A stretch of 64,000 nt of DNA. Source: Candidatus Rhodobacter oscarellae. Lineage in GTDB: Bacteria > Pseudomonadota > Alphaproteobacteria > Rhodobacterales > Rhodobacteraceae. Below, one piece after another: positions 1 to 64,000 of the stretch. The notes beneath the pieces are model-generated. The model saw only the letters and a program-made list of their open reading frames with translations, made no database searches and was not told the DNA's origin. The position numbers and the translations under genes were made by a program. Within the stretch, counting starts at the first letter, position 1. Each line of letters begins with the position of its first letter. The stretch lies in the NCBI RefSeq assembly GCF_001078595.1, contig NZ_LFTY01000002.1, positions 1,012,151 to 1,076,150 of the forward strand. The letters are read 5' to 3'.

Positions 1-684
1 GAACATATGGTCGACACTGTTCTTTACTTTGAAGGTGAGCGTTGCCACCAGTTCCGCATCCTGCGCGCAGTGAAAAACCGATTTGGACCAGCAGACGAAA
101 TCGGCGTTTTTGAGATGACTGGCAATGGATTGGAGGAAGTTCTTAATCCTTCGGCCCTATTTCTTTCAGAGCGCGACGAGCCGGCTCCGGGCTCGGTCGT
201 GTTCGCAGGCATCGAGGGCACACGCCCGGTGCTGGTGGAGTTCCAGGCGCTGGTCTCGCCGACGCCGCATAGCCAGCCGCGCCGCACGGTGGTGGGCTGG
301 GACGGCGGGCGGCTGGCGATGATCCTGGCGGTGCTGGAGGCGCGCTGCGGCATCCCCTTCACCGGGCTGGACGTCTATCTAAATGTCGCGGGCGGCATGA
401 AGATCGGCGAGCCCGCCGCGGATCTGGCCGTGGCTGCGGCGCTTTTGTCGGCGCGCGAAGACGTCAGCCTGCCGCAGGACACGGTGGTTTTTGGCGAAAT
501 TAGCCTGTCTGGTGCGCTTCGACCCGCCACCCAGACCGAAAATAGGTTGAAAGAAGCGGGAAAACTTGGTTTCACCGCCGCAATCGCTCCCAAACGGAGC
601 AAAGCCGGAGGCGGGGCCGGGGTGAAACTAAAGCCAATGGGCGATTTGGCCCAGATGGTCGGTGATATATTCGGCGCGGGTTAA
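1..684 (+). CDS. radA: DNA repair protein RadA, C-terminal part (5' end outside window)
   Basis: Branch-migration ATPase RadA/Sms, which processes recombination intermediates in the cytoplasm. The frame is open from base 1 (Glu-His before the first Met at 7), so the zinc finger and Walker A region lie upstream. Visible are the end of the RecA-like core (VDTVLYFEGE), the RadA hallmark KNRFG at about nt 73-87, and the C-terminal Lon-protease-like domain (DVYLNVAGGMKIGEPAADLA, then FGEISLSGALRP). The partial gene ends 21 bases before cvpA, the usual neighbour in this family. Confidence is high from the KNRFG motif and domain order. Confidence 0.95.
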   Translation, partial: EHMVDTVLYFEGERCHQFRILRAVKNRFGPADEIGVFEMTGNGLEEVLNPSALFLSERDEPAPGSVVFAGIEGTRPVLVEFQALVSPTPHSQPRRTVVGWDGGRLAMILAVLEARCGIPFTGLDVYLNVAGGMKIGEPAADLAVAAALLSAREDVSLPQDTVVFGEISLSGALRPATQTENRLKEAGKLGFTAAIAPKRSKAGGGAGVKLKPMGDLAQMVGDIFGAG

Positions 685-705
685 GGCGCAGGAGCAGGAC
701 AAAAC

Positions 706-1260
706 ATGGACGGATTTACCATAGTGGACGCGGTCGTGGCCGTCGTGATCATCATCTCGGCGATCCTGGCCTATTCGCGCGGCTTCGTGCGCGAGGCGAT
801 GTCGATTGTCGGCTGGATTGTGGCCGCCATCCTAGCGTTCATGTTCGCGGGCACGGTGAAGCCTTTGGTCGAGGAGATCCCCTTTGTGGGCAACGTCCTG
901 CGCGACAGCTGCGAGCTGGCGATGATCGCCAGTTTCGCGGCCGTGTTGGCGCTGGCGCTGATCCTGGTGTCTCTCTTCACGCCGCTTTTCGCATCCATCA
1001 TACAGCGCTCGGCGCTGGGTGGGCTGGATCAGGGGCTGGGCTTCTTCTTTGGGGTGCTGCGCGGGCTCTTGCTCGTCGCGGTCGCTTTGGTCGTCTATGA
1101 CCGGGTGACGGTCAGCCAGCAGGTCGCCGAGGTCAGCGAGAGCCGAACCTACGCCGTCTTCGCGGGCGCCAAGGACAACCTCAATGAACAGCTGCCCGAG
1201 GACGCGCCGAGCTGGATCGTGCAGCGTTACGAGCAGCTGGTTAGGCCCTGCGGCGCATAA
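706..1260 (+). CDS. cvpA: CvpA family membrane protein
   Basis: A 184-aa inner-membrane protein of the CvpA (colicin V production) family. Four hydrophobic segments are visible at about residues 5-27, 30-52, 65-92 and 100-125, followed by a soluble C-terminal tail. The opening GFTIVDAVVAVVIIISAILAY and the segment SRGFVREAMSIVGWIVA are family-typical. The ATG follows a GGAGCAGG ribosome site. It sits directly downstream of radA, probably co-transcribed, and converges on fumC across a double hairpin. The molecular role of the family is unresolved; links to envelope homeostasis are known in other bacteria. Confidence 0.9.
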   Translation: MDGFTIVDAVVAVVIIISAILAYSRGFVREAMSIVGWIVAAILAFMFAGTVKPLVEEIPFVGNVLRDSCELAMIASFAAVLALALILVSLFTPLFASIIQRSALGGLDQGLGFFFGVLRGLLLVAVALVVYDRVTVSQQVAEVSESRTYAVFAGAKDNLNEQLPEDAPSWIVQRYEQLVRPCGA

Positions 1261-1304
1261 AGGCGCAGCGATAGCGCCCTAAACACGACGGCGCCAAAAA
1301 GGGC

Positions 1305-1350
1305 CGATTTCATAAAATGAAATCGTTCCGGAAGCCTTGGAGGCTTCCGG
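1305..1350. terminator. Two adjacent perfect hairpins between convergent cvpA and fumC
   Basis: Bases 1305-1325 form a 9-bp stem (CGATTTCAT / ATGAAATCG) with a 3-nt loop. Bases 1328-1350 form another 9-bp stem (CCGGAAGCC / GGCTTCCGG) with a 5-nt loop. The pair fills the gap between two converging genes, so a bidirectional transcription stop is the likely role. There is no long U-tract. Confidence 0.6.
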
Positions 1351-1370
1351 CGTTGCGCTTTACTGCGCGG

Positions 1371-2768
<1,398 letters not shown>

Positions 2769-3011
2769 CGGGGGCCTCCATCGCGTCTGGTTGGGAAACG
2801 CTCTAAAGGGGGAGGCCCCAAGGTGCAATGTGTCAGGATGGCAGTTGGGCTATTGACTGAAAGGTAGCCAAGCCACGGACCACCCAATTCATTTGCCTTC
2901 GGAATGGCACATGGCCTGTGTACACCTATGGTCGATACTTGGGTGATTCCATGGATCAAAATTTGGGCCAAAGAGACTTGAAAAAGGATTCAAGTTGACC
3001 AAATATTAACT

Positions 3012-3302
3012 ATGGTTAACGTGCATCGACTTTTTGTCTCAATTATTTTGTTGTTCACTGTGGCGGTTGCGCCCGCAACCAGCGGTCAAAATTGCCATCC
3101 CAGCTATGTTGGTGCTTGCCTTCCACCGAATGCTTTGGACGTAGACTGTGCGAGCGGAAATGGCAACGGACCAGTCTATCTCGAGTGGCGCGTGATAGTT
3201 ATTGGACCGGATACTTACGATCTTGATCGAAACGGAGACGGAATAGGTTGCGAGCGGGAACCTGCTCGGCCTGGGTCCAATGCAGATGCAGCTACCTCTT
3301 AG
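3012..3302 (+). CDS. Small secreted Excalibur-like calcium-binding protein
   Basis: A 96-aa protein with an N-terminal signal peptide (hydrophobic about residues 7-22, likely cleavage near ATSGQ). The mature part has four cysteines and ends in DLDRNGDGIGCE, which matches the Excalibur-type DxDxDGxxCE motif, an EF-hand-like calcium loop closed by a disulfide. The gene is clearly AT-richer than fumC and stands alone, which suggests acquisition or weak selection. The role is unknown; Excalibur domains occur on extracellular and cell-wall proteins. Confidence 0.65.
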   Translation: MVNVHRLFVSIILLFTVAVAPATSGQNCHPSYVGACLPPNALDVDCASGNGNGPVYLEWRVIVIGPDTYDLDRNGDGIGCEREPARPGSNADAATS

Positions 3303-3429
3303 ACCAATGGATCCTCGTTAAAAGTGGAATCTGGCGTTCCTTGTGTAAGGGGCTCCCAAGCTACAAACTCCGTCACAAATGATGGTGCCCCTTCTAAAAG
3401 CACTCACCAAAAAATTTAGGTTGCATCCA

Positions 3430-3933
3430 CTAAGCGGCAACGGGTTTGTCCACGACCGGGCGGACGCGGCGCGGGTTGGCCTCCTCGCCGGTCAGCGCGT
3501 AGCGGATGGAGGCCTCCAGAAGGCTGCCGATCTGGCGCCGCATCATTGGCCGCATGGGCAGGGTCATCAGCCGCCCCAGAAGGCCGAATTTGGGCGTCGC
3601 GGTGGCCGTCATGGTGATCTGCGTGCGGTTGGGCCCAAGGGCCTTAAAGGCGATCTCGGCGCCCATCGACTTCATCGGCAAGCTGGTGTCGAAGATCTCC
3701 ACGACCAGCCTCTTTTCGGGGCGGTATTCCACGACCCGCTCGCGCAGGTACTGGTTCTTGCCCGGCAGGTCGCATTGCCGCTCGGCGCCGAGCCCGTTCT
3801 CGGCGGTGCCATTGATGATCCGCGAGTGCGTGATGTTGGGGTTGAAGACATAGATGTTGGCGAAGTTGTCCCAGACCTTCCAAAGCTCAGAGGCGGGAAT
3901 CTCGGCGGCGCGTGTTTCGGTAATTGTTAACAT
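3430..3933 (-). CDS. SRPBCC family (START/polyketide cyclase-like) protein
   Basis: A 167-aa soluble protein with the helix-grip fold signature: an N-terminal strand/helix (IPASELWKVWDNFANIYVF), central strands (ERVVEYRPEKRLVVEIFD, IAFKALGPNRTQITMTATAT) and a long C-terminal helix. These proteins bind hydrophobic ligands, and the substrate cannot be read from sequence. It lies 12 bases downstream of the hydrolase remnant on the same strand, and both are divergent from a LysR regulator that may control them. Confidence 0.75.
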   Translation of the reverse strand: MLTITETRAAEIPASELWKVWDNFANIYVFNPNITHSRIINGTAENGLGAERQCDLPGKNQYLRERVVEYRPEKRLVVEIFDTSLPMKSMGAEIAFKALGPNRTQITMTATATPKFGLLGRLMTLPMRPMMRRQIGSLLEASIRYALTGEEANPRRVRPVVDKPVAA

Positions 3934-3945
3934 AAATTCAACTCC

Positions 3946-4164
3946 TTATGGGGTGGTCTCCATCCACTTGCCAATGGCAGGTGCGATGACCTGGGGGGTG
4001 TCTTCCTGCAAGAAATGGCCGCCCGCGCCGATATGGGCGGTCGTCAGGTTCATGAGCCGTCCTGGCAGATGTTCCACGGCCTGGGGCGGCATGGCCCAGA
4101 TTGGCGGTGGCAGGGTGATCCCCGCGGCGGCGGCGGTGGATAGAAACAGCTCTCGGCGGTTCAT
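3946..4164 (-). pseudogene. Remnant of a Tat-exported alpha/beta hydrolase (haloalkane-dehalogenase-like)
   Basis: The 72-aa reading frame joins a twin-arginine-like leader (MNRRELFLSTAAAAG) directly to what looks like the last 45 residues of a haloalkane dehalogenase-type hydrolase (GGHFLQEDTPQVIAPAIGKW, the catalytic-His segment). The nucleophile region and lid are absent, so about 200 residues appear to have been lost in frame. It may still be translated but cannot be an active hydrolase. It sits between the SRPBCC gene and the LysR regulator. The family assignment rests on the GGHFxQED motif only. Confidence 0.55.
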
Positions 4165-4300
4165 CTGGGCTCTCCCTGATTGCGAACTGCCAGGACCCTA
4201 TGTGGTTCGAATTCGTGACGGAACGCATTGATCTGGTCCGATGCGGTTCATAGTTGAGACATTCAAGCAGATGTGATTTTGGCTAGATGAGGGGCAAGCG

Positions 4301-5212
4301 ATGGAGCGAACGATGGATTGGGCGCGCATACCCTATTTCCTGGCCGTGGCGCGCACCGGCAGCCTGCGCGCCGCCGCCGAGACGATCGGCGGCAACCACG
4401 CCACCGTGGACCGCAACCTGCGCGGGCTCGAGACGACCTATGGCGTGCGGCTCTTTGATCGCTCAACGGCGGGCCTGTCGCTGACATCCGCCGGAGAGGC
4501 GCTGTTGCCCGTGGCCGAAGAGGCCGAGCAGTCGATGATTGCCGCGCGCATGCGCCTTCAGGGGCTCGACCGCGAGGCGGCGGGCACGGTGCGGCTTTCT
4601 ATCCCGACGCCTTTTGCGGTCCACACTCTGCCACCGATCCTGTCGCGCTTTTGCAATGACTACCCCGAGATCCAGCTGGACGTGTCCGTCACCAATCGCT
4701 TCGAGGACATAAGCCGCGCCGAGGCCGACGTGTCCGTGCGCGTCGCGTTCCAGGTCGACGATGACGTGGTTGGGCGCAAGCTGTTCCAGTACAACACCGG
4801 CATCTTCGCCAGCCCAAGCTATCTCGAACGGCATTTCGAGGCGCGCGGGCCAAAGGGCGACGGGTTGCATTGGGTCGGATGGGGCGACGTTGAGGCCGTG
4901 CCTGACTGGGTCAAAAACAGCCCGTTCCCGCGCGCATCGCTGCGGCATAACCTGCGGGATCCGATGCTGATTAAGGAACTGGTGCGCGGCGGGCAGGGGA
5001 TGAGCTACCTGCCGGTCTCCTGGACGCATGAGGTGGATGGTCTACGGCAGGTGCCAGGGACCGACATCACGCCGAACCGGTCGGTTTGGCTGCTTTTGCA
5101 TTCCGATCTGCGGCGCACCACGCGCGTGCGGCTCTTGGTGGATTACCTGGCCCGCGAGCTGAAGGCGCTGAAGCCCAAATTCCTGCACGCGTCGCGCAGC
5201 GCCCGGCTCTGA
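4301..5212 (+). CDS. LysR family transcriptional regulator
   Basis: A 303-aa one-component regulator. The N-terminal winged helix covers about residues 5-64 (ARIPYFLAVARTGSLRAAAE, then DRNLRGLETTYGVRLFDRS), and the periplasmic-binding-like effector domain covers about 90-295. The first ATG at 4301 follows GAGGGG; an alternative ATG at 4313 would give the MDWARIPYF start seen in many relatives. It is divergent from the hydrolase remnant and SRPBCC gene with a 136-bp shared control region, the standard LysR arrangement. The inducer is unknown. Confidence 0.9.
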   Translation: MERTMDWARIPYFLAVARTGSLRAAAETIGGNHATVDRNLRGLETTYGVRLFDRSTAGLSLTSAGEALLPVAEEAEQSMIAARMRLQGLDREAAGTVRLSIPTPFAVHTLPPILSRFCNDYPEIQLDVSVTNRFEDISRAEADVSVRVAFQVDDDVVGRKLFQYNTGIFASPSYLERHFEARGPKGDGLHWVGWGDVEAVPDWVKNSPFPRASLRHNLRDPMLIKELVRGGQGMSYLPVSWTHEVDGLRQVPGTDITPNRSVWLLLHSDLRRTTRVRLLVDYLARELKALKPKFLHASRSARL

Positions 5213-5227
5213 CCGGACGCCGGGCGC

Positions 5228-5698
5228 CTATTTGCGGAAACTGTCCAGGCTGACCACCTCGGCGTCCTTGCGGGGCTCGTCCTCTTCCTCGACGGCCTGC
5301 AGCGGCGCTTCCTCGACCTCTTCGATCTCTTCGCCGTCTTCCTCGTCCTGCGTTTCAAACCGCAGCCCGAACTCGACGGATGGATCCACGAAGGTCTTGA
5401 TTGCGTCGTAGGGGATGTAAAGCGGCTCGGGGTTCTCGCCGAAGTTCAGCGTCACCGAAAAGCCTTCATCCGTCACCTCAAGACCGTCGAACCAGTGCTG
5501 CATGACCACGGTCATTTCCTCGGGGTAGCGGTCGCTCAACCAGTCGGCGATCTCTACATCCGGGTGCATCGTGTCGAAGGTGATGAAGAAGTGGTGCTGC
5601 CCCGGAAGACCGTCGGACTGCACCGCTGTCAGCACCTCTTGAATTAGGCCGCGCATGGCGCGGTGCATGAGGTTGCCATAGTCAATGGTGCCTGTCAT
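5228..5698 (-). CDS. sspB: SspB-like ClpXP adaptor protein
   Basis: A 156-aa adaptor that delivers ssrA-tagged and other substrates to ClpXP. The folded domain (about residues 5-110) has family features such as QHHFFITFDTMHPDVEIADW and FGENPEPLYIPYDAIKTFVDPSVEFGL. It is followed by an acidic linker rich in Glu/Asp and a short C-terminal end, VVSLDSFRK, which fits the ClpX-binding XB tail. It ends 15 bases from the end of the convergent LysR gene. The tmRNA that makes its substrates is encoded about 6 kb away. Confidence 0.9.
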   Translation of the reverse strand: MTGTIDYGNLMHRAMRGLIQEVLTAVQSDGLPGQHHFFITFDTMHPDVEIADWLSDRYPEEMTVVMQHWFDGLEVTDEGFSVTLNFGENPEPLYIPYDAIKTFVDPSVEFGLRFETQDEEDGEEIEEVEEAPLQAVEEEDEPRKDAEVVSLDSFRK

Positions 5699-5955
5699 CG
5701 CGTTCCTCTTGGGCGATCTGGGGGTAGCATAAGGGATTCCTTGGCGAAGGGAAGATGCCGTTCGCGGAGTTGCGCCTGTTGGCGCTTACCGCGCGTCACT
5801 TGTTTCGGTCCATAGTTGCTTAGCGCCAAGCCTTCGGGTGCCCTGAATAGCGGTGCAATTCAAGCCGAAATGACGCAGGGCCGGGCAATTTTGGCGAGAT
5901 CGTAGGCGATGCGGCCCATGTCGCCCGGGTGGCCCGTGGTGAGTGCCCACAGGCC

Positions 5956-7233
5956 CTAGACAAAGTATGATCCCGCGACGCCCAACGCCGCGACGATCAG
6001 CAAGGTCGATATCATACCGACCCTCAGCCAAAGCATCAGCACGCCCGCGATCACGGCAAGCAGCGCGGCGGTGACGTCGAGCGTCGCCAGCTCGGGCGAC
6101 AGTAGATGCAGCGGGCCAAGTTGCGTCGTGTTGACCTGTGCGAAGAACACATGCGTGGCGAACCAAAGCGAGAGGTTTAGGATCACGCCCACAACCGCGG
6201 CGGTGATGGCCTGCAGCGCGCCCGCGAGGCGGGGCCGGGTCGAGATCCACTCGATGTAGGGCGCGCCCGCGAAGATCCACAGAAAACAGGGCACAAATGT
6301 CACCCAGACCGTCAACAGCGCCGCCGCCAGCGCCAGGCCCCATCCGCCAGCGCCGTATCCGGCCAGAAAACCCACGAACTCGGTCACCAGGATCAAGGGG
6401 CCGGGCGTGGTCTCGGCCAGGCCCAGCCCGTCCATCATCTGCTGGGTCGAGATCCAGCCCTGCACCTGCACGACCTCCTGGGTCATATAGGCCAGCACCG
6501 CATAGGCGCCGCCGAAGGTCACGATGGCAAGCTTTGAAAAGAACAGCCCGACCTGCGTCAAAAGCTCTTGGCCGGTCAGCCAGAGCACGCCGATCGGCGC
6601 CCACCAAAGCGCGCCCCAGAGCGCGACTGTTCTGACCAGCCCGGCGCTTGGCGAGGACGCCCGCAGGTCGGACCTGTCCGACAAGGGCGCAGGAGCCTCC
6701 GCCCCAGGCCCGCCGCGCAGCCAGCCATATAGCGCCGCCGTCGCGATGATCAGGGGGAAGGGCAGCGCAAAGGCAAAGATCGCCAGAAAGGACAGCCCGG
6801 CCAGGACCCATCTATCCAACGAGCGCAGCGCCTTATTCGCCACTTTCAGGAGGGCCTGGAGGACGATCACGACAACCGCCGCCTTGACCCCCAAGAAGAC
6901 CGCCTCGACCAGCGGCACCTGGCCCAACCAGACATAGAGCCCGGCAAGCGCCGCCATCACCAGCGCGCCGGGCAGCACGAATAGAAGCCCCGCGATCAGC
7001 CCCCCCGGAACGCCGCGCAGACGCCAGCCGCAATAGGTGGCCAGCTGCATCGCCTCGGGCCCCGGCAGAAGCATGCAAAAGCTCAGCGCGTTCAGAAACT
7101 GCGCCTCGCTGAGCCATGGCCGGTCCTCGACCAGCTCCTTATGCATCACGGCGATCTGCGCGGCGGGCCCGCCGAAGGACAGAATGCCGATGCGGAAGAA
7201 GGCCCACAGCAGTTCTCGAAAGGATGCGTCCAT
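5956..7233 (-). CDS. chrA: Chromate efflux transporter ChrA
   Basis: CHR-family inner-membrane exporter of chromate. The 425-aa protein has two homologous membrane halves, each with the CHR motif: FFRIGILSFGGPAAQIAVMH near the N-terminus and FFSKLAIVTFGGAYAVLAYM in the second half, plus LLPGPEAMQLATYCGW. The ATG at 7233 lies one base after the stop of chrB (TGA-G-ATG), so translation is probably coupled. After the TAG stop the same frame stays open for 31 further codons before TGA. The longer in-frame extension upstream is out of frame with chrB and not real. Confidence 0.93.
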   Translation of the reverse strand: MDASFRELLWAFFRIGILSFGGPAAQIAVMHKELVEDRPWLSEAQFLNALSFCMLLPGPEAMQLATYCGWRLRGVPGGLIAGLLFVLPGALVMAALAGLYVWLGQVPLVEAVFLGVKAAVVVIVLQALLKVANKALRSLDRWVLAGLSFLAIFAFALPFPLIIATAALYGWLRGGPGAEAPAPLSDRSDLRASSPSAGLVRTVALWGALWWAPIGVLWLTGQELLTQVGLFFSKLAIVTFGGAYAVLAYMTQEVVQVQGWISTQQMMDGLGLAETTPGPLILVTEFVGFLAGYGAGGWGLALAAALLTVWVTFVPCFLWIFAGAPYIEWISTRPRLAGALQAITAAVVGVILNLSLWFATHVFFAQVNTTQLGPLHLLSPELATLDVTAALLAVIAGVLMLWLRVGMISTLLIVAALGVAGSYFV

Positions 7234-7234
7234 C

Positions 7235-8035
7235 TCAGGTGTGCCCCATTGGCCAGTTGTGGGTTTCCTCATGCCCGTCTCGCGCCCAGCGGTAAAGCGC
7301 ATCGTAGAGCCAAAGGCCGGCCTCAAGCTGCTGGTGGTCGTCTTTGTATTGCCGCGACAACCCCACAGAGACGGCCAGCAGCCCCGCGGCCTGCGGCGCA
7401 AGGTCATGCCGGTTGCTGTCGGCGGCACGGATGATCGTGGCAAGGCGGTCCAGCGCTGCGCTGCGAAGGCCGAACGCCTCCAACATGGCGTCAAAGGTGC
7501 AGCCATCGTCGCGGTGCGAGTACTTGGCCCCTGTGATGTCGAACGGCGTTGCGTCGAACCTCTCCGCAACGGCTTGGACTTCGGACGGTGCCACGAAGAG
7601 AAACCGCGCGCGGCGATCAACGAAGCGCCGGATCAGCCAAGGGCAGGCGATGCGGTCGATCTTTGGGCGGTGACGGGTGACCCAAACTGCGTTTGCGGGG
7701 ATTGCCGCAGCAGGCACCGCCTGAGCGCCTGGCAATTCAAACCAGGCCGCAACACCGCCGGAAAGGTTTTCGGCCATCACCCCCTCAGAGCGCAGCCAAC
7801 TCGTTAACCCCTGACTAAGCTTCTTGCCCTTTTGGCAGGCTATGACCGCGCGCTGGGTGCCGATGTGGCGGGCCAACCCGGCGGGATCGCCGTGATCCCA
7901 TCGCAGCGCCGTGGGAATGAGCCGAGGGTCGGCTGCAAAGTCCTCGTCGGTGCAGATATCGACAATGACGGGGCATTCTGGCGTGCCGATGAGGCGGTTC
8001 AGTTGTTGGGGCGTGATCTCGTTAGGTCCAGGCAT
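7235..8035 (-). CDS. chrB: Rhodanese/ChrB-domain chromate resistance protein
   Basis: A 266-aa protein with an N-terminal rhodanese-like domain (about 1-110; active-loop Cys67 in ACQKGKK) and a C-terminal ChrB domain (about 125-260; WVTRHRPKIDRIACPWLIRRF, GAKYSHRDDGCTFDAM). ChrB proteins act as chromate-responsive regulators or accessory factors for ChrA. The first gene of a two-gene unit with chrA, it is preceded by a 400-bp gene-free stretch that should hold the promoter. Confidence 0.9.
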   Translation of the reverse strand: MPGPNEITPQQLNRLIGTPECPVIVDICTDEDFAADPRLIPTALRWDHGDPAGLARHIGTQRAVIACQKGKKLSQGLTSWLRSEGVMAENLSGGVAAWFELPGAQAVPAAAIPANAVWVTRHRPKIDRIACPWLIRRFVDRRARFLFVAPSEVQAVAERFDATPFDITGAKYSHRDDGCTFDAMLEAFGLRSAALDRLATIIRAADSNRHDLAPQAAGLLAVSVGLSRQYKDDHQQLEAGLWLYDALYRWARDGHEETHNWPMGHT

Positions 8036-8449
8036 GGTACATCCTTCCCTTGGTAAGGGTCGTGGATGCGACGCTTGGGCCTAGGCCTCACGGGGCGCGC
8101 GCGCTTGGCCCCATGGACATGTCTTGCCGATTGCCGGGGCGGCGGTCAAGATGCGGCGGGTTGACGCTGGGGGGCGAAAGTTAGCGATTTGTTGTGATTC
8201 GGCGTGCTCCCATGAGAATGGGTGGGCGGCGCCCCGCGACGAAAATTGCTCTGCGCTCGAGATGCACGGCCGTGCCCGCCCGGGTTCATTGTTCCCTCCG
8301 AATCGCTAAGATCTCGCTAACATTTCTGGGGTCTGAACGTCGCCGCAGGCCGCATGCGCCCCTCACAACCGCGTGAGCCCCGCTCTTGGGCCTGCACCTC
8401 TCGCTCGGCTTCACCTAGGCTTGCGGAAACCAAGAAGGGCGGCGCGACG
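8036..8449. other. Gene-free stretch upstream of chrB
   Basis: This stretch separates the divergent chrBA unit and the secreted-protein gene at 8450. I see no convincing coding frame, strong hairpin or operator palindrome in it. Promoters for both directions are expected here but could not be placed. Confidence 0.5.
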
Positions 8450-9019
8450 ATGATATGGCCAAGGCAAGCATGCCTCGCAGTTGTGGCAGTTCTAGGCGCA
8501 TCCAACTCAGGCTTTGCGACGGTTCTGGGCGGTGAGATCCAGCGCCAGACGGGGCAGGGAAGCTTTGTAAAGCTTCAGACCGATCAGCCCTTCGATGTGG
8601 GCGAGGACAATTTCAACACTGACCACCTTTACGCCTTTGACGAGGACCAGAATATCACGTTGGATCGGGACATCCGCGTTGATATCGGCGGCGTCGCGGG
8701 GCAGATCGCGAAAGAGACCGTGGTGGCCAGCCATTACGTATTCTTTGACAGCTGGGACGGGGTCCATATCGGCTATGTCGATTTTGACGCGCCGATCCTG
8801 GGCATCGCGGCGCTGCCGCAGAGCCTGGATGCGACGGATTTCCTGGCCAATACCAACGTCAATTACATCAGCACCGACCTGCGCGGATTGGAACGGGGCG
8901 ATCATGTTTGGGTCGATGCAGACAACCCCGAACGGCTATGGGTCTACTGGGCGGGGTCGAGCCCGGGCGACTATATCCGGGTGTTCACCGAGCGCTCGCC
9001 CGGCGCGCTGATGATGTAG
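8450..9019 (+). CDS. Secreted protein of unknown function
   Basis: A 189-aa protein that I do not assign to a family. It begins with a signal peptide (MIWPRQACLAVVAVLGASN, cleavage near GFA), followed by a beta-rich acidic domain with patches such as FNTDHLYAFDEDQNITLDRD and ASHYVFFDSW. The composition recalls PEP-CTERM/VPLPA-type exported proteins, but no C-terminal anchor is present, so it is probably periplasmic or released. The start at 8450 is preferred because AAGAAGGG precedes it and an upstream start would place 32 polar residues ahead of the signal. Confidence 0.7.
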   Translation: MIWPRQACLAVVAVLGASNSGFATVLGGEIQRQTGQGSFVKLQTDQPFDVGEDNFNTDHLYAFDEDQNITLDRDIRVDIGGVAGQIAKETVVASHYVFFDSWDGVHIGYVDFDAPILGIAALPQSLDATDFLANTNVNYISTDLRGLERGDHVWVDADNPERLWVYWAGSSPGDYIRVFTERSPGALMM

Positions 9020-9079
9020 CTTGTGGTGCGGCGCGGGATGGTTGCCTGCGGGCAAGCTTGGCGATAGGCCTAATCCCTA

Positions 9080-10285
9080 ATGTATTCATCCGTCTCCTTG
9101 GCATCGAGATTTGTCCTCGGTGAACTGCTGCGGCACCGCTTTGCGGTGCTCTGGCTCGGGTGGGCGGCGAGCTGTCTCATCTCGTATCGGGACATCTCGG
9201 CGCGGCTGTCCCAGGGGCGCGACGTGCCCTATGCGATCGGCGACCTGCTGGTAAATTATCACGGCGGCTTTACGCGGCGCGGTCTGTTCGGCGAGCTTGC
9301 TGTCTGGCTCTCCGACGGGTTGGGTGGCGCGCCCTTGCATTGGGCCTGGGCAATGGCCGCCATCGCGTCGGGCCTGCTGACGTGGCTAGGCATTCGCGTT
9401 CTGCGCGCGTTCCCAAATGAGGTGGGTTATCTTCCGTTCATCCTGTCACCGGTATGCCTGCTGTTTGTCGCCTACGACAGTTCCGCGATCTTTCGCAAAG
9501 AGATGTTTGGGTATCTGCTGCTGGCTTTGGTTTTGAACGCAGCACTTGCTCGGTCTGAGCGCGCGGCAGCGGTGTGGCTCGCAGCCGCCTTGGTCTTTGC
9601 CGCGCCGGTTCTGCTGGCGCATGAGGCGGTCATCTTCATGGCGCCCGCATATGCAATGGCGGGTTGGCTTGTCGCGAGGGCATGGCCGCAGCGGCGCGTG
9701 TGGGTTCTGGGATGGGGCGTTTGCCTGGTGATTGTGGCGCTGGTCGTTCTGGCCGCAATCGTCACCGCGCCAGTGCCGAATGTTGCCGAGATTTGCGCGG
9801 CCACGCGCCTGAGAAGCTGCGGCGGTCCGTTCTCGGCGCTGGAACTGACGACGTGGCAGGGCGTTGAAATGGTCGTTCGGCGGCGCACGGAGTTGGGCCT
9901 CGTCTATTTCGGCGCATTCTTCGCGTTGGCCCTAGCGCCTCTGTTCGGCCTGCGCATAGGGAGCGCTGCGCCGCGGTTGCACCTATGGGTCATAGGGTTC
10001 GCGGTTCTTGGGGTCTTGCCGATGTTCGCGCTGGGCTATGACTACGGCCGGTGGGTGCAGATGACGGTTCTGCCGCTCACGCTATTGGCGGCGGTCGCGG
10101 TGAGATTGGGCGTGGCGCGGCTCGTCTCGCCATGGCCGCCCCTGGCGATCTGCCTCTTCGTTGGGACGTGGTCGCTGTCGCACGCGCACGCGGTCTTTCA
10201 GTTCCACGCGTGGATGATCTGGCCCGCGCTGGCGGTCCTGTCCGTTTCCGCATGGGCCTTGGGTCGGTTTCACACGCGGAAATGA
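9080..10285 (+). CDS. Polytopic membrane protein, uncharacterised
   Basis: A 401-aa inner-membrane protein with about ten hydrophobic segments. Conserved-looking polar motifs between helices include NYHGGFTRRGLFGEL (about 56-70), AYDSSAIFRKEMFGY and LAHEAVIF, and a late GYDYGRW. An NYxxGFxRRGLxG loop with a D/H-E pair is seen in uncharacterised membrane proteins near glycan biosynthesis genes, so a glycosyltransferase- or polymerase-like role is possible but unproven. Neighbours on both sides encode exported proteins. Confidence 0.65.
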   Translation: MYSSVSLASRFVLGELLRHRFAVLWLGWAASCLISYRDISARLSQGRDVPYAIGDLLVNYHGGFTRRGLFGELAVWLSDGLGGAPLHWAWAMAAIASGLLTWLGIRVLRAFPNEVGYLPFILSPVCLLFVAYDSSAIFRKEMFGYLLLALVLNAALARSERAAAVWLAAALVFAAPVLLAHEAVIFMAPAYAMAGWLVARAWPQRRVWVLGWGVCLVIVALVVLAAIVTAPVPNVAEICAATRLRSCGGPFSALELTTWQGVEMVVRRRTELGLVYFGAFFALALAPLFGLRIGSAAPRLHLWVIGFAVLGVLPMFALGYDYGRWVQMTVLPLTLLAAVAVRLGVARLVSPWPPLAICLFVGTWSLSHAHAVFQFHAWMIWPALAVLSVSAWALGRFHTRK

Positions 10286-10415
10286 GGGCGCGCGCGTATC
10301 TGCGACAGGCTACAGGCGTCTATTGCGCCGCGTCGCCAGCGCCCGCGTGTTGACAGAGGCCAGAACGCGCGCGCAGTCTTGCGGATATCCATTTTAGACA
10401 ACAGGGAGGCGCGCG

Positions 10416-11105
10416 ATGCGCTATTTGATCACGCCCGCATTATTGATCTTTGGAACCGTGCTGGCCGCGCCAGCGATTGCGCAGAGCGGCAAGAAGAGCC
10501 CCTCTGGTGCGGCCCCGGTGGAGGCACCGGAATGTGGCCGATTTCCCGGTGGCGATGTCGTCTGCAGCTGCCCCGCGGGCGGCGTGGACCGGTCCGTTTG
10601 GGGCGTCGGGCCCTATACTGGCGACAGCGATGTCTGCACCGCCGCGCGCCACGCAGGGGTGATCGGCGCCGATGGCGGCGTGGTTTCGCTGAGCGAGCGA
10701 CCCGGCCAATCGGGCTACGAGGGCAGCACCGCCAATGGCGTGACCACCTCAAGCTGGGGCAGCTACGGCCAGAGCTTTGCCTTCGCCAGCGCGGGTGGGG
10801 CTTCCACGCTAGAGGCCACGGGCTTGCCGCGCTGCACCAAGATGCCTGCCGGTGCCGACCGCTATTCCTGTGCCTGCCCGGCGGATGCGCCGCTGGGCTC
10901 GGTCTGGGGCAACGGGCCCTACACCGCGGATAGCGACATCTGCACCGCGGCGCTGCACCTTGCCTATATCGATGCCGAGGGCGGCGATGTCCATGTGCTG
11001 AGAGTGCAGGGGCTTTCGTCGTATTTCGGGGCGGAATCGAACGGTGTCACCAGTTCGGGCTGGGGCGCTTTTGTCAGCAGCACAACTTTTCATTGGAATC
11101 GGTAG
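10416..11105 (+). CDS. Secreted protein with two LCCL domains
   Basis: A 229-aa protein with a signal peptide (about 1-22) and two tandem LCCL domains (about 38-124 and 138-226). Each carries the hallmark VWGxGPYTxDSxxCTAAxH segment, a GG-x-V/H-V strand and a final NGVTSSxWGxx motif, with four cysteines per unit. LCCL domains are best known from eukaryotic extracellular proteins (Limulus factor C, cochlin, Lgl1) but also occur in secreted bacterial proteins. A lipid- or glycan-binding role is inferred from those relatives only. It ends about 120 bases from the tmRNA gene on the other strand. Confidence 0.9.
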   Translation: MRYLITPALLIFGTVLAAPAIAQSGKKSPSGAAPVEAPECGRFPGGDVVCSCPAGGVDRSVWGVGPYTGDSDVCTAARHAGVIGADGGVVSLSERPGQSGYEGSTANGVTTSSWGSYGQSFAFASAGGASTLEATGLPRCTKMPAGADRYSCACPADAPLGSVWGNGPYTADSDICTAALHLAYIDAEGGDVHVLRVQGLSSYFGAESNGVTSSGWGAFVSSTTFHWNR

Positions 11106-11129
11106 CCGGTGCGCGGGGCGACTCTGCGG

Positions 11130-11250
11130 GATAAGGTGCAGGCTTCTGTTGCCTCCGGGGCTTGCGCTGCAAGCTCCCGCATGCGCGTCATAACTTCGGA
11201 GCGGGCGCGGGCATCAAACGCTGAGTGATAAGGTGCAGGCTTCTGTTGCC
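11130..11250. repeat. 24-bp direct repeat of the tmRNA coding-piece 3' end
   Basis: Bases 11130-11153 and 11227-11250 are identical (GATAAGGTGCAGGCTTCTG then TTGCC). The copy at 11227-11250 is the 3' arm of pseudoknot PK2 and the tail of the ssrA coding piece read on the minus strand; the other copy lies 97 bases further on. tmRNA 3' ends are common integrase targets, so the repeat looks like an att scar. Confidence 0.8.
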
Positions 11251-11546
11251 AGGTGCCTGCGAACCCCGCCAGCCCTGGCTAGAGGACTGGACTTAAGATT
11301 TCGATCTATCGCGCTGCATTAAGCAGCGAGAGCGACCGGAGCATGATTGTTATTGGCAATTATGCTTAACGGACCGATATCGGTGGTACCTCACCGAGAC
11401 AAAGCAAACACCTTTAGACGTTCGTCGATCCTGTTTCGACCCCTCGCTCCCCCCAATAAAGGGAATTTGGTGGAGTCGCCGGGTACCGCCCCCGGGTCCG
11501 ATCCGCTTATTACGTGCGCGTTTATGTCCATAGTCGGCAAGCCGAC
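11226..11546 (-). ncRNA. ssrA: Circularly permuted two-piece tmRNA
   Basis: Rescues stalled ribosomes and tags nascent proteins. Read on the minus strand, the acceptor piece (about 11546-11468) comes first and ends in CGACTCCACCA, preceded by a T-arm-like hairpin (CCGGG, 7-nt loop, CCCGG). A 24-nt intervening segment follows. The coding piece starts at 11443 with GGGGTCG, which pairs with CGACTCC to give a 7-bp acceptor stem including the G-U identity pair. The tag frame is 11357-11319 and encodes ANNNHAPVALAA-stop. Downstream, CCAGG/CCTGG and GCAGGC/GCCTGC interlock as pseudoknot PK2, ending near 11226. A weak promoter (TTGTAT 11581-11576, 17-bp spacer, TACATA 11558-11553) fits a start near 11546. 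The exact processing ends are inferred. Confidence 0.95.
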
Positions 11547-11709
11547 GCCTCATATGTAGGCGCCCGCGTCGCCGGATACAAGCGTCTAGAAAAAAAGGCG
11601 AATTAGTTTGTTGTCTTGTTGAGTGAGTTTGCCATAGAAGCCGCAACTCTGGTTAACGATTCTCCGGTTTTGGTTCCTTTCGATGTCACGGGAATGAGTG
11701 AGAAGTCAC

Positions 11710-11883
11710 ATGGCAGTTAGGCTGTTTAGATGCGCGGATTGCGGTCACAAAATGCGGTTCTGGGGGGCGAGTCGCGGGTATTGCTATACTCCAAAACCGT
11801 TTCACAAACGCGGCAGATATCTTCTGATGGTGCTGTTTTTATTGGTGTTTTGGGCGTCTTTCGCCTTTCTTCAAATGCAATGA
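11710..11883 (+). CDS. Small zinc-ribbon-like membrane protein
   Basis: A 57-aa protein. The N-terminus carries FRCADCGHKMRFWGASRGYCY, a short Cys-rich element in which CxxC plus a third Cys suggests a half zinc ribbon. A single transmembrane helix follows (about 37-54). A GTG four codons upstream (11698) is an alternative start. It is a free-standing gene divergent from ssrA. The function is unknown; coding is supported by the Cys motif and TM arrangement rather than a recognised family. Confidence 0.55.
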   Translation: MAVRLFRCADCGHKMRFWGASRGYCYTPKPFHKRGRYLLMVLFLLVFWASFAFLQMQ

Positions 11884-12027
11884 AATCGCCGCGGCGCAGC
11901 TGACGCGATGCTTGCGTGCTCGGCTCTTGTCCCGCGTGCCTCATTGCCGTGCTGAAGGCGCCCAATTCTTACCGCCATTCGGGTTTACGGGTTCGATCTG
12001 AGGGAATTTCGGATCGGACTATCACCT

Positions 12028-12828
12028 ATGCGTGTGTTTACCATTTTGGCGACTGTGGCCCTCTTGGTGCCCATGACATCCGGGGCGCAGGTCAAGGACC
12101 GTCTGGACCGGCGCGACAAGCTGTTGGGATGGGAGGCCGTGGGGCGACTGGATGGCCCGCATGGGCATTGCACGGCGGCGCTGATCACGCGGGATGTCGC
12201 GCTTACGGCCGCGCATTGCGTGGCGGGCAAGGGCACCGGATTCGTGTTCCGGGCAGGCTATCGGGACGGCAGCGCGATTGCCTCGCGCAGCGTCGTCGAT
12301 CTGGTGCTCGCGGACGGGTATCTTGATGCGGTCGCGCGCAGGGACCGCGGGCAGGCGATTGCGCTTGACGTGGCCTTGGTGCGCCTCAGCAGCGCGATCT
12401 ACGATCCCGGCGCCAACCCCTATGAGATCGCCGCGCCGCCTCGTTTGGGCGGGCAACTGACGCTGGCCTCTTACGGTCAGGGACGACTGGAGGCGCTGAC
12501 GTTGGAGCGAGGCTGCGCGCTTAAGAAGCGCTACCGCGATGGCGTCGTGGGTTTCGACTGCGACGCGACTTTTGGCTCCTCCGGTGCGCCGGTCTTTACC
12601 AAGGTGGGCGACCGGTTCCGCATCTTCTCGGTCGTGTCCAGCGGGACCGTGGATGAGGGCTTGCCCAAGGAAACGCTGGGGATGGAGCTGTCCGCGATTG
12701 TGCCGCAGATGTTGGAGACCTTGCGCAACAGGCGTGCCCTGGCGCCGATCAGCAACGGGGCGCGGCGCATTGGCGTGGGGCAGGGGATGAGCGGGGGCGC
12801 GCGGTTCGTCCGGCCCAACGGGTCCTAG
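12028..12828 (+). CDS. Secreted trypsin-like serine protease
   Basis: A 266-aa S1-type peptidase with a signal peptide (about 1-20). The catalytic triad is complete: His63 in LTAAHC, Asp114 in IALDVALVRL, and Ser185 in FGSSGAPVF. The fold is short for the family, like other small proteobacterial S1 proteases, and the C-terminal 40 residues are low-complexity. It probably acts in the periplasm or outside the cell; the substrate is unknown. It is separated by 13 bases from the convergent FadR-type regulator. Confidence 0.9.
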   Translation: MRVFTILATVALLVPMTSGAQVKDRLDRRDKLLGWEAVGRLDGPHGHCTAALITRDVALTAAHCVAGKGTGFVFRAGYRDGSAIASRSVVDLVLADGYLDAVARRDRGQAIALDVALVRLSSAIYDPGANPYEIAAPPRLGGQLTLASYGQGRLEALTLERGCALKKRYRDGVVGFDCDATFGSSGAPVFTKVGDRFRIFSVVSSGTVDEGLPKETLGMELSAIVPQMLETLRNRRALAPISNGARRIGVGQGMSGGARFVRPNGS

Positions 12829-12841
12829 AGCGCGCGCGGGG

Positions 12842-13570
12842 CTAACCGCCGCGCCGCTCGGCCATGACCTGCGCGCCAAGGGACTTGGTGTAGTTCTCCA
12901 GCTCTGACAGCGCCGCCTCGACAGCGGCGGGCTCCTGAGCACTTACGGCATCCGCGATCCGGCTGTGCAGGGCGATGATCTCTTCGCGGGACCGCGCGGT
13001 GAAGGTGATCATGTTCATCAGGGGCTGCATGGCTTCCACAGCGCCCGCCAGCTGATAGCTCAGCACGGGGTTGCCGGCGGCGTCCACCAGCGCGCGGTGA
13101 AAGGCCACATCCGAGGCGCAGAACGCCTCATCCGTCAGCCCAGGCGCACCCTGGCGGGTGATCTCGGCCTGCATGGCGGCGAGGTGGTCGGGGCCGCGGC
13201 GCTTGGCCGCCAAGGGTGCGCAGGCGCGTTCCAGCGTGTAGCGCGCCTCGCAGGCGGTCTCGAAATCCACCGCGTTCATGCTCAACAGAAGCGTCGAGGT
13301 GGTGATCTGCTGCGGATAGGCCTCCTCATAGGTCAGCCGGTTCACGAAGGCCCCGCCGGTGGCGCCGCGCTGGGTGCGGATCAGGCTCTGCGCGGCCAGG
13401 CGCTTGAGCGCCTCGCGCACGGTGGGGCGGGAGACGCCGAACTGCTCTGCCAGATCGGATTCCGAGGGCAGCCGCGCGTCCGAGATCAGGTCGCCGGCGA
13501 CGATGGCCTCTCGGATCGCCTTGGCGATCTGCGGGGCGAGGTCTTTGGTCTGGTCGAGCTTTGTGCGCAT
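12842..13570 (-). CDS. GntR/FadR-subfamily transcriptional regulator (DmdR-like by position)
   Basis: A 242-aa regulator with a winged-helix domain (about 8-75; LPSESDLAEQFGVSRPTVRE) and an all-helical FCD ligand-binding domain (about 95-225). It is divergent from the operon that ends in dmdA-acuI, with a 90-bp shared control region containing a TGTCTGACA palindrome. In Ruegeria pomeroyi a GntR-type gene adjoins dmdA, so a role as a DMSP- or acrylate-responsive regulator of this operon is a reasonable inference. The ligand is not deducible. Confidence 0.88.
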   Translation of the reverse strand: MRTKLDQTKDLAPQIAKAIREAIVAGDLISDARLPSESDLAEQFGVSRPTVREALKRLAAQSLIRTQRGATGGAFVNRLTYEEAYPQQITTSTLLLSMNAVDFETACEARYTLERACAPLAAKRRGPDHLAAMQAEITRQGAPGLTDEAFCASDVAFHRALVDAAGNPVLSYQLAGAVEAMQPLMNMITFTARSREEIIALHSRIADAVSAQEPAAVEAALSELENYTKSLGAQVMAERRGG

Positions 13571-13572
13571 CT

Positions 13573-13600
13573 GTCCAATTGTCTGACATTAATCGTTTGA
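13573..13600. promoter_or_regulatory. Likely operator of the FadR-type regulator
   Basis: The intergenic region holds the perfect 9-bp palindrome TGTCTGACA (13580-13588), followed 9 bases later by a second TTTGACATTT-type half site, giving two TGACATT direct copies. FCD-type GntR proteins commonly bind TGTnnGACA-like palindromes. The site overlaps the start region of the regulator gene and precedes the divergent DUF2182 operon. Confidence 0.55.
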
Positions 13601-13660
13601 CATTTAACCCGCGCCTGCACCAATAGGCAAATCGAAAGACTCACCTGGACCTTGTGACGG

Positions 13661-14452
13661 ATGCCTGCTGGACTGATCAGATCATCGCTGTGGCTTGGCT
13701 TTTTCGCCCTGATCCTATGGGCGTGGTGGGTGATGTATTCCATGGCAATGGATATGGATCTGGACTGGGTCGGCCGCCCGGGGGCGATGGGCGCGCGCAT
13801 GGCGGCGATGGACCCGCGCATGCCGATGTACATGCCGATGGCCAATTTCGGGCCGCTATTCGCGATGTGGGCGATCATGATGGCGGCGATGATGCTGCCC
13901 ACGATGGTGCCCACTTTGACGAGCTACGAGCGGCTGATGGTGACCGCGGACGGCACCCGCGCGGGCTGGCTGGGCGTGTTGGCGGGCTACGCCATCGCCT
14001 GGGTGGGGTTCGCCGCGGCGATCACCGCCGCGCAGCTGGCGCTGCTCTTTGGCGGCGTGGTGGACATGCTGGGCATCGCCAAGACGCCCTGGTTCGCCGC
14101 GGCGCTGCTGATCGTGGTCGGAGCGTTCCAATTCACCCGCGCCAAAGAGATCTGCCACGGGGTCTGTCACTCGCCGATGATGTATTTCCTGGGGCATTGG
14201 CGCCCGGATTTCCGCGGCGGGCTGCGCATGGGGCTGGGGCTGGGCGCGTTCTGCGTGGGCTGCTGCTGGGGCTTTATGGCGCTGGGCTTCGTGGGCGGGG
14301 TGATGAGCCTCTTGTGGATGGGGCTGGCGACGCTCTTTATGGTGTTTGAGAAACTGCCGCAGATCGGCCACCGCCTGCTGAAGCCGGCGGGCGTGGTGTT
14401 GATCGCGGGCGGGCTCTTCGTGGCGGCGCAGGCCGCTGGATTGATCGGATAG
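13661..14452 (+). CDS. DUF2182 family integral membrane protein
   Basis: A 263-aa polytopic membrane protein of the DUF2182 (predicted metal-binding) family. About seven hydrophobic segments are visible, and the protein is rich in Met and Cys: clustered Met in MYSMAMDMDLDW, MYMPMANFGP and MWAIMMAAMMLPTMVP, then KEICHGVCHSPMMYF and CVGCCWGFM, which look like soft-metal ligands. It is the first gene of a tight five-gene unit (14-bp gap to the next gene). DUF2182 and DUF1326 genes frequently pair; the substrate metal, if any, is unknown. Confidence 0.85.
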   Translation: MPAGLIRSSLWLGFFALILWAWWVMYSMAMDMDLDWVGRPGAMGARMAAMDPRMPMYMPMANFGPLFAMWAIMMAAMMLPTMVPTLTSYERLMVTADGTRAGWLGVLAGYAIAWVGFAAAITAAQLALLFGGVVDMLGIAKTPWFAAALLIVVGAFQFTRAKEICHGVCHSPMMYFLGHWRPDFRGGLRMGLGLGAFCVGCCWGFMALGFVGGVMSLLWMGLATLFMVFEKLPQIGHRLLKPAGVVLIAGGLFVAAQAAGLIG

Positions 14453-14466
14453 GGAGGACGGACGAC

Positions 14467-15183
14467 ATGGCAGCCAAGAAAGAGGCCAAAGCGGCGGATC
14501 GGATCGTGGTGCGCGACCGGCTGGATCAGCGCATGGACCCGAACCCTTTGCGGCGGCGTCTGCGCCCGACCGAGTGGGTGATCAAGGGCGAGTTGTTCAT
14601 GAACTGCTCCTGCACGGTGTTCTGCCCCTGCGTGATCTCGCTGGGCGCGCATCCGCCGACCGAGGGCTCCTGCCGCACCTGGTTCGCGCTGCAGATCGAC
14701 GAGGGCCATTTCGAGGGCGAGAATCTGGGCGGGCTGAACGTGGCGCTGATGATCGACATCCCCGGCAAGATGGCCGATGGCGACTGGAAGGTCGCGGCCT
14801 ATGTGGATGAAAACGCGACGCAAAAGGCCTATAACGGGTTGCTGCAGATCCTCTCTGGCGGGGCGGGCGGCAACACCGGCGTGTTCCACTACCTGGTCTC
14901 CGAGATCATCGGTGCGGAGCGCGAGAAGGTGATCATCGAGCGCGACGGGCGCCGCCGCCGCATCATGGTGGGCCGCAAGATCCAGGGCGAGATCGAGATG
15001 CTGCAGGGCAAGGACCCCGACGTGCCGGTGGCGATCGAGAACTCGACCTACTGGATGGGGCCGGTGGTCTATCCGGCGCGCGGGCTCAAAAGCCGGGTGC
15101 GCGACTATGGCCGGGTCTGGGACTTCTCCGGCAAGTCCGGCGAGATCGTCCCGATCAACTGGTCGGGCCCGAACCGCACATGA
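14467..15183 (+). CDS. DUF1326 domain-containing protein
   Basis: A 238-aa soluble protein whose hallmark is the Cys cluster NCSCTVFCPCVIS (about residues 48-60), a likely metal-binding or redox site, followed by a beta-rich domain (FALQIDEGHFEGENLGGLNV, then IPGKMADGDWKVAAYVDE). It overlaps the downstream DinB gene by 4 bases (ATGA), so the two are translationally coupled. The partner gene upstream is DUF2182. The function is uncharacterised; co-occurrence suggests a joint metal-handling role. Confidence 0.85.
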   Translation: MAAKKEAKAADRIVVRDRLDQRMDPNPLRRRLRPTEWVIKGELFMNCSCTVFCPCVISLGAHPPTEGSCRTWFALQIDEGHFEGENLGGLNVALMIDIPGKMADGDWKVAAYVDENATQKAYNGLLQILSGGAGGNTGVFHYLVSEIIGAEREKVIIERDGRRRRIMVGRKIQGEIEMLQGKDPDVPVAIENSTYWMGPVVYPARGLKSRVRDYGRVWDFSGKSGEIVPINWSGPNRT

Positions 15184-15686
15184 TCACACCGGAGTTCTGC
15201 CGCACCATGGCGCGCTATAACGCCTGGCAGAACAAGAGCTTGCAGGTGGCCGCAGATGGGCTTGCCGAGGACGCCCGCAGGGCGGATCGCGGCGCCTTCT
15301 TCGGGTCCATCTTCGGCACGCTCAACCACCTTCTTTGGGCCGACACGATCTGGATGTCGCGCTTTGACGGCTGGAGAAAGCCCAAGGGGGGCATTTCTGA
15401 CAGCCCGCGTTTCACCTCCGAATGGGTGGCCCTTAAGGCCGCGCGCGGGGATGCGGACCAGCGGATCAAGACCTGGGCGCGCAGGCTGACAGAGGCGGAT
15501 CTGCAGGGCGATTTGGCGTGGTTTTCCGGTGCGTTAGGCGCCAATGTTCAGAAATCCTACGGGTTCTGCGTGCAGCATTTTTTCAACCACCAGACCCACC
15601 ACCGTGGCCAGGTCCACGCGATGCTCACCGCGGCGGGGGCAAAGCCCGCCGATACCGACCTCTTCATCATGCCCGAGGATGCCTGA
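15180..15686 (+). CDS. DinB-family (four-helix, metal-dependent) protein
   Basis: A 168-aa protein with DinB/YfiT-like helical-bundle features: metal-ligand His in FGTLNHLLWADTIWM (about 49) and in CVQHFFNHQTHHRGQVH (about 130-146). DinB superfamily members are metal-dependent thiol S-transferases or related enzymes in several actinobacterial and Bacillus cases. It is coupled by a 4-base overlap to the DUF1326 gene and stops one base before the dmdA start. Confidence 0.85.
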   Translation: MITPEFCRTMARYNAWQNKSLQVAADGLAEDARRADRGAFFGSIFGTLNHLLWADTIWMSRFDGWRKPKGGISDSPRFTSEWVALKAARGDADQRIKTWARRLTEADLQGDLAWFSGALGANVQKSYGFCVQHFFNHQTHHRGQVHAMLTAAGAKPADTDLFIMPEDA

Positions 15687-15687
15687 A

Positions 15688-16794
15688 ATGGCCGCTATCT
15701 CCCCCTCGCGCCGTCTGCGCCGCACGCCCTTTTCCGAGGGCGTCGAGGCGATGGGCGCCAAGGCCTACACGGTCTATAATCACATGCTTTTGGCCACGGT
15801 CTTCCGCTCGGTCGAGGAGGATTACCGCCACCTGAAATCCGCGGTGCAGGTCTGGGACGTCGCCTGCGAGCGCCAGGTGGAGCTTCGCGGCCCGGATGCG
15901 GGCAAGCTGATGAAGATGCTGACGCCACGCGACCTGCGCGGCATGCTGCCGGGCCAGTGCTATTACATGCCCATCGTCGACCAGACCGGCGGGATGCTGA
16001 ACGACCCCGTCGCGGTCAAGCTTGCCGAGGACCGCTATTGGATCTCGATTGCCGACAGCGATTTGCTGTTTTGGGTCAAGGGGATCGCCCACGCTCTTCA
16101 CATGGAGGTGCTGGTGGACGAGCCCGACGTGTCCCCTCTGGCCATTCAAGGCCCCAAGGCCGAGGAACTGATGGCGCGGGTCTTCGGCGACAGCGTACGC
16201 AACATCCGATTTTTCCGCTTTGGCTGGTTCGACTTCCAGGGGCGCAGCCTGGTTGTGGCGCGGTCGGGATATTCTAAACAAGGCGGGTTCGAGATCTATG
16301 TCGAGGGCTCGGACATTGGTATGCCGCTCTGGAACGCGCTCTTCGAGGCGGGCAAGGATCTGGACGTCCACGCGGGCTGTCCCAACCTGATCGAGCGGAT
16401 CGAGGGCGGCTTGCTGAGCTATGGTAACGACATGACCCGCGCCAACACGCCCCATGAATGCGGGCTGGGCCGGTTCTGCGACACGCAGACGGCGATTGGC
16501 TGCGTCGGGCGGGATTCGCTGCTGCGGGTGGCCCAGGACGGCCCCGTGCGCCAGATCCGCGCCATCGCCATCGAGGGCGCCCCGGTGCCCGGCTGCGGCG
16601 CGCCCTGGCCGATCATGGCGGGCCAGGACCAGGTGGGGCAGGTGACATCCGCCGCCTGGTCCCCCGATTACGAGACGAACGTGGCCATTGGCATGGTCCG
16701 CATGACCCATTGGGAGCCCTACACAGAGGTGGACGTGCTTCTGCCCGAGGGCGAGGTGCGTGCGGCGACCGTCTTTGGCGTCTTTTGGAATTGA
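15688..16794 (+). CDS. dmdA: Dimethylsulfoniopropionate demethylase DmdA
   Basis: Transfers a methyl group from DMSP to tetrahydrofolate, giving methylmercaptopropionate and 5-methyl-THF; cytoplasmic. The 368-aa GcvT-fold protein matches roseobacter DmdA closely: RRTPFSEGVEAMGAKAYTVY, VQVWDVACERQVELRGPDA, GGMLNDPVAVKLAEDRYW, SGYSKQGGFEIYVEGSDIGM and LLSYGNDMTRANTPHECGLG. The ATG at 15688 is chosen for the GAGGA 8 bases upstream and the family-like MAAISPSRRLRR start. It is followed after 12 bases by acuI, as in Ruegeria pomeroyi. It could be another GcvT-like methyltransferase, but the full-length similarity argues against this. Confidence 0.92.
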   Translation: MAAISPSRRLRRTPFSEGVEAMGAKAYTVYNHMLLATVFRSVEEDYRHLKSAVQVWDVACERQVELRGPDAGKLMKMLTPRDLRGMLPGQCYYMPIVDQTGGMLNDPVAVKLAEDRYWISIADSDLLFWVKGIAHALHMEVLVDEPDVSPLAIQGPKAEELMARVFGDSVRNIRFFRFGWFDFQGRSLVVARSGYSKQGGFEIYVEGSDIGMPLWNALFEAGKDLDVHAGCPNLIERIEGGLLSYGNDMTRANTPHECGLGRFCDTQTAIGCVGRDSLLRVAQDGPVRQIRAIAIEGAPVPGCGAPWPIMAGQDQVGQVTSAAWSPDYETNVAIGMVRMTHWEPYTEVDVLLPEGEVRAATVFGVFWN

Positions 16795-16806
16795 GAGGAG
16801 AATCAG

Positions 16807-17790
16807 ATGTTTAACGCACTCGTGGTCCGCAAAGAGGGCGAGGAAAAGCCCGTCGCAGGGGTGGAGCAGATCGGCGAGGACATGCTGCCCGAGGGCAACG
16901 TGACCGTCGCGGTGGAATACTCCACGGTGAACTACAAGGACGGGCTCTGCATCGGGCCGGGCGGCGGGCTGGTGCGCAACTACCCGCATGTGCCGGGGAT
17001 CGATTTCGCGGGCACCGTCGAGGCGTCGGACGACGACCGCTACACGCCCGGCGACAAGGTCGTGCTGACCGGCTGGCGCGTGGGCGAGGCGCATTGGGGC
17101 GGCTACGCGCAGAAGGCGCGGGTGAACGCCGATTGGCTGGTGCCGCTGCCCGCCGGTTTGGACACGCGCCAGGCGATGGCCGTGGGCACGGCGGGCTTCA
17201 CCGCGATGCTGGCGGTGATGGCGCTGGAGGATCACGTTCTGAAGGGCGGCCCCGTGCTGGTCACCGGTGCGGCTGGCGGCGTGGGCTCGGTCGCCACCGC
17301 GATCCTGGCCAATCTGGGCCATGAGGTCGCCGCGGTCACCGGGCGGCCTGAGACCGAAGAGTACCTGCGCGGGCTCGGCGCCACGCAGATCGTGCCCCGC
17401 GAGGAGCTGAACGAGACCACCAAACGGCCCTTGGAGAAAGAGGTTTGGGGCGGTTGCGTCGACGCCGTGGGCGGCGAGATGCTGGCCCGGGTGCTGGGGC
17501 AGATGCAGTATGGCGCCAGCGTCGCCGCAGTGGGCCTGGCCGGAGGGGCAGGGCTGCCCGCCACGGTGATCCCATTCCTGCTGCGCGGCGTGAACCTGCT
17601 GGGCATCGACAGCGTCATGCAGCCCTTCGAGAACCGCCTCCCCGCCTGGGAGCGCATCGCCAAGCACCTGCCGATGGACAAGCTGGAGGCGATGGTGCGG
17701 CCCGCGACCCTGTCGGACCTGCCGCAGCTGGGGCGCGACATCCTCAAGGGCCAGGTTAAGGGCCGCGTTGTGGTTGATGTGAATAGTTAG
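16807..17790 (+). CDS. acuI: NADPH-dependent acryloyl-CoA reductase AcuI
   Basis: Reduces acryloyl-CoA to propionyl-CoA, detoxifying the acrylate product of DMSP cleavage. The 327-aa medium-chain reductase has the MDR core (TVNYKDGLCIGP, PHVPGIDFAGTVE), the nucleotide-binding GAAGGVGSVA motif, and the YhdH/AcuI-type end (LLRGVNLLGIDSVM). GAGGAG lies before the start. It forms the end of the dmdA operon. The last 168 bases are repeated at 18838-19005, beyond the DUF4239-like gene, so this copy's 3' end may have been supplied by recombination. Confidence 0.93.
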   Translation: MFNALVVRKEGEEKPVAGVEQIGEDMLPEGNVTVAVEYSTVNYKDGLCIGPGGGLVRNYPHVPGIDFAGTVEASDDDRYTPGDKVVLTGWRVGEAHWGGYAQKARVNADWLVPLPAGLDTRQAMAVGTAGFTAMLAVMALEDHVLKGGPVLVTGAAGGVGSVATAILANLGHEVAAVTGRPETEEYLRGLGATQIVPREELNETTKRPLEKEVWGGCVDAVGGEMLARVLGQMQYGASVAAVGLAGGAGLPATVIPFLLRGVNLLGIDSVMQPFENRLPAWERIAKHLPMDKLEAMVRPATLSDLPQLGRDILKGQVKGRVVVDVNS

Positions 17791-17864
17791 CGCCCTAATA
17801 CAGGGCTTGACTGCACGGTAAAAACAAGACCAGGCTAAAAGATCTATTGGCCTGGTATTAAGAT

Positions 17865-18824
17865 ATGTATTTTTCGCTGCCGAAGTTTCTGAACCTCATC
17901 TTCGTATTAGGGACGGTTTACCTATTTGCGCAAAGCAATTTGGCACCGTCTTGGACTCCTCTGCTTTTGTTGCTCCCGATGCTCCTGCTCGTCAGCGGAA
18001 CACACGCGAGTTTAGGTGCGGTCTTAACAACACGCGCGCTCGTGCCCTTGTCTGCCGGGCTCTTCATGATGGCGCTTTATGATGCAATGCCGTTACTTTT
18101 GGGGGGCGGAGAAGATTTTATGACGATTGCGAATTTTGGTTTTGCCGAACCTGACCCGTCAGTCATTAATTTTGAAGCCGATAGCTTTTACCTAGAGGCG
18201 GTCAGTGTGCTCTATGCGATGTTTTCTGGGTTTTTGTTGTTTAAGGGCCTCGACGACCTCGGCGAGCTAAGAGAAGCCCTTGTCGAAGAGGCGACCTGCA
18301 TCGGGTCGATTGAGAAATACTCTGACATCATATTGAAGTGCCAAGAAACGTCGGACTGTAAGCAGCTATCGAACCAGTTGCGCGATTTATTGCGGGACTA
18401 CGTCCAGCGGGTCATTGAGTTTGTGAAGAATGGTCCGACAGCGGAGAATGATGTAGTGATTTCGAAGGCCACAGCGGTTGTGGTGCAAATCGTCCCAAAG
18501 ACGGATGTTGCCAATAACGCACAAGCGGCGATTTTGAACGCGTTTGACGAACTTGCACGTGCAAGGTCTCGCCGGTCGCGCGCGATGGGCAACCGGTTGC
18601 CACCCATGGTAATGACATTCCTACTGTTGATGTCGATCTCAATGGTGATGCCGTTTTTTGGTGCGCCCGTCGACGGATTTTCGACGAACCATATCTACAT
18701 CTTTTTGATGACATGCTGTTTTACCTTTGTGTTCATGCTTCTTTTGGACCTCAATGATCCATTTGACGGCTATTGGCAGATTTCGATGGCACCGTTCGAG
18801 GAAATTCGCCGACGGTTGGCTTAA
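17865..18824 (+). CDS. DUF4239-like (bestrophin-like) membrane protein, inserted in the acuI 3' region
   Basis: A 319-aa membrane protein with two N-terminal hydrophobic stretches (about 5-45 and 55-80), a TM at about 118-130, a cytoplasmic helical region with many Glu/Arg, and two C-terminal TMs (about 246-265 and 275-295), ending DLNDPFDGYWQIS, the DUF4239/bestrophin-like signature. It is visibly AT-richer than the flanking genes and lies between two copies of the acuI 3' end, so it looks horizontally acquired. An ion-channel role is inference from the bestrophin-like label only. Confidence 0.75.
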   Translation: MYFSLPKFLNLIFVLGTVYLFAQSNLAPSWTPLLLLLPMLLLVSGTHASLGAVLTTRALVPLSAGLFMMALYDAMPLLLGGGEDFMTIANFGFAEPDPSVINFEADSFYLEAVSVLYAMFSGFLLFKGLDDLGELREALVEEATCIGSIEKYSDIILKCQETSDCKQLSNQLRDLLRDYVQRVIEFVKNGPTAENDVVISKATAVVVQIVPKTDVANNAQAAILNAFDELARARSRRSRAMGNRLPPMVMTFLLLMSISMVMPFFGAPVDGFSTNHIYIFLMTCCFTFVFMLLLDLNDPFDGYWQISMAPFEEIRRRLA

Positions 18825-18837
18825 GGCATGTTGTGCC

Positions 18838-19005
18838 CCCTTCGAGAACCGCCTTCCCGCCTGGGAGCGTATCGCCAAGCGCCTGCCGATGGACAAGCTG
18901 GAGGCCATGATGCAGCCCGCGACCCTGTCAGACCTGCCGCAGCTGGGGCGCGACATCCTCAAGGGCCAGGTCAAGGGCCGCGTTGTGGTTGATGTAAACG
19001 GGTAA
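18838..19005 (+). pseudogene. Duplicate 3' end of acuI
   Basis: These 168 bases repeat 17623-17790 with scattered third-position changes (roughly 90% identical by eye), encode the last 55 AcuI residues plus a stop in frame, and have no start of their own. The hairpin at 19018 follows it directly, so this is probably the ancestral end of the operon, displaced by the insertion. Confidence 0.9.
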
Positions 19006-19017
19006 CAGAACGCGCGG

Positions 19018-19050
19018 AGGTTGGCTTTTCCACGAAAGGGCCAACCTTTT
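19018..19050 (+). terminator. Rho-independent-like terminator of the dmdA operon
   Basis: An 8-bp stem (AGGTTGGC 19018-19025 / GCCAACCT 19040-19047) with a 14-nt loop, ending in a short T run. It lies 13 bases after the displaced acuI end. Confidence 0.7.
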
Positions 19051-19100
19051 GCCACATGAGCCCGACACATCCCTGAACCCAGTGATTGAGGGATGGTGTC

Positions 19101-19790
19101 ATGTTCACGTCAGAGAACCCGATTTTTGAATTCCGCGGCCCCTTTGGGGTGCCGGTGCAGATCTCACCGAGCCTTATTTTCTTGGTGTTTCTTTACGTTG
19201 GCTTTGGCGGCGGCGCCCGCGAGATGGCCTATGATCTGATGTTCCTGGTGATCGTGATGGGCTCGATCTTTCTGCACGAGGTGGGCCACGCCTGGGGCAG
19301 CTTGGTGCAGGGCCAGCCGGTGCGGCGCATCGTGCTGAACGGCTGCGGCGGGTTCTGCGAGCGCGAGCGCTCGGCCACCCGCTACGAGCAAGAGCTGATC
19401 GTCGCCATGGGGCCCATCGTGAACGCAGTGCTCTGGGCGGTGTCCTCGCTGATCGCCCAGTGGATCTATGACCCTGAAATCTATTGGGTTTTCGCCACCG
19501 TTGCCTGGGTGAACCTGTCGCTCTTAATCATCAATCTGCTGCCGATCACGCCGCTGGATGGCTCCAAGCTGTTTAACCTGCTGCTGTGCCGGATCATGTC
19601 CGCGGGCTTCGCGCGGAGGGTCTGCGGCTTTGTCGGGCTCCTGGTGGCGGGGGTCTGCCTTTTGTTCCTGGCGTTCTGGCTCGTCATCGACCCGCTGGGC
19701 ACCCTGAACTGGTGGCTGGTCGTGGCGCTGATGGTGCTGCTGCCCGCGATGCCAGCGCATTGGCGGATGCTGCTGGGGCGGGCGGCTTGA
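19101..19790 (+). CDS. Site-2 protease family (M50) membrane metalloprotease
   Basis: A 229-aa intramembrane protease. The zinc motif is HEVGH (59-63), and the third-ligand segment is ITPLDGSKLFNLL (about 148-160) in place of the usual NPDG. About six TM segments are present, and there are no PDZ or CBS domains. The cytosolic/periplasmic substrate is unknown. The ATG at 19101 is chosen for the upstream GAGGGATGG; an in-frame TTG at 19086 is less likely. It stands alone after the dmdA operon terminator. Confidence 0.88.
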   Translation: MFTSENPIFEFRGPFGVPVQISPSLIFLVFLYVGFGGGAREMAYDLMFLVIVMGSIFLHEVGHAWGSLVQGQPVRRIVLNGCGGFCERERSATRYEQELIVAMGPIVNAVLWAVSSLIAQWIYDPEIYWVFATVAWVNLSLLIINLLPITPLDGSKLFNLLLCRIMSAGFARRVCGFVGLLVAGVCLLFLAFWLVIDPLGTLNWWLVVALMVLLPAMPAHWRMLLGRAA

Positions 19791-19903
19791 TTGACACGTG
19801 CCACGCTTGGCAAAGTTAATGAAATCTTGCCCTAGCGCGCGCAGTTTGCGGGTCCACGCCGTCCGAATGGCCGGAAAGGCCTTATTTCATTGAGAAAACC
19901 GAT

Positions 19904-19944
19904 GTCGGCACTTTGTCGGCAAAACGTCGGACTTTCGTCGGGCA
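19904..19944 (-). repeat. Phased CCGAC array, copy 1
   Basis: A 41-bp element with four CCGAC half sites at 11-base intervals, read on the minus strand (plus-strand GTCGG at 19904, 19915, 19926 and 19937; a fifth follows at 19950 after 13 bases). It matches 44825-44865 at about 37 of 41 positions in opposite orientation. The rest of 19791-20152 holds only this and the palindrome at 20020. Confidence 0.75.
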
Positions 19945-20019
19945 TCTAAGTCGGGCATCTAACCGGTGCATCTGGCTGGGGTTGGATTTGGCCGGCGAGG
20001 GGATCACGAGAGAAACCTC

Positions 20020-20040
20020 GCCCCGGACTTGATCCGGGGC
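20020..20040. repeat. REP-like palindrome
   Basis: An 8-bp stem GCCCCGGA / TCCGGGGC around CTTGA. This is a common intergenic palindrome type in alphaproteobacterial genomes. It lies downstream of the flavin monooxygenase gene, where it could stabilise or terminate transcripts. Confidence 0.6.
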
Positions 20041-20152
20041 CTCCACCTTGAGCCAAGCACAACGCGGGGAGCGGCCTTCTGGAGGAATGAGGCCCTATGT
20101 CCACTCAAGGCCAACCCCCGCCTTCCCCATAAACCGGAACCAGCCGTGGGTT

Positions 20153-21946
20153 CTAACTCAGGTGATGCACCTCTTGCAGCCCATAGACCGGCGTCGGCAG
20201 GCCCTCCATCCGCGCCTTGAGCTGGATCGCCAGGAACTGCGAGTAGTGCCGCGACTGGTGCAGGTTGCCGCCATGGAACCACAGCGCCTCTTGCTGCGTG
20301 GGCTTCCACATGTTGCGCTGCTCGCCTTCCCAGGGGCCGGGGTCCTTGGTGGTGGCTGAGCCCAGGCCCCGGACCTTGCCGACCTTATCGGCCACCTCCT
20401 GACTGATCAGCTGCGCGGCCCAGCCGTTCATCGAGCCATAGCCGGTGGCGAAGACGATCACATCCGCGGGCAGCTCGGTGCCGTCCTCTAGCTTGAGCCC
20501 CGTGGGCGTCACCTCTGAGGCCTGGCCATGGGCCAGCTTGACCTCGCCGTCGCAGATCAGCTCGGACGCGCCCACGTCGATGTAATAGCCCGAGCCGCGG
20601 CGCAGGTATTTCATAAAGAGCCCGCTGTTGTCATCGCCCCAGTCCAGCTTAAATCCCGCTTTCTCTAGCCGGTTGTAAAAGTCGGCGTCGCGTTCCTTTA
20701 TCGCCTCATAGACCGGCACCTGCACCGCGGGCAGCACCTTATAGGGCAGCGAGGCAAAGACCAGGTCCGCGGTGTGGTGGTCGATGCCATTGGCCACGGC
20801 GCGCTCGGAATAGAGATCCCCCATCGCGATATCCATCAAACTGTCCGACTTGACGATATGCGTCGACGAGCGCTGTACCATCGTGACATCGGCCCCGGCC
20901 TCCCAAAGGGCGGCGCAGATGTCATGGCTGGAGTTGTTGGAGCCCACCACCACGGCCCTTTTGCCCGCGTATTGGTCCGGGCCGGGATGCTTGGAGGAAT
21001 GATGCAGGTCGCCGGTGAAGCTGTCCATGCCGGGCAGGGAGGGCACGTTGGGCACCGCGGACATGCCGGTGGCCAGGATCAGCTGCTTGGGGCGCAGGGT
21101 GACGTCCTGGCCATCACGGTTGACCTTCACGACCCATTCGCCGGCGGCTTCGTCATAGCGGGCGTTCTCGCAGACCGTCTTGGACCAGTAGTTCAGCTCC
21201 ATCACCTTGGTGTAGTATTCCAGCCAGTCGCCCAGCTTGTCCTTGGGCGAGAAGACCGGCCAATGATCGGGGAAGGGGATGTAGGGCAGGTGGTCGTACC
21301 AGACCGGGTCATGCAGGCAGAGCGACTTGTAGCGCTTGCGCCAGCTGTCGCCGGGGCGGTCGTTCTTCTCGACGATGATCGTGGGCACGCCGATGCGTTT
21401 CAGCCGCGCGCCCAGGCCGATGCCGCCCTGGCCGCCGCCGATGATCACGCAATAGGGATGCTCGGTGTAGCCCAGTTCCTTTTCCTCGCGGGCGCGGGCC
21501 TCGGCCCAGGTCTCGCGGTCCTTGAAGGCGCCATGGGTGACGCCGTGGTCGCGGGTGGCGCCTTTGGTCTCTTCATGGCCCTTCAGCTCCTGCGCGGTGG
21601 TCAAAAGCGTCCAGCAGCCCTCGGCATTCAGCCGGACATGGCCCTTGCCGCGCACCGCGTCGGTCTCGAAGGTGATCCAGGCCTCGGTGATGCCGCCCGC
21701 CTCAGAGGGCTCGCCCTCGACGGCCCAGTTGCGCGGGTTCACCCCGGCCAGGGTCTCGGCGGCCATCGCGGCGATGGCATCGCGCCCCTCCATGGTCTTG
21801 ATGTTCCAGGTGAAGGCCACCAGGTCGCGCCAATAGCAATCCTCGGCAAAGAGGCCCTTGAGCGCCTCGGTGTCGGCGGCGGCCAGCGCGGCGCCGAGTT
21901 TCGTCAGGAATGTCTCGATTCTTCCAAGCGGTGATGCAGCATCCAT
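20153..21946 (-). CDS. NTF2-like/flavin monooxygenase fusion protein
   Basis: A 597-aa FAD/NAD(P)H-dependent oxidoreductase. The N-terminal 120 residues form a SnoaL/NTF2-like domain (LFAEDCYWRDLVAFTWNIKT). The rest is a flavin-containing monooxygenase: FAD motif IIGGGQGGIGLGA (about 165-177), FMO-type RPGDSWRKRYKSLCLHDPVW, NADPH motif VVGSNNSSHD (about 340-349), and the ATGYGS motif near 505. The ATG at 21946 follows GGAGG. The substrate is unknown; candidates are Baeyer-Villiger or N/S-oxygenation of small molecules. It is the sole gene of its transcript. Confidence 0.88.
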   Translation of the reverse strand: MDAASPLGRIETFLTKLGAALAAADTEALKGLFAEDCYWRDLVAFTWNIKTMEGRDAIAAMAAETLAGVNPRNWAVEGEPSEAGGITEAWITFETDAVRGKGHVRLNAEGCWTLLTTAQELKGHEETKGATRDHGVTHGAFKDRETWAEARAREEKELGYTEHPYCVIIGGGQGGIGLGARLKRIGVPTIIVEKNDRPGDSWRKRYKSLCLHDPVWYDHLPYIPFPDHWPVFSPKDKLGDWLEYYTKVMELNYWSKTVCENARYDEAAGEWVVKVNRDGQDVTLRPKQLILATGMSAVPNVPSLPGMDSFTGDLHHSSKHPGPDQYAGKRAVVVGSNNSSHDICAALWEAGADVTMVQRSSTHIVKSDSLMDIAMGDLYSERAVANGIDHHTADLVFASLPYKVLPAVQVPVYEAIKERDADFYNRLEKAGFKLDWGDDNSGLFMKYLRRGSGYYIDVGASELICDGEVKLAHGQASEVTPTGLKLEDGTELPADVIVFATGYGSMNGWAAQLISQEVADKVGKVRGLGSATTKDPGPWEGEQRNMWKPTQQEALWFHGGNLHQSRHYSQFLAIQLKARMEGLPTPVYGLQEVHHLS

Positions 21947-22137
21947 AAGTTTTCCTCCCAATAATCAAATCTGGCCAATCTCCGTTCAGGGCGGCCAGGC
22001 ACGTGTTGATATTATGGGTGCGGTGGACCGGGTGGGGCAGCAGAACGGCGGCGGGCGCGAATTTGCTTAATATGTTAGCGCCTGTCCGTGGAAATGCCAG
22101 AGTTGAGTCGTTTTGGGGCGGTGAGGCGGTTCTGACC

Positions 22138-22152
22138 ACCACATATTGTGTT
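22138..22152. promoter_or_regulatory. Putative NrdR box 1 upstream of nrdJ
   Basis: ACACAATATGTGGT (minus strand) matches the core of the NrdR box consensus acaCwAtATaTwGtgt at most positions. It lies about 410 bases from the second box, so it may serve a different promoter. Confidence 0.45.
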
Positions 22153-22396
22153 AAGTAGGGGTGCAATACACATCTGATAGTGCTGCTCGCAGGCGCGAGA
22201 AGCGGGTTTTGCACCTCTTCGGGCACGATTTTTCGATGCGTTGTATTCATGCCACGCGAATGTTTGCCCCGCGCTCGCGCCCGCCTCTGAGGGCCGGTGC
22301 CGAACTCATCCACAGGCAAAGTTGAGGCGGCCTCTTAGCATTTCTGGGTAAGTTGCTCTATTTCGTGGGCTTTTCTTTCCTGCCGTAATGCGGCCC

Positions 22397-22405
22397 TGTG
22401 GATAA
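22397..22405 (-). promoter_or_regulatory. Perfect DnaA box
   Basis: TGTGGATAA, the reverse complement of TTATCCACA. A one-mismatch box (TCATCCACA) lies at 22307-22315. It is in the long leader of nrdJ, so DnaA may couple nucleotide supply to replication. Confidence 0.6.
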
Positions 22406-22531
22406 GTTTGAATTCTGTCACATTCGTGAATCAAAAGGTTAATTTTGGGAGGCAAAACCGGGTGCGTCCGTCAAGGCGGTTTATGGTAAATTTTGCCAAA
22501 TTTTGTTGTTGACCCAGACCGGTCTCATACG

Positions 22532-22571
22532 CCAGATTGTGCTGGCCGGTTGGGAGTGCCACAATATATAG
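22532..22571. promoter_or_regulatory. NrdR box pair at the nrdJ promoter
   Basis: CAATATATAG (22562-22571, flanked by CCA/TGG) matches the NrdR core CwAtATaTwG at every position. A weaker partner (CCAGATTGTG, 22532-22541) starts 30 bases upstream, close to the three helical turns at which NrdR pairs are normally spaced. A TTGACC -35-like element lies at 22509-22514. Confidence 0.65.
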
Positions 22572-22640
22572 TGGCTACCTCTACGGGCAGGGGACACTGA
22601 CGGGACATCAAAATAGACGTCTCAAACCGCGGATCTGGGC

Positions 22641-22649
22641 TTATCCACA
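22641..22649 (+). promoter_or_regulatory. Perfect DnaA box near nrdJ
   Basis: TTATCCACA, 118 bases before the nrdJ start. Together with the box at 22397 it flanks the NrdR pair. The remaining parts of the 820-base leader (21947-22766) show no coding frame and no recognisable cobalamin riboswitch. Confidence 0.6.
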
Positions 22650-22766
22650 GGACCGCGACCGCAGAATCCTTGCCTGATGCTCCGGCAAACTATTAACACA
22701 CGCCCCCCGTGGAACGACATGGGATCGGCGTGAACAGGACAAAAAAAAGACGGGGCACCCGAAGAA

Positions 22767-25700
22767 ATGAAAATCGCACGCAAGTTCACCAAGGCAGGTC
22801 AAGACGCGTATGCGGACGTCGAGTTCACGATGACGTCCTCGGAGATTAAGAACCCTGACGGCACCGTCGTCTTTAAAAATGACGAGGTCGAGGTCCCCGC
22901 GAGTTGGAGCCAGGTGGCCAGCGATGTGATCGCGCAGAAGTACTTCCGCAAGGCCGGTGTCCCCGCGAAGCTGAAGAAGGTGAAGGAAAAGGGCGTGCCC
23001 GAGTTCCTGTGGCGCTCGGTGCCGGCGGGCAAAGAGATGGGCGGCGAGCAGTCCGCGCGGCAGGTTTTTGACCGGCTGGCCGGCGCCTGGGCCTATTGGG
23101 GCTGGAAGGGTGGCTATTTCACCACCGAGGCGGACGCCCATGCCTATTTCGACGAGATGCGCTATATGCTGGCGACCCAGCGCGCCGCGCCGAACTCGCC
23201 GCAATGGTTCAACACCGGCCTGCATTGGGCTTACGGGATCGACGGCCCGGCGCAGGGGCATTTCTATGTGGACTACCAGTCGGGCGAGCTGACCAAGTCC
23301 ACCTCCAGCTATGAGCATCCGCAGCCGCATGCCTGCTTTATCCAGGGCTGCAGCGACGATCTGGTCAATGATGGCGGCATCATGGATCTGTGGGTCCGCG
23401 AGGCGCGCCTGTTCAAATACGGCAGCGGTACCGGCACCAACTTTAGCCACCTGCGGGGCGAGGGTGAGTCGCTGTCGGGCGGCGGCAAGTCCTCGGGCCT
23501 GATGGGGTTCCTCAAGATCGGCGACCGCGCGGCGGGCGCGATCAAATCCGGCGGCACCACCCGGCGCGCGGCCAAGATGGTCATCGTCGATGCGGATCAC
23601 CCCGATATCGAGGAATACATCAACTGGAAGGTCAAGGAAGAGCAGAAGGTGGCCAGCCTGGTGGCGGGCTCCAAGATGCACGAGCAGAAGCTTAACGAGA
23701 TCTTCGCCGCCATTGGCCAGTGGGACGGCGCCGTCGAGGACGCGGTGGACCCGGCCAAGAACGCCGCCCTGAAGGCCGCTGTGCGCGACGCCAAAAAGGC
23801 TTCGATCCCAGAGACTTACGTCAAGCGCGTGCTGGATTACGCCAAGCAGGGCTATAGCTCGATCGAGTTCCCGACCTATGACACCGATTGGGACAGCGAG
23901 GCCTATAGCTCGGTCTCGGGGCAGAACTCGAACAACTCGGTGCGCGTCACGGATGCGTTCCTCAAGGCCGTGGCCGAGGACGCCGATTGGGAGCTGATCC
24001 GCCGCACCGATGGCAAGGTCGCCAAGACCATCAAGGCGCGCGACCTGTGGGAGCAGATCGGCCACGCCGCCTGGGCCTGCGCCGATCCCGGCATCCAGTA
24101 CCACGACACGGTGAACGCCTGGCACACCTGCCCAGAGGACGGCCCGATCCGCGGCTCGAACCCGTGCTCGGAATACATGTTCCTGGACGACACGGCCTGT
24201 AACCTGGCCTCGATGAACCTGCTGACCTTCTTTGAGGACGGCAAGTTCCAGGCGGATGACTATGTGCACGCCACGCGGCTCTGGACGGTGACGCTGGAGG
24301 TCAGCGTGATGATGGCGCAATTCCCGTCGAAGGAGATCGCGCAGCTTTCCTATGACTTCCGCACGCTGGGGCTGGGCTATGCCAATATCGGCGGGCTGCT
24401 GATGAATATGGGCCTGGGCTATGACAGCGACGAGGGCCGCGCGCTCTGCGGGGCGCTGACGGCGATCATGACCGGCGTGTCCTACGCGACCTCCGCCGAG
24501 ATGGCCGGAGAGCTGGGCCCCTTCCCAAGCTACAAGCGCAACGAGGCGCATATGCTGCGGGTGATCCGCAACCACCGCCGCGCCGCTTACGGCGAGCTGG
24601 ACGGCTATGATGGCCTGAGCATCAAGCCGGTGGCGCTGGACGGCGACAACTGCCCCGACCAGGACCTGGTGGCCCTGGCCCGCGCGGCCTGGGACGAGGC
24701 GCTGGATCTGGGCGAGGCGCATGGCTACAGGAACGCGCAATCCACGGTGATCGCCCCGACCGGCACAATCGGGCTGGTGATGGATTGCGACACAACGGGG
24801 ATCGAGCCGGACTTTGCCCTGGTGAAGTTCAAGAAACTTGCGGGCGGCGGGTATTTCAAGATCATCAACCGCTCGGTGCCGGCGGCGTTGGAGACGCTTG
24901 GATATTCCACCTCCCAGATTGAAGAGATTGTCGCGCACGCCGTCGGTCATGGCACGCTGGGCAATGCGCCCGGGATCAATCACACCTCGCTGATCGGGCA
25001 CGGGTTCGGCCCCGCCGAGCTGGCCAAGATCGAGGCGGCGCTGCCGTCGGCCTTCGACATCCGGTTCGTGTTCAACCAGTGGACCCTGGGCGCCGAGTTC
25101 CTGACCGGCCCCCTGGGCATCCCGCAGGAGAAGCTCAGCGATCCGACGTTTGACCTGCTGAGCCATCTGGGCTTTAGCCGCGCCGATATCGACGCCGCCA
25201 ACGACCATGTCTGCGGCACCATGACCCTTGAGGGCGCGCCCTTCATGAAGGACGAGCACCTGTCGGTCTTTGACTGCGCCAACACCTGCGGCAAGAAGGG
25301 CAAGCGCTTTTTGTCGGTCAACAGCCATATCGACATGATGGCGGCGGCGCAGTCCTTCATCTCGGGCGCGATCTCGAAGACGATCAACATGCCCAACAAC
25401 GCCACCATCGAAGAGGTGCAGGAGGCGTATGAGCGCTCCTGGGCGAAGGGCGTGAAGGCGAACGCGCTCTACCGCGACGGATCGAAGCTGTCCCAGCCGC
25501 TGGCCTCGGCCCTGGTGGAGGATGACGACGAGGCGGCCGAGATCCTCGAGAGCGGCTCGACCCACGAGAAGGCCGCGGTGCTGGCCGAGAAGATCGTCGA
25601 GAAGGTGATCGTCAAAGAGATCGCCGCCGCGCGCGAGAAGATGCCGGACCGCCGCCGGGGCTACACCCAGAAGGCAGTGGTCGGCGGGCACAAGGTCTAC

Positions 25701-26432
25701 CTGCGGACCGGCGAGTACTCGGACGGCTCCCTGGGCGAGATCTTCATCGACATGCACAAGGAGGGCGCGGGCTTCCGCGCGATGATGAACAACTTCGCCA
25801 TCGCGGTCTCCGTGGGCCTGCAATACGGCGTGCCGCTGGAGGAGTTCGTGGACGCCTTCACCTTCACCAAGTTCGAGCCCGCCGGCATGGTCCAGGGCAA
25901 CGAGACCATCAAGAACGCCACCTCGATCCTGGACTACATCTTCCGCGAGCTGGCGGTGTCCTACCTGGACCGCACCGACCTGGCGCATGTGAAACCCGAG
26001 GGCGTCAGCTTTGACGACCTCGGCCGCGGCGACGAGGAGGGCAAGCGCAACTTCACCGAGGTGCCCGATAGCCGCGGGATGGACCAGGTGGAGGTGCTGA
26101 AAAAGGTGGTCTCCAGCGGGTACCTGCGCAACCGCGCGCCGCAGGAGCTGGTGGTGCTGAACGGCGGGGCCGGGCAGGGCGCGGTGGCGCTGAGCGGCGC
26201 CGCGGACCCGGTGGCGACGCTGCAGGCGCTGGCGCCAGAGACGACCGCCAGCACCGTGGCCGCGGCCGTGGCGCCCCCGACCACCGGGGCGGTGCAGATG
26301 GACGCCCGCGCCAAGGCCAAGATGCAGGGCTACGAGGGCGAGGCCTGCGGCGATTGCGGCAACTACACGCTGGTCCGGAACGGGACCTGCATGAAATGCA
26401 ACACCTGCGGCGCGACCAGCGGGTGTAGCTAA
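22767..26432 (+). CDS. nrdJ: Class II adenosylcobalamin-dependent ribonucleotide reductase
   Basis: Reduces ribonucleotides to deoxyribonucleotides using coenzyme B12, so it works with or without oxygen. The 1221-aa protein shows an N-terminal domain, the barrel with [10 protein letters not shown] and [13 protein letters not shown], the [18 protein letters not shown] active-site strand, [20 protein letters not shown], and a C-terminal zinc-ribbon-like tail, [22 protein letters not shown], which also carries the redox cysteines that regenerate the active site. The length and tail match the roseobacter-type NrdJ. NrdR and DnaA boxes upstream indicate control by nucleotide status and replication. 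Confidence 0.97.
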
Positions 26433-26453
26433 CGGAACGACCTCGCGGGGCGC

Positions 26454-26498
26454 AAATTTCTTGGCAAGAAATTTGTCAAAACTCTTCAAAGAGTTTTG
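26454..26498. repeat. Paired AT-rich palindromes after nrdJ
   Basis: AAATTTCTT-GGC-AAGAAATTT (26454-26474), then CAAAACTCTT-CA-AAGAGTTTTG (26477-26498). Both have perfect 9-10-bp arms. A similar pair is found at 26709-26753. Confidence 0.75.
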
Positions 26499-26663
26499 GT
26501 CCCACCCAGTAAGGGGCGGCCGCGCGAGGCAAAGAACAGGGTGGGGGCGGACGTGTAGTCCTTGCCCATCCTCACACGGGGCGAGTGCGCTCGCCCTTAA
26601 CGCGGATTAGGCCGCAGGCAGAAAACCGGGCGGTAACCAAATATGAGCCTAATCAGCGAAACT

Positions 26664-26686
26664 GGGCCCCTTAGGGGGCCCTTTTT
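26664..26686 (+). terminator. Intrinsic terminator
   Basis: A 7-bp GC stem (GGGCCCC / GGGGCCC, loop TTAG) followed by five T, between the two palindrome pairs. It is oriented to end nrdJ transcription. Confidence 0.85.
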
Positions 26687-26708
26687 CTTTGACATCTCCG
26701 CGGGGTGC

Positions 26709-26753
26709 GGATTTTGTCACAAAATCCGGCGCAAGAATTTTTGAAAAATTCTT
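26709..26753. repeat. Second pair of AT-rich palindromes
   Basis: GGATTTTGT-C-ACAAAATCC (26709-26727) and AAGAATTTTT-G-AAAAATTCTT (26733-26753), ending 19 bases before the EamA transporter start. Same architecture as 26454-26498; likely a dispersed Rhodobacteraceae hairpin repeat. Confidence 0.75.
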
Positions 26754-26772
26754 GGCCCTCCCAGGACACCCC

Positions 26773-27657
26773 ATGACGCGAAACGCGACCCTTTGGGCGA
26801 TCGCCCTCTACCTTCTTGCCATATTGCTCTTTGATTTCATGGGGCTGGTGATCAAGCGGCTCGCTGGCGATTACACCGCCGCCGAGCTTTCTGCCTATCG
26901 CAACATCTTCGGCATGATCCCGGCGGTGGTCGGGCTCTGGATGGTGCGGTCTTGGCATGCGGGCGGGCGCAGGCTGCGCATCCGGCAGTGGCGCCTGGCG
27001 CTCTTGCGCGGCGGGATCGTGGTCTTCGCGCAGCTCAGTTTCTACACCGCGCTGGTGCATATGGATTTCGCCACGGCCACAACAATCTCTTACGCGATGG
27101 CCTTGTTTATGGTGGGGTTCGCGGTGCCGATCCTGGGCGAGCAGGTCGGCTGGGTGCGATGGGCGGCGGTGCTGGTGGGCTTTGCGGGCGTCGTTTTGGT
27201 GATGGGGGTCGGGCGCGATGCGTTTTCAAGCATCGCGATCCTACCGGTGATCGCGGCGGCGCTCTATGCGCTGACTGGCATCACGTCGCGGCTCTTTGAC
27301 GAGGAGGTCCCCAGCGCCCTGATGAACCTTTACTCGGCGCTGACCTCGGCCATCGGGGCGGCGCTGCTGGCGCTTTTGCTCGGGGGCTTCTCGCCGATCC
27401 AAGGCTGGGGCGACCTGGGCTGGATCGTGATCATGGGCGGGTTCGGTGGTGCGGCGGTGCTGACCATGGTGGTGGCCTTCCGCATGACCGAGCAGTCGAA
27501 CCTGGCGCCGTTCTCATACTTTGGGATCCCGCTGGCGTTCGGGCTGGGCTGGCTATTCTATGACGAGGCGCCCTGGGCGGATCTCTTCCCGGGCGCGCTG
27601 CTGATCATCGCCAGCGGGCTCTTGATCATCTGGCGCGAGCGGCGCGCGCAATCATAG
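26773..27657 (+). CDS. DMT superfamily (EamA) transporter
   Basis: A 294-aa inner-membrane protein with ten predicted TM helices as two EamA repeats (about 8-140 and 150-285). It is a typical drug/metabolite exporter without a predictable substrate. The ATG at 26773 is chosen because the frame upstream runs through the palindromic repeat. It converges on ilvN. Confidence 0.88.
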   Translation: MTRNATLWAIALYLLAILLFDFMGLVIKRLAGDYTAAELSAYRNIFGMIPAVVGLWMVRSWHAGGRRLRIRQWRLALLRGGIVVFAQLSFYTALVHMDFATATTISYAMALFMVGFAVPILGEQVGWVRWAAVLVGFAGVVLVMGVGRDAFSSIAILPVIAAALYALTGITSRLFDEEVPSALMNLYSALTSAIGAALLALLLGGFSPIQGWGDLGWIVIMGGFGGAAVLTMVVAFRMTEQSNLAPFSYFGIPLAFGLGWLFYDEAPWADLFPGALLIIASGLLIIWRERRAQS

Positions 27658-27692
27658 CGAGGACGCCCGTCAGGGCGGAGGAGCGGGCCCGA

Positions 27693-28253
27693 TCAGGCGC
27701 CGCGCGACAGCGCGGCCACCCCGGTGCGGGCCATCTCGACCAGCCCAATCGGGCGCATCAGATCGGCGAAGGCGTCGATTTTCTCGGACGTGCCGGTCAT
27801 CTCGAAGACGAAGCTGGCGAGCGTCGAATCCACCACATTGGCGCGGAAGATCTCGGCCAGGCGCAGGGCCTCGATCCGGTCATTGCCCTCGCCCTCGACC
27901 TTAAAGAGCGCCAGCTCGCGCTCCACCGACGGTCCTTCGACGGTCAGGTCATGCACCTCGTGCACGGGCACGATGCGGCCAAGCTGGGCCTTGATCTGCT
28001 CGATCACGCTCGGCGTGCCGATGGTGACCACGGTGATGCGGCTCAGATGCCCCTCGTGGTCGGTCTCGGCCACGGTCAGGCTCTCGATGTTATAGCCGCG
28101 CCCCGAGAAGAGCCCGATCACGCGCGCCAGAACGCCCGCCTCGTTGTCCACCACCACGGTCAGCGTGTGGCGCTCTAGCCCCTCGGCATGCGGGTCGCGC
28201 AGGTCGTAGGCGGAATGCTTCGAGGTGCCTTTTTTGATCTTCAAAGCGGACAT
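27693..28253 (-). CDS. ilvN: Acetolactate synthase small (regulatory) subunit
   Basis: Regulatory subunit of acetohydroxyacid synthase, conferring valine feedback inhibition. The 186-aa protein has the N-terminal ACT domain (about 27-100; HTLTVVVDNEAGVLARVIGLFSGRGYNI, broken here at IESLTV) and the C-terminal ALS_ss domain. It is separated from ilvB by 2.5 kb containing the psp/TetR unit and a pilin-like gene. Confidence 0.95.
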   Translation of the reverse strand: MSALKIKKGTSKHSAYDLRDPHAEGLERHTLTVVVDNEAGVLARVIGLFSGRGYNIESLTVAETDHEGHLSRITVVTIGTPSVIEQIKAQLGRIVPVHEVHDLTVEGPSVERELALFKVEGEGNDRIEALRLAEIFRANVVDSTLASFVFEMTGTSEKIDAFADLMRPIGLVEMARTGVAALSRGA

Positions 28254-28338
28254 GGCTCGTCTCTTTATGTTTCGCGTCCGACGGTGTTTATAGAATAATA
28301 TTTCGGATGGCCACTGGGGAAACGCCTTGGCGGCATAG

Positions 28339-28365
28339 AAAAAAGCCCCCGCGGCGGCGGGGGCT
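28339..28365 (-). terminator. Intrinsic terminator after the YiaA/B gene
   Basis: On the minus strand, a 7-bp AGCCCCC / GGGGGCT stem with an 8-nt loop is followed by a T run (plus-strand A run 28339-28344). Confidence 0.85.
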
Positions 28366-28387
28366 CTGTGGCGATTTGGGGCGCGGT

Positions 28388-28675
28388 TTAGGCGGCCTTG
28401 TCGGCGGTGACGAACTCTTCGAGGATTTTCTCGTTCTTGGCCTCCTCCAGGCGCTGGATGCGGTCCTCGGAGAGGCGGCTGTCAAAGCGGTACTTGACGA
28501 AGTTGATCAGCGAGAGCGTCAGCAGCAGCACCCCGATCCCCCAATAGCCCTTGGTGGCCAGCGGCACGTCGGTGGAGAGGTAAAGCGAGAGCGCCAGAAG
28601 CCCATAGGCGATGGCGACGCCGGCGCCGTTGATGAACATGATCAGGCTGTTATCTTGCGAATGTTGGGGTTGCAT
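28388..28675 (-). CDS. YiaA/YiaB family inner-membrane protein
   Basis: A 95-aa protein with two TM helices (about 10-32 and 42-62; KGYWGIGVLLLTLSLINFVKY fits the YiaA/B two-helix domain, split here at the loop) and a charged C-terminal helix. It lies 42 bases downstream of the PspA-like gene in the same direction and is followed by a terminator, so it is the last gene of the TetR-controlled unit. An accessory role in envelope stress is inferred from context. Confidence 0.8.
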   Translation of the reverse strand: MQPQHSQDNSLIMFINGAGVAIAYGLLALSLYLSTDVPLATKGYWGIGVLLLTLSLINFVKYRFDSRLSEDRIQRLEEAKNEKILEEFVTADKAA

Positions 28676-28717
28676 TATCTTATCTCCTATTGAGTTTGAT
28701 ATATTATTTTCAGTGGG

Positions 28718-29395
28718 TTACTTGGATTTCTTCAGGCGATTTAGAACGTCTGCGGCGGTGGATTTCGTGGCCGGGCCAAAGCCCTCGGCGGCCATGCGGT
28801 CGGCCAGCCCGTCATGGGTTAGCTCGGTCTCGATCTCGCGCAGGATCTCGGATTGCTCGAACCCGTCATCGCTGCCGACGACCTTGTTGATCAGCTCCTC
28901 GGCCTCATCGGCAGAGCTGCGCCCCGAGAAGGTCCTGAGGAACCGGCCCTGCACCTTTTGCTCGTTGCGCACGGCGCGGGCGGCGATGGCGCCCTGGCGC
29001 AGGTCGATGACGCGGCGCTGCGCGGACTCCACGGTGCTGCGCAGGCGGGTGATCTTCTGGTCCAGCCGCTCGATGGTGGTCTGGCGCATGGCCTGCTCGT
29101 TCTCCATCTGCGCGATGGCCTGGGCGGCGTCCTGGGCGAGGTCCTCGCGATCCTCGGCCAGCGCCTCTTGGGCGCGGGCGGTCAGGTCGGCGATCTTGCC
29201 GTCCAGCGCTGCGGCGAGCTTTTGCTCGGAGCGGTGGCGCTGGATCAGGCTGGCAAGCGTGATCTTGGCGGCGCGCAGGTTAGCCTCTGTCTCGCGGATC
29301 TTTTGGTCGATGAGGGGGATGGCGTGCAGGTCTCGCACATGTTCTTCGGCGGCGGCATTGGCGCCGAGGATGAGGGTTCGGATAGTGCCTAGCAT
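28718..29395 (-). CDS. pspA: PspA/IM30 family membrane-stress protein
   Basis: A 225-aa, almost wholly helical protein with long coiled-coil stretches (about 25-180), typical of the ESCRT-III-like PspA/Vipp1 family that assembles on damaged inner membrane. The start at 29395 has AGGAG eight bases upstream; an in-frame ATG at 29416 lies inside an operator palindrome. It is probably repressed by the adjacent TetR gene, with three TGAACnnnGTTCA sites just upstream. No PspF or PspBC homologue is seen. Confidence 0.85.
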   Translation of the reverse strand: MLGTIRTLILGANAAAEEHVRDLHAIPLIDQKIRETEANLRAAKITLASLIQRHRSEQKLAAALDGKIADLTARAQEALAEDREDLAQDAAQAIAQMENEQAMRQTTIERLDQKITRLRSTVESAQRRVIDLRQGAIAARAVRNEQKVQGRFLRTFSGRSSADEAEELINKVVGSDDGFEQSEILREIETELTHDGLADRMAAEGFGPATKSTAADVLNRLKKSK

Positions 29396-29409
29396 GTCGT
29401 CAACTCCTG

Positions 29410-29480
29410 TGAACATCGTTCATAAGAGTTGATTAAGTGATTCCTGAACGCCGTTCAAGACATTTATTGAACGATGTTCA
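29410..29480. promoter_or_regulatory. Three TetR-type operators upstream of pspA
   Basis: 13-bp palindromes of form TGAACnnnGTTCA are at 29410-29422, 29445-29457 and 29468-29480. The last overlaps the stop codon of the tetR gene. The same motif occurs in the tetR promoter. Confidence 0.85.
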
Positions 29481-30086
29481 GATTTTGGCCTGTGACCCTA
29501 CGTAATTTCGGATGATCACCTCGATCATTGGCGCCAAATCCTGCTCTGGCACCGCTGTGATGCGTTTCTCAAGCCCCAGAATCACGATCCCATGCACCGA
29601 AGAGAACAGCGCCCGGCACAGAATGGACAAGTTCTCGGGCGTCAGGTCAGGGCGCACCTGGCTGAGCGGGCCGGAGATATTGTGCAAGAGCCGCTTGGTC
29701 TCATCAATGTACCATTCCGGCACGCCGGTCTCGGCGCTCATGGGGATGTCAAAGAGGGTGCGCCAGGCGTTGGTGTTTGAATCGGCGAAATGCAGATACG
29801 CGTGCCCAAGCGCGACGAGCTGGTCGACAGGCGGGGCGTCGCGGACCTGGGCCATGGCCTCGGCCACGGCCGCGCCCAGGCGCTTATAGGTGCGCGAGTT
29901 CACCTCCAGCACCACCTGGGTCATGTCGTCGAACACATTGTAAATCGCGCCCAAGGCGCATCCGGCTTTAGTTGCCAAATCGCGGGCCTTGACCGCAGAC
30001 ATGCCCTCGACGATCACGACCGCCTCGGCCGCGTCCAGGATGCGGGCGCGCAGATCGGCGCGGCGTTTTTCTGTTTTTTCGGACAT
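29478..30086 (-). CDS. TetR family repressor of the psp unit
   Basis: A 202-aa regulator with an N-terminal helix-turn-helix (about 12-58; ARDLATKAGCALGAIYNVFD) and a WHG-type C-terminal effector domain. Operators in its own promoter and in front of pspA indicate autorepression and control of pspA-yiaA. The effector ligand is unknown; a membrane-active compound would make sense given the target genes. Confidence 0.9.
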   Translation of the reverse strand: MSEKTEKRRADLRARILDAAEAVVIVEGMSAVKARDLATKAGCALGAIYNVFDDMTQVVLEVNSRTYKRLGAAVAEAMAQVRDAPPVDQLVALGHAYLHFADSNTNAWRTLFDIPMSAETGVPEWYIDETKRLLHNISGPLSQVRPDLTPENLSILCRALFSSVHGIVILGLEKRITAVPEQDLAPMIEVIIRNYVGSQAKI

Positions 30087-30096
30087 CGTAGACCTT

Positions 30097-30109
30097 TGAA
30101 CCGTGTTCA
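30097..30109. promoter_or_regulatory. TetR-type operator in the tetR promoter
   Basis: TGAACCGTGTTCA, matching the three operators at 29410-29480 and lying 11 bases upstream of the tetR start: autoregulation. Confidence 0.85.
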
Positions 30110-30162
30110 GAGGGGTCTACCGCGTTCTTTGCGCCTTGGGTAGGGGCTAGGTCCCGTGGGCG

Positions 30163-30447
30163 CTAGATGTCGCCGCAGCGGCGCTGCATCTTCTGCAGAC
30201 GTTCCTGGTAGTTGAGGCTGCCGTTATTGAACTTGCCGTTCAGGATGTTGGTGTGGCGCCACATGCAGGTTTCCAATTCGGTGCTGTAGTCGTCCACGGC
30301 ACTGTGCGTCTTATACAAAACGACCACGCCGATGGAAACGATGGCGGCGACAAGCACGACCATGTCCACGGTGACCGCGCCGCACTCTCCACGTAGGAAT
30401 CCCCCAAAGGCCGCTTCAACACGCGCCCCAGTCGTCTTGTTACTCAT
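30163..30447 (-). CDS. Flp/type IVb pilin-like small membrane protein
   Basis: A 94-aa protein with a short basic N-terminus, then FLRGECGAVTVDMVVLVAAI (about 17-36) running into one TM helix. This resembles the class-III signal and helix of Flp pilins (the family norm is FxxDExGAVTVD). The C-terminal half is polar with two Cys. No tad genes are nearby, so it may be an orphan pilin-like protein. The start is uncertain; a GTG ten codons upstream is possible. Confidence 0.6.
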   Translation of the reverse strand: MSNKTTGARVEAAFGGFLRGECGAVTVDMVVLVAAIVSIGVVVLYKTHSAVDDYSTELETCMWRHTNILNGKFNNGSLNYQERLQKMQRRCGDI

Positions 30448-30771
30448 CTTGGTCGGTGTCCACTCTTGCCCCAGCACCGGAATCCTGTCCGGCCTTGCTA
30501 CCTCTTTGACGCAGAGACTTTGATGAAATTTTGACGAAAATGCGGAGACTTTGTTAACAGGTGTAAACCAGCCCCGCAGCGCCCTGCGTGATGGCGGTTA
30601 GGGTGCCCATATCGTCGCTTTTATGCATGCTGTTATGCGGCGCGCGACAGGGCTGTCGGGCGGTTTTGACACCGCATCGGCGCCGGCGCAGGACGAATAT
30701 CAACTAGAGCCATCGGCAGGACCGACAGGATCCAAAAGGACCCTGTCATTCCCGACCAAATCACGCAGGCC
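30448..30771. other. Intergenic region between ilvB and the pilin-like gene
   Basis: No gene is seen. A hairpin at 30724-30747 (GACAGG-A-TCC, AAAA loop, GGA-C-CCTGTC, one mismatch) lies 25 bases after the ilvB stop and may end its transcript; it lacks a T run. The promoter of the pilin-like gene should lie in 30448-30560. Confidence 0.5.
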
Positions 30772-32541
<1,770 letters not shown>

Positions 32542-32577
32542 GTTGGTCTCCATCTGTCTTTCACGCGTCCTATTCAC

Positions 32578-32647
32578 AAAAAAGCCCCGGAGCTTTGTCC
32601 GGGGCGCATGGGGTCCTTTGGGTGTCCGGATTACCGGCCCATGCGCC
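32578..32647 (-). terminator. ilvB attenuator: terminator and competing antiterminator
   Basis: Terminator: GCCCCGGA (minus-strand arms at 32605-32598 and 32591-32584) closing an 8-bp stem, then six T (32583-32578). Antiterminator: a perfect 10-bp pairing of 32638-32647 with 32603-32612, which overlaps the first terminator arm. A ribosome stalled on the leader's Leu/Val/Ile codons leaves the antiterminator free; one reaching the stop codon at 32631 masks it. Confidence 0.85.
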
Positions 32648-32678
32648 ATTTCCATACGATTACGAGTACGAGATCCAT
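32631..32678 (-). CDS. ilvB leader peptide (branched-chain amino acid attenuation)
   Basis: A 15-aa peptide MDLVLVIVWKWRMGR, preceded by AAGGAG eight bases upstream. Six of residues 3-8 are Leu, Val or Ile, the control codons for attenuation. It stops inside the hairpin region before ilvB. Equivalent in role to the enteric ilv leader peptides, though the sequence is unrelated. Confidence 0.88.
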   Translation of the reverse strand: MDLVLVIVWKWRMGR

Positions 32679-32799
32679 CCTCGGGGCTCCTTTGCGTGGA
32701 GCAGACCCTATGTCGCTGGATTTGGGTCGTCAACAGGTCTCGCGGAGAAAATGTCGCCCCGGTGCGGTTTTTTGGAATTTTCTTTCCGGTCTTTGAGGG

Positions 32800-34416
32800 T
32801 CAGCCGCGGTCCCCGAATAGAAGCCGGCTTATCGTCGACTTCTCTGCGTGGTATTGCCAGTACCACGGCCCGCGGTGATAGCGTTCCATTTCTTCGTAGG
32901 TTTTCGGGAAGGGATGTGGCGAGGTGCGTTCCAGGACACCTTGGCGATAATACTCAAAACCCGATGTTCCAGCCCCGACCAGAAGACAGACGACCACAAT
33001 CACTTTCGCTCCAGGAAACCAGGCTGTGCCTGCGCCAGGCAAGTGTTTCAGGAACAACACCGCCAGCAAGAGCAACGCTAAGCTACTGGACCGCATTGCC
33101 AGATCGTTGCCTGTGCCAAAGCGGACCAGGGTTATGAACATCAGGCATCCTGTTAAGGTTCCAAGTGTAGTCCAATCCACTGCCTCGAACTTTTTCGATA
33201 TTAATAGCATTGCTCCCAGGAGCACGCCGGCCTCGAGCACAAAAAACAAGAGCAATGTTGTGCTAAATCCGTTTACAGACCAGCCAGTTGTTTGTTCCAA
33301 AGACATTGAGATATAGGCGTAAAGCGCAGCAAAAACGATCACACCTAAGACGTAGTCCAACCAGGCCGTGCGGAAATGCTTGAGAACGCCGTTCTCGGCG
33401 CGCAAAAGCACAATCGGCAATAGGCATAAAACTGCAGCTAGAAACACCATTGGTGACCAAAAAGGCAGGGCGGCCATCCCAATCGCGTGCAACCCGCGAT
33501 ACCGAAACTGCCCGCCGGGCAAGACAAGCGCCACGGCAAAGAGTGCTGGCATGAAATGTTGGGGCACCCATAAAATATTCGTACCAAAGGACGAAAACTG
33601 GATTGCGCCCCAGCCCGTCCACCACTCGATATGCTTCCCGATATAGAATTTATCATCGAGAAGCAGGCTGCCTATAACATCGAAGCCGCTGAAGAAGGAA
33701 AAGAAGACGACCGATAGCAGCAACTGGCGCCCGGTCGATATCACCAACACAGCCAAGGCGAAGAACATCCCAAAGAAGATCCAAAACGCAATCTGCGGTT
33801 GGCCTAACCCGAGCAAAGCGTTTGTGAGGGCGGGGAAGACATAGGCGCCGAAGTAGTATCGCAGGATGACGGTGTCGCTTTCAGCTTGCGGCCACTCGGT
33901 TTCGGCGAGCATGTAAAGCAGCCACTCGCTTTTGCGCCAGTCAAAGAATGTGCCGTAAAACCCGTTACTTAAGACATAGAAATACGCCAAGACCGGGATG
34001 GAAAGCGCTGCCCACAATCCAACGCTGCGCAGGCTTGGCCAGGGCGCGCGGCTGCCAAAGACCACATAGGCGATGACCAAAGCCCAGAATACTTTGACGC
34101 CGATAGATCCCGCCGTGATAAAGAAGACGGCGGGCGATGCGATCAGAATCAGAACGATAAGGCGCTGGAGACCTGCAATCTCGCCCTCAGAGAGGGCCCA
34201 AAATCCCGTCTGCGATTTGGCTGCATGGCCGTTGGCGTCAGCCATATCAGTGTTATTTCCCAACGCCCGATACCCGCTCTTTCTAAGTTCCGCGGATTTT
34301 GAGGGGTCGCGCACGGCGGCATTCCTGAGTTTCACGGACATCTTGAGGCACAATGCCATCAAGCCGTCGTGTCCGTTGCGCAAGCGTGCGTCAGGTTTGC
34401 CATACTTACCCATCAT
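32800..34416 (-). CDS. Large polytopic membrane protein, uncharacterised
   Basis: A protein of up to 538 aa with about eleven TM segments starting near residue 82, a charged N-terminal region of doubtful translation, and a soluble C-terminal tail (PKTYEEMERYHRGPWYWQY). An internal ATG at 34245 would remove 57 residues; neither start has a strong ribosome site. RFGTGNDLAMRSS between late helices recalls uncharacterised glycan-polymerase-like membrane proteins. It is slightly AT-richer than its neighbours and lies 4 bases after the VOC gene stop. Confidence 0.65.
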   Translation of the reverse strand: MMGKYGKPDARLRNGHDGLMALCLKMSVKLRNAAVRDPSKSAELRKSGYRALGNNTDMADANGHAAKSQTGFWALSEGEIAGLQRLIVLILIASPAVFFITAGSIGVKVFWALVIAYVVFGSRAPWPSLRSVGLWAALSIPVLAYFYVLSNGFYGTFFDWRKSEWLLYMLAETEWPQAESDTVILRYYFGAYVFPALTNALLGLGQPQIAFWIFFGMFFALAVLVISTGRQLLLSVVFFSFFSGFDVIGSLLLDDKFYIGKHIEWWTGWGAIQFSSFGTNILWVPQHFMPALFAVALVLPGGQFRYRGLHAIGMAALPFWSPMVFLAAVLCLLPIVLLRAENGVLKHFRTAWLDYVLGVIVFAALYAYISMSLEQTTGWSVNGFSTTLLLFFVLEAGVLLGAMLLISKKFEAVDWTTLGTLTGCLMFITLVRFGTGNDLAMRSSSLALLLLAVLFLKHLPGAGTAWFPGAKVIVVVCLLVGAGTSGFEYYRQGVLERTSPHPFPKTYEEMERYHRGPWYWQYHAEKSTISRLLFGDRG

Positions 34417-34420
34417 CGGC

Positions 34421-34813
34421 CTAGCGCCGCTCGATCAGGTCCCAGCGGTTGCCAAAAGGGTCCCGCCAGACGGCCACGCTGCCATAGCTTTCATGGCGGG
34501 GCTCTTCGTCAAAGGTGACGCCGGCGGCCAGCATGGCCGCGTGGTCGCGGGCGAAATCGTCGGTCTCTAGAAAGAAGCCCACGCGCCCGCCGGTCTGGTT
34601 GCCGATGGCGGCCTCCTGCTCGGGGCCGGAGGCCTTTGCCAGGAGGATCGCGGCGCCCGCGCCGCCGCCCTTGGGGGCCACCACCACCCAGCGCTTGCCG
34701 CCGCCAAAGTCGATATCCTCGCGCAGCTCGAAGCCCAGCTTGCCGACATAGAACGCGATCCCGGCCTCGTAGTCCGGCACCACAAGCGCAATGGTGGCGA
34801 CGCGTTGGGTCAC
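34421..34813 (-). CDS. VOC (glyoxalase/bleomycin resistance) family protein
   Basis: A 130-aa metal-dependent-fold protein with two beta-alpha-beta-beta-beta modules: [20 protein letters not shown] at the N-terminus and [12 protein letters not shown] at the C-terminus. The substrate is unknown. Its start overlaps the arginyltransferase stop by 4 bases, so it is translationally coupled. Confidence 0.88.
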
Positions 34814-35640
34814 CCGCGGATCGGCTGGCTGTCGGGCAGACTGATCTGCGAGACCTGCTCGGCAATCGGCGCGGTGGATAGCGGGTGCATGCTGGCCTTA
34901 TGCGCCTCGGGGTCGCCGATATCCTGCCAGGCGCCGTCCTTGTAGATCTCCAGGGGGCCGAATTTGGCCTTATAGCCCATCTTCGCCGAGCCGGGCACCC
35001 AATAGCCCAGGTAGACATAGGGCAGGCCCGCCTCCTGGGCGATGCGGATATGGTCCATGATGATATAGGTGCCCAGGCTGTCGCTGGCGCGGGCGGGGTC
35101 GAAGAAGCTGTAGACCATGCTCAGCCCGTCCTCCAGGACATCGGTCAGGCAGACCGCGGCCAGCTCTCGGCTGCCGGTGCCCGCGGGGGCGGAGTATTCG
35201 ATCACCCGGCTGCGCACCGGGGTCTCCTCGATCATCGCGGCGAACTCAAAGATGTCCATATCGGCCATGCCGCCGTCGGAGTGGCGCTGCTCCAGGTAGT
35301 CGCGGAACAGCGCGAACTGCTCTTCGGTGGCCCAGGGAGAGGTCGCCTCGCGCCGCAGATCCGCGTTGCGGTTAAGCGCGCGGCGCTGGCTCTTGGAGGG
35401 CTTGAAATCCGCCACGCGGACGCGCGCCGACATGCAGGCCGAGCATTCCGCGCAGCTGGGCCGATAGAGCACGTTCTGCGAGCGCCGGAAGCCCTGCTGC
35501 GAAAGCACGTCGTTGAGCTTCTCGGCATATTCGCCCTGCAAGGCGGTGAAAAGCTTGCGCTCCATCCGGCCAGCAAGATACGGGCACGGCTGCGGAGCCG
35601 TGACATAGAATTGTGGCGCGATGGGTAGCGTGTGACGCAT
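34810..35640 (-). CDS. bpt: Arginyl/leucyl-tRNA--protein transferase (Bpt/Ate type)
   Basis: Adds an amino acid from aminoacyl-tRNA to N-terminal acidic residues, marking proteins for ClpS/ClpAP degradation (N-degron pathway). The 276-aa protein has the N-terminal Cys cluster ([18 protein letters not shown]) and the C-terminal ATE core ([26 protein letters not shown] in the family; here [33 protein letters not shown]). Bacterial Bpt members usually transfer leucine. Confidence 0.92.
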
Positions 35641-35717
35641 ATGCTTTTACTTTGTCCCCTTAACAGGAGGTTAGCAATCGCAATCGGCGCCGCCAAGCCC
35701 TTTGGTCGCACCACACG

Positions 35718-36176
35718 TCAAAGATGATTGGAACGGTTAATCGCCGTGGTGCCCAGGATCAGGTCGCTCAGCCCCTGTCCGCGCGGCGTGGTCGCCATCA
35801 GCGCCATCGACGCAAGCTGCACCAGGACCATCGAGGTCGACAGCGTGTAGCCAAGCGTGTGCAGCAGCGCCAGCGTCCTGTCGAGCCGGGCGCCCTCGCG
35901 GGTGCGCAGCTCGATCGCCATAAAGCGCATCCCCGGCGTGGCAGAGCCATTGGAGATGGTGATCACGCGGTAGAAGAACCCCACCACGAGGTAAAGCACC
36001 GGGAAGATGAACAATGCCAGGAAGGCCGTGAAGGGCAGGATCACGACGCAGATCGCCGAGATCGCGGCGAAGTCGATGAACCAGGCCAGCAGGCGCTTGG
36101 TGGCCGTGCTGGCATAGAATTCTGGCTTGATCTGCGGGTCCGGAAGACCCCAGTAGGGATCGTTTTCTTGGGGCAT
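35718..36176 (-). CDS. RDD family membrane protein
   Basis: A 152-aa protein with three or four TM helices and RDD-type features: ATKRLLAWFIDFAAISAICV at the N-terminus (Arg/Asp in the first helix) and SNGSATPGMRFMAIELR after the second. Members include ion/H+ antiporters and membrane assembly helpers. It is part of a same-strand run with the two DUF2852 genes upstream. Confidence 0.85.
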   Translation of the reverse strand: MPQENDPYWGLPDPQIKPEFYASTATKRLLAWFIDFAAISAICVVILPFTAFLALFIFPVLYLVVGFFYRVITISNGSATPGMRFMAIELRTREGARLDRTLALLHTLGYTLSTSMVLVQLASMALMATTPRGQGLSDLILGTTAINRSNHL

Positions 36177-36245
36177 GGTGCTTTCTCTTGGCGAGGGTGG
36201 GCGGCGAGGATGGGCGGAGGCGGCCCAGCGGGCCGCGCTCCTGTC

Positions 36246-36725
36246 TTAGCTCTCGTCGTGGACCTCAATGGCCTCGCGCCGGGCCTTGGACGCACGCTCA
36301 TCCATGAACGTGTCGAACTCCGAGCGGTCCTTGGCCTCGCGCAGCCGCGTCAGGAAGCCGTCGAAATTGTCCTGCTCCTCCTCCAGGCGGCGCAGCATGT
36401 CGCCGCGATAGGCGTCAAAGCTGGTGTTGCCGCTGGAGCGGTGCTGCGCCTCGGGGCTCAGCGCGCGGACCCGCTCGGCGATCTCATCGGCCGAGACCTG
36501 GTTGAAGTTGCCCGGCACAAAGCCGCCGCGCCAGCCCAGGATGGCGGCGATAACGAAGCCGGCCAGCCAGAAGGAGTGGAAGGCCATGACGACGGCGATG
36601 ATAGAGAAGGCGCCGAACATCAGCGTCGAGAGGATTTGCACCACCACCGGCATCGGGCGCGGAACGGAGGGTTGCGGGCCCGTATGGGCGGCGTGGTGGT
36701 GATCGGCTGTCATTGTAATGCTCAT
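36246..36725 (-). CDS. DUF2852 family membrane protein, copy 2
   Basis: A 159-aa protein with a His-rich start, one long hydrophobic stretch (about 27-65) and a charged helical tail: SSGNTSFDAYRGDMLRRLEE, then REAKDRSEFDTFMDERAS. The tail is nearly the same as in the gene immediately upstream, so the two are tandem paralogues. The function is unknown. Confidence 0.85.
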   Translation of the reverse strand: MSITMTADHHHAAHTGPQPSVPRPMPVVVQILSTLMFGAFSIIAVVMAFHSFWLAGFVIAAILGWRGGFVPGNFNQVSADEIAERVRALSPEAQHRSSGNTSFDAYRGDMLRRLEEEQDNFDGFLTRLREAKDRSEFDTFMDERASKARREAIEVHDES

Positions 36726-36802
36726 GAAAAAGAGTCCCTGGTTGGATCTGGCGGACCCCGCCCCCGGGGGGTGAGAAGGGGGCGGGGCCGCGCGGAGTTG
36801 GG

Positions 36803-37201
36803 TTAGGCCCGGGCCTCGTCGCCCTTCGCCTTCTTGGCGGAGGTGGCGCGGTCGTCCATGAACTGGTCGAACTCGGACTTGTCCTTGGCTTCGCGCAGGC
36901 GCTGCAGGAAGGCCTCGAAGGCCTCTTGCTCTTCCTCAAGGCGGCTCAGCGTGTCGGCCTTATAGGTGTCGAACGCGGCGTTGCCGGTGGTCGTGAAGCC
37001 GTGGCGGGCGGTGCTAGTTGTGCGCCACTTGGCGCAGGAGCCTTTGAACATACCTTTTCCCCAGATCATATATGCAAGAAGGGCGAGGCCGACGGGCCAG
37101 AAGATGAAGAAACCGACGACCGTGGCCGCGATCCAAGCGCCTTTGCCGCGCTCGTCGAGCCAGCTTTCTGCTTGCATGGGCCAGGTTGCGACAGTGGACA
37201 T
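36803..37201 (-). CDS. DUF2852 family membrane protein, copy 1
   Basis: A 132-aa protein with one or two TM helices (about 22-47) and a coiled tail (GNAAFDTYKADTLSRLEEEQ, REAKDKSEFDQFMDDRA). It is the first gene of the DUF2852-DUF2852-RDD run, and two operator-like palindromes precede it. A paralogue of the next gene; the roles are unknown. Confidence 0.85.
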   Translation of the reverse strand: MSTVATWPMQAESWLDERGKGAWIAATVVGFFIFWPVGLALLAYMIWGKGMFKGSCAKWRTTSTARHGFTTTGNAAFDTYKADTLSRLEEEQEAFEAFLQRLREAKDKSEFDQFMDDRATSAKKAKGDEARA

Positions 37202-37232
37202 GAATTACTCCTGTTTGTGGTGTTTCGGGTCT

Positions 37233-37310
37233 ATGTGAATGTCTTTCACATTACTGAAGATGGGGATTTCGGGTGGTGGATCAAGAGAAAATGTGAAGGC
37301 TTTTTACATT
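37233..37310. promoter_or_regulatory. Two operator-like palindromes upstream of the DUF2852 genes
   Basis: ATGTGAA-TGTCT-TTCACAT (37233-37251, perfect 7-bp arms) and AATGTGAA-GGCTT-TTTACATT (37290-37310, one mismatch) share the form ATGTGAA-n5-TTyACAT. They lie 32 and 89 bases from the start codon. The binding protein is unknown. Confidence 0.6.
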
Positions 37311-37473
37311 TGTTCGGATTGCTGTTTGAAATCAACGCGTTGCGCCGTTAAAAAGTTTTGGTGTGCGGCCGGAATGGCGGCGAAACCCGCGCGATTGCGG
37401 CAACTGCCGGGCGAATCCCCGCGCGAAACGGCCCGTTTGGGGGTAGCCTAGCCGCGTGCCGCGGCGGCCGCAA

Positions 37474-37776
37474 TCAGCGGATAACGACCTCGTCGCCGCG
37501 CACCAGCCCAAGCACGTCGCGGGCCTGCTGATCGAGCAGGTCGAGATCCAGGAAGTCATCGCTCAGCCGCTTGGTCTTGTTGCGCAGCGCGGCGACCTCG
37601 GCCTGAAGCGCGTCGCGCTCGGCCTGCAATTCGGCGGCCTCGGATTCAACCTGGATGCGCCGGAACAGCCCGTAATCGCCCTGCACGCTGGCGAAGGTGA
37701 AATACAGGCCCAGAGCCATGACAATCGCCAAAAACAGAAGCGTCCCAAGGGTAGGAGCGGTGCGTGGGGTGTTCAT
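37474..37776 (-). CDS. ftsB: FtsB/DivIC-like septum formation initiator
   Basis: A 100-aa bitopic protein with one TM helix (about 10-28) followed by a periplasmic coiled coil (about 40-80; ESEAAELQAERDALQAEVAA) and the DxLxLLDQQARDVLGLVRGDE end typical of alphaproteobacterial FtsB. It links FtsL/FtsQ in the divisome. The start at 37776 gives the family length; longer upstream frames are non-coding. It is divergent from the AidB-like gene. Confidence 0.85.
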   Translation of the reverse strand: MNTPRTAPTLGTLLFLAIVMALGLYFTFASVQGDYGLFRRIQVESEAAELQAERDALQAEVAALRNKTKRLSDDFLDLDLLDQQARDVLGLVRGDEVVIR

Positions 37777-37896
37777 GATCTCGCCTGCCTGCCGCATTAA
37801 TTGCGGTCTGGCGTGACTATTGCATAGCGATTTGTTTTTGTGAATCCCCATTTGGCGCGGTATCCCTGTGCGTGGCCAAACAGACTCAGGGGGCCC

Positions 37897-39525
37897 ATGG
37901 GTGTGACCGATCCCACGAGCGAACTTCCGACCCACACGGTAGAGAACCAGCCCGGCCCGCGCGTGGCAGAGCTCTGGCGGGATGCCGCGCTGCAGGATGG
38001 GCTGGCGGCGCATAGGGGGGACATCGCGGCGGCGCGCGGCCTGGCCCAGGCGCTGTCGCAGCCGCAGATGCAAGAGGCCGGGCGGCAGGCCAATCGCCAC
38101 GCGCCCCAGCTGCGGCTCTTTGATGCCGCCGGGCGGCGCCTGGACGAGGTGGAGTTCCACCCCTCCTATCACTGGCTTCTGGGGCTGGGGCTGGAGCACG
38201 GCTACGCCGCCTGCGCCTGGGAGGACGGCGCGCGGGGCGGGCATGTGACCCATGCCGCGATGGTCTATCTGATGAACCAGGTCGAGCCCGGGGTCTGCTG
38301 CCCCATGACGATGACCTATGCCGCGGTGCCCGCTATGTCCGCCGATGCCGCGCTGGCGCAAAGCTGGGTGCCCAAGCTGACCGCCCGGCACTACGACCCA
38401 TCCGTCGTGCCGCTCTCGGGCAAGACCGCCGCGACCCTGGGCATGGCGATGACCGAGAAACAGGGCGGCTCCGACGTGCGCGCCAACACGACCCGCGCCG
38501 AGCCCGACGGCGACGATTACCGGCTCTTTGGGCATAAGTGGTTCTGCTCGGCGCCGATGTCGGACGGCTTTCTGACCCTGGCGCAGGCGCCGGGCGGGCT
38601 GACCTGCTTTCTGGTGCCGCGCTGGCTAGAGGACGGCTCGCGCAACGCCATCCACCTGATGCGGCTGAAGGACAAGCTGGGCAACCGCGCCAATGCCAGC
38701 GCCGAGATCGAGTATCACGGCGCCTTCGCGCATCGGCTGGGCGAGGAGGGGCAGGGCGTGCGCACCATCATCGAGATGGTGCATCACACGCGGCTGGACA
38801 CCGCCGTGGCCCCCGCGGGGCTGATGCGCGCGGCCCTGGGCGAGGCGCTGCATTGGTGCGCCGGGCGGTCGGCCTTCCAGCGGCGGCTGATCGACCAGCC
38901 GCTGATGCGGGCGGTGCTGGCGGATCTGGCCTTGGATGTCGAGGGCGCCCTGGCGCTGGGTCTGCGCGTCGCCGCGGCCTATGACGACCCCGACCAGCGC
39001 CCCTTCGCGCGCATCGCCGTCGCCCTGGCGAAGTTCCTCAACAACAAGCGCGCGCCCGGCGTGATCTATGAATGCATGGAGGCGCTCGGCGGTATGGGCT
39101 TTGTCGAGGACACGCCAATGCCGCAGCTGTATCGCGAGGCGCCGCTGAACTCGATCTGGGAGGGCTCGGGGAACGTGATCTGCCTGGATGTGCTGCGCAC
39201 GCTCGCGCGCGAGCCAGAGGCATCAGAGGCCCTGATCCACGAGCTGCGCTCGGTTCTTGGGGCGGACGCGCGCTATGACCAGGCGCTGGCAGAGCACGCG
39301 CGGCTCTGGTCCTCGCCCGCGGGCGAGGCCGAGGCGCGGCTTTTCACCGAGCGCACGGCAACGCTTCTGACGGCGGCGGCCCTGATCAAGACCGCGCCCT
39401 CTGCGGTGGCAGAGGGCTACGTCGCCAGCCGGGTGATCGGCGACCGCGGCCATGTCGCGGGCACCGTGTCGGGGCTTGATGTGGATGCGATCCTGGCGCG
39501 CGTGATGCCCTCTGGTTCGGGCTAA
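37897..39525 (+). CDS. AidB-like acyl-CoA dehydrogenase family protein
   Basis: A 542-aa flavoprotein of the AidB branch: [21 protein letters not shown] region, then [20 protein letters not shown] (FAD-binding), [18 protein letters not shown], and the C-terminal [20 protein letters not shown] and [14 protein letters not shown] motifs. AidB is linked to alkylation-damage response but its enzyme activity is minor; a fatty-acid role is also possible. The start is at 37897. It converges on and overlaps the aldolase gene by 4 bases. Confidence 0.88.
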
Positions 39526-40415
39526 CCCGCCACGGACGCCTGGTGGATGCTGTCGATCGAACCCGCGATAGTCGCATTGAACTCATCATCGGACTGCGCC
39601 GCCGACAGCCCCTCGGCCAGGGCGCGGCTGAAGCTGGCGATCATGCCGGCGTTCTGCGCCAGATGCGCGTTCGCCTCGTCCCGCGTGTAGCCGCCGGAGA
39701 GCGCCACGACCCGCATCACCCGCGGATGCGCGATCAGCGGCGCGTAATGGTTGGCCACCGAGGGCAGGGTCAGTTTCAGCATCACCTTCTGGTCGCCCGT
39801 CAGAGCATCAAGCTGCGCGGCGATCTCGCCCAGCAGGATCGCCTCTGCCTCGGCCTTGTCGGGGATCGAGATGGTCACCTCGGGCTCGATGATCGGCATC
39901 AGCCCGTGGCCGATGATCTGCTTGCCGATCTCGAATTGCTGGGCGACGTTGGCGGCGATGCCCGCCGGGTTGGCCGCATCGATCACGGACCGCATCTTGG
40001 TGCCGAACATGCCCTTGCTGGCGGCCTTCTCAAGCGTGGCGTCCAGCCCGGGGTTGGGCTTCATCAGGCGCGCGCCCTCCGCCTCATCCTCCAGCCCCTT
40101 GTCGACCTTCAGGAACGGCACCACGCCGCGCTCTTGCCACAGGTAGTCGCCGGTCGCCATGCCGGCGATCTCGCGGTCCATGGTCTGCTCAAAGAGAATG
40201 GCGCCGATGACCTTCGCGCCGGTAAAGGCGGGCGCCTGGGCGATGCGCGCGCGCATGCCGTGGATCAGGTCGAACATCTCCGCCTCAGAGCCATAGGCGT
40301 CCTCGCTCACACCGTAGCCCTTCAGCGCCTTCGGCGTGGAGCCGCCCGACTGGTCCAGCGCGGCGATGAACCCCGGCGCTTGCGTCATCTGCTGTGTTTG
40401 ATCCAACGTGCCCAT
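39522..40415 (-). CDS. Class I fructose-bisphosphate aldolase
   Basis: Schiff-base aldolase of glycolysis/gluconeogenesis. The 297-aa protein matches the roseobacter class I type ([72 protein letters not shown]). The start at 40415 is preferred over the ATG at 40424 because AGGG lies nine bases before it but abuts the upstream ATG. The metal-dependent class II type is not seen here. Confidence 0.92.
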
Positions 40416-40519
40416 GGCTTGCATCCCTTAAAAATTTCTCGCCCGTCCTCTACGCTTTTGCGGGGTAGAGTCCAACGCTGGTGGCGCTAACATCTTGAAT
40501 TTTCTGCGTTCGGGGCGCG

Positions 40520-41668
40520 TCAGCCCCAGGCCAGGGGCAGCGACAATGGCCCGCGGAAGGCCCAGCCGGCAAAGGGTGCCTCCCCGGCAAGGCGCAGCCC
40601 CGGCAGGCGCTCAAACAGCATCGGCAGGGCGACCTCGGCGATCAGCACGCGGCTGGCGGCGGCCCCGGCGCAGAAATGCGGCCCGGCGCCGAAGGCCAGG
40701 CTGGGCGCGGTGTCCCGGGTGATGTCAAAGCGCTCGGGCGCGTCGAACACCGCCTCGTCGCGGTTGCCAGAGCCGAACATGAAGAAGACGCGCCCCTCCG
40801 GTTCCAGGTCTACGCCGCCGACGCTGTCGGCGCGGGCGATGCGGCGCGGCGACATCCCGATGGGCGAGATCCAGCGCGCGTATTCCTCGAAAGCATCGCG
40901 CCACGACGCGGCGCCGCCCCGGACCAGCTCCAGCTGATCGGGGTGGGTCAGCAGCGCCCAGGCGGTGCCCGCGATGGCGTCGCGCGGCTCGTTCTGCCCG
41001 CCCGAGATCGCCAGCTTCACATTCGCCTTCACCGATTGGTCCGGCAGCCCTGCGGCGCGCTGCACCGCGACCAGCGACAGCGGGTCCAGGTCCCGCGCCT
41101 GGTCCACGGCGGCGTCCAGCGTGGCGGTGGCGGCGCGGCAGCGCGCCTCGACCTCTGCCAGGCCCGCGTAGTTCGCGATGCCGTCGATCATGGCCTGGCT
41201 GGCGGCGTCGATCTCGGCGGGCGAGAGCTGTGTGAGCCCGGTGATCACCCGCAGCGCCGCGCCCGAGACCGGCATGGCGAAGTCGCGCACCAGCTCGCAG
41301 CCGCCTTGCGGGGCCAGAGCGTCCAGGATCGCAGCACAGGCCGCCTCGAACTGCGCCTTCCAATGGTCGCGCACGGTGCGCGGGCTGAAGGCGGGGAAGG
41401 TCGCCTTGCGCTCATCGGCATGGGCCGCGCCGTCCTTGCGCATCATGTTCTCGCCCATCAACAAGCTCATCAGCCCGTCCGGCTGGTGGGACGAGAACAC
41501 CTCCACGCGCTTTTCCTGCGCAAAGATGTCGTCGCGGCGGGTGAACAGCGTGGCGCCAAGCTGCGGCACATGGCAGATCGGGGCCTCGGCGCGCATCCGC
41601 GCCAGATCGGGGTAGGGATCCGCATGAAAGGCGGCGGGGTCGATCTCGTAGACGGGGGCGCGGGGCAT
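40520..41668 (-). CDS. Cytochrome P450
   Basis: A 382-aa soluble monooxygenase. The heme loop is FGAGPHFCAGA (about 335-345), and the ExxR motif is EYAR within FEEYARWISP. The I-helix reads GGQNEPRD where most P450s have an acid-Thr pair, so the conserved proton-relay Thr is missing. The substrate is unknown. The start at 41668 has CAGGG seven bases upstream; another ATG at 41689 overlaps the DedA stop (ATGA), so coupling to dedA is likely either way. Confidence 0.9.
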   Translation of the reverse strand: MPRAPVYEIDPAAFHADPYPDLARMRAEAPICHVPQLGATLFTRRDDIFAQEKRVEVFSSHQPDGLMSLLMGENMMRKDGAAHADERKATFPAFSPRTVRDHWKAQFEAACAAILDALAPQGGCELVRDFAMPVSGAALRVITGLTQLSPAEIDAASQAMIDGIANYAGLAEVEARCRAATATLDAAVDQARDLDPLSLVAVQRAAGLPDQSVKANVKLAISGGQNEPRDAIAGTAWALLTHPDQLELVRGGAASWRDAFEEYARWISPIGMSPRRIARADSVGGVDLEPEGRVFFMFGSGNRDEAVFDAPERFDITRDTAPSLAFGAGPHFCAGAAASRVLIAEVALPMLFERLPGLRLAGEAPFAGWAFRGPLSLPLAWG

Positions 41669-41685
41669 GGGCCAACCCTGCGCGA

Positions 41686-42291
41686 TCATTCCTTTGGGGG
41701 CAAGGCGCGCCTGCGGCGTGCGATCCGCCAGACCAGCAGGGCGGCCAACCCCGCCACCAGCAGCGCGGCCTGCGAGGCCTGGCCGGCGCGCGCCAGGATC
41801 CAGTCCAGGCTGGCGGCAAAGCCGTATCCCAGCGACAGGTAGAGGCTCACCCAGATCAGCTCGCCCACCAGGCACCAGCCGATATAGCCGCCAAGGGGCA
41901 TGCGCACCGCGCCGGCGACCAGGTTCACATAGGGGCCCAGCGTCGATAAGGGCCAGCGCGTGATCAGCACCGCCAGCGCGCCCCAGCGCGCGGCCAGGGC
42001 CTCGGCGCTGGCCATCAGGGCGGCGACTTTGGGCCGTCGCGCGGTCAGCGCGCCCAGGCGCGCCCCGCCCCAGCGCCCCAGCGGGTAGGCCGCCAGATCG
42101 CCCGCCAGCGCCGCGCCATAGCCCAGCGCGATGGCCAGCCCCAGCTCGGTCGGGCCGCCCACCACCAGCGCGCCCAGCATCAGCATCAGCGCCGAGGAGG
42201 GCAGCGGGATCCCACAGCGCCCCACGGCGTTGAACACCACCAGCAAGGCATAGCCCCAAACGGGCAGGTATTGGGCGAGTGCGTCGATCAT
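41686..42291 (-). CDS. DedA family (SNARE-associated) membrane protein
   Basis: A 201-aa inner-membrane protein with about five hydrophobic segments and DedA motifs: NAVGRCGIPLPSSALMLMLGA near the N-terminus (split at the re-entrant helix), GYGAALAGDLAAYPLGRWGG, and RWPLSTLGPYVNLVAGAVRM. DedA proteins flip undecaprenyl phosphate or phospholipids and affect membrane potential. Upstream partner of the P450 gene. Confidence 0.87.
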   Translation of the reverse strand: MIDALAQYLPVWGYALLVVFNAVGRCGIPLPSSALMLMLGALVVGGPTELGLAIALGYGAALAGDLAAYPLGRWGGARLGALTARRPKVAALMASAEALAARWGALAVLITRWPLSTLGPYVNLVAGAVRMPLGGYIGWCLVGELIWVSLYLSLGYGFAASLDWILARAGQASQAALLVAGLAALLVWRIARRRRALPPKE

Positions 42292-42370
42292 CCGGCCATC
42301 ACTCTAAGCGCGCGGACGGATGCGCGCCAGGGTCGCGAAACCGTGTGGCGCCGGGGCGACGCGGCGGGTC

Positions 42371-43405
42371 TTAGGCGGCGCGCGCGGGCCGCAACGCGTT
42401 GGGAAGCAGGCGCGCAGAGCTGATCCTGGGCAGGTCCATCTCGGGGATCTCGCGCGCGGGCCGGGTCGCATCATTGTCGAAGGCGAACTCTTGGTGCTGC
42501 GGCAGGTAGGTCTCCGCCGCCAGCCCCTCGGCCAGGATCAGCTCATGGCCGTCCGTCTCGATGTGGTAATAGGTGAAGCTCTCGGGCATCTTGGCGACTT
42601 GATAGATCGTCTCGCCATTCACCAGCGCGCCGGCGTTTACCAAGTACCCGTCCAAATAGACCGCATGATCGGGCGAGAGCAGCAGGTCGCGCTCATTGCC
42701 CAGAGCGCCAGCCGAGATGCGGATCGGGTTGACCTTGGCGGGATGCGCCAGCGGCGTGTCGATGGTGCTGCGGCCCAGCCAGCGCACGGTCGTGGTGCCG
42801 CCATCCGCGGTGGCCAGCAAATCGCCGTCGCAGAGGTCCTCGACCAAGGCAAAGCCCTGCGGCGTGGCGATGCGCGTGCCCTCACAAAAGCAGCTCAGCG
42901 TGGCGTTTAGGGAACTCACAACGAAACGTGGACTGTTACCAGAAAACGCTGTCGGCGTGAATCGGATCGCCGAGAATGACCCGACCACATCGCTGAAAGA
43001 AAATCTGGGAAAAGGAGCTCCGTCACCCGCCACGCGTACGACATTTGAGGTGCCGTCGTTAGGCCCGACAAAAGTGACGTTCATCGTCCCGCGTCCCATG
43101 TGGCCAGTCAACGTAAGCGGTGCGTTTACGGTGCCGTTAAAGACAGTCTGACCCATAGCAGTTGCAAGAAGGGTAAAGACCTCTTGCGTGCCAGCATTAC
43201 CTGCGGCTCCAGCATTCCAACTGGCGCGCAAAGAAGAAAGAACAAACGCATTGTCAAAAACTGCAGTAATCCTGTTGGCTCCGTCACCATTCAATGTTTG
43301 GAACTGAAAACTGGCACCAGAGTTGGTGAATGTGACTGAACCGGTATTGGTGACTGAAGCCGTACTAGCGAAGTGAATAGTCTCAAAATCGAGGAACTGT
43401 ACCAT
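42371..43405 (-). CDS. Hint-domain protein, tandem copy A
   Basis: A 344-aa protein with a beta-rich N-terminal domain (about 1-175; NTGSVTFTNSGASFQFQTLN) and a C-terminal Hint (hedgehog/intein-type, Hint_2-like) domain from LSCFCEGTRIATPQGF (about 182) through LLLSPDHAVYLDGYLV and beyond. The Cys in CFCEGTRI is the expected autocatalytic nucleophile. There is no signal peptide, as in type-I-secreted roseobacter Hint proteins. AAAGGAGG precedes the start. It is 1.2 kb from a near-identical paralogue and has the same promoter sequence. Confidence 0.85.
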   Translation of the reverse strand: MVQFLDFETIHFASTASVTNTGSVTFTNSGASFQFQTLNGDGANRITAVFDNAFVLSSLRASWNAGAAGNAGTQEVFTLLATAMGQTVFNGTVNAPLTLTGHMGRGTMNVTFVGPNDGTSNVVRVAGDGAPFPRFSFSDVVGSFSAIRFTPTAFSGNSPRFVVSSLNATLSCFCEGTRIATPQGFALVEDLCDGDLLATADGGTTTVRWLGRSTIDTPLAHPAKVNPIRISAGALGNERDLLLSPDHAVYLDGYLVNAGALVNGETIYQVAKMPESFTYYHIETDGHELILAEGLAAETYLPQHQEFAFDNDATRPAREIPEMDLPRISSARLLPNALRPARAA

Positions 43406-43495
43406 CTGTGCCTCCTTTGCTCAATTACGACCCTGTGCATGACGGGGGTCAGTCGGCGAATCGCCGTATACATTGATATGGTAACGACACATCGT

Positions 43496-43511
43496 ACAGA
43501 TGTACATCTGT
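43496..43511. promoter_or_regulatory. Operator-like palindrome upstream of Hint copy A
   Basis: A 16-bp perfect palindrome (core CAGATGTACATCTG, 43497-43510), about 92 bases before the start codon. The 14-bp core recurs at 44716-44729 before copy B. Confidence 0.6.
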
Positions 43512-43592
43512 TAAGGATAACCCTGCGGCGGCGGCCCCGCGCGGAAGAAAAACCTCAAAGGCGCTCGGCGCGCACCGCTAGCCCGTCGCCGT

Positions 43593-44624
43593 TCAAGCGG
43601 CCGCGCGTATCCCGAGACCTGCGGGCAGCAAGCGCGCAGAGGTGATCCTGGGCAGGTCCATCTCGGGGATCTCGCGCGCGGGCCGGGTCGCGTCATTGTC
43701 GAAGGCGAGCTCTTGGTGCTGCGGCAGGTAGGTCTCTGCCGCCAGCCCCTCGGCCAGGATCAGCTCATGGCCGTCCGTCTCGACGTGGTAATAGGTGAAG
43801 CTCTCGGGCATCTTGGCGACCTGATAGATCGTCTCGCCATTCACCAGCGCGCCGGCATTCACCAGGTACCCGTCCAGATAGACCCCGTGGTCGGGCGAGA
43901 GCAGCAGGTCGCGCTCGTTGCCCAGCGCGCCCGCCGAGATGCGGATCGGGTTGACCTTGGCGGGATGCGCCAGCGGCGTGTCGATGGTGCTGCGGCCCAG
44001 CCAGCGCACGGTCGTGGTGCCGCCATCCGCGGTGGCCAGCAAATCGCCGTCGCAGAGGTCCTCGACCAAGGAAAAGCCCTGCGGCGTGGCGATCCGCGTG
44101 CCCTCGCAAAAGCAGCTCAGCGTGGCGTTTAGGGAAGTTAGAAAGAAACTTGCATTGCTACCAGTAAACGCTGTCGGCGTGAATCGGATCGCCGAGAATG
44201 ACCCGACCACATCGGTGAAAGAAAAATTGCCAAGATTAGCTCCGCCACCCGCCACGCGTACGACATTTGAGGTGCCGTCGTTAGGCCCGACAAAAGTGAC
44301 GTCCATCGTCGCGTTACCTATGCGGCCAGCCAACGTAAGCGGTGCGTTTACGGTGCCGTTAAAGACAGTCTGACCCATAGCGGTTGCAAGAAGGGTAAAG
44401 ACCTCTTGCGTGCCAGCATTGCCTGCGGCTCCAGTATTCCAACCGGCGTTCAAAGAAGAAATAGACGCACTGCTAAAAGATGCAGTAATCCTGTTAGCTC
44501 CGTCACCATTCAATGTTTGGAACCGAAAGCTGGCACCAGAGTTGGTGAATGTGACTGAACCGGTATTGATGACTGAAGCCGTAAAATCCGAAACGGAAAT
44601 CTCATAATCGAGGAACTGCACCAT
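43593..44624 (-). CDS. Hint-domain protein, tandem copy B
   Basis: A 343-aa paralogue of copy A. The Hint domain and C-terminus (about 178-330) are nearly identical, while the N-terminal domain differs in short clusters (for example FETIHFASTASVTN versus YEISVSDFTASVIN; GAPFPRFSF versus GANLGNFSF) between identical blocks. The upstream 120 bases are also almost the same, so the whole gene plus promoter was duplicated. The autocatalytic Cys motif CFCEGTRI is intact. Confidence 0.85.
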   Translation of the reverse strand: MVQFLDYEISVSDFTASVINTGSVTFTNSGASFRFQTLNGDGANRITASFSSASISSLNAGWNTGAAGNAGTQEVFTLLATAMGQTVFNGTVNAPLTLAGRIGNATMDVTFVGPNDGTSNVVRVAGGGANLGNFSFTDVVGSFSAIRFTPTAFTGSNASFFLTSLNATLSCFCEGTRIATPQGFSLVEDLCDGDLLATADGGTTTVRWLGRSTIDTPLAHPAKVNPIRISAGALGNERDLLLSPDHGVYLDGYLVNAGALVNGETIYQVAKMPESFTYYHVETDGHELILAEGLAAETYLPQHQELAFDNDATRPAREIPEMDLPRITSARLLPAGLGIRAAA

Positions 44625-44715
44625 CTGTGCCTCCTTTGCTCAACTACGACCCTGTGCATGACGGGGGTCAGTCGGCGAATCGCCGTATACATTGATATGG
44701 TAACGACATATCGTG

Positions 44716-44729
44716 CAGATGTACATCTG
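44716..44729. promoter_or_regulatory. Operator-like palindrome upstream of Hint copy B
   Basis: CAGATGTACATCTG, identical to the core at 43497-43510 and at the same distance from the start codon. Confidence 0.6.
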
Positions 44730-44824
44730 TTAAGGATCGCCCTGCGGCGGCGGCCCCGAACGGCTGTCTTCTGGGAAAGCGGGGGCACCGCGCGGCCTGT
44801 TAACCATGGGCTCCGCCCGACCCG

Positions 44825-44865
44825 TGCCCGACGCAAGTCCGACGCTTTGCCGACAAAAGTCCGAC
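44825..44865 (+). repeat. Phased CCGAC array, copy 2
   Basis: Four CCGAC half sites spaced 11 bases apart within 41 bp. It matches 19904-19944 (inverted) at about 37 of 41 positions and is located between Hint copy B and the end of the VWA gene. Confidence 0.75.
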
Positions 44866-44940
44866 CGCGGTTCGGCGTTGTTTTGCAGGCGTTAAGGCCC
44901 GATTCGCGTCAAAACCCGTCGCGGCGCGTTTAGGTTTCGT

Positions 44941-46128
44941 TTACCGCCCCAGCGCGCGCATGCCCCGCTCGATCCCCTCCAGGGTCATCGGCACCATCCG
45001 GTCCGTGCCGAAAACGCCCTGGATCATCTCGATGGACTGGGTGTAGCGCCAGTAGCGCTCGGGCAGGGGGTTGATCCACAGATGCGCCGGCCATTGATCG
45101 CGGGCGCGCTCCAGCCAGACCTGGCCGGCCTCGGCGTTCCAGTGCTCGTTGGCGCCGCCGGGAAAGGCGATCTCGTAGGGGCTCATGCTGGCGTCGCCCA
45201 CGAAAATGCATTTGTAATCAGCGCCATAGGTGCGCAGCACCTCATGCGTCGGCGTCTGCGCGTCCCAGCGGCGGCGGTTGTCGCGCCAGACCCCCTCATA
45301 GAGGCAGTTGTGGAAGTAGTAGTATTCCAGGTGCTTGAACTCGGCGCGGGCGGCGCTGAACAGCTCCTCCACCACCTTGATATGCGGGTCCATCGAGCCG
45401 CCAACATCGAGGAATAACAGGACCTTGACGGCGTTCCTGCGCTCGGGGCGGGTCTTGACGTCCAGGTAGCCATGCTCGGCGGTGGCGCGGATCGTGCCGT
45501 TGAGGTCCAGCTCCTCGTCGGCGCCATCGCGGGCCCAGCGGCGCAGGCGCTTCAGGGCCACCTTGATGTTGCGGGTGCCGATCTCGACCGTGTCGTCCAG
45601 GTCGCGGAATTCCCTTTTGTCCCAGACCTTTACCGCCTTCTGGTGGCGGCTCTCGGACTGGCCGATGCGCACCCCCTCGGGGTTGTAGCCATATGCGCCG
45701 AAGGGCGAGGTGCCCGCGGTGCCGACCCATTTGTTGCCGCCCTGGTGGCGGCCCTGCTGTTCCTTCAGGCGCTCCTTGAGGGTCTCCATCAGCTTGTCGA
45801 AGCCGCCCAGGGCCTCGATCTCGGCCTTCTCCTGCTCGCTGAGGTGCTTTTCGGCCAGCTTCTCCAGCCAGTCGCCGGGGATGTCGACCGCCTCAACCAC
45901 TTGATCCAGCGAGATATTCTCCAGCCCCTCGAAGGTCGCGGCGAAGGCGCGGTCGAACTTGTCCATGTTGCGCTCGTCTTTGACCATGGCGCTGCGCGCG
46001 AGGTAGTAGAACGCCTCGATGTCATAGGTGGCCAGCCCCTTGGACATGCCCTCCAGGAAGGTCAGGTACTCGCGCAGGCTGACCGGGATGCGGGCGCTGC
46101 GAAGGTTCTCAAAGAAGGGAACGAACAT
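44941..46128 (-). CDS. CoxE-like von Willebrand factor A domain protein
   Basis: A 395-aa soluble protein with an N-terminal helical region (about 1-180) and a VWA domain (about 230-390) whose metal-binding MIDAS starts LFLDVGGSMDPHI, a Gly variant of DxSxS. CoxE/MoxR-type pairs remodel or load metal enzymes. Its expected ATPase partner is 5.2 kb away at 51336. The start at 46128 is an ATG; a TTG 13 codons upstream is less likely. Confidence 0.88.
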   Translation of the reverse strand: MFVPFFENLRSARIPVSLREYLTFLEGMSKGLATYDIEAFYYLARSAMVKDERNMDKFDRAFAATFEGLENISLDQVVEAVDIPGDWLEKLAEKHLSEQEKAEIEALGGFDKLMETLKERLKEQQGRHQGGNKWVGTAGTSPFGAYGYNPEGVRIGQSESRHQKAVKVWDKREFRDLDDTVEIGTRNIKVALKRLRRWARDGADEELDLNGTIRATAEHGYLDVKTRPERRNAVKVLLFLDVGGSMDPHIKVVEELFSAARAEFKHLEYYYFHNCLYEGVWRDNRRRWDAQTPTHEVLRTYGADYKCIFVGDASMSPYEIAFPGGANEHWNAEAGQVWLERARDQWPAHLWINPLPERYWRYTQSIEMIQGVFGTDRMVPMTLEGIERGMRALGR

Positions 46129-46320
46129 GTGTGGCGGGCCTCTTTGCGCCCGGCTTAGCAGGTCCAATCGCGGCCCTCAAACGTTAACTTTGTGTCAAGA
46201 AATGGGCTCCCCAAAAGCTTTCGACAAAGTTATGTCTAATTTTAGCAGATGCGGGTGTAACCCAGGAAAGCCTTGCTGCACAGGCGTTTGCTGCGACGTG
46301 TGAAGGTCGGGAAGGGGCTC

Positions 46321-46878
46321 ATGACCACTGCAATAGCAACGCTGAGAGACGCCTATCGCATCCTGGGGGTGGGGCCCCGGGATGATGCCGCCACCGTGCG
46401 GCGGGCTTGGCTCCGGCTGGTCAGGGCCTATCACCCGGACATGGTGCGCGGGGATACGGGGGCGGCCAACCAACGGTTGGCCGAGATCAACGCGGCCTAT
46501 GATCTGGTCGAGGCCAACACACAGGCGTCAGGGGCAGAGCAGGCGAGCGCGGCAGAAGCCGCCAGACAGGCAGAGCAGGCGCGCAAGGCAGAAGCCGCGC
46601 GTTGGGCTCGCGCGCAGGCCGCAAGACGCGCCGAGGACGCCCGCCGGGCGCAAGAGGCCCGCCGCCAAGAAGAGGCCGAGCTTGCCAGGCTGCGCACGAA
46701 ACGCGCAAAAGACGCGGCGCGCGCCGACCTGGCCTATGCCTCAAGATCGGCCCGCCGCGCCACATGGAGCGAGTCCGATAAGGTCGCGGCCCGCGCAGCA
46801 CAGATTGCCTTCATTGCCGCGCGCCGCGCCTATTCAGATGAGCAGCGGCTGGTGCGCGACACGTCTGTGATCGCCTAA
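46321..46878 (+). CDS. J-domain protein with Ala/Arg-rich coiled coil
   Basis: A 185-aa co-chaperone-like protein. The J domain is about residues 10-65 with the HPD motif at 38-40 (LRLVRAYHPD), followed by an Ala/Glu/Arg-rich helix (about 68-150) that probably forms a long coiled coil. There are no Gly/Phe or zinc-finger regions, so it is a class C type that would recruit DnaK to a specific client. It is divergent from the VWA gene. Confidence 0.85.
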   Translation: MTTAIATLRDAYRILGVGPRDDAATVRRAWLRLVRAYHPDMVRGDTGAANQRLAEINAAYDLVEANTQASGAEQASAAEAARQAEQARKAEAARWARAQAARRAEDARRAQEARRQEEAELARLRTKRAKDAARADLAYASRSARRATWSESDKVAARAAQIAFIAARRAYSDEQRLVRDTSVIA

Positions 46879-46923
46879 GGTCTTGTTTCGAAAGCACAGT
46901 CCGACAATCACATCGCGTGGATT

Positions 46924-47544
46924 TTAGGCCCGATACGTCGCGACCTTGTAGGCCGCAAAGGAAAAGAACACGCCCAAACCCGCCTCCAACCAGCGCCGGA
47001 ACCGGTTGTAGAACGCGATGACCGGGCTGGTCGAAAAGGTGATCGCATAGGCCAGGTGCCCGACCACCGAAAGCGCCATCGCCGAGACAACAAGCGTCGC
47101 GCCCAGCCAGAGCGGTGCCTCCGCGCCGAGCCCCAAACCGACAATTGCGATCCATTGCAGGGCGGACTTTGGGTTGGTCATCTGAATGGCGATGCCCTTG
47201 AGCAAAAGGTTCTGCCCGGTGGCGGCGCGCGCGGTGATCTGGTCTCGGGGCGCCACCGCCGCACGAAAGGACTTCCACGCCAGCCAGGCCAGGTAGCAGG
47301 CGCCAAAGACCTTCAGGATGGTGACAATACCCGCATAGGCGGTGATCAAAGCCGTCAGCCCCAGCACCGTCATCGCGGCCCATAGACCAGAGCCCAGCCC
47401 CACACCCAGCGCAAGCTGCACGCCATCGCGCCGCCCGCGCTGCATGGACGTGCCAATGATCGCCAGGATATTGGGCCCGATGCTGATGAAGCCCACCGCG
47501 AAGATGCCGAGGGCCAGAAACAGGCTATAGATTTCGGGTGACAT
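46924..47544 (-). CDS. LysE family translocator
   Basis: A 206-aa exporter with six TM helices and the LysE/RhtB signature FISIGPNILAIIGTSMQRGRR near the N-terminus (split at the first loop) and MTNPKSALQW in the middle. It probably exports an amino acid; the substrate is not deducible. Confidence 0.88.
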   Translation of the reverse strand: MSPEIYSLFLALGIFAVGFISIGPNILAIIGTSMQRGRRDGVQLALGVGLGSGLWAAMTVLGLTALITAYAGIVTILKVFGACYLAWLAWKSFRAAVAPRDQITARAATGQNLLLKGIAIQMTNPKSALQWIAIVGLGLGAEAPLWLGATLVVSAMALSVVGHLAYAITFSTSPVIAFYNRFRRWLEAGLGVFFSFAAYKVATYRA

Positions 47545-47616
47545 GTCGCGCTCGCTAAACTGTTGCGGGGGTAGCCCGGCAAATGTCGTCGCGTCGCGGC
47601 GGGTCTGTCAAGCTTT

Positions 47617-47784
47617 CTAGGCGACGGTTCGCGCCAGGATCACCGTGACCAGCATGCCAATAAGGGCAAAGGCGATGCCGAACCCGGCGGCGTATTGCGC
47701 CATGTCCTTGCGGTTGCCACCGCCCCGGCGGGCCTGCAGCGCCCCGATGATCGCGCCGACAAGCGCGCTTACAATGACAATCAC
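47617..47784 (-). CDS. Small two-TM membrane protein
   Basis: A 55-aa protein with a GTG start overlapping the stop of the DUF2927 gene by 4 bases (GTGA), so it is translationally coupled. Two hydrophobic helices (MIVIVSALVGAIIGAL and AGFGIAFALIGMLVTVIL) flank a basic loop (QARRGGGNRKD). The function is unknown. Confidence 0.75.
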   Translation of the reverse strand: MIVIVSALVGAIIGALQARRGGGNRKDMAQYAAGFGIAFALIGMLVTVILARTVA

Positions 47785-49157
47785 GATGGACGACCCTCTC
47801 GTAGACGTTGGCTGAGCCCGGCAATTTCGCGCAGGCGCGCCCGGACCGCTTTTTCCGAGCCGAACCCATAGCGCGCCCAGCCCAGGCTGTCCTGTCGGAT
47901 CGCGCGGGCCTCTGCCGTGCGGCCCTGAAGCGCCAGGGCCTCTGCTTTTATCATGAACAGCGTGGCCAGAAGCGCGGCGTTCTCGGCCCGGGCCACTACG
48001 CTGGTATTCTCGTCGACCAAGCGGATGGCCGCCTCGGTCTGGCCAGAGGAAAGCGCAAAGGCCGCAAGTTGCATCGCCACATGCGCGCTCTGCAAACGCG
48101 TGCCCGGTCCGGCGCTGTAGATCGTGTTGGCCTGCAGGAACGAGGCCAGCGCGATATCGCTTTCGCCTGCCAGCGACAGCCGACCAAGGGCGAAGAGGCT
48201 GAAGGCCATGCGGTTATCCGTCCATTGCTGGACCCGCGCGATCTCGATGGCGCGGCGCGCCGCGTCCCGGCGTTTCACGTCCGAGGCCTTGGGGCCCAAA
48301 GCGGTCTCGATTGCGTCAATCCAGGCGCGCGGCGTCTTATTGGCAACAGGCGAGCGTATTTTCTGCCCGCGCGGGTTCAGCCGCGCCAGAACGCTCGGGA
48401 TCCGCGCGGCGACCTGCTCGCGCGTCATGCCGGATTTCAGCTCGGGCGCGTAATAGGCGCGCAGGATCAGCATATCAAAGCCGGTCAGCACGGTGTGAAA
48501 GTTGTCGTCATTAAAGACGCTGTCGCCCAGGCGGTAGAGGTCGTTAAGCGGGCCAATGGCCTGGGCCAATTCCTCGTGCAGGCAGTCGCGGATCTCCTGC
48601 GGGGCGACATCGCCGGGCAGGAAGATCGCCATGCGTTCGCGGGTCTGCAGCGTGGTCCAGTCCACGGCGGCGCCGCGCCGATTCCGCTTGAACTCTTCCC
48701 AGCTAGAGATGCGCGGCACCACAAAGCAGGCGGCCTGCGGCACATAGCGCTGCAGCTCTGCGCGGCTGAGGACCTGGATCGTGATCGAGGCCTCCTGGTT
48801 GCGCTCCACCTGGGTGATGTTCAGCCCCGCCTCGCGGCGCAGGCGCTGCAACAGGCGCGTCAGGTCGGTGCGCAGGCTTTGCGCCTGGGCGCCGGTGACC
48901 CGCACGCTGATAGGGCCTTCAAAACGTGTCAGCACCGGCAGCTTGCGGCCGCTCTCCAGCTCGAAGGCCAGGTCTAGGAAGTCCCGCGCGATCGCGGCGT
49001 TGAAACGGGAAGGCGGGGCGATCTGCGGCGATGAGAACAGCTTCATCGGCGGCAGCGAGGACGGCAGCGGCGCCGACCGCGTCGCCGTGTCATCGGGGAT
49101 CGAGGCCGCACAGGCGGACAGCAAAAGCCCCGCAAGGACAAGAACAAACGCGCGCAT
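47781..49157 (-). CDS. DUF2927 lipoprotein
   Basis: A 458-aa envelope protein with a lipoprotein signal (MRAFVLVLAGLLLSAC, lipobox LLSAC) and a DUF2927 domain (about 60-270; motifs VPRISSWEEFKRN and CLHEELAQAIGPLNDLYRLGDSVF), which resembles a zincin-like protease fold with its HEExxQ-type segment. The C-terminal region has TPR-like helices. It starts just after the GNAT gene (1-base gap) and is coupled to the 55-aa gene. Confidence 0.85.
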   Translation of the reverse strand: MRAFVLVLAGLLLSACAASIPDDTATRSAPLPSSLPPMKLFSSPQIAPPSRFNAAIARDFLDLAFELESGRKLPVLTRFEGPISVRVTGAQAQSLRTDLTRLLQRLRREAGLNITQVERNQEASITIQVLSRAELQRYVPQAACFVVPRISSWEEFKRNRRGAAVDWTTLQTRERMAIFLPGDVAPQEIRDCLHEELAQAIGPLNDLYRLGDSVFNDDNFHTVLTGFDMLILRAYYAPELKSGMTREQVAARIPSVLARLNPRGQKIRSPVANKTPRAWIDAIETALGPKASDVKRRDAARRAIEIARVQQWTDNRMAFSLFALGRLSLAGESDIALASFLQANTIYSAGPGTRLQSAHVAMQLAAFALSSGQTEAAIRLVDENTSVVARAENAALLATLFMIKAEALALQGRTAEARAIRQDSLGWARYGFGSEKAVRARLREIAGLSQRLREGRPS

Positions 49158-49158
49158 A

Positions 49159-49599
49159 TTACCCCCGGTTATATCGGATAAACGGTGTATGCACACCGAT
49201 CCGGTCGTAAAGTTTGCGGGCCTCGGCGTTAAAGTCCTGCGTCAGCCAGTAGACCGAGGGGCAATCCGCCGCGTCGGCCTGCGCGTAGACATGCTCGATC
49301 AGTTTGCGGCCCACGCCCTGGCCCCGAACGTCCGGGTCCGCATAAAGGTCCTGCAAGTAGCACACGTTCTCGATCTTCCACAGGTGACGATGGAAGAGGT
49401 AATGGACCAGACCGACAGGTTTGCCATCAAGTTCCGCCAGCGCGCCGTGGAAATCCTGCGAGTCGTTGCCCAAAAGCCGCTGGAACGCCGTCTCGTAAAC
49501 CTCTGGCGCCACAGAGGTTTCATAGAACTCCAGATAGGCGGTCCAGAGCCGCTGCCACTCGGCGCGGTCCGCCTGCCAGAGCGATCGAATTGTGATCAT
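49159..49599 (-). CDS. GNAT family N-acetyltransferase
   Basis: A 146-aa acetyl-CoA-dependent transferase. The CoA-binding motif is RGQGVGRKLIEHV, preceded by the strand CYLQDLYADPDV. The substrate is unknown. It leads a tight three-gene unit with the DUF2927 lipoprotein and the small membrane protein. Upstream begins the AT-rich lipoyl/TIR cassette. Confidence 0.88.
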   Translation of the reverse strand: MITIRSLWQADRAEWQRLWTAYLEFYETSVAPEVYETAFQRLLGNDSQDFHGALAELDGKPVGLVHYLFHRHLWKIENVCYLQDLYADPDVRGQGVGRKLIEHVYAQADAADCPSVYWLTQDFNAEARKLYDRIGVHTPFIRYNRG

Positions 49600-49783
49600 A
49601 GTTTGCCCCCTTTACGCGCACTTGTGATGGTTACTAGTATTTTTGCCTGATAGCGATCCATGGCTGGCAGGAAACAGCGAATTAGACGAAACATGGCAAT
49701 TTTGGATTCTGATTAAGACCGTTAAGACGAAGCCACCAGGATTGCAGGGTGGTACCCTTTAGACTGCAGGTGCCATCCAGGTA

Positions 49784-50620
49784 TCAATTGATCCAGTCTG
49801 CCAACCCATCCATGTTGATACGGACTCCGGTCCTCAAAAGGTTAGTAGCCACTCTGGTGCCCCAGGCTCCCGTTTCATCGTAGCGAATGTGTTTCAGTCC
49901 CGCTAGATTAGAGGGCATTTCAATACTCTTCTCAACGACATAATGAACGTTCTGTGCGCCAACGCGTCCCATAAACATCCCAGCGTCCCAAACAACGTTT
50001 TGACGGCCCCTTGGTTTAGGTACCTGGTCTGGGCCGCTTAAGCGATAGCCTTCGTCATCGTGTGTGAATAAACACACTGCGGCCCTCACATCTGCGTATG
50101 TACTTTTAAGTGTTTCGAAGTAAGTCATACCGTTTTGAATCTGTTGCCCGAGTTCCACGGGCTCGACGCCTAGGCACTCCAAAAGCAGACGTAGCTTGAC
50201 TTGGGCGGTTTCATTGTGGCCAAAACTCAAAAACACGCGATCTTTTTTTGCGGCTGCGTCGAATTGCGTGCGGTCCGCCCGGCTAAAAGATGGCGTATAG
50301 ATGACCGGGGTACTTGATGTATCGGCTTCTAGCATTTCTTTTTGGCTGTGCTTATCTGTTTGGCCCTCGCCTTCCATTAAGACCGAAAGTTTGACCAGCA
50401 ATTGCCCGGGCACGACCAGGTCATCGTCTCTAACATGAATCTCTTCAATCTTGCAGGGCTGCGAAGCCTTGATGTTTAGGAATGCCTGCGGGGTCTGAAT
50501 CATCAGTATTGGTTCTTCAGCCTCGACAACATCACCTACCGATCTAAACACGTCCAAAACATCCGCGTTTTCGACGGGTTGCCTATCTTCTGTTAAGTCT
50601 GGTACGCGAAGTTCAAGCAT
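49784..50620 (-). CDS. Lipoyl-like domain fused to a Cap12/PF10137-type TIR domain
   Basis: A 278-aa protein. Residues about 2-79 have a biotinyl/lipoyl-carrier fold pattern (VPDLTED, VFRSVGDVVEAEEPILMIQT, VRDDDLVVPGQLLVKLS), but the modified Lys of the ETDKA hairpin is replaced (QTPQA, Gln45), so lipoylation is unlikely. A polar linker (about 85-125) leads to a TIR-like nucleotide-binding domain (about 127-250): VFLSFGHNE, YADVRAAVCLFTHDDEG, KPRGRQNVVWDAGMFMGRVG, and IEMPSNLAGLKHIRYDETGAW. The usual catalytic Glu of NVxFELGxF is Asp212. PF10137 TIRs are NAD-cleaving effectors in CBASS/Pycsar defence. The start at 50620 has GAGG five bases upstream. AT-rich compared with its neighbours. Confidence 0.82.
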   Translation of the reverse strand: MLELRVPDLTEDRQPVENADVLDVFRSVGDVVEAEEPILMIQTPQAFLNIKASQPCKIEEIHVRDDDLVVPGQLLVKLSVLMEGEGQTDKHSQKEMLEADTSSTPVIYTPSFSRADRTQFDAAAKKDRVFLSFGHNETAQVKLRLLLECLGVEPVELGQQIQNGMTYFETLKSTYADVRAAVCLFTHDDEGYRLSGPDQVPKPRGRQNVVWDAGMFMGRVGAQNVHYVVEKSIEMPSNLAGLKHIRYDETGAWGTRVATNLLRTGVRINMDGLADWIN

Positions 50621-50724
50621 CAATGCCTCAGTGTTCAAGTCAAAGAAATCATAAATTTGTTACAATTTTGTGTATCATTTGAGCACAATTCCAAAAATGT
50701 GCTGAAGAGTGCAGAAGGCTGCAA

Positions 50725-51321
50725 ATGATAATTGATAAGAATCCTCTGAATCAAAAACTGAAGTCACGTGCTCTTTACGCGGTGCCGAATTTGCACCGGA
50801 GGCTTGTAGATTTGGGAATTTCTCCTGAGCCGGGTAAAGTTAAATCCATAGCAGAGGCGGAGTGTCTGCAAATCCCGCACCGAAACACGCTGGGGCCAAT
50901 GATCAGTGGAACAAAACTCGTAAAGCAACAGGCATGTTTGGATGTATTGGCTTTGCTTAATCAAATCCGGAAAAGGAAAAAAAGAGAGCATCTGGTTTTT
51001 GTGCACGAAATTGTAGGCTTCGAATGGTACGTGAATGGTCTTGGTCACTATTTTGCGGAATGCAATCAGGACGCGCTCGCTGAGAAAACTAATATGAAGC
51101 TTGAGCACCTGAAAGCGATGTCTCGTACCAAAAACCGCGTGTTGCGCGTACCGCATGCTGTTGCGATCAAAGTCGCAAGTAGCATGTTTGATGACCACAT
51201 ATCTCCGGCTTTCGTTCGTCGTTACGGGGACAATCCAATTGCGGCGGTCCGAAACTCATGTGAAAGAAGTGTTATTACTCAAACCAAAGGTCTCGTCGAA
51301 GCTCTTGAATATCTTGAGTGA
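50725..51321 (+). CDS. Unrecognised 198-aa protein divergent from the lipoyl-TIR gene
   Basis: I do not recognise this protein. It is soluble and basic in the middle (QIRKRKKREH, about 80-89). A region around residues 115-153 (DALAEKTNMKLEHLKAMS, then HAVAIKVASSM) weakly resembles a Cro/CI-type helix-turn-helix. AGAAGG precedes the ATG. It shares a 104-bp AT-rich control region with the lipoyl-TIR gene, including the inverted repeat AGCACA/TGTGCT (50682-50703), so it may regulate or partner that gene. GC is well below that of the flanking core genes. Confidence 0.6.
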   Translation: MIIDKNPLNQKLKSRALYAVPNLHRRLVDLGISPEPGKVKSIAEAECLQIPHRNTLGPMISGTKLVKQQACLDVLALLNQIRKRKKREHLVFVHEIVGFEWYVNGLGHYFAECNQDALAEKTNMKLEHLKAMSRTKNRVLRVPHAVAIKVASSMFDDHISPAFVRRYGDNPIAAVRNSCERSVITQTKGLVEALEYLE

Positions 51322-51335
51322 AAAGGCCGAGTTCT

Positions 51336-52175
51336 CTACCGCTGCCCCCGCGCCATAAACGCCAGTCGCTCGAAGAGATGCACGTCCTGCTCGTTCTTCA
51401 AAAGCGCGCCATGCAGCTTGGGCAGGGCATTGGCGCCGTCGCGCTTGAGGTCCTCGGGCGACAGGTCCTCGGCCAGCAAAAGCTTCAGCCAGTCCAGCAC
51501 CTCTGAGGTGGAGGGTTTCTTCTTCAGCCCCTGCGTCTCGCGGATCTCGTAGAACTGGGTCAGCGCGGTGGTCAGCAGCGCCTCCTTGATGCCCGGGTGG
51601 TGCACCTCGACGATCTGGCGCAGCGTGTCCATCTGCGGGAACTGGATGTAGTGGAAAAAGCAGCGCCGCAGGAAGGCGTCGGGCAGCTCTTTTTCGTTGT
51701 TGGAGGTGATGATCACGATGGGGCGGTGCTTGGCCGCCACGGTCTCGCCGGTCTCGTAGACGTGGAACTCCATGCGGTCGAGCTCTTGCAGCAGGTCGTT
51801 GGGGAACTCGATATCCGCCTTGTCGACCTCGTCGATCAGCAGCACGACCTTCTGGTCCGCGGCGAAGGCCTGCCAGAGCTTGCCGCGTTTGATGTAGTTG
51901 GCCACGTCATGCACGCGCTCTTCGCCAAGCTGGCTGTCGCGCAGGCGGCTGACGGCATCGTATTCGTAGAGCCCCTGCTGCGCCTTGGTTGTGGACTTTA
52001 TGTGCCACTCAATCATGGGCAGCCCCAGGGCGGCGGAGACCTGGCGGGCAAGCTCGGTCTTGCCCGTGCCGGGTTCGCCCTTTACCAGAAGGGGGCGCTC
52101 CAAGGTGACCGCCGCATTCACAGCGATGGTCAGATCGTCAGTTGCCACATAGGCGTCGGTGCCCGTGAATTTCAT
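51336..52175 (-). CDS. MoxR family AAA+ ATPase (CoxD-like)
   Basis: A 279-aa chaperone ATPase. Walker A is GEPGTGKT (33-40), Walker B is LLIDE (112-116), sensor 1 lies in IVIITSNNEKELPDAFLRRC, and an arginine finger follows. It normally works with a CoxE-type VWA protein, encoded here at 44941-46128. It converges on the unknown 198-aa gene with a 14-base gap. Confidence 0.92.
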   Translation of the reverse strand: MKFTGTDAYVATDDLTIAVNAAVTLERPLLVKGEPGTGKTELARQVSAALGLPMIEWHIKSTTKAQQGLYEYDAVSRLRDSQLGEERVHDVANYIKRGKLWQAFAADQKVVLLIDEVDKADIEFPNDLLQELDRMEFHVYETGETVAAKHRPIVIITSNNEKELPDAFLRRCFFHYIQFPQMDTLRQIVEVHHPGIKEALLTTALTQFYEIRETQGLKKKPSTSEVLDWLKLLLAEDLSPEDLKRDGANALPKLHGALLKNEQDVHLFERLAFMARGQR

Positions 52176-52360
52176 GGGATTATCATGCCCCTTAGGCGAA
52201 ATTGTTCACATCTCCTTACAGAGCCGGACACAATCCCGCAAGCGCGCGCTTTCGGGCGTGACAACCACGAGGCGTTGCGCTAGATGCTCGCTCGAGTGGA
52301 GGTAGCCAGATGACGCTAATAGATAACGCAGATCAGCCTGGCGCACATGAGGGGAACACC

Positions 52361-52783
52361 ATGAAGGCCGAGAATTTTCTGCCCGAGGACTACCGTCCTG
52401 CGGAAGACGAACCCTTTATGAACGACCGCCAGCTCGAGTATTTCAGACGCAAGTTGTTGACCTGGAAAGCCGAGCTGATGGACGATTCAAAAAACACGAT
52501 TGAAGGGCTACAAGACAGCGCGCGCGCGGTGCCAGACATCGCCGATCGCGCCAGCGAAGAAACCGACCGCGCGTTGGAGCTGCGCACAAGGGACCGCCAG
52601 CGCAAGCTGGTCGCCAAGATCGACAGCGCCCTGCGCCGGATCGATGAGGGCGAATACGGCTATTGCGAGGTCACGGGCGAGCCGATCTCGCTCAAGCGCC
52701 TGGACGCGCGGCCCATCGCGACGATGAGCCTTGAGGCCCAAGAGCGCCACGAGCGCCGCGAGAAAGTCCACCGCGACGACTGA
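52361..52783 (+). CDS. dksA: RNA polymerase-binding transcription factor DksA
   Basis: Binds the RNA polymerase secondary channel and with ppGpp adjusts rRNA and amino-acid promoters. The 140-aa protein has the coiled coil (about 30-95) with the tip motif DIADRA (DxxDxA, 59-64) and a C-terminal degenerate zinc finger: only Cys102 remains (YGYCEVTGEPISLKRLDARP), as in other alphaproteobacterial DksA proteins. The start at 52361 follows AGGGG by seven bases. Confidence 0.95.
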   Translation: MKAENFLPEDYRPAEDEPFMNDRQLEYFRRKLLTWKAELMDDSKNTIEGLQDSARAVPDIADRASEETDRALELRTRDRQRKLVAKIDSALRRIDEGEYGYCEVTGEPISLKRLDARPIATMSLEAQERHERREKVHRDD

Positions 52784-52864
52784 GACTGATATGGCCATCA
52801 GGTCCATGACAAAACCGGCACCGGCGCGCGACTGCGCCGGTGCTTTGCGTTTCGGGTGCGTAAC

Positions 52865-53974
52865 ATGAGCCTCGACGGGCGCCGCATATCCATCATCGGC
52901 GCGGGCGTCGCCGGGCTGGCAGCCGCCACGGCGCTGGCCCGCCGCGGCGGCGACGTTGTGGTCTATGAACGCGCATCCGCGCTGCGCGCAGAGGGCGCCG
53001 GTATTCAGATCTCGCCCAACGGTGCGGCCGTACTGTCAGCGCTGGATGCGCAGCCGCGCGCGCTAGAGACCCGGGCCATCGCGCTGCGCGACCACCGCGC
53101 CGGCGCCGGTGTGCTGCGGCTTGAGCTGGCGCGGCGCCGCTGGCGGCACCCGTTCCTTCTGATGCATCGGGGGGATTTGATCGACGGGCTCGGCCAGGCC
53201 GCGCAGGCGGCGGGCGCGCGGTTTGAGTTCGGTGTCACGGCGGATCCTGCGGCTTTAGAGGCCGAACTTGTGGTCATGGCGGGCGGCGTGCACGCCGCCA
53301 CGGCGCGGCAGTTCAATCACGACCTCCCGGCGGCCTCCTTCACCGGGCAGGTTGCCTGGCGCGCGGTGCTGCCCGAGGGGGACGCCGCCCCAGAGGCCCA
53401 TGTCTTTATGGGGCCGGGCAGGCATCTTGTCAGCTATCCCCTGCCGGGCGGCTGGCGCAATATCGTGGCGGTGGAGGAGCGCGCGGCCTGGGCCGCAGAG
53501 GGCTGGGACCATCCGGACGAGCCCGATAATCTGCGCGCCGCATTCGCTGATTTCTCGCCTCAGATACGTGCATGGCTGGATGCCGTCGAAGAGGTCAAGC
53601 TGTGGGGGCTGTTTCGGCACCCCGTGCCGACGCGCTGGCATGATGGGCGGAGTGTGGTCATCGGTGACGCCGCCCATCCGACTCTGCCTTTCATGGCGCA
53701 GGGCGCGAACCTGGCGCTAGAGGATGCCTGGGTGCTGGCCGATTGCTTGCAGCGGCATGACGTGCCGGTTGCGCTTGCGGCGTTCCAAGACAAGCGGCGC
53801 GCGCGGGTCTGCCGGGCCATCACGGCGGCGAACGCGAATGCGCGCAACTATCACCTGCGGCGGCCCGCTCTGCGTTTGGCGGCCCATACGGCCCTGAGGT
53901 TGGGCGGGGCTATCGCGCCCGGCGCGGCGCTGCGGCGGTTTGATTGGCTCTATGGGCATGACGTGACGCGATAG
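52865..53974 (+). CDS. FAD-dependent aromatic hydroxylase-type monooxygenase
   Basis: A 369-aa class A flavoprotein monooxygenase of the salicylate/3-hydroxybenzoate hydroxylase type. FAD motif IIGAGVAGLAAATALARRGG (about 9-28), the mid-protein DG-like region near 145-155, and the GDAAHPTLPFMAQGANLALED motif (about 270-290; split here). The substrate is unknown. It follows dksA by 81 bases but is not obviously linked to it. Confidence 0.88.
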   Translation: MSLDGRRISIIGAGVAGLAAATALARRGGDVVVYERASALRAEGAGIQISPNGAAVLSALDAQPRALETRAIALRDHRAGAGVLRLELARRRWRHPFLLMHRGDLIDGLGQAAQAAGARFEFGVTADPAALEAELVVMAGGVHAATARQFNHDLPAASFTGQVAWRAVLPEGDAAPEAHVFMGPGRHLVSYPLPGGWRNIVAVEERAAWAAEGWDHPDEPDNLRAAFADFSPQIRAWLDAVEEVKLWGLFRHPVPTRWHDGRSVVIGDAAHPTLPFMAQGANLALEDAWVLADCLQRHDVPVALAAFQDKRRARVCRAITAANANARNYHLRRPALRLAAHTALRLGGAIAPGAALRRFDWLYGHDVTR

Positions 53975-54081
53975 GCGGCCTCGGCAATCCGCCTTTGTTT
54001 AACGCATGCCTTGGTAACGACTTTGAAACGGTTCTTGGGCAGGTTCCGGCCAAGTGTTCTGTAGTTTGGTGAGTCGACGCA

Positions 54082-54939
54082 ATGGTCCGTATTCTGTTCG
54101 CAATTCTCTTGGTTCTTCCTTTAACAAGCGCACCGCCGGCGCAGGCTATGGACGACGGCACGCGGCTGGATGCGAAGCGAAAGATCAACATCGCGGGCCG
54201 CCAGCGGATGCTGTCGCAGCGGATGACACGCGCGGCATGCTTTGTGGCGATCGGTGTGGCCGCTGACCAAAGCGAAAAGATCATGCGCGCCGCCATGGCG
54301 GAGTTTGAGAGCGCGCGGCAAAGCATCCGCTTCGGCGGTGGCGATATGGAGCTTATGCCAGAGCAATCTGCGCCGGTTCTGAAGGAGCTGACCGAGGTGG
54401 ACCGCCTCTGGCCGGTCGTGAACCGCGCCATTCTCGATGTCACAGAGAAGGGGGCTGATGTATCGGACCTGGCAGCGCTCTCGGTCGATCTTTTGGTCCA
54501 GGCCAACGACGTGGTGCAAGCGCTGGAGGTGGCGTATCAGGACGCGCTAGAGATGCCGGAACTGGCGCGGCTGATAAACGTCTCGGGGCGTCAACGAATG
54601 CTCACGCAACGCGCCACCAAAGAGATGTGCCTGATCGCCGCGGGCGCCGACAAGGATGCTATGGGCGCGGCTTTGGGCAAGACCGTGTCTTTGTTCGACC
54701 GCTCGCTTGAGGGGCTGCGATTCGGGTCGCAAGAGCTGGACCTGATTGGGGCGCCCACGGCGGAACTGGAGTTTCAGCTGGAGCATGTCGCCGAGCTATG
54801 GATACCTTTGCAAGCCATCTTCCTGCGTGTCGCTGACGGCGCCGCGCCAACCGAGGCAGAGCTGCTGCATGTTTTCGACAGCATCGACCAGGTGCTGCGC
54901 GAGGCCAATGCAGCGGTGCAGATGTATCAGGCGCTGTAG
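54082..54939 (+). CDS. Periplasmic protein with two PilJ-type sensor repeats
   Basis: A 285-aa protein with a signal peptide (about 1-22) and two copies of the type IV pili methyl-accepting transducer N-terminal (PilJ) motif: NIAGRQRMLSQRMTRA (36-51) and NVSGRQRMLTQRATKE (165-180), each followed 25-40 residues later by a LRFGxxE/M-type segment. It lacks the signalling module, so it is probably a ligand-binding periplasmic protein; a nitrate/nitrite-like ligand is possible from NarX/PilJ relatives but unproven. It converges on tpiA. Confidence 0.85.
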   Translation: MVRILFAILLVLPLTSAPPAQAMDDGTRLDAKRKINIAGRQRMLSQRMTRAACFVAIGVAADQSEKIMRAAMAEFESARQSIRFGGGDMELMPEQSAPVLKELTEVDRLWPVVNRAILDVTEKGADVSDLAALSVDLLVQANDVVQALEVAYQDALEMPELARLINVSGRQRMLTQRATKEMCLIAAGADKDAMGAALGKTVSLFDRSLEGLRFGSQELDLIGAPTAELEFQLEHVAELWIPLQAIFLRVADGAAPTEAELLHVFDSIDQVLREANAAVQMYQAL

Positions 54940-54948
54940 GTAACCCGG

Positions 54949-55701
54949 CTAGGATGCGTCCAGGGCCTCGATGATCGCGCCGAAGTCGCTGGCTTTCAAG
55001 GACGCGCCGCCGACCAGCGCCCCATCGACATTTGAGGTGGCAAAAATCTCGGCGGCGTTTCCGGGTTTGACCGAGCCGCCGTAAAGCAGCCGGGTCTCTT
55101 GCGCCGTTGGGCCAAGGCGCTCTATCAGCAGGGCGCGAATGGCATCGTGAACCTCTGCGATTTGATCGGTCGTGGCGACTTCGCCTGTGCCTATGGCCCA
55201 AACGGGCTCATAGGCCACGACGATGCTGCCACCTTGTGACGTGTCCGGCACCGATCCCGCCAATTGCGTGCCGACGACCTGCAATGTGCGGCCAGCCGCG
55301 CGGTCCTCTAAGGTCTCGCCAACGCAGATAACGGGGATAAGACCGGCCGCTGACACTGCGGATGCCTTGGCGCAAACCATCGCGTCCGTTTCTGCTTGGT
55401 CCGCGCGGCGCTCGGAGTGGCCCAGAATCACGTAAGTGGCACCCGCATCGGCAAGCATCCCGGCCGAAATCTCGCCCGTATGCGCGCCCGAAGATTGCGG
55501 CGCGCAATTCTGCCCGCCGACCTGAATGGGGTTGGCGCTGAGCGCATCGGACATGCGCGAGATCAGCGTGGCGGGGGGGCAGATCAACACATCGCAATTG
55601 GGCGCCGGGTGCGCATCGGCGAGCGCCCGGACCTGCCCGAGATCGGGCTGGAAGCCATGCATCTTCCAGTTACCTGCTGCAAGTTTGCGTCTTTGTGCCA
55701 T
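54949..55701 (-). CDS. tpiA: Triosephosphate isomerase
   Basis: Interconverts dihydroxyacetone phosphate and glyceraldehyde 3-phosphate. The 250-aa TIM barrel has AAGNWKMHG (Lys/Asn of the active site), catalytic His in ILGHSERR, catalytic Glu in VAYEPVWAIGTGE, and LLYGGSVKPGNA. It is divergent from the pentose operon. Confidence 0.97.
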   Translation of the reverse strand: MAQRRKLAAGNWKMHGFQPDLGQVRALADAHPAPNCDVLICPPATLISRMSDALSANPIQVGGQNCAPQSSGAHTGEISAGMLADAGATYVILGHSERRADQAETDAMVCAKASAVSAAGLIPVICVGETLEDRAAGRTLQVVGTQLAGSVPDTSQGGSIVVAYEPVWAIGTGEVATTDQIAEVHDAIRALLIERLGPTAQETRLLYGGSVKPGNAAEIFATSNVDGALVGGASLKASDFGAIIEALDAS

Positions 55702-55873
55702 CCCGTTCCCTCATGATATGGAGTGCCAATGCGCGCGCTATCTGCGGCGCGGCGTCGATTTTCTTGCAGCTATGAGGGAAAGCGTGTGGATTGCAAGGGG
55801 GAGCGTTGCGCCGGTCTTGCGCGCTGCGGACCTATCGGCTTCTAAAACGATTACGGAGAGGGAAACTGGTCAG

Positions 55874-56563
55874 ATGCTACGATCAACCGTCAATGAAATT
55901 CTAAAGGAAAGCGATGCGTTCATCACGAGCCATGGCTTTGTGATGCCGCCCTTCGCCTATTGGTCCCCGGACCAGATGAAGGACCGCACCGCCGCCGACA
56001 GCGCGATGATCCGCGACCATATGCTGGGCTGGGACATCACCGATTACGGGCAAGGCCGGTTTGAAGAGCTGGGGCTGTTCCTGTTCACGGTGCGCAACGG
56101 CTCGAACGCGAATGTGCAGCGCGGGATGGGCATGCTTTACGCCGAGAAGATCATGATATCGGGCGATATGCAGATCTCGCCGATGCACCGCCACAACCTC
56201 AAGACCGAGGATATCATCAACCGGGGCGGCGGCGACCTGGTGCTGGAGCTGTTCACCGCGGCCGAGGACGGCTCGATTGACGACCAAGCGCCGGTCCGTG
56301 TGCGCACCGATGGGCGCTGGCGCGAGATGGCCGCCGGCAGCCGCCTACGCCTGAAGCCTGGCGAGAGCGTCACGCTGGAGCCCGATACCTGGCACGCCTT
56401 CTGGGGCGAGAATGGCAAGGTGCTGATCGGTGAGGTCTCGAATGTGAATGACGACCGCACCGACAATGTGTTCCGCGAAGAGATCGGGCGGTTCTCTGAG
56501 ATCGAAGAGGACGTGGACCCGCGGCACCTGCTGGTCTCAGACTACGACCGCTGGCTTAACTAG
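55874..56563 (+). CDS. D-lyxose/D-mannose-type sugar isomerase
   Basis: A 229-aa cupin-fold ketol-isomerase. The metal-ligand segment is ISPMHRHNLKTEDIINRGGG, with a later Glu/His pair (LELF, EPDTWHAFWGE). It converts D-lyxose to D-xylulose, which the next gene (xylulokinase) would phosphorylate. The start at 55874 gives the family length and has GAGAGGGA upstream; longer upstream frames overlap tpiA and are not credible. First gene of a three-gene pentose unit. Confidence 0.88.
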   Translation: MLRSTVNEILKESDAFITSHGFVMPPFAYWSPDQMKDRTAADSAMIRDHMLGWDITDYGQGRFEELGLFLFTVRNGSNANVQRGMGMLYAEKIMISGDMQISPMHRHNLKTEDIINRGGGDLVLELFTAAEDGSIDDQAPVRVRTDGRWREMAAGSRLRLKPGESVTLEPDTWHAFWGENGKVLIGEVSNVNDDRTDNVFREEIGRFSEIEEDVDPRHLLVSDYDRWLN

Positions 56564-56608
56564 GCGAGGTCGGGATTTGCGTATTTGGAACAAGGTGAAG
56601 GGGCGGGG

Positions 56609-58042
56609 ATGTATATTGGCTTAGACCTGGGCACCTCGGGGCTGAAGGGGATCTTGATCGGCGAGGATCAGAGCATCTTGGCGGAGGCCAACGCGCCTCT
56701 GGAGGTCTCGCGCCCGCAGGATGGCTGGTCCGAGCAGGCGCCCGCCGATTGGATCGCGGCGGCGGAATCAGTTATGGGGCAGCTGGCCGCGCATGGTCTG
56801 AGCGACGTGCGGGGCATTGGCCTTTCCGGGCAGATGCACGGGGCGACGCTGTTGGACGCACAGGACCAGGTGCTGCGGCCCTGCATCCTGTGGAACGACA
56901 CGCGCAGCCACGAAGAGGCGGCGGAGATGGACGCGGACCCGCGTTGGCGCGAGATCAGCGGCAACATCGTCTTCCCCGGCTTCACCGCGCCCAAGCTGGA
57001 ATGGGTGCGGCGCAACGAGCCCGATCTCTTCGACAAGACCGCCAAGGTGCTGCTGCCGAAGGACTATCTGCGGCTCTGGCTGACCGGCGAGTATGGCGCA
57101 GAGATGTCGGATGCGGCGGGCACGAGCTGGCTTGATACGGCCGCGCGGGACTGGTCGGACGATCTGCTTGCCGCCTCAGGCCTATCGCGGCATGAAATGC
57201 CGCCGCTCGTGGAGGGATCAGAGGTCTCGGGGCAGTTGCGTGCCGAGCTTGCGCAACGCTGGGGCTTAGACCAGGTGCCGGTCGCGGGTGGGGGCGGTGA
57301 CAACGCGGCCTCGGCCATTGGCGCGGGCGTGGTGCGGGCCGGGCAGGCCTTCGTCAGCCTGGGCACATCGGGCGTGCTTTTTGCCGCCAATGACGGATAC
57401 CAACCGGACCCCGCCACCGCTGTGCACACCTTCTGTCACGCGCTGCCCGGCACATGGCACCAGATGGGTGTGATCCTGGCCGCGACGGACGCGCTGAACT
57501 GGTACGCGGGCTTGGTGGGCGAGGATGCCGCCAGCCTAACCAGCGATCTGGGCCCGCTGCAAGCCCCTGGAAAGACGCGCTTTCTGCCCTATCTTGGCGG
57601 CGAGCGCACGCCGCTTAATGACGCCAGCATCCGCGGCGCCTTCATCGGGCTAGAGCACGCCACCGATCAGGCCGCGGGCAGCCGCGCGGTGCTGGAGGGC
57701 GTCACCTATGCGATCCGTGATTGCCGCGACGCGCTGGCCGCGACGGGCACGCAGATCACCTCGCTTCTCGCCGTGGGCGGCGGCTCGCGCTCGGATTACT
57801 GGCTAGAGGCCATCGCCACCGCACTTGGCACCTCGGTGCAGGTGCCCGTGGCGGGTGACTTTGGCGGCGCGTTCGGCGCCGCGCGGCTCGCGCAGATGGC
57901 GGCCACCGGCGGCGGCGCAGAGCTGGCCCCGCCGCCCCAAATCGCACGCACCATAGACCCCAACGCGGCGCTGGCAGAGGCCTTCGATGAAGGCCACGCC
58001 CGCTTCAAAGCCGCCCAAGCAGCCATCAAGGGACTGACATGA
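56609..58042 (+). CDS. xylB: Xylulokinase
   Basis: Phosphorylates D-xylulose to D-xylulose 5-phosphate. The 477-aa FGGY kinase has the N-terminal ATP-binding motif [16 protein letters not shown] (2-17), the active-site segment [13 protein letters not shown] with Asp, [15 protein letters not shown], and [10 protein letters not shown] in the C-terminal lobe. The start at 56609 removes eight unlikely residues. Its 3' end overlaps xylA by 4 bases. Confidence 0.95.
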
Positions 58043-59346
58043 CTGGTTACTTCTCCGATATCCCGAAGATCCAATACGAGGGCCCCGAGTCCGATAACGA
58101 GTTCGCTTTCCGCCACTACAACCCCGATGAGGTGGTCATGGGCAAGCGGATGGAGGACCATCTGCGCTTTGCCGTCGCCTATTGGCACAGCTTTGCCTGG
58201 CCGGGGGGCGATCCGTTTGGCGGGCAAACCCTAGAGCGCCCCTGGTTCGGCGAGACCATGGAGCACGCCCGCGCCAAGGCGGACGCGGCCTTTGATCTGT
58301 TTGAGATCCTGGGCGCGCCGTTCTTTTGCTTCCATGACCTGGACGTGCGCCCCGAGGGCGAAAGCTTTGCCAAGAGCTGCGCCAACCTGGACGCCATCGT
58401 GGACATCTTCGGCGAGAAGATGGAAGCCACGGGGATGAAGCTGCTATGGGGGACGGCCAACATGTTCACCCACCGGCGCTGGATGTCGGGGGCGGCCACC
58501 AACCCGGACCCGGATGTGTTCGCCTATGCCGGCGCCACGCTGAAAAGCTGCCTGGACGCGACGCATAAGCTGGGCGGCGCCAACTATGTCATGTGGGGCG
58601 GTCGCGAGGGCTACGAGACCCTGCTGAACACCGATCTGACGCGCGAGGCTGAGCAGGCGGGGCGGATGCTGCTGTCGGTGGTGGACTACAAGCACAAGAT
58701 CGGCTTTGACGGCCCCATCCTGATCGAGCCCAAGCCGCAGGAGCCGTCCAAGCACCAGTATGATTACGACGTGGCCACGGTATACGGCTTCCTCAAGCGC
58801 TTCGGCCTTGAGAACGAGGTGAAGGTGAATATCGAGCAGGGGCACGCCATCTTGGCGGGGCATTCGTTCGAGCACGAGCTGGCGCTGGCGGCCTCGCTTG
58901 GGATCTTCGGGTCGATCGATATGAACCGCAACGACTACCAGAGCGGCTGGGACACGGACCAGTTCCCCAACAATGTGCCAGAGATGGCGCTGGCCTTCTA
59001 CGAGGTGCTCAAGGTGGGCGGCTATACCACCGGCGGGACCAATTTTGACGCCAAGATTCGGCGCCAGTCCCTGGACCCCGAGGATCTGGTGCTGGGGCAT
59101 GTCGGCGGCATGGACGCCTGCGCACGCGGGCTCAAGGCCGCCGCCGCGATGCTGGAGGATGGCGGGCTAGAGAGCATGCGCGACGCGCGCTACGCCGGCT
59201 GGGAGGGCCCGGAGGCGCAAAAGATGCTCTCCGGCGAGTACGGGCTGGAAGAGATGGCCCACTATGTCGAGACGACCGGGCTGGACCCGCAGCCGAAATC
59301 CGGCAGGCAGGAACGGCTGGAAAACTGGGTCAACAAGTTCGTCTAG
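58039..59346 (+). CDS. xylA: Xylose isomerase
   Basis: Converts D-xylose to D-xylulose. The 435-aa class II enzyme has [16 protein letters not shown] (catalytic His/Asp), [17 protein letters not shown], and metal-binding [15 protein letters not shown] with [17 protein letters not shown]. It is coupled to xylB by an ATGA overlap. With lyxose isomerase and xylB it forms a compact D-xylose/D-lyxose catabolic operon; no transporter or repressor is in this window. Confidence 0.97.
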
Positions 59347-59360
59347 GCGCTGCTTGGAAA

Positions 59361-59379
59361 GGGCGGGTTCGATCCGCCC
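59361..59379 (+). terminator. Hairpin after xylA
   Basis: A perfect 6-bp stem GGGCGG / CCGCCC with a 7-nt loop, extended by weak A-T pairs. There is no T run, so termination would be weak. Confidence 0.45.
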
Positions 59380-59415
59380 TTGCGGGCGTCCCCGCCCTGT
59401 GAAATCGTCCCGCCC

Positions 59416-60639
59416 ATGACACTCGATCTTGACTTCGTCCGGGCGCAATTCCCGGCCTTTTCAGAGCCTTCGCTTGCGGGGCAGTCCTTTTTTGAGAACG
59501 CGGGCGGGTCCTATACCTGCGGCGCGGTGATCGATCGCCTGACGCGGTTCTACCGCGCGCGAAAGGTCCAGCCATACGCTCCCTACCCGGCGTCCCGCCT
59601 GGGCGGCGAGGAGATGGACGAGGCGCGCACGCGCCTGTCCGCAATGATGGGCGTCGATGAGGACGAGCTGAGCTTTGGCCCCTCCACCACGCAGAACGTT
59701 TATGTCCTGGCGCAGGCCTTCGGCGAGATGCTTGAGCCGGGCGACGCCATCATCGTCACCAACCAGGACCACGAGGCCAATACCGGCGCCTGGCGCCGCC
59801 TGGCCGAGCGGGGCATTGAGCTGCGCGAGTGGCAGATTGATCCCGAAACCGGGCATCTCGACCCGGTGGCCCTGACCGCGCTTCTGGACGACCAGGTCAA
59901 ACTGGTGTGCTTCCCGCATTGCTCCAACGTGGTGGGCGAGATCAACGACGTGGCCGCAATCACCCAACTGGCGCATGCCGCCGGGGCGGTGACCTGCGTG
60001 GACGGCGTCTCATACGCGCCGCATGGGCTGCCGAATGTCGCCGAACTTGGGGCCGATATCTACATGTTCTCCTCCTATAAGACCTATGGGCCGCATCAGG
60101 GCATCATGGTCGTGCGCCGCGCATTGGCAGAGCGCCTTCCCAACCAGACGCATTCCTTCAACGCCGGATCGCTTCCCATGCGCTTCACGCCCGCGGGGCC
60201 TGACCATGCCCAGGTCGCGGCCTGCGCCGGGATCGCCGACTATATCGACGCGCTCTATGCCCATCACATGGGCGGACAAGAGGCGCCCGCGGCGCGCGCC
60301 GAGGCCGTGCATGACATGATGCGCGCCCAGGAGGCCGCCGTGCTGCAGCCGCTGCTGGACTATGCCGCGAAGAAGAATTCCGTGCGGCTGATCGGCCCGG
60401 CTCGAGCGGAGCGGCGGGCGCCGACGGTGGCGCTGGACTGCGCCGCGCCGGGCGAGGATCTGGCGGCAAGCCTGGCGCCCCACGGCATCATGGCCGGGGG
60501 CGGCGATTTCTACGCCGTGCGGCCTCTGACAGCGATGGGCGTGGACCCAGACAAGGGCGTGCTGCGCTTGTCCTTTGTGCACTATACCTCCGCTGAAGAT
60601 GTTGACCGATTGGTGGACGCGCTAGATCGGGTTTTATGA
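59416..60639 (+). CDS. Class V aminotransferase / cysteine desulfurase-like protein
   Basis: A 407-aa PLP enzyme. The PLP Lys is in MFSSYKTYGPHQG, with phosphate-cup FGPSTTQNVY and HCSNVVGEIND. It resembles the group of class V enzymes without a clear NifS active-site Cys loop, so the substrate (an amino acid or selenocysteine-like compound) is unknown. The start at 59416 has no strong ribosome site. The stop overlaps the phrB start by 4 bases. Confidence 0.85.
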   Translation: MTLDLDFVRAQFPAFSEPSLAGQSFFENAGGSYTCGAVIDRLTRFYRARKVQPYAPYPASRLGGEEMDEARTRLSAMMGVDEDELSFGPSTTQNVYVLAQAFGEMLEPGDAIIVTNQDHEANTGAWRRLAERGIELREWQIDPETGHLDPVALTALLDDQVKLVCFPHCSNVVGEINDVAAITQLAHAAGAVTCVDGVSYAPHGLPNVAELGADIYMFSSYKTYGPHQGIMVVRRALAERLPNQTHSFNAGSLPMRFTPAGPDHAQVAACAGIADYIDALYAHHMGGQEAPAARAEAVHDMMRAQEAAVLQPLLDYAAKKNSVRLIGPARAERRAPTVALDCAAPGEDLAASLAPHGIMAGGGDFYAVRPLTAMGVDPDKGVLRLSFVHYTSAEDVDRLVDALDRVL

Positions 60640-62051
60640 CAGCGCCAATCCTTGTGTGGATCCGCAGGGATCTGCGCCTGCACGACCACGCCGCACTCAG
60701 CGCCGCCGCCCAATCCGGGCGGCCCGTGCTGCCCGTGTTTCTATGCGATGAGGCTCTGGAGGGGCTGGGTACGGCCGCAAAGTGGCGGTTTGGCGCTGGG
60801 GTAGGCGCCTTCGCGCAATCCCTTGAGGCGATAGGATCGCGACTGATCCTCCGGCGCCGCCCGTGCTTGGAGGGGCTAAGCGACCTGATCCAAGAAACCG
60901 GCGCCGACACGGTCTATTGGCAGCGCAGCTATGACCCAGAGCAGCAGGCCCGCGACGCCAAGGTCAAGGCTGCGCTGAGGCAAAGGGGCGTTCAGGTCAA
61001 AAGCTTCGCGGGTCATCTGCTGTTTGAGCCCTGGACGGTCGAGACCAAGACCGGCGGGCCCTACAAGGTGTATTCGCCCTTCTGGCGCGCGGTGAAGGAT
61101 CGGGGCGTGGCAACGCCGCCGCCCGCTATAAAAGAGCTTCGCGCGCCGGGCACCTGGCCCGCATCCGATGATCTTGAGCGTTGGAACCTCGGCGCGGCTA
61201 TGCGGCGCGGCGCACCCATCCTGGCCAAGCATGCCCGTGTCGGAGAGAGCGCGGCCCTGGACCGGCTCAACTGGTTCACACAAACCGCCGTCGAAAGCTA
61301 CAAAGAGCAAAGAGACTTCCCGGGCGTGGACGCGAGTTCTGCTCTTTCCGAGCCGCTGACCTATGGCGAGATCAGCCCGCGCACGATCTGGCACGCCGGG
61401 CAGCGCGCGCTGGCCGAGGGCGCGGCGGGGGCCGAGCATTTCCTCAAGGAACTTGTATGGCGCGAGTTCGCCTATCACCTGCTGCACCACTGGCCCGATC
61501 TGCCGCGCCAGACCTGGCGCCGCGAATGGGCGGGTTTCAACTGGAACCGCGCGGAGACGCCCCAGGTCACCGCCTGGAAGCAGGGCCGCACCGGGATCGA
61601 GTTCGTCGATGCGGCGATGCGCGAGATGTATGTCACCGGCCGGATGCACAACAGGGCGCGGATGATCGTTGGCAGCTATCTGACCAAGCACCTCTTGGCG
61701 GATTGGCGCATCGGGCTGGACTGGTTCGCCGATTGCCTGACCGACTGGGACCCCGCGTCGAACGCGATGGGGTGGCAATGGGTGGCGGGCTGCGGCCCGG
61801 ACGCGGCGCCGTATTTCCGCGTCTTCAACCCGGTCACGCAATCCGACAAGTTCGACGCTGACCGCAGCTACCGCAACCGCTGGATCGCCGAGGAGCAGGG
61901 GGCCCCGCCCGAGACCGCGCTGGACTACTTCAAAGCGGTGCCGAAAGCCTGGGCGCTCGATCCCGGCGCGCCCTATCCTCACCCCATTGTGACCGCCGCT
62001 GACGGGCGAGACCGCGCCCTGCAAGCCTATGGGATGTTTAAAGATAGATAA
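60636..62051 (+). CDS. phrB: Deoxyribodipyrimidine photo-lyase
   Basis: Light-driven repair of cyclobutane pyrimidine dimers. The 471-aa class I photolyase has the N-terminal antenna domain (ILVWIRRDLRLHDHAALSAA) and the FAD domain with ELVWREFAYHLLHH, the GRTGIEFVDAAMREMYVTGRMHNRARMIV segment (split at VDAAM) and WQWVAGCGPDAAPYFRVFNP. It is translationally coupled to the upstream aminotransferase and is followed by cfa, a pairing common in light-stress regulons of the Rhodobacterales. Confidence 0.95.
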   Translation: MTAPILVWIRRDLRLHDHAALSAAAQSGRPVLPVFLCDEALEGLGTAAKWRFGAGVGAFAQSLEAIGSRLILRRRPCLEGLSDLIQETGADTVYWQRSYDPEQQARDAKVKAALRQRGVQVKSFAGHLLFEPWTVETKTGGPYKVYSPFWRAVKDRGVATPPPAIKELRAPGTWPASDDLERWNLGAAMRRGAPILAKHARVGESAALDRLNWFTQTAVESYKEQRDFPGVDASSALSEPLTYGEISPRTIWHAGQRALAEGAAGAEHFLKELVWREFAYHLLHHWPDLPRQTWRREWAGFNWNRAETPQVTAWKQGRTGIEFVDAAMREMYVTGRMHNRARMIVGSYLTKHLLADWRIGLDWFADCLTDWDPASNAMGWQWVAGCGPDAAPYFRVFNPVTQSDKFDADRSYRNRWIAEEQGAPPETALDYFKAVPKAWALDPGAPYPHPIVTAADGRDRALQAYGMFKDR

Positions 62052-62135
62052 GAATTTGACCCAAAGCGCGAATTCGTACGTAATGCCTGCCATAGGATGA
62101 GGACGGGTGCGGGCTCGCCCCAGGCAAGGAGCGGA

Positions 62136-63347
62136 ATGACTATACTTCAGACGGTTGAGGGGCAGGCGGGGCTGCCTCGATACTTCGCGCGCGTGTTGGA
62201 CATGGCGCAGGCGATGAACACAGGGCGCGTGGACTTCGTGCTTGAGGACGGGCGGCGCTTTCGCGCCGAGGGGCGCGCACCGGGGCCGGTGGCGGAACTG
62301 CACATCCATAATGACGACCTATTCGCGCGGCTGATCCGCGAGGGCGATCTGGGATTTGCCGAGGCCTATATGGACGGCTGGTGGTCCACGCCCGATCTGC
62401 AGGCCTTCATGGATCTGATGCATGCCGATAATGACGAGGTCTATGACAGCTTTGGCGGCATGGCGCTGGTGCGGGCGTTCGAGCGGGTGCGCTTTTGGCT
62501 GCAGAGCAACTCCAAGCGGCAGGCCAAGAGGAACATCTCTGCGCATTACGATCTGGGCAACGAGTTCTACGGGCTGTGGCTTGACGACACGATGACCTAT
62601 TCCTCGGCGCTGTTTGAGACCGGGCAAGAGAGCCTAGAGCGCGCGCAGGCCGCCAAATACGCGCTCATGGTGGATGCCATTGGCGCCAAGCCCGGGGATC
62701 ACGTGCTGGAAATCGGCTGTGGCTGGGGCGGCTTCGCCGAATTCGCCGCACGCGAGCGCGGGCTGAAGGTCACCGGGGTCACAATCAGCCGCGAGCAGCA
62801 CGATTATGCCCGCGCCCGAATGCAACGCTCTGGGCTGGCCGATCAGGTCGAGATCCGCCTGCAGGACTACCGCGACATTCAGGGCACATTCGATGGGGTG
62901 GCCTCAATCGAGATGTTCGAGGCGGTGGGCGAGCGTTACTGGCCGACATATTTTCGCACGGTCAAGGAGCGCTTGAAGCCCGGCGCACGGGCCTCGTTGC
63001 AGATCATCACGGTCAGCGATGCGCGCTGGGAGTTCTACCGCCGAAGCGTTGATTTCATTCAGAAATACATCTTCCCCGGCGGCATGCTCCCGGCGCCGAA
63101 GGTGCTGCGCGCGCAGGTGCTCAAGAGCGGCCTGACCTGGGAGGGCTCCGCCGAGTTCGGCCCCAGCTATGGGCTTACCCTGCGCCGCTGGCATGAGACG
63201 TTCAACGACAGATGGTCGGATGTGGCGGCTCTCGGATTTGACACACGTTTCCGGAAAATGTGGAATTATTACCTGACCTCTTGCGCGGCGACCTTCGAGA
63301 GCGGAAACTGCGACGTAACACAAGTAACACTCGCAAAACCGGTCTGA
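62136..63347 (+). CDS. cfa: Cyclopropane-fatty-acyl-phospholipid synthase
   Basis: SAM-dependent methyltransferase that cyclopropanates membrane phospholipid acyl chains. The 403-aa protein has an N-terminal lipid-binding domain (FARLIREGDLGFAEAYMDGW) and a SAM domain with LEIGCGWGGFAEFAA, plus HYDLGNEFYGLWLDDTMTYS (split at FYGLW) and SIEMFEAVGERYW. The start at 62136 has AAGGAG five bases upstream. A TGACC element with a TAATG 19 bases on (from 62058) faintly resembles a sigma-E promoter. Confidence 0.92.
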   Translation: MTILQTVEGQAGLPRYFARVLDMAQAMNTGRVDFVLEDGRRFRAEGRAPGPVAELHIHNDDLFARLIREGDLGFAEAYMDGWWSTPDLQAFMDLMHADNDEVYDSFGGMALVRAFERVRFWLQSNSKRQAKRNISAHYDLGNEFYGLWLDDTMTYSSALFETGQESLERAQAAKYALMVDAIGAKPGDHVLEIGCGWGGFAEFAARERGLKVTGVTISREQHDYARARMQRSGLADQVEIRLQDYRDIQGTFDGVASIEMFEAVGERYWPTYFRTVKERLKPGARASLQIITVSDARWEFYRRSVDFIQKYIFPGGMLPAPKVLRAQVLKSGLTWEGSAEFGPSYGLTLRRWHETFNDRWSDVAALGFDTRFRKMWNYYLTSCAATFESGNCDVTQVTLAKPV

Positions 63348-63351
63348 TAAC

Positions 63352-63798
63352 ATGCCCACAATGGCCAAACTCTTCGCGGCGATCCTTTTCGCGGTGCTGG
63401 GGTATTTTGTGGCCGATCTGGTGGGCGGTCACCTGCCGCCAGAGAAACCGCAGGGGATGCTGCGCGAGATCACCGCTTTCTTCGGTCTGTTGGTGGGGTG
63501 GATGTTTCTCGGCCGGCGCATCGTGGGCGAATAGTCCAACGCGGCTGGGCTGGGGCTCTCGGCGGGGGTGGTGTTGGTGCTGGTCTCGCTGATCTACTTC
63601 TCGGGCTACGAGATGATCCGCCGCGCGATGCGCCTGGCCTATGGCGGCAACCCGTTTGAGGCGCTGGAGGATATGTTCGCAATCGCCTGGGAATACGCGC
63701 TGGATTTTCTGGCCAAGCCGGACGTGATCATCGGCCTTGCCATTGGCTCTATCCTGGCGGGGACGGTGGTCAAGGCCGTCTCTCGGATCTGGTCATAA
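63352..63798 (+). pseudogene. trgA: TrgA family membrane protein, interrupted by an in-frame amber codon
   Basis: A TrgA-type (tellurite resistance-associated) protein of 149 codons with four TM segments. The frame reads MPTMAKLFAAILFAVLGYFV to GRRIVGE, meets TAG at codon 61 (63532-63534), then continues in the same frame with SNAAGLGLSAGVVLVLVSLI, GGNPFEALEDMF and KAVSRIWS to a normal stop. Both halves align with intact TrgA proteins, so this is a single nonsense change, read-through, or a sequencing error. It starts 4 bases after cfa and precedes trgB, as in other Rhodobacterales. Confidence 0.85.
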
Positions 63799-63804
63799 GG
63801 CGCA

Positions 63805-64000
63805 GTGCCGCGGGTTTTTCTCTTTGGGGGTCTGCTTGACCCCGGGTTGCGGCGGGCCGTGCTGGGCGCGGAGGTTCCGCTTGCCGAGGTGACCTTGCCT
63901 GGGTTCCGTGCCGGTCTTACACGCCAAACCCATGGCGCCGCGCTGGTCAGCGCAGCAGGCGCGCAGGTGCGCGGGGCGGTCGCCGATCTATCGGGCCTCC
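63805..64000 (+). CDS. trgB: TrgB-like protein, N-terminal part (cut by window end)
   Basis: A GTG start with AAGG five bases upstream. The first 65 residues (VFLFGGLLDPGLRRAVLG, then LPGFRAGLT) look like the gamma-glutamylcyclotransferase-like N-terminal module that precedes a NUDIX domain in TrgB/ADP-ribose pyrophosphatase proteins. The NUDIX part lies beyond the window. The identification rests on this segment and on its place after trgA. Confidence 0.65.
   Translation, partial: MPRVFLFGGLLDPGLRRAVLGAEVPLAEVTLPGFRAGLTRQTHGAALVSAAGAQVRGAVADLSGL

Follow-up and report, generated by a model that had tools for sequence, protein, structure and literature searches.

A foreign Bestrophin-like gene flanked by two copies of the acuI 3' end: a probable case of one-sided recombination

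We found that the last 168 bases of acuI occur twice in the 64,000-nucleotide stretch of DNA that we analyzed (the window, at contig positions 1,012,151 to 1,076,150), once on each side of a single inserted gene. The duplication of the acuI end is real and has clear limits. We propose, with a probability of about 60%, that it arose in a single horizontal acquisition by homology-facilitated illegitimate recombination (HFIR) from a very close relative. One-sided recombination accounts for the structure in a single step. The event is in all likelihood an ordinary one, of a kind that is already known. The relevant features, with their positions in the window, are as follows.

15613 to 16794, + strand: dmdA (DMSP demethylase), directly 5' of acuI; NCBIfam NF009133 (dimethylsulfoniopropionate demethylase), 662.7 bits against a cut-off of 410
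16807 to 17790, + strand: acuI (acrylyl-CoA reductase), an intact open frame; TIGR02823, 440.7 bits against a cut-off of 297
17623 to 17790, + strand: copy 1, the last 168 bases of acuI; dense match with copy 2 as far as 17783
17784 to 17864, + strand: presumed left junction and leader of the insert, from the end of the alignment and from folds of 17740 to 17864, 17760 to 17864, and 17784 to 17864
17865 to 18824, + strand: cargo gene of 319 amino acids, Bestrophin-like (PF14023), from the Pfam match and GC content by codon position
18825 to 18837, + strand: right junction, 13 bases between the cargo stop codon and copy 2
18838 to 19005, + strand: copy 2, an orphan acuI 3' end and presumably the displaced resident end, from the alignment and its place in the tree as sister of copy 1
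19006 to 19060, + strand: terminator-like hairpin with TTTT, 3' of copy 2; fold of -20.7 kcal/mol, with the same stem in a longer fold
19107 to 19790, + strand: M50-type peptidase gene, next downstream; PF02163, E value of 5e-15

Together, dmdA and acuI make up the DMSP operon in the window. An excerpt of PMC3338564 places dmdA directly 5' of acuI in most roseobacters. With the narrower model NF051456, acuI scored 413.2 bits, below the cut-off of 440. The acuI stop codon lies 74 bases from the cargo start codon, and the cargo stop codon lies 13 bases from copy 2. The presumed left junction and leader consist of the last Ser codon and stop codon of acuI, followed by two hairpins and then the cargo start codon. 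Folding showed that these hairpins are strong, span 17784 to 17858, and separate the acuI stop from the cargo start without a T run. The main stem of the first begins at, or a few bases before, position 17784, where the two acuI ends cease to match (folds from 17740, 17760, and 17784). The initial annotation had placed the operon terminator after the second copy. There is a strong TTTT hairpin at that place, but it is absent from the list returned by a terminator consensus scan and hairpins also follow copy 1; we regard a terminator there as likely.

The two copies form a direct repeat with a spacing of 1,215 bases and are identical at 155 of 168 positions (92.3%), slightly more than the 90% or so that had been estimated at first. 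As also stated then, the changes fall mainly at third codon positions (9 of the 13 differences). When the last 7 bases are left out, 152 of 161 positions are identical (94.4%; E value of 1.2e-69 between the flanks), which is far above chance. In those last 7 bases the match breaks up, with copy 1 reading Asn-Ser-stop and copy 2 reading Asn-Gly-stop. Copy 1 begins at codon 273 of acuI, in phase, and carries that frame through to its stop; copy 2 is an isolated gene end only. The first 17 bases are identical in both copies, and the longest identical run, 41 bases, lies in the middle of the repeat rather than at an edge. We found no long match between the DNA upstream of 17623 and that upstream of 18838. 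We also searched our own genome at the protein level, scoring all 35 of 35 candidates. Besides the intact acuI and the orphan end, this gave a single paralogue, of 29% identity, and no third copy of the acuI end.

When the window was scanned, direct repeats 50 bases or longer fell into five families, including the acuI-end repeat. Three of the others come from one tandem gene duplication at 42.4 to 44.8 kb, and one is a 79-base pair of 72% identity at 30.6 kb. The tandem duplicate genes (42371 to 43405 and 43593 to 44624, both on the - strand) are 92.7% identical over 1,140 nt. Both have a C-terminal Hint domain (PF13403, Hint_2), and their N-terminal parts are more divergent.

The inserted gene had been described as DUF4239-like, which we take to be the former name of PF14023. 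Consistently with this, the cargo matched PF14023 ("Bestrophin-like") with an E value of 6.2e-24 and 85.3 bits, over the Pfam gathering cut-off of 32. Its GC content at the first, second, and third codon positions is 0.519, 0.372, and 0.606. The corresponding third-position values of seven neighbors are higher, at 0.84 to 0.90 for PpoB2, DUF1326, dmdA, acuI (90%), M50, and nrdJ and 0.81 for DinB. This comparison agreed with the initial annotation that the insert is AT-richer, and the cargo is foreign in composition. We also found that the cargo is rare. Relatives at an E value of 1e-10 or better occurred in 2 of 393 other sampled genomes of the bacterial family, with protein identities of 27 and 29%, and PF14023 as a whole occurred in 30 of 388 genomes of that family, our own included. 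Among 398 sampled genomes of the phylum, the cargo protein was found at an E value of 1e-6 or better in our own genome only. Taken together, the third-position contrast and the rarity in the family make a foreign origin of the inserted DNA well supported.

We found no match for the cargo protein in PADLOC or NCBIfam and one chance-level match in PHROGs, and none was found in plasmids or phages. Searches with short exact peptide patterns, which reach close relatives only, gave 65 pattern matches for the cargo among genome contigs, 4 for the cargo among viral contigs, and 32 for the acuI-end peptide among viral contigs, and none of these was confirmed. A single-sequence fold of the cargo protein had a mean pLDDT of 43.8 and was uninformative on ion-channel activity. 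We then compared the 1.5-kb flanks of 30 PF14023 loci, drawn from 34 matches, for direct repeats. Three loci (L181, L182, and L205) were too short, so that overlapping ends were compared and the results were uninformative. Among the 27 loci that could be judged, the acuI locus alone had such a repeat, of 161 bases, and the flanks of the other 26 gave no match over 59 bases.

To place the two ends among their relatives, we compared them with acuI ends from 122 loci (42 plus 80, the latter from titled genome records), which are not all independent, since some genomes contributed more than one (e.g., L083 and L131 or L090 and L141). Removing L125 and eight tails with 105 or fewer of their 168 bases matching (L089, L119, L124, L129, L138, L139, L158, and L161) left 113 ends, of which the 111 distinct ones entered the tree. 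The low matching of the eight tails likely reflects differences in length or frame. The acuI end of the nearest relative matched the two copies at 140 and 141 of 168 positions, and no candidate donor end closer than 141 of 168 was found among the relatives compared. Each of the 113 relatives differs from either copy at 27 sites or more, and the copies differ from one another at 13. Residue 7 of the tail is Pro in both copies and in none of the 113 relatives; residue 15 is Asp in 111 of the 113 and is not Asp in either copy. In the tree, the copies were sisters with a support of 100/98, although the bootstrap had not fully settled, and their terminal branches were similar (0.05 and 0.04). At the 13 differing sites, the letter that is commoner among the relatives was that of copy 1 at 8 and that of copy 2 at 5. 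The only other member of the genus examined (G001) has an acuI of 84% protein identity. Since the copies are sisters and have rare residues in common, any donor should have been a very close relative. By the criterion set out in the initial annotation, the grouping of the copies argues against a more distant roseobacter donor, but this grouping alone does not make the event a recent local duplication.

The initial annotation had also suggested, as one reading, an element that brings along a copy of its target end and so keeps acuI intact. Within the stretch examined, a second acuI end was present at none of the 42 loci and at one of the 80 (L125, a probable artifact). With L125 set aside, none of the 121 other acuI loci had a second end; at four of them (L101, L116, L174, and L176), fewer than 1,215 bases were available 3' of acuI. 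In L125 (Litoreibacter arenae DSM 19593, 5957 to 6213), an N joins two identical stretches, and the apparent duplication is probably a scaffold-gap or assembly artifact. Artifacts of this type could mislead scans for gene-end repeats. The acuI end was found at an E value of 1e-5 or better in 309 of 394 genomes of the family, with only two candidates scored per genome, and on that basis four genomes had two matches: our own (G000), G010, G321, and G336. The second match was a broken full-length paralogue in G010, one of two full-length paralogues in G321, and a contig end in G336. The initial annotation had further proposed a check of whether DUF4239-like genes recur behind acuI; we found no cargo homologue 3' of acuI at an E value of 1e-3 or better in any of the 122 loci. 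Last, we scanned 123 partly overlapping sources (1.499 Mb) for repeats that were 80 bases or longer, at least 75% identical, and 300 to 6,000 bases apart. This gave four same-strand pairs, namely, the acuI-end pair, the tandem duplication in the window, a pair in two neighboring open reading frames in L067, and a pair within an open reading frame in L089. The event was seen once, and none of the loci examined gave evidence of a recurring mobile element.

We next considered the codon positions at which the copies differ. Third positions account for 6 of 9 differences over 161 nt and for 9 of 13 over 168 nt. Among pairs of relatives with 5 to 25 differences, the third-position share is 0.71 (2,706 of 3,810 differences in 162 pairs). 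Against a uniform share of 1/3, the copies gave P values of 0.042 (161 nt) and 0.0088 (168 nt). In the three closest pairs of relatives, 30 of 34 differences are at third positions (0.88), and by comparison the constraint on the copies looks slightly weaker (P = 0.079 and 0.057). Of the 9 differences between the copies, 3 change a residue; the corresponding rate across the broader set of relatives is 0.237 per difference. The spread over codon positions fits working orthologues, which favors two alleles that diverged while both were functional over one local duplicate in decay. A mixed history, in which copy 1 stayed under constraint and copy 2 decayed where it lies, may also account for the differences.

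According to the HFIR model, a linear donor fragment would have carried the 3' part of the acuI of a close relative, followed by the Bestrophin-like gene. The donor acuI part would have aligned with its resident counterpart, or with sequence 5' of that gene, and a crossover would have followed. The non-homologous far end of the fragment, 13 bases past the cargo stop, would then have been joined inside the resident acuI at codon 273. As a result, acuI would end with the donor 3' end (copy 1), followed by the cargo. The resident 3' end would persist as copy 2, a nonfunctional remnant of 168 bases, with the terminator that is likely the resident one and the M50 gene behind it. We infer the existence of the donor, the donor origin of copy 1, the linear fragment, the illegitimate nature of the right junction, and the vehicle. 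As expected for HFIR, the foreign DNA stands at the non-homologous side (cargo third-position GC of 0.606 versus 0.81 to 0.90). The part of PMC3240628 that we draw on describes HFIR in transformation as joining one homologous anchor with one illegitimate end, and it states that the DNA lost in such events is usually about equal in length to the DNA gained. The illegitimate end is often joined at a microhomology of 3 to 10 bases. An excerpt of PMC5361080 proposes HFIR for the displaced effector ends of Vibrio type VI secretion system (T6SS) arrays. Among the readings of the initial annotation, replacement of the resident acuI end by that of a related donor fits best, with the amendment that this donor must have been very closely related, as the copies are sisters.

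We asked which side of the cargo is resident. The DNA 3' of acuI is variable among relatives. A relative of the M50 gene (44%) lies 3' of acuI in 1 of the 122 loci, that of G073, at 2.07 kb behind acuI and with a 593-codon gene, transporter-like by eye, in between. Judging by this one relative, copy 2, the hairpin, and the M50 gene are plausibly the resident side. We found no DNA match in G001 to window positions 19006 to 19900. In 77 of the 122 loci, an aminotransferase class V gene (PF00266) is found no more than about 6.3 kb 3' of acuI, and in G001 it is as near as 28 bases. In the window, it is at 59416 to 60639 (+ strand), 40 kb from acuI, though the G001 order is preserved in the matches between nrdJ and 37.3 kb. 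The aminotransferase gene has apparently moved out of the acuI flank in this genome. In G001 (L047, 8112 to 9377), that gene is interrupted by DNA that holds, on the opposite strand, an open reading frame of 421 codons, which looks like an IS110-type transposase.

We also looked for recombinases and possible vehicles. The PF14023 cargo is the sole gene of the insert, and no recombinase was found in it. A search with PF00589 (tyrosine recombinase) gave 12 matches in the genome and none within 58 kb of the locus (contig positions 1,029,773 to 1,031,155). The nearest is 58.7 kb away, and the nearest matches on the same contig lie on either side, at 970,575 to 971,057 and 1,193,080 to 1,193,616. 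TIGR02217, a family linked with the Rhodobacter capsulatus gene transfer agent (RcGTA), is present in the genome. RcGTA packages random fragments of about 4.5 kb according to an excerpt of PMC9690577, and the order to which this bacterial family belongs is said, in an excerpt of PMC9836097, to conserve gene transfer agents particularly well. Delivery of the donor fragment by a gene transfer agent is possible.

Besides HFIR, the acuI end could have been doubled in this lineage during an illegitimate insertion, by template switching or by tandem duplication with capture of foreign DNA, after which the copies drifted. The sister grouping of the copies and their common residues, rare or unseen in relatives, are what such a duplication would leave, and so are the 8-to-5 split of the commoner letters, the similar terminal branches, and the slightly looser constraint relative to the closest pairs of relatives. 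However, the 9 of 13 third-position differences fit the share in orthologues better than the 1/3 of free decay. Direct repeats 1.2 kb apart would also have had to persist until they had diverged by 8%, and foreign DNA would be needed on top of the duplication. We therefore consider a local duplication to be possible but rather unlikely.

Very unlikely, in our judgment, is a small mobile cassette that inserts site-specifically into the acuI 3' end, restores it with its own copy, and is moved by a recombinase supplied in trans. The anatomy fits, with a restored gene, a cargo, and a displaced end; the 17 identical starting bases could be a core site, and the genome has tyrosine recombinases to supply. 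Against this stand the lack of a recombinase in the insert and the distance to the nearest PF00589 match, the lack of a second acuI end in the 121 other loci (with the limit on four of them given above), the unconfirmed matches in viral contigs for close relatives of the cargo and the acuI end, the absence of the cargo from plasmids and phages, the 26 judged PF14023 loci without such repeats, and the position of the 41-base run away from the edges of the repeat. The self-targeting element of the initial annotation thus found no support beyond the anatomy. We give still less credence to the more specific idea of a minimal recombinase-free cassette at the 3' end of a DMSP-cycle gene that brings its own copy of this end to keep the host gene whole, ferries single genes between sister strains, and depends for its movement on a recombinase or gene transfer agent acting in trans. 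Least probable of all is a Campbell-type single homologous crossover of a circle bearing the acuI 3' end and the cargo. A single such crossover would leave exactly two gene ends, one on each side of the cargo, but the circle would have been of only 1,215 bp, or the rest of it would have been deleted later, and the cargo was found in no plasmid record.

We concluded that acquisition by HFIR probably accounts for the locus. The acuI locus is then a readable natural case in which a single foreign gene was added behind an operon and the operon was left unbroken; it is a case and not a principle. A cassette, if true, would be exciting, and if sister strains had the same end with other cargoes, this would offer a route to finding small recombinase-free cassettes. 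In any case, the duplicated acuI end merits a line in the annotation.

The locus resembles several known systems. In the tRNA- and tmRNA-gene islands of Islander, as described in an excerpt of PMC4383910, a restored target end and a displaced fragment likewise bound the foreign DNA. Unlike those islands, the acuI insert has no integrase, one cargo gene, and a protein gene as its target, and no recurrence was found. In the T6SS clusters of Vibrio cholerae, with their displaced effector ends and orphan immunity genes, an import likewise displaces an old gene whose 3' end can be shifted downstream. According to the part of PMC5361080 that we draw on, those clusters are recurrent and polymorphic, whereas the acuI case is a single locus in a metabolic gene with no sign that the remnant is used. 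With HFIR in transformable bacteria and Escherichia coli, as far as an excerpt of PMC3240628 describes it, the acuI locus has in common the addition of about 1 kb of foreign DNA and, according to the proposed model, would also have in common one homologous anchor and one non-homologous end. It differs in that the event at acuI is natural and old.
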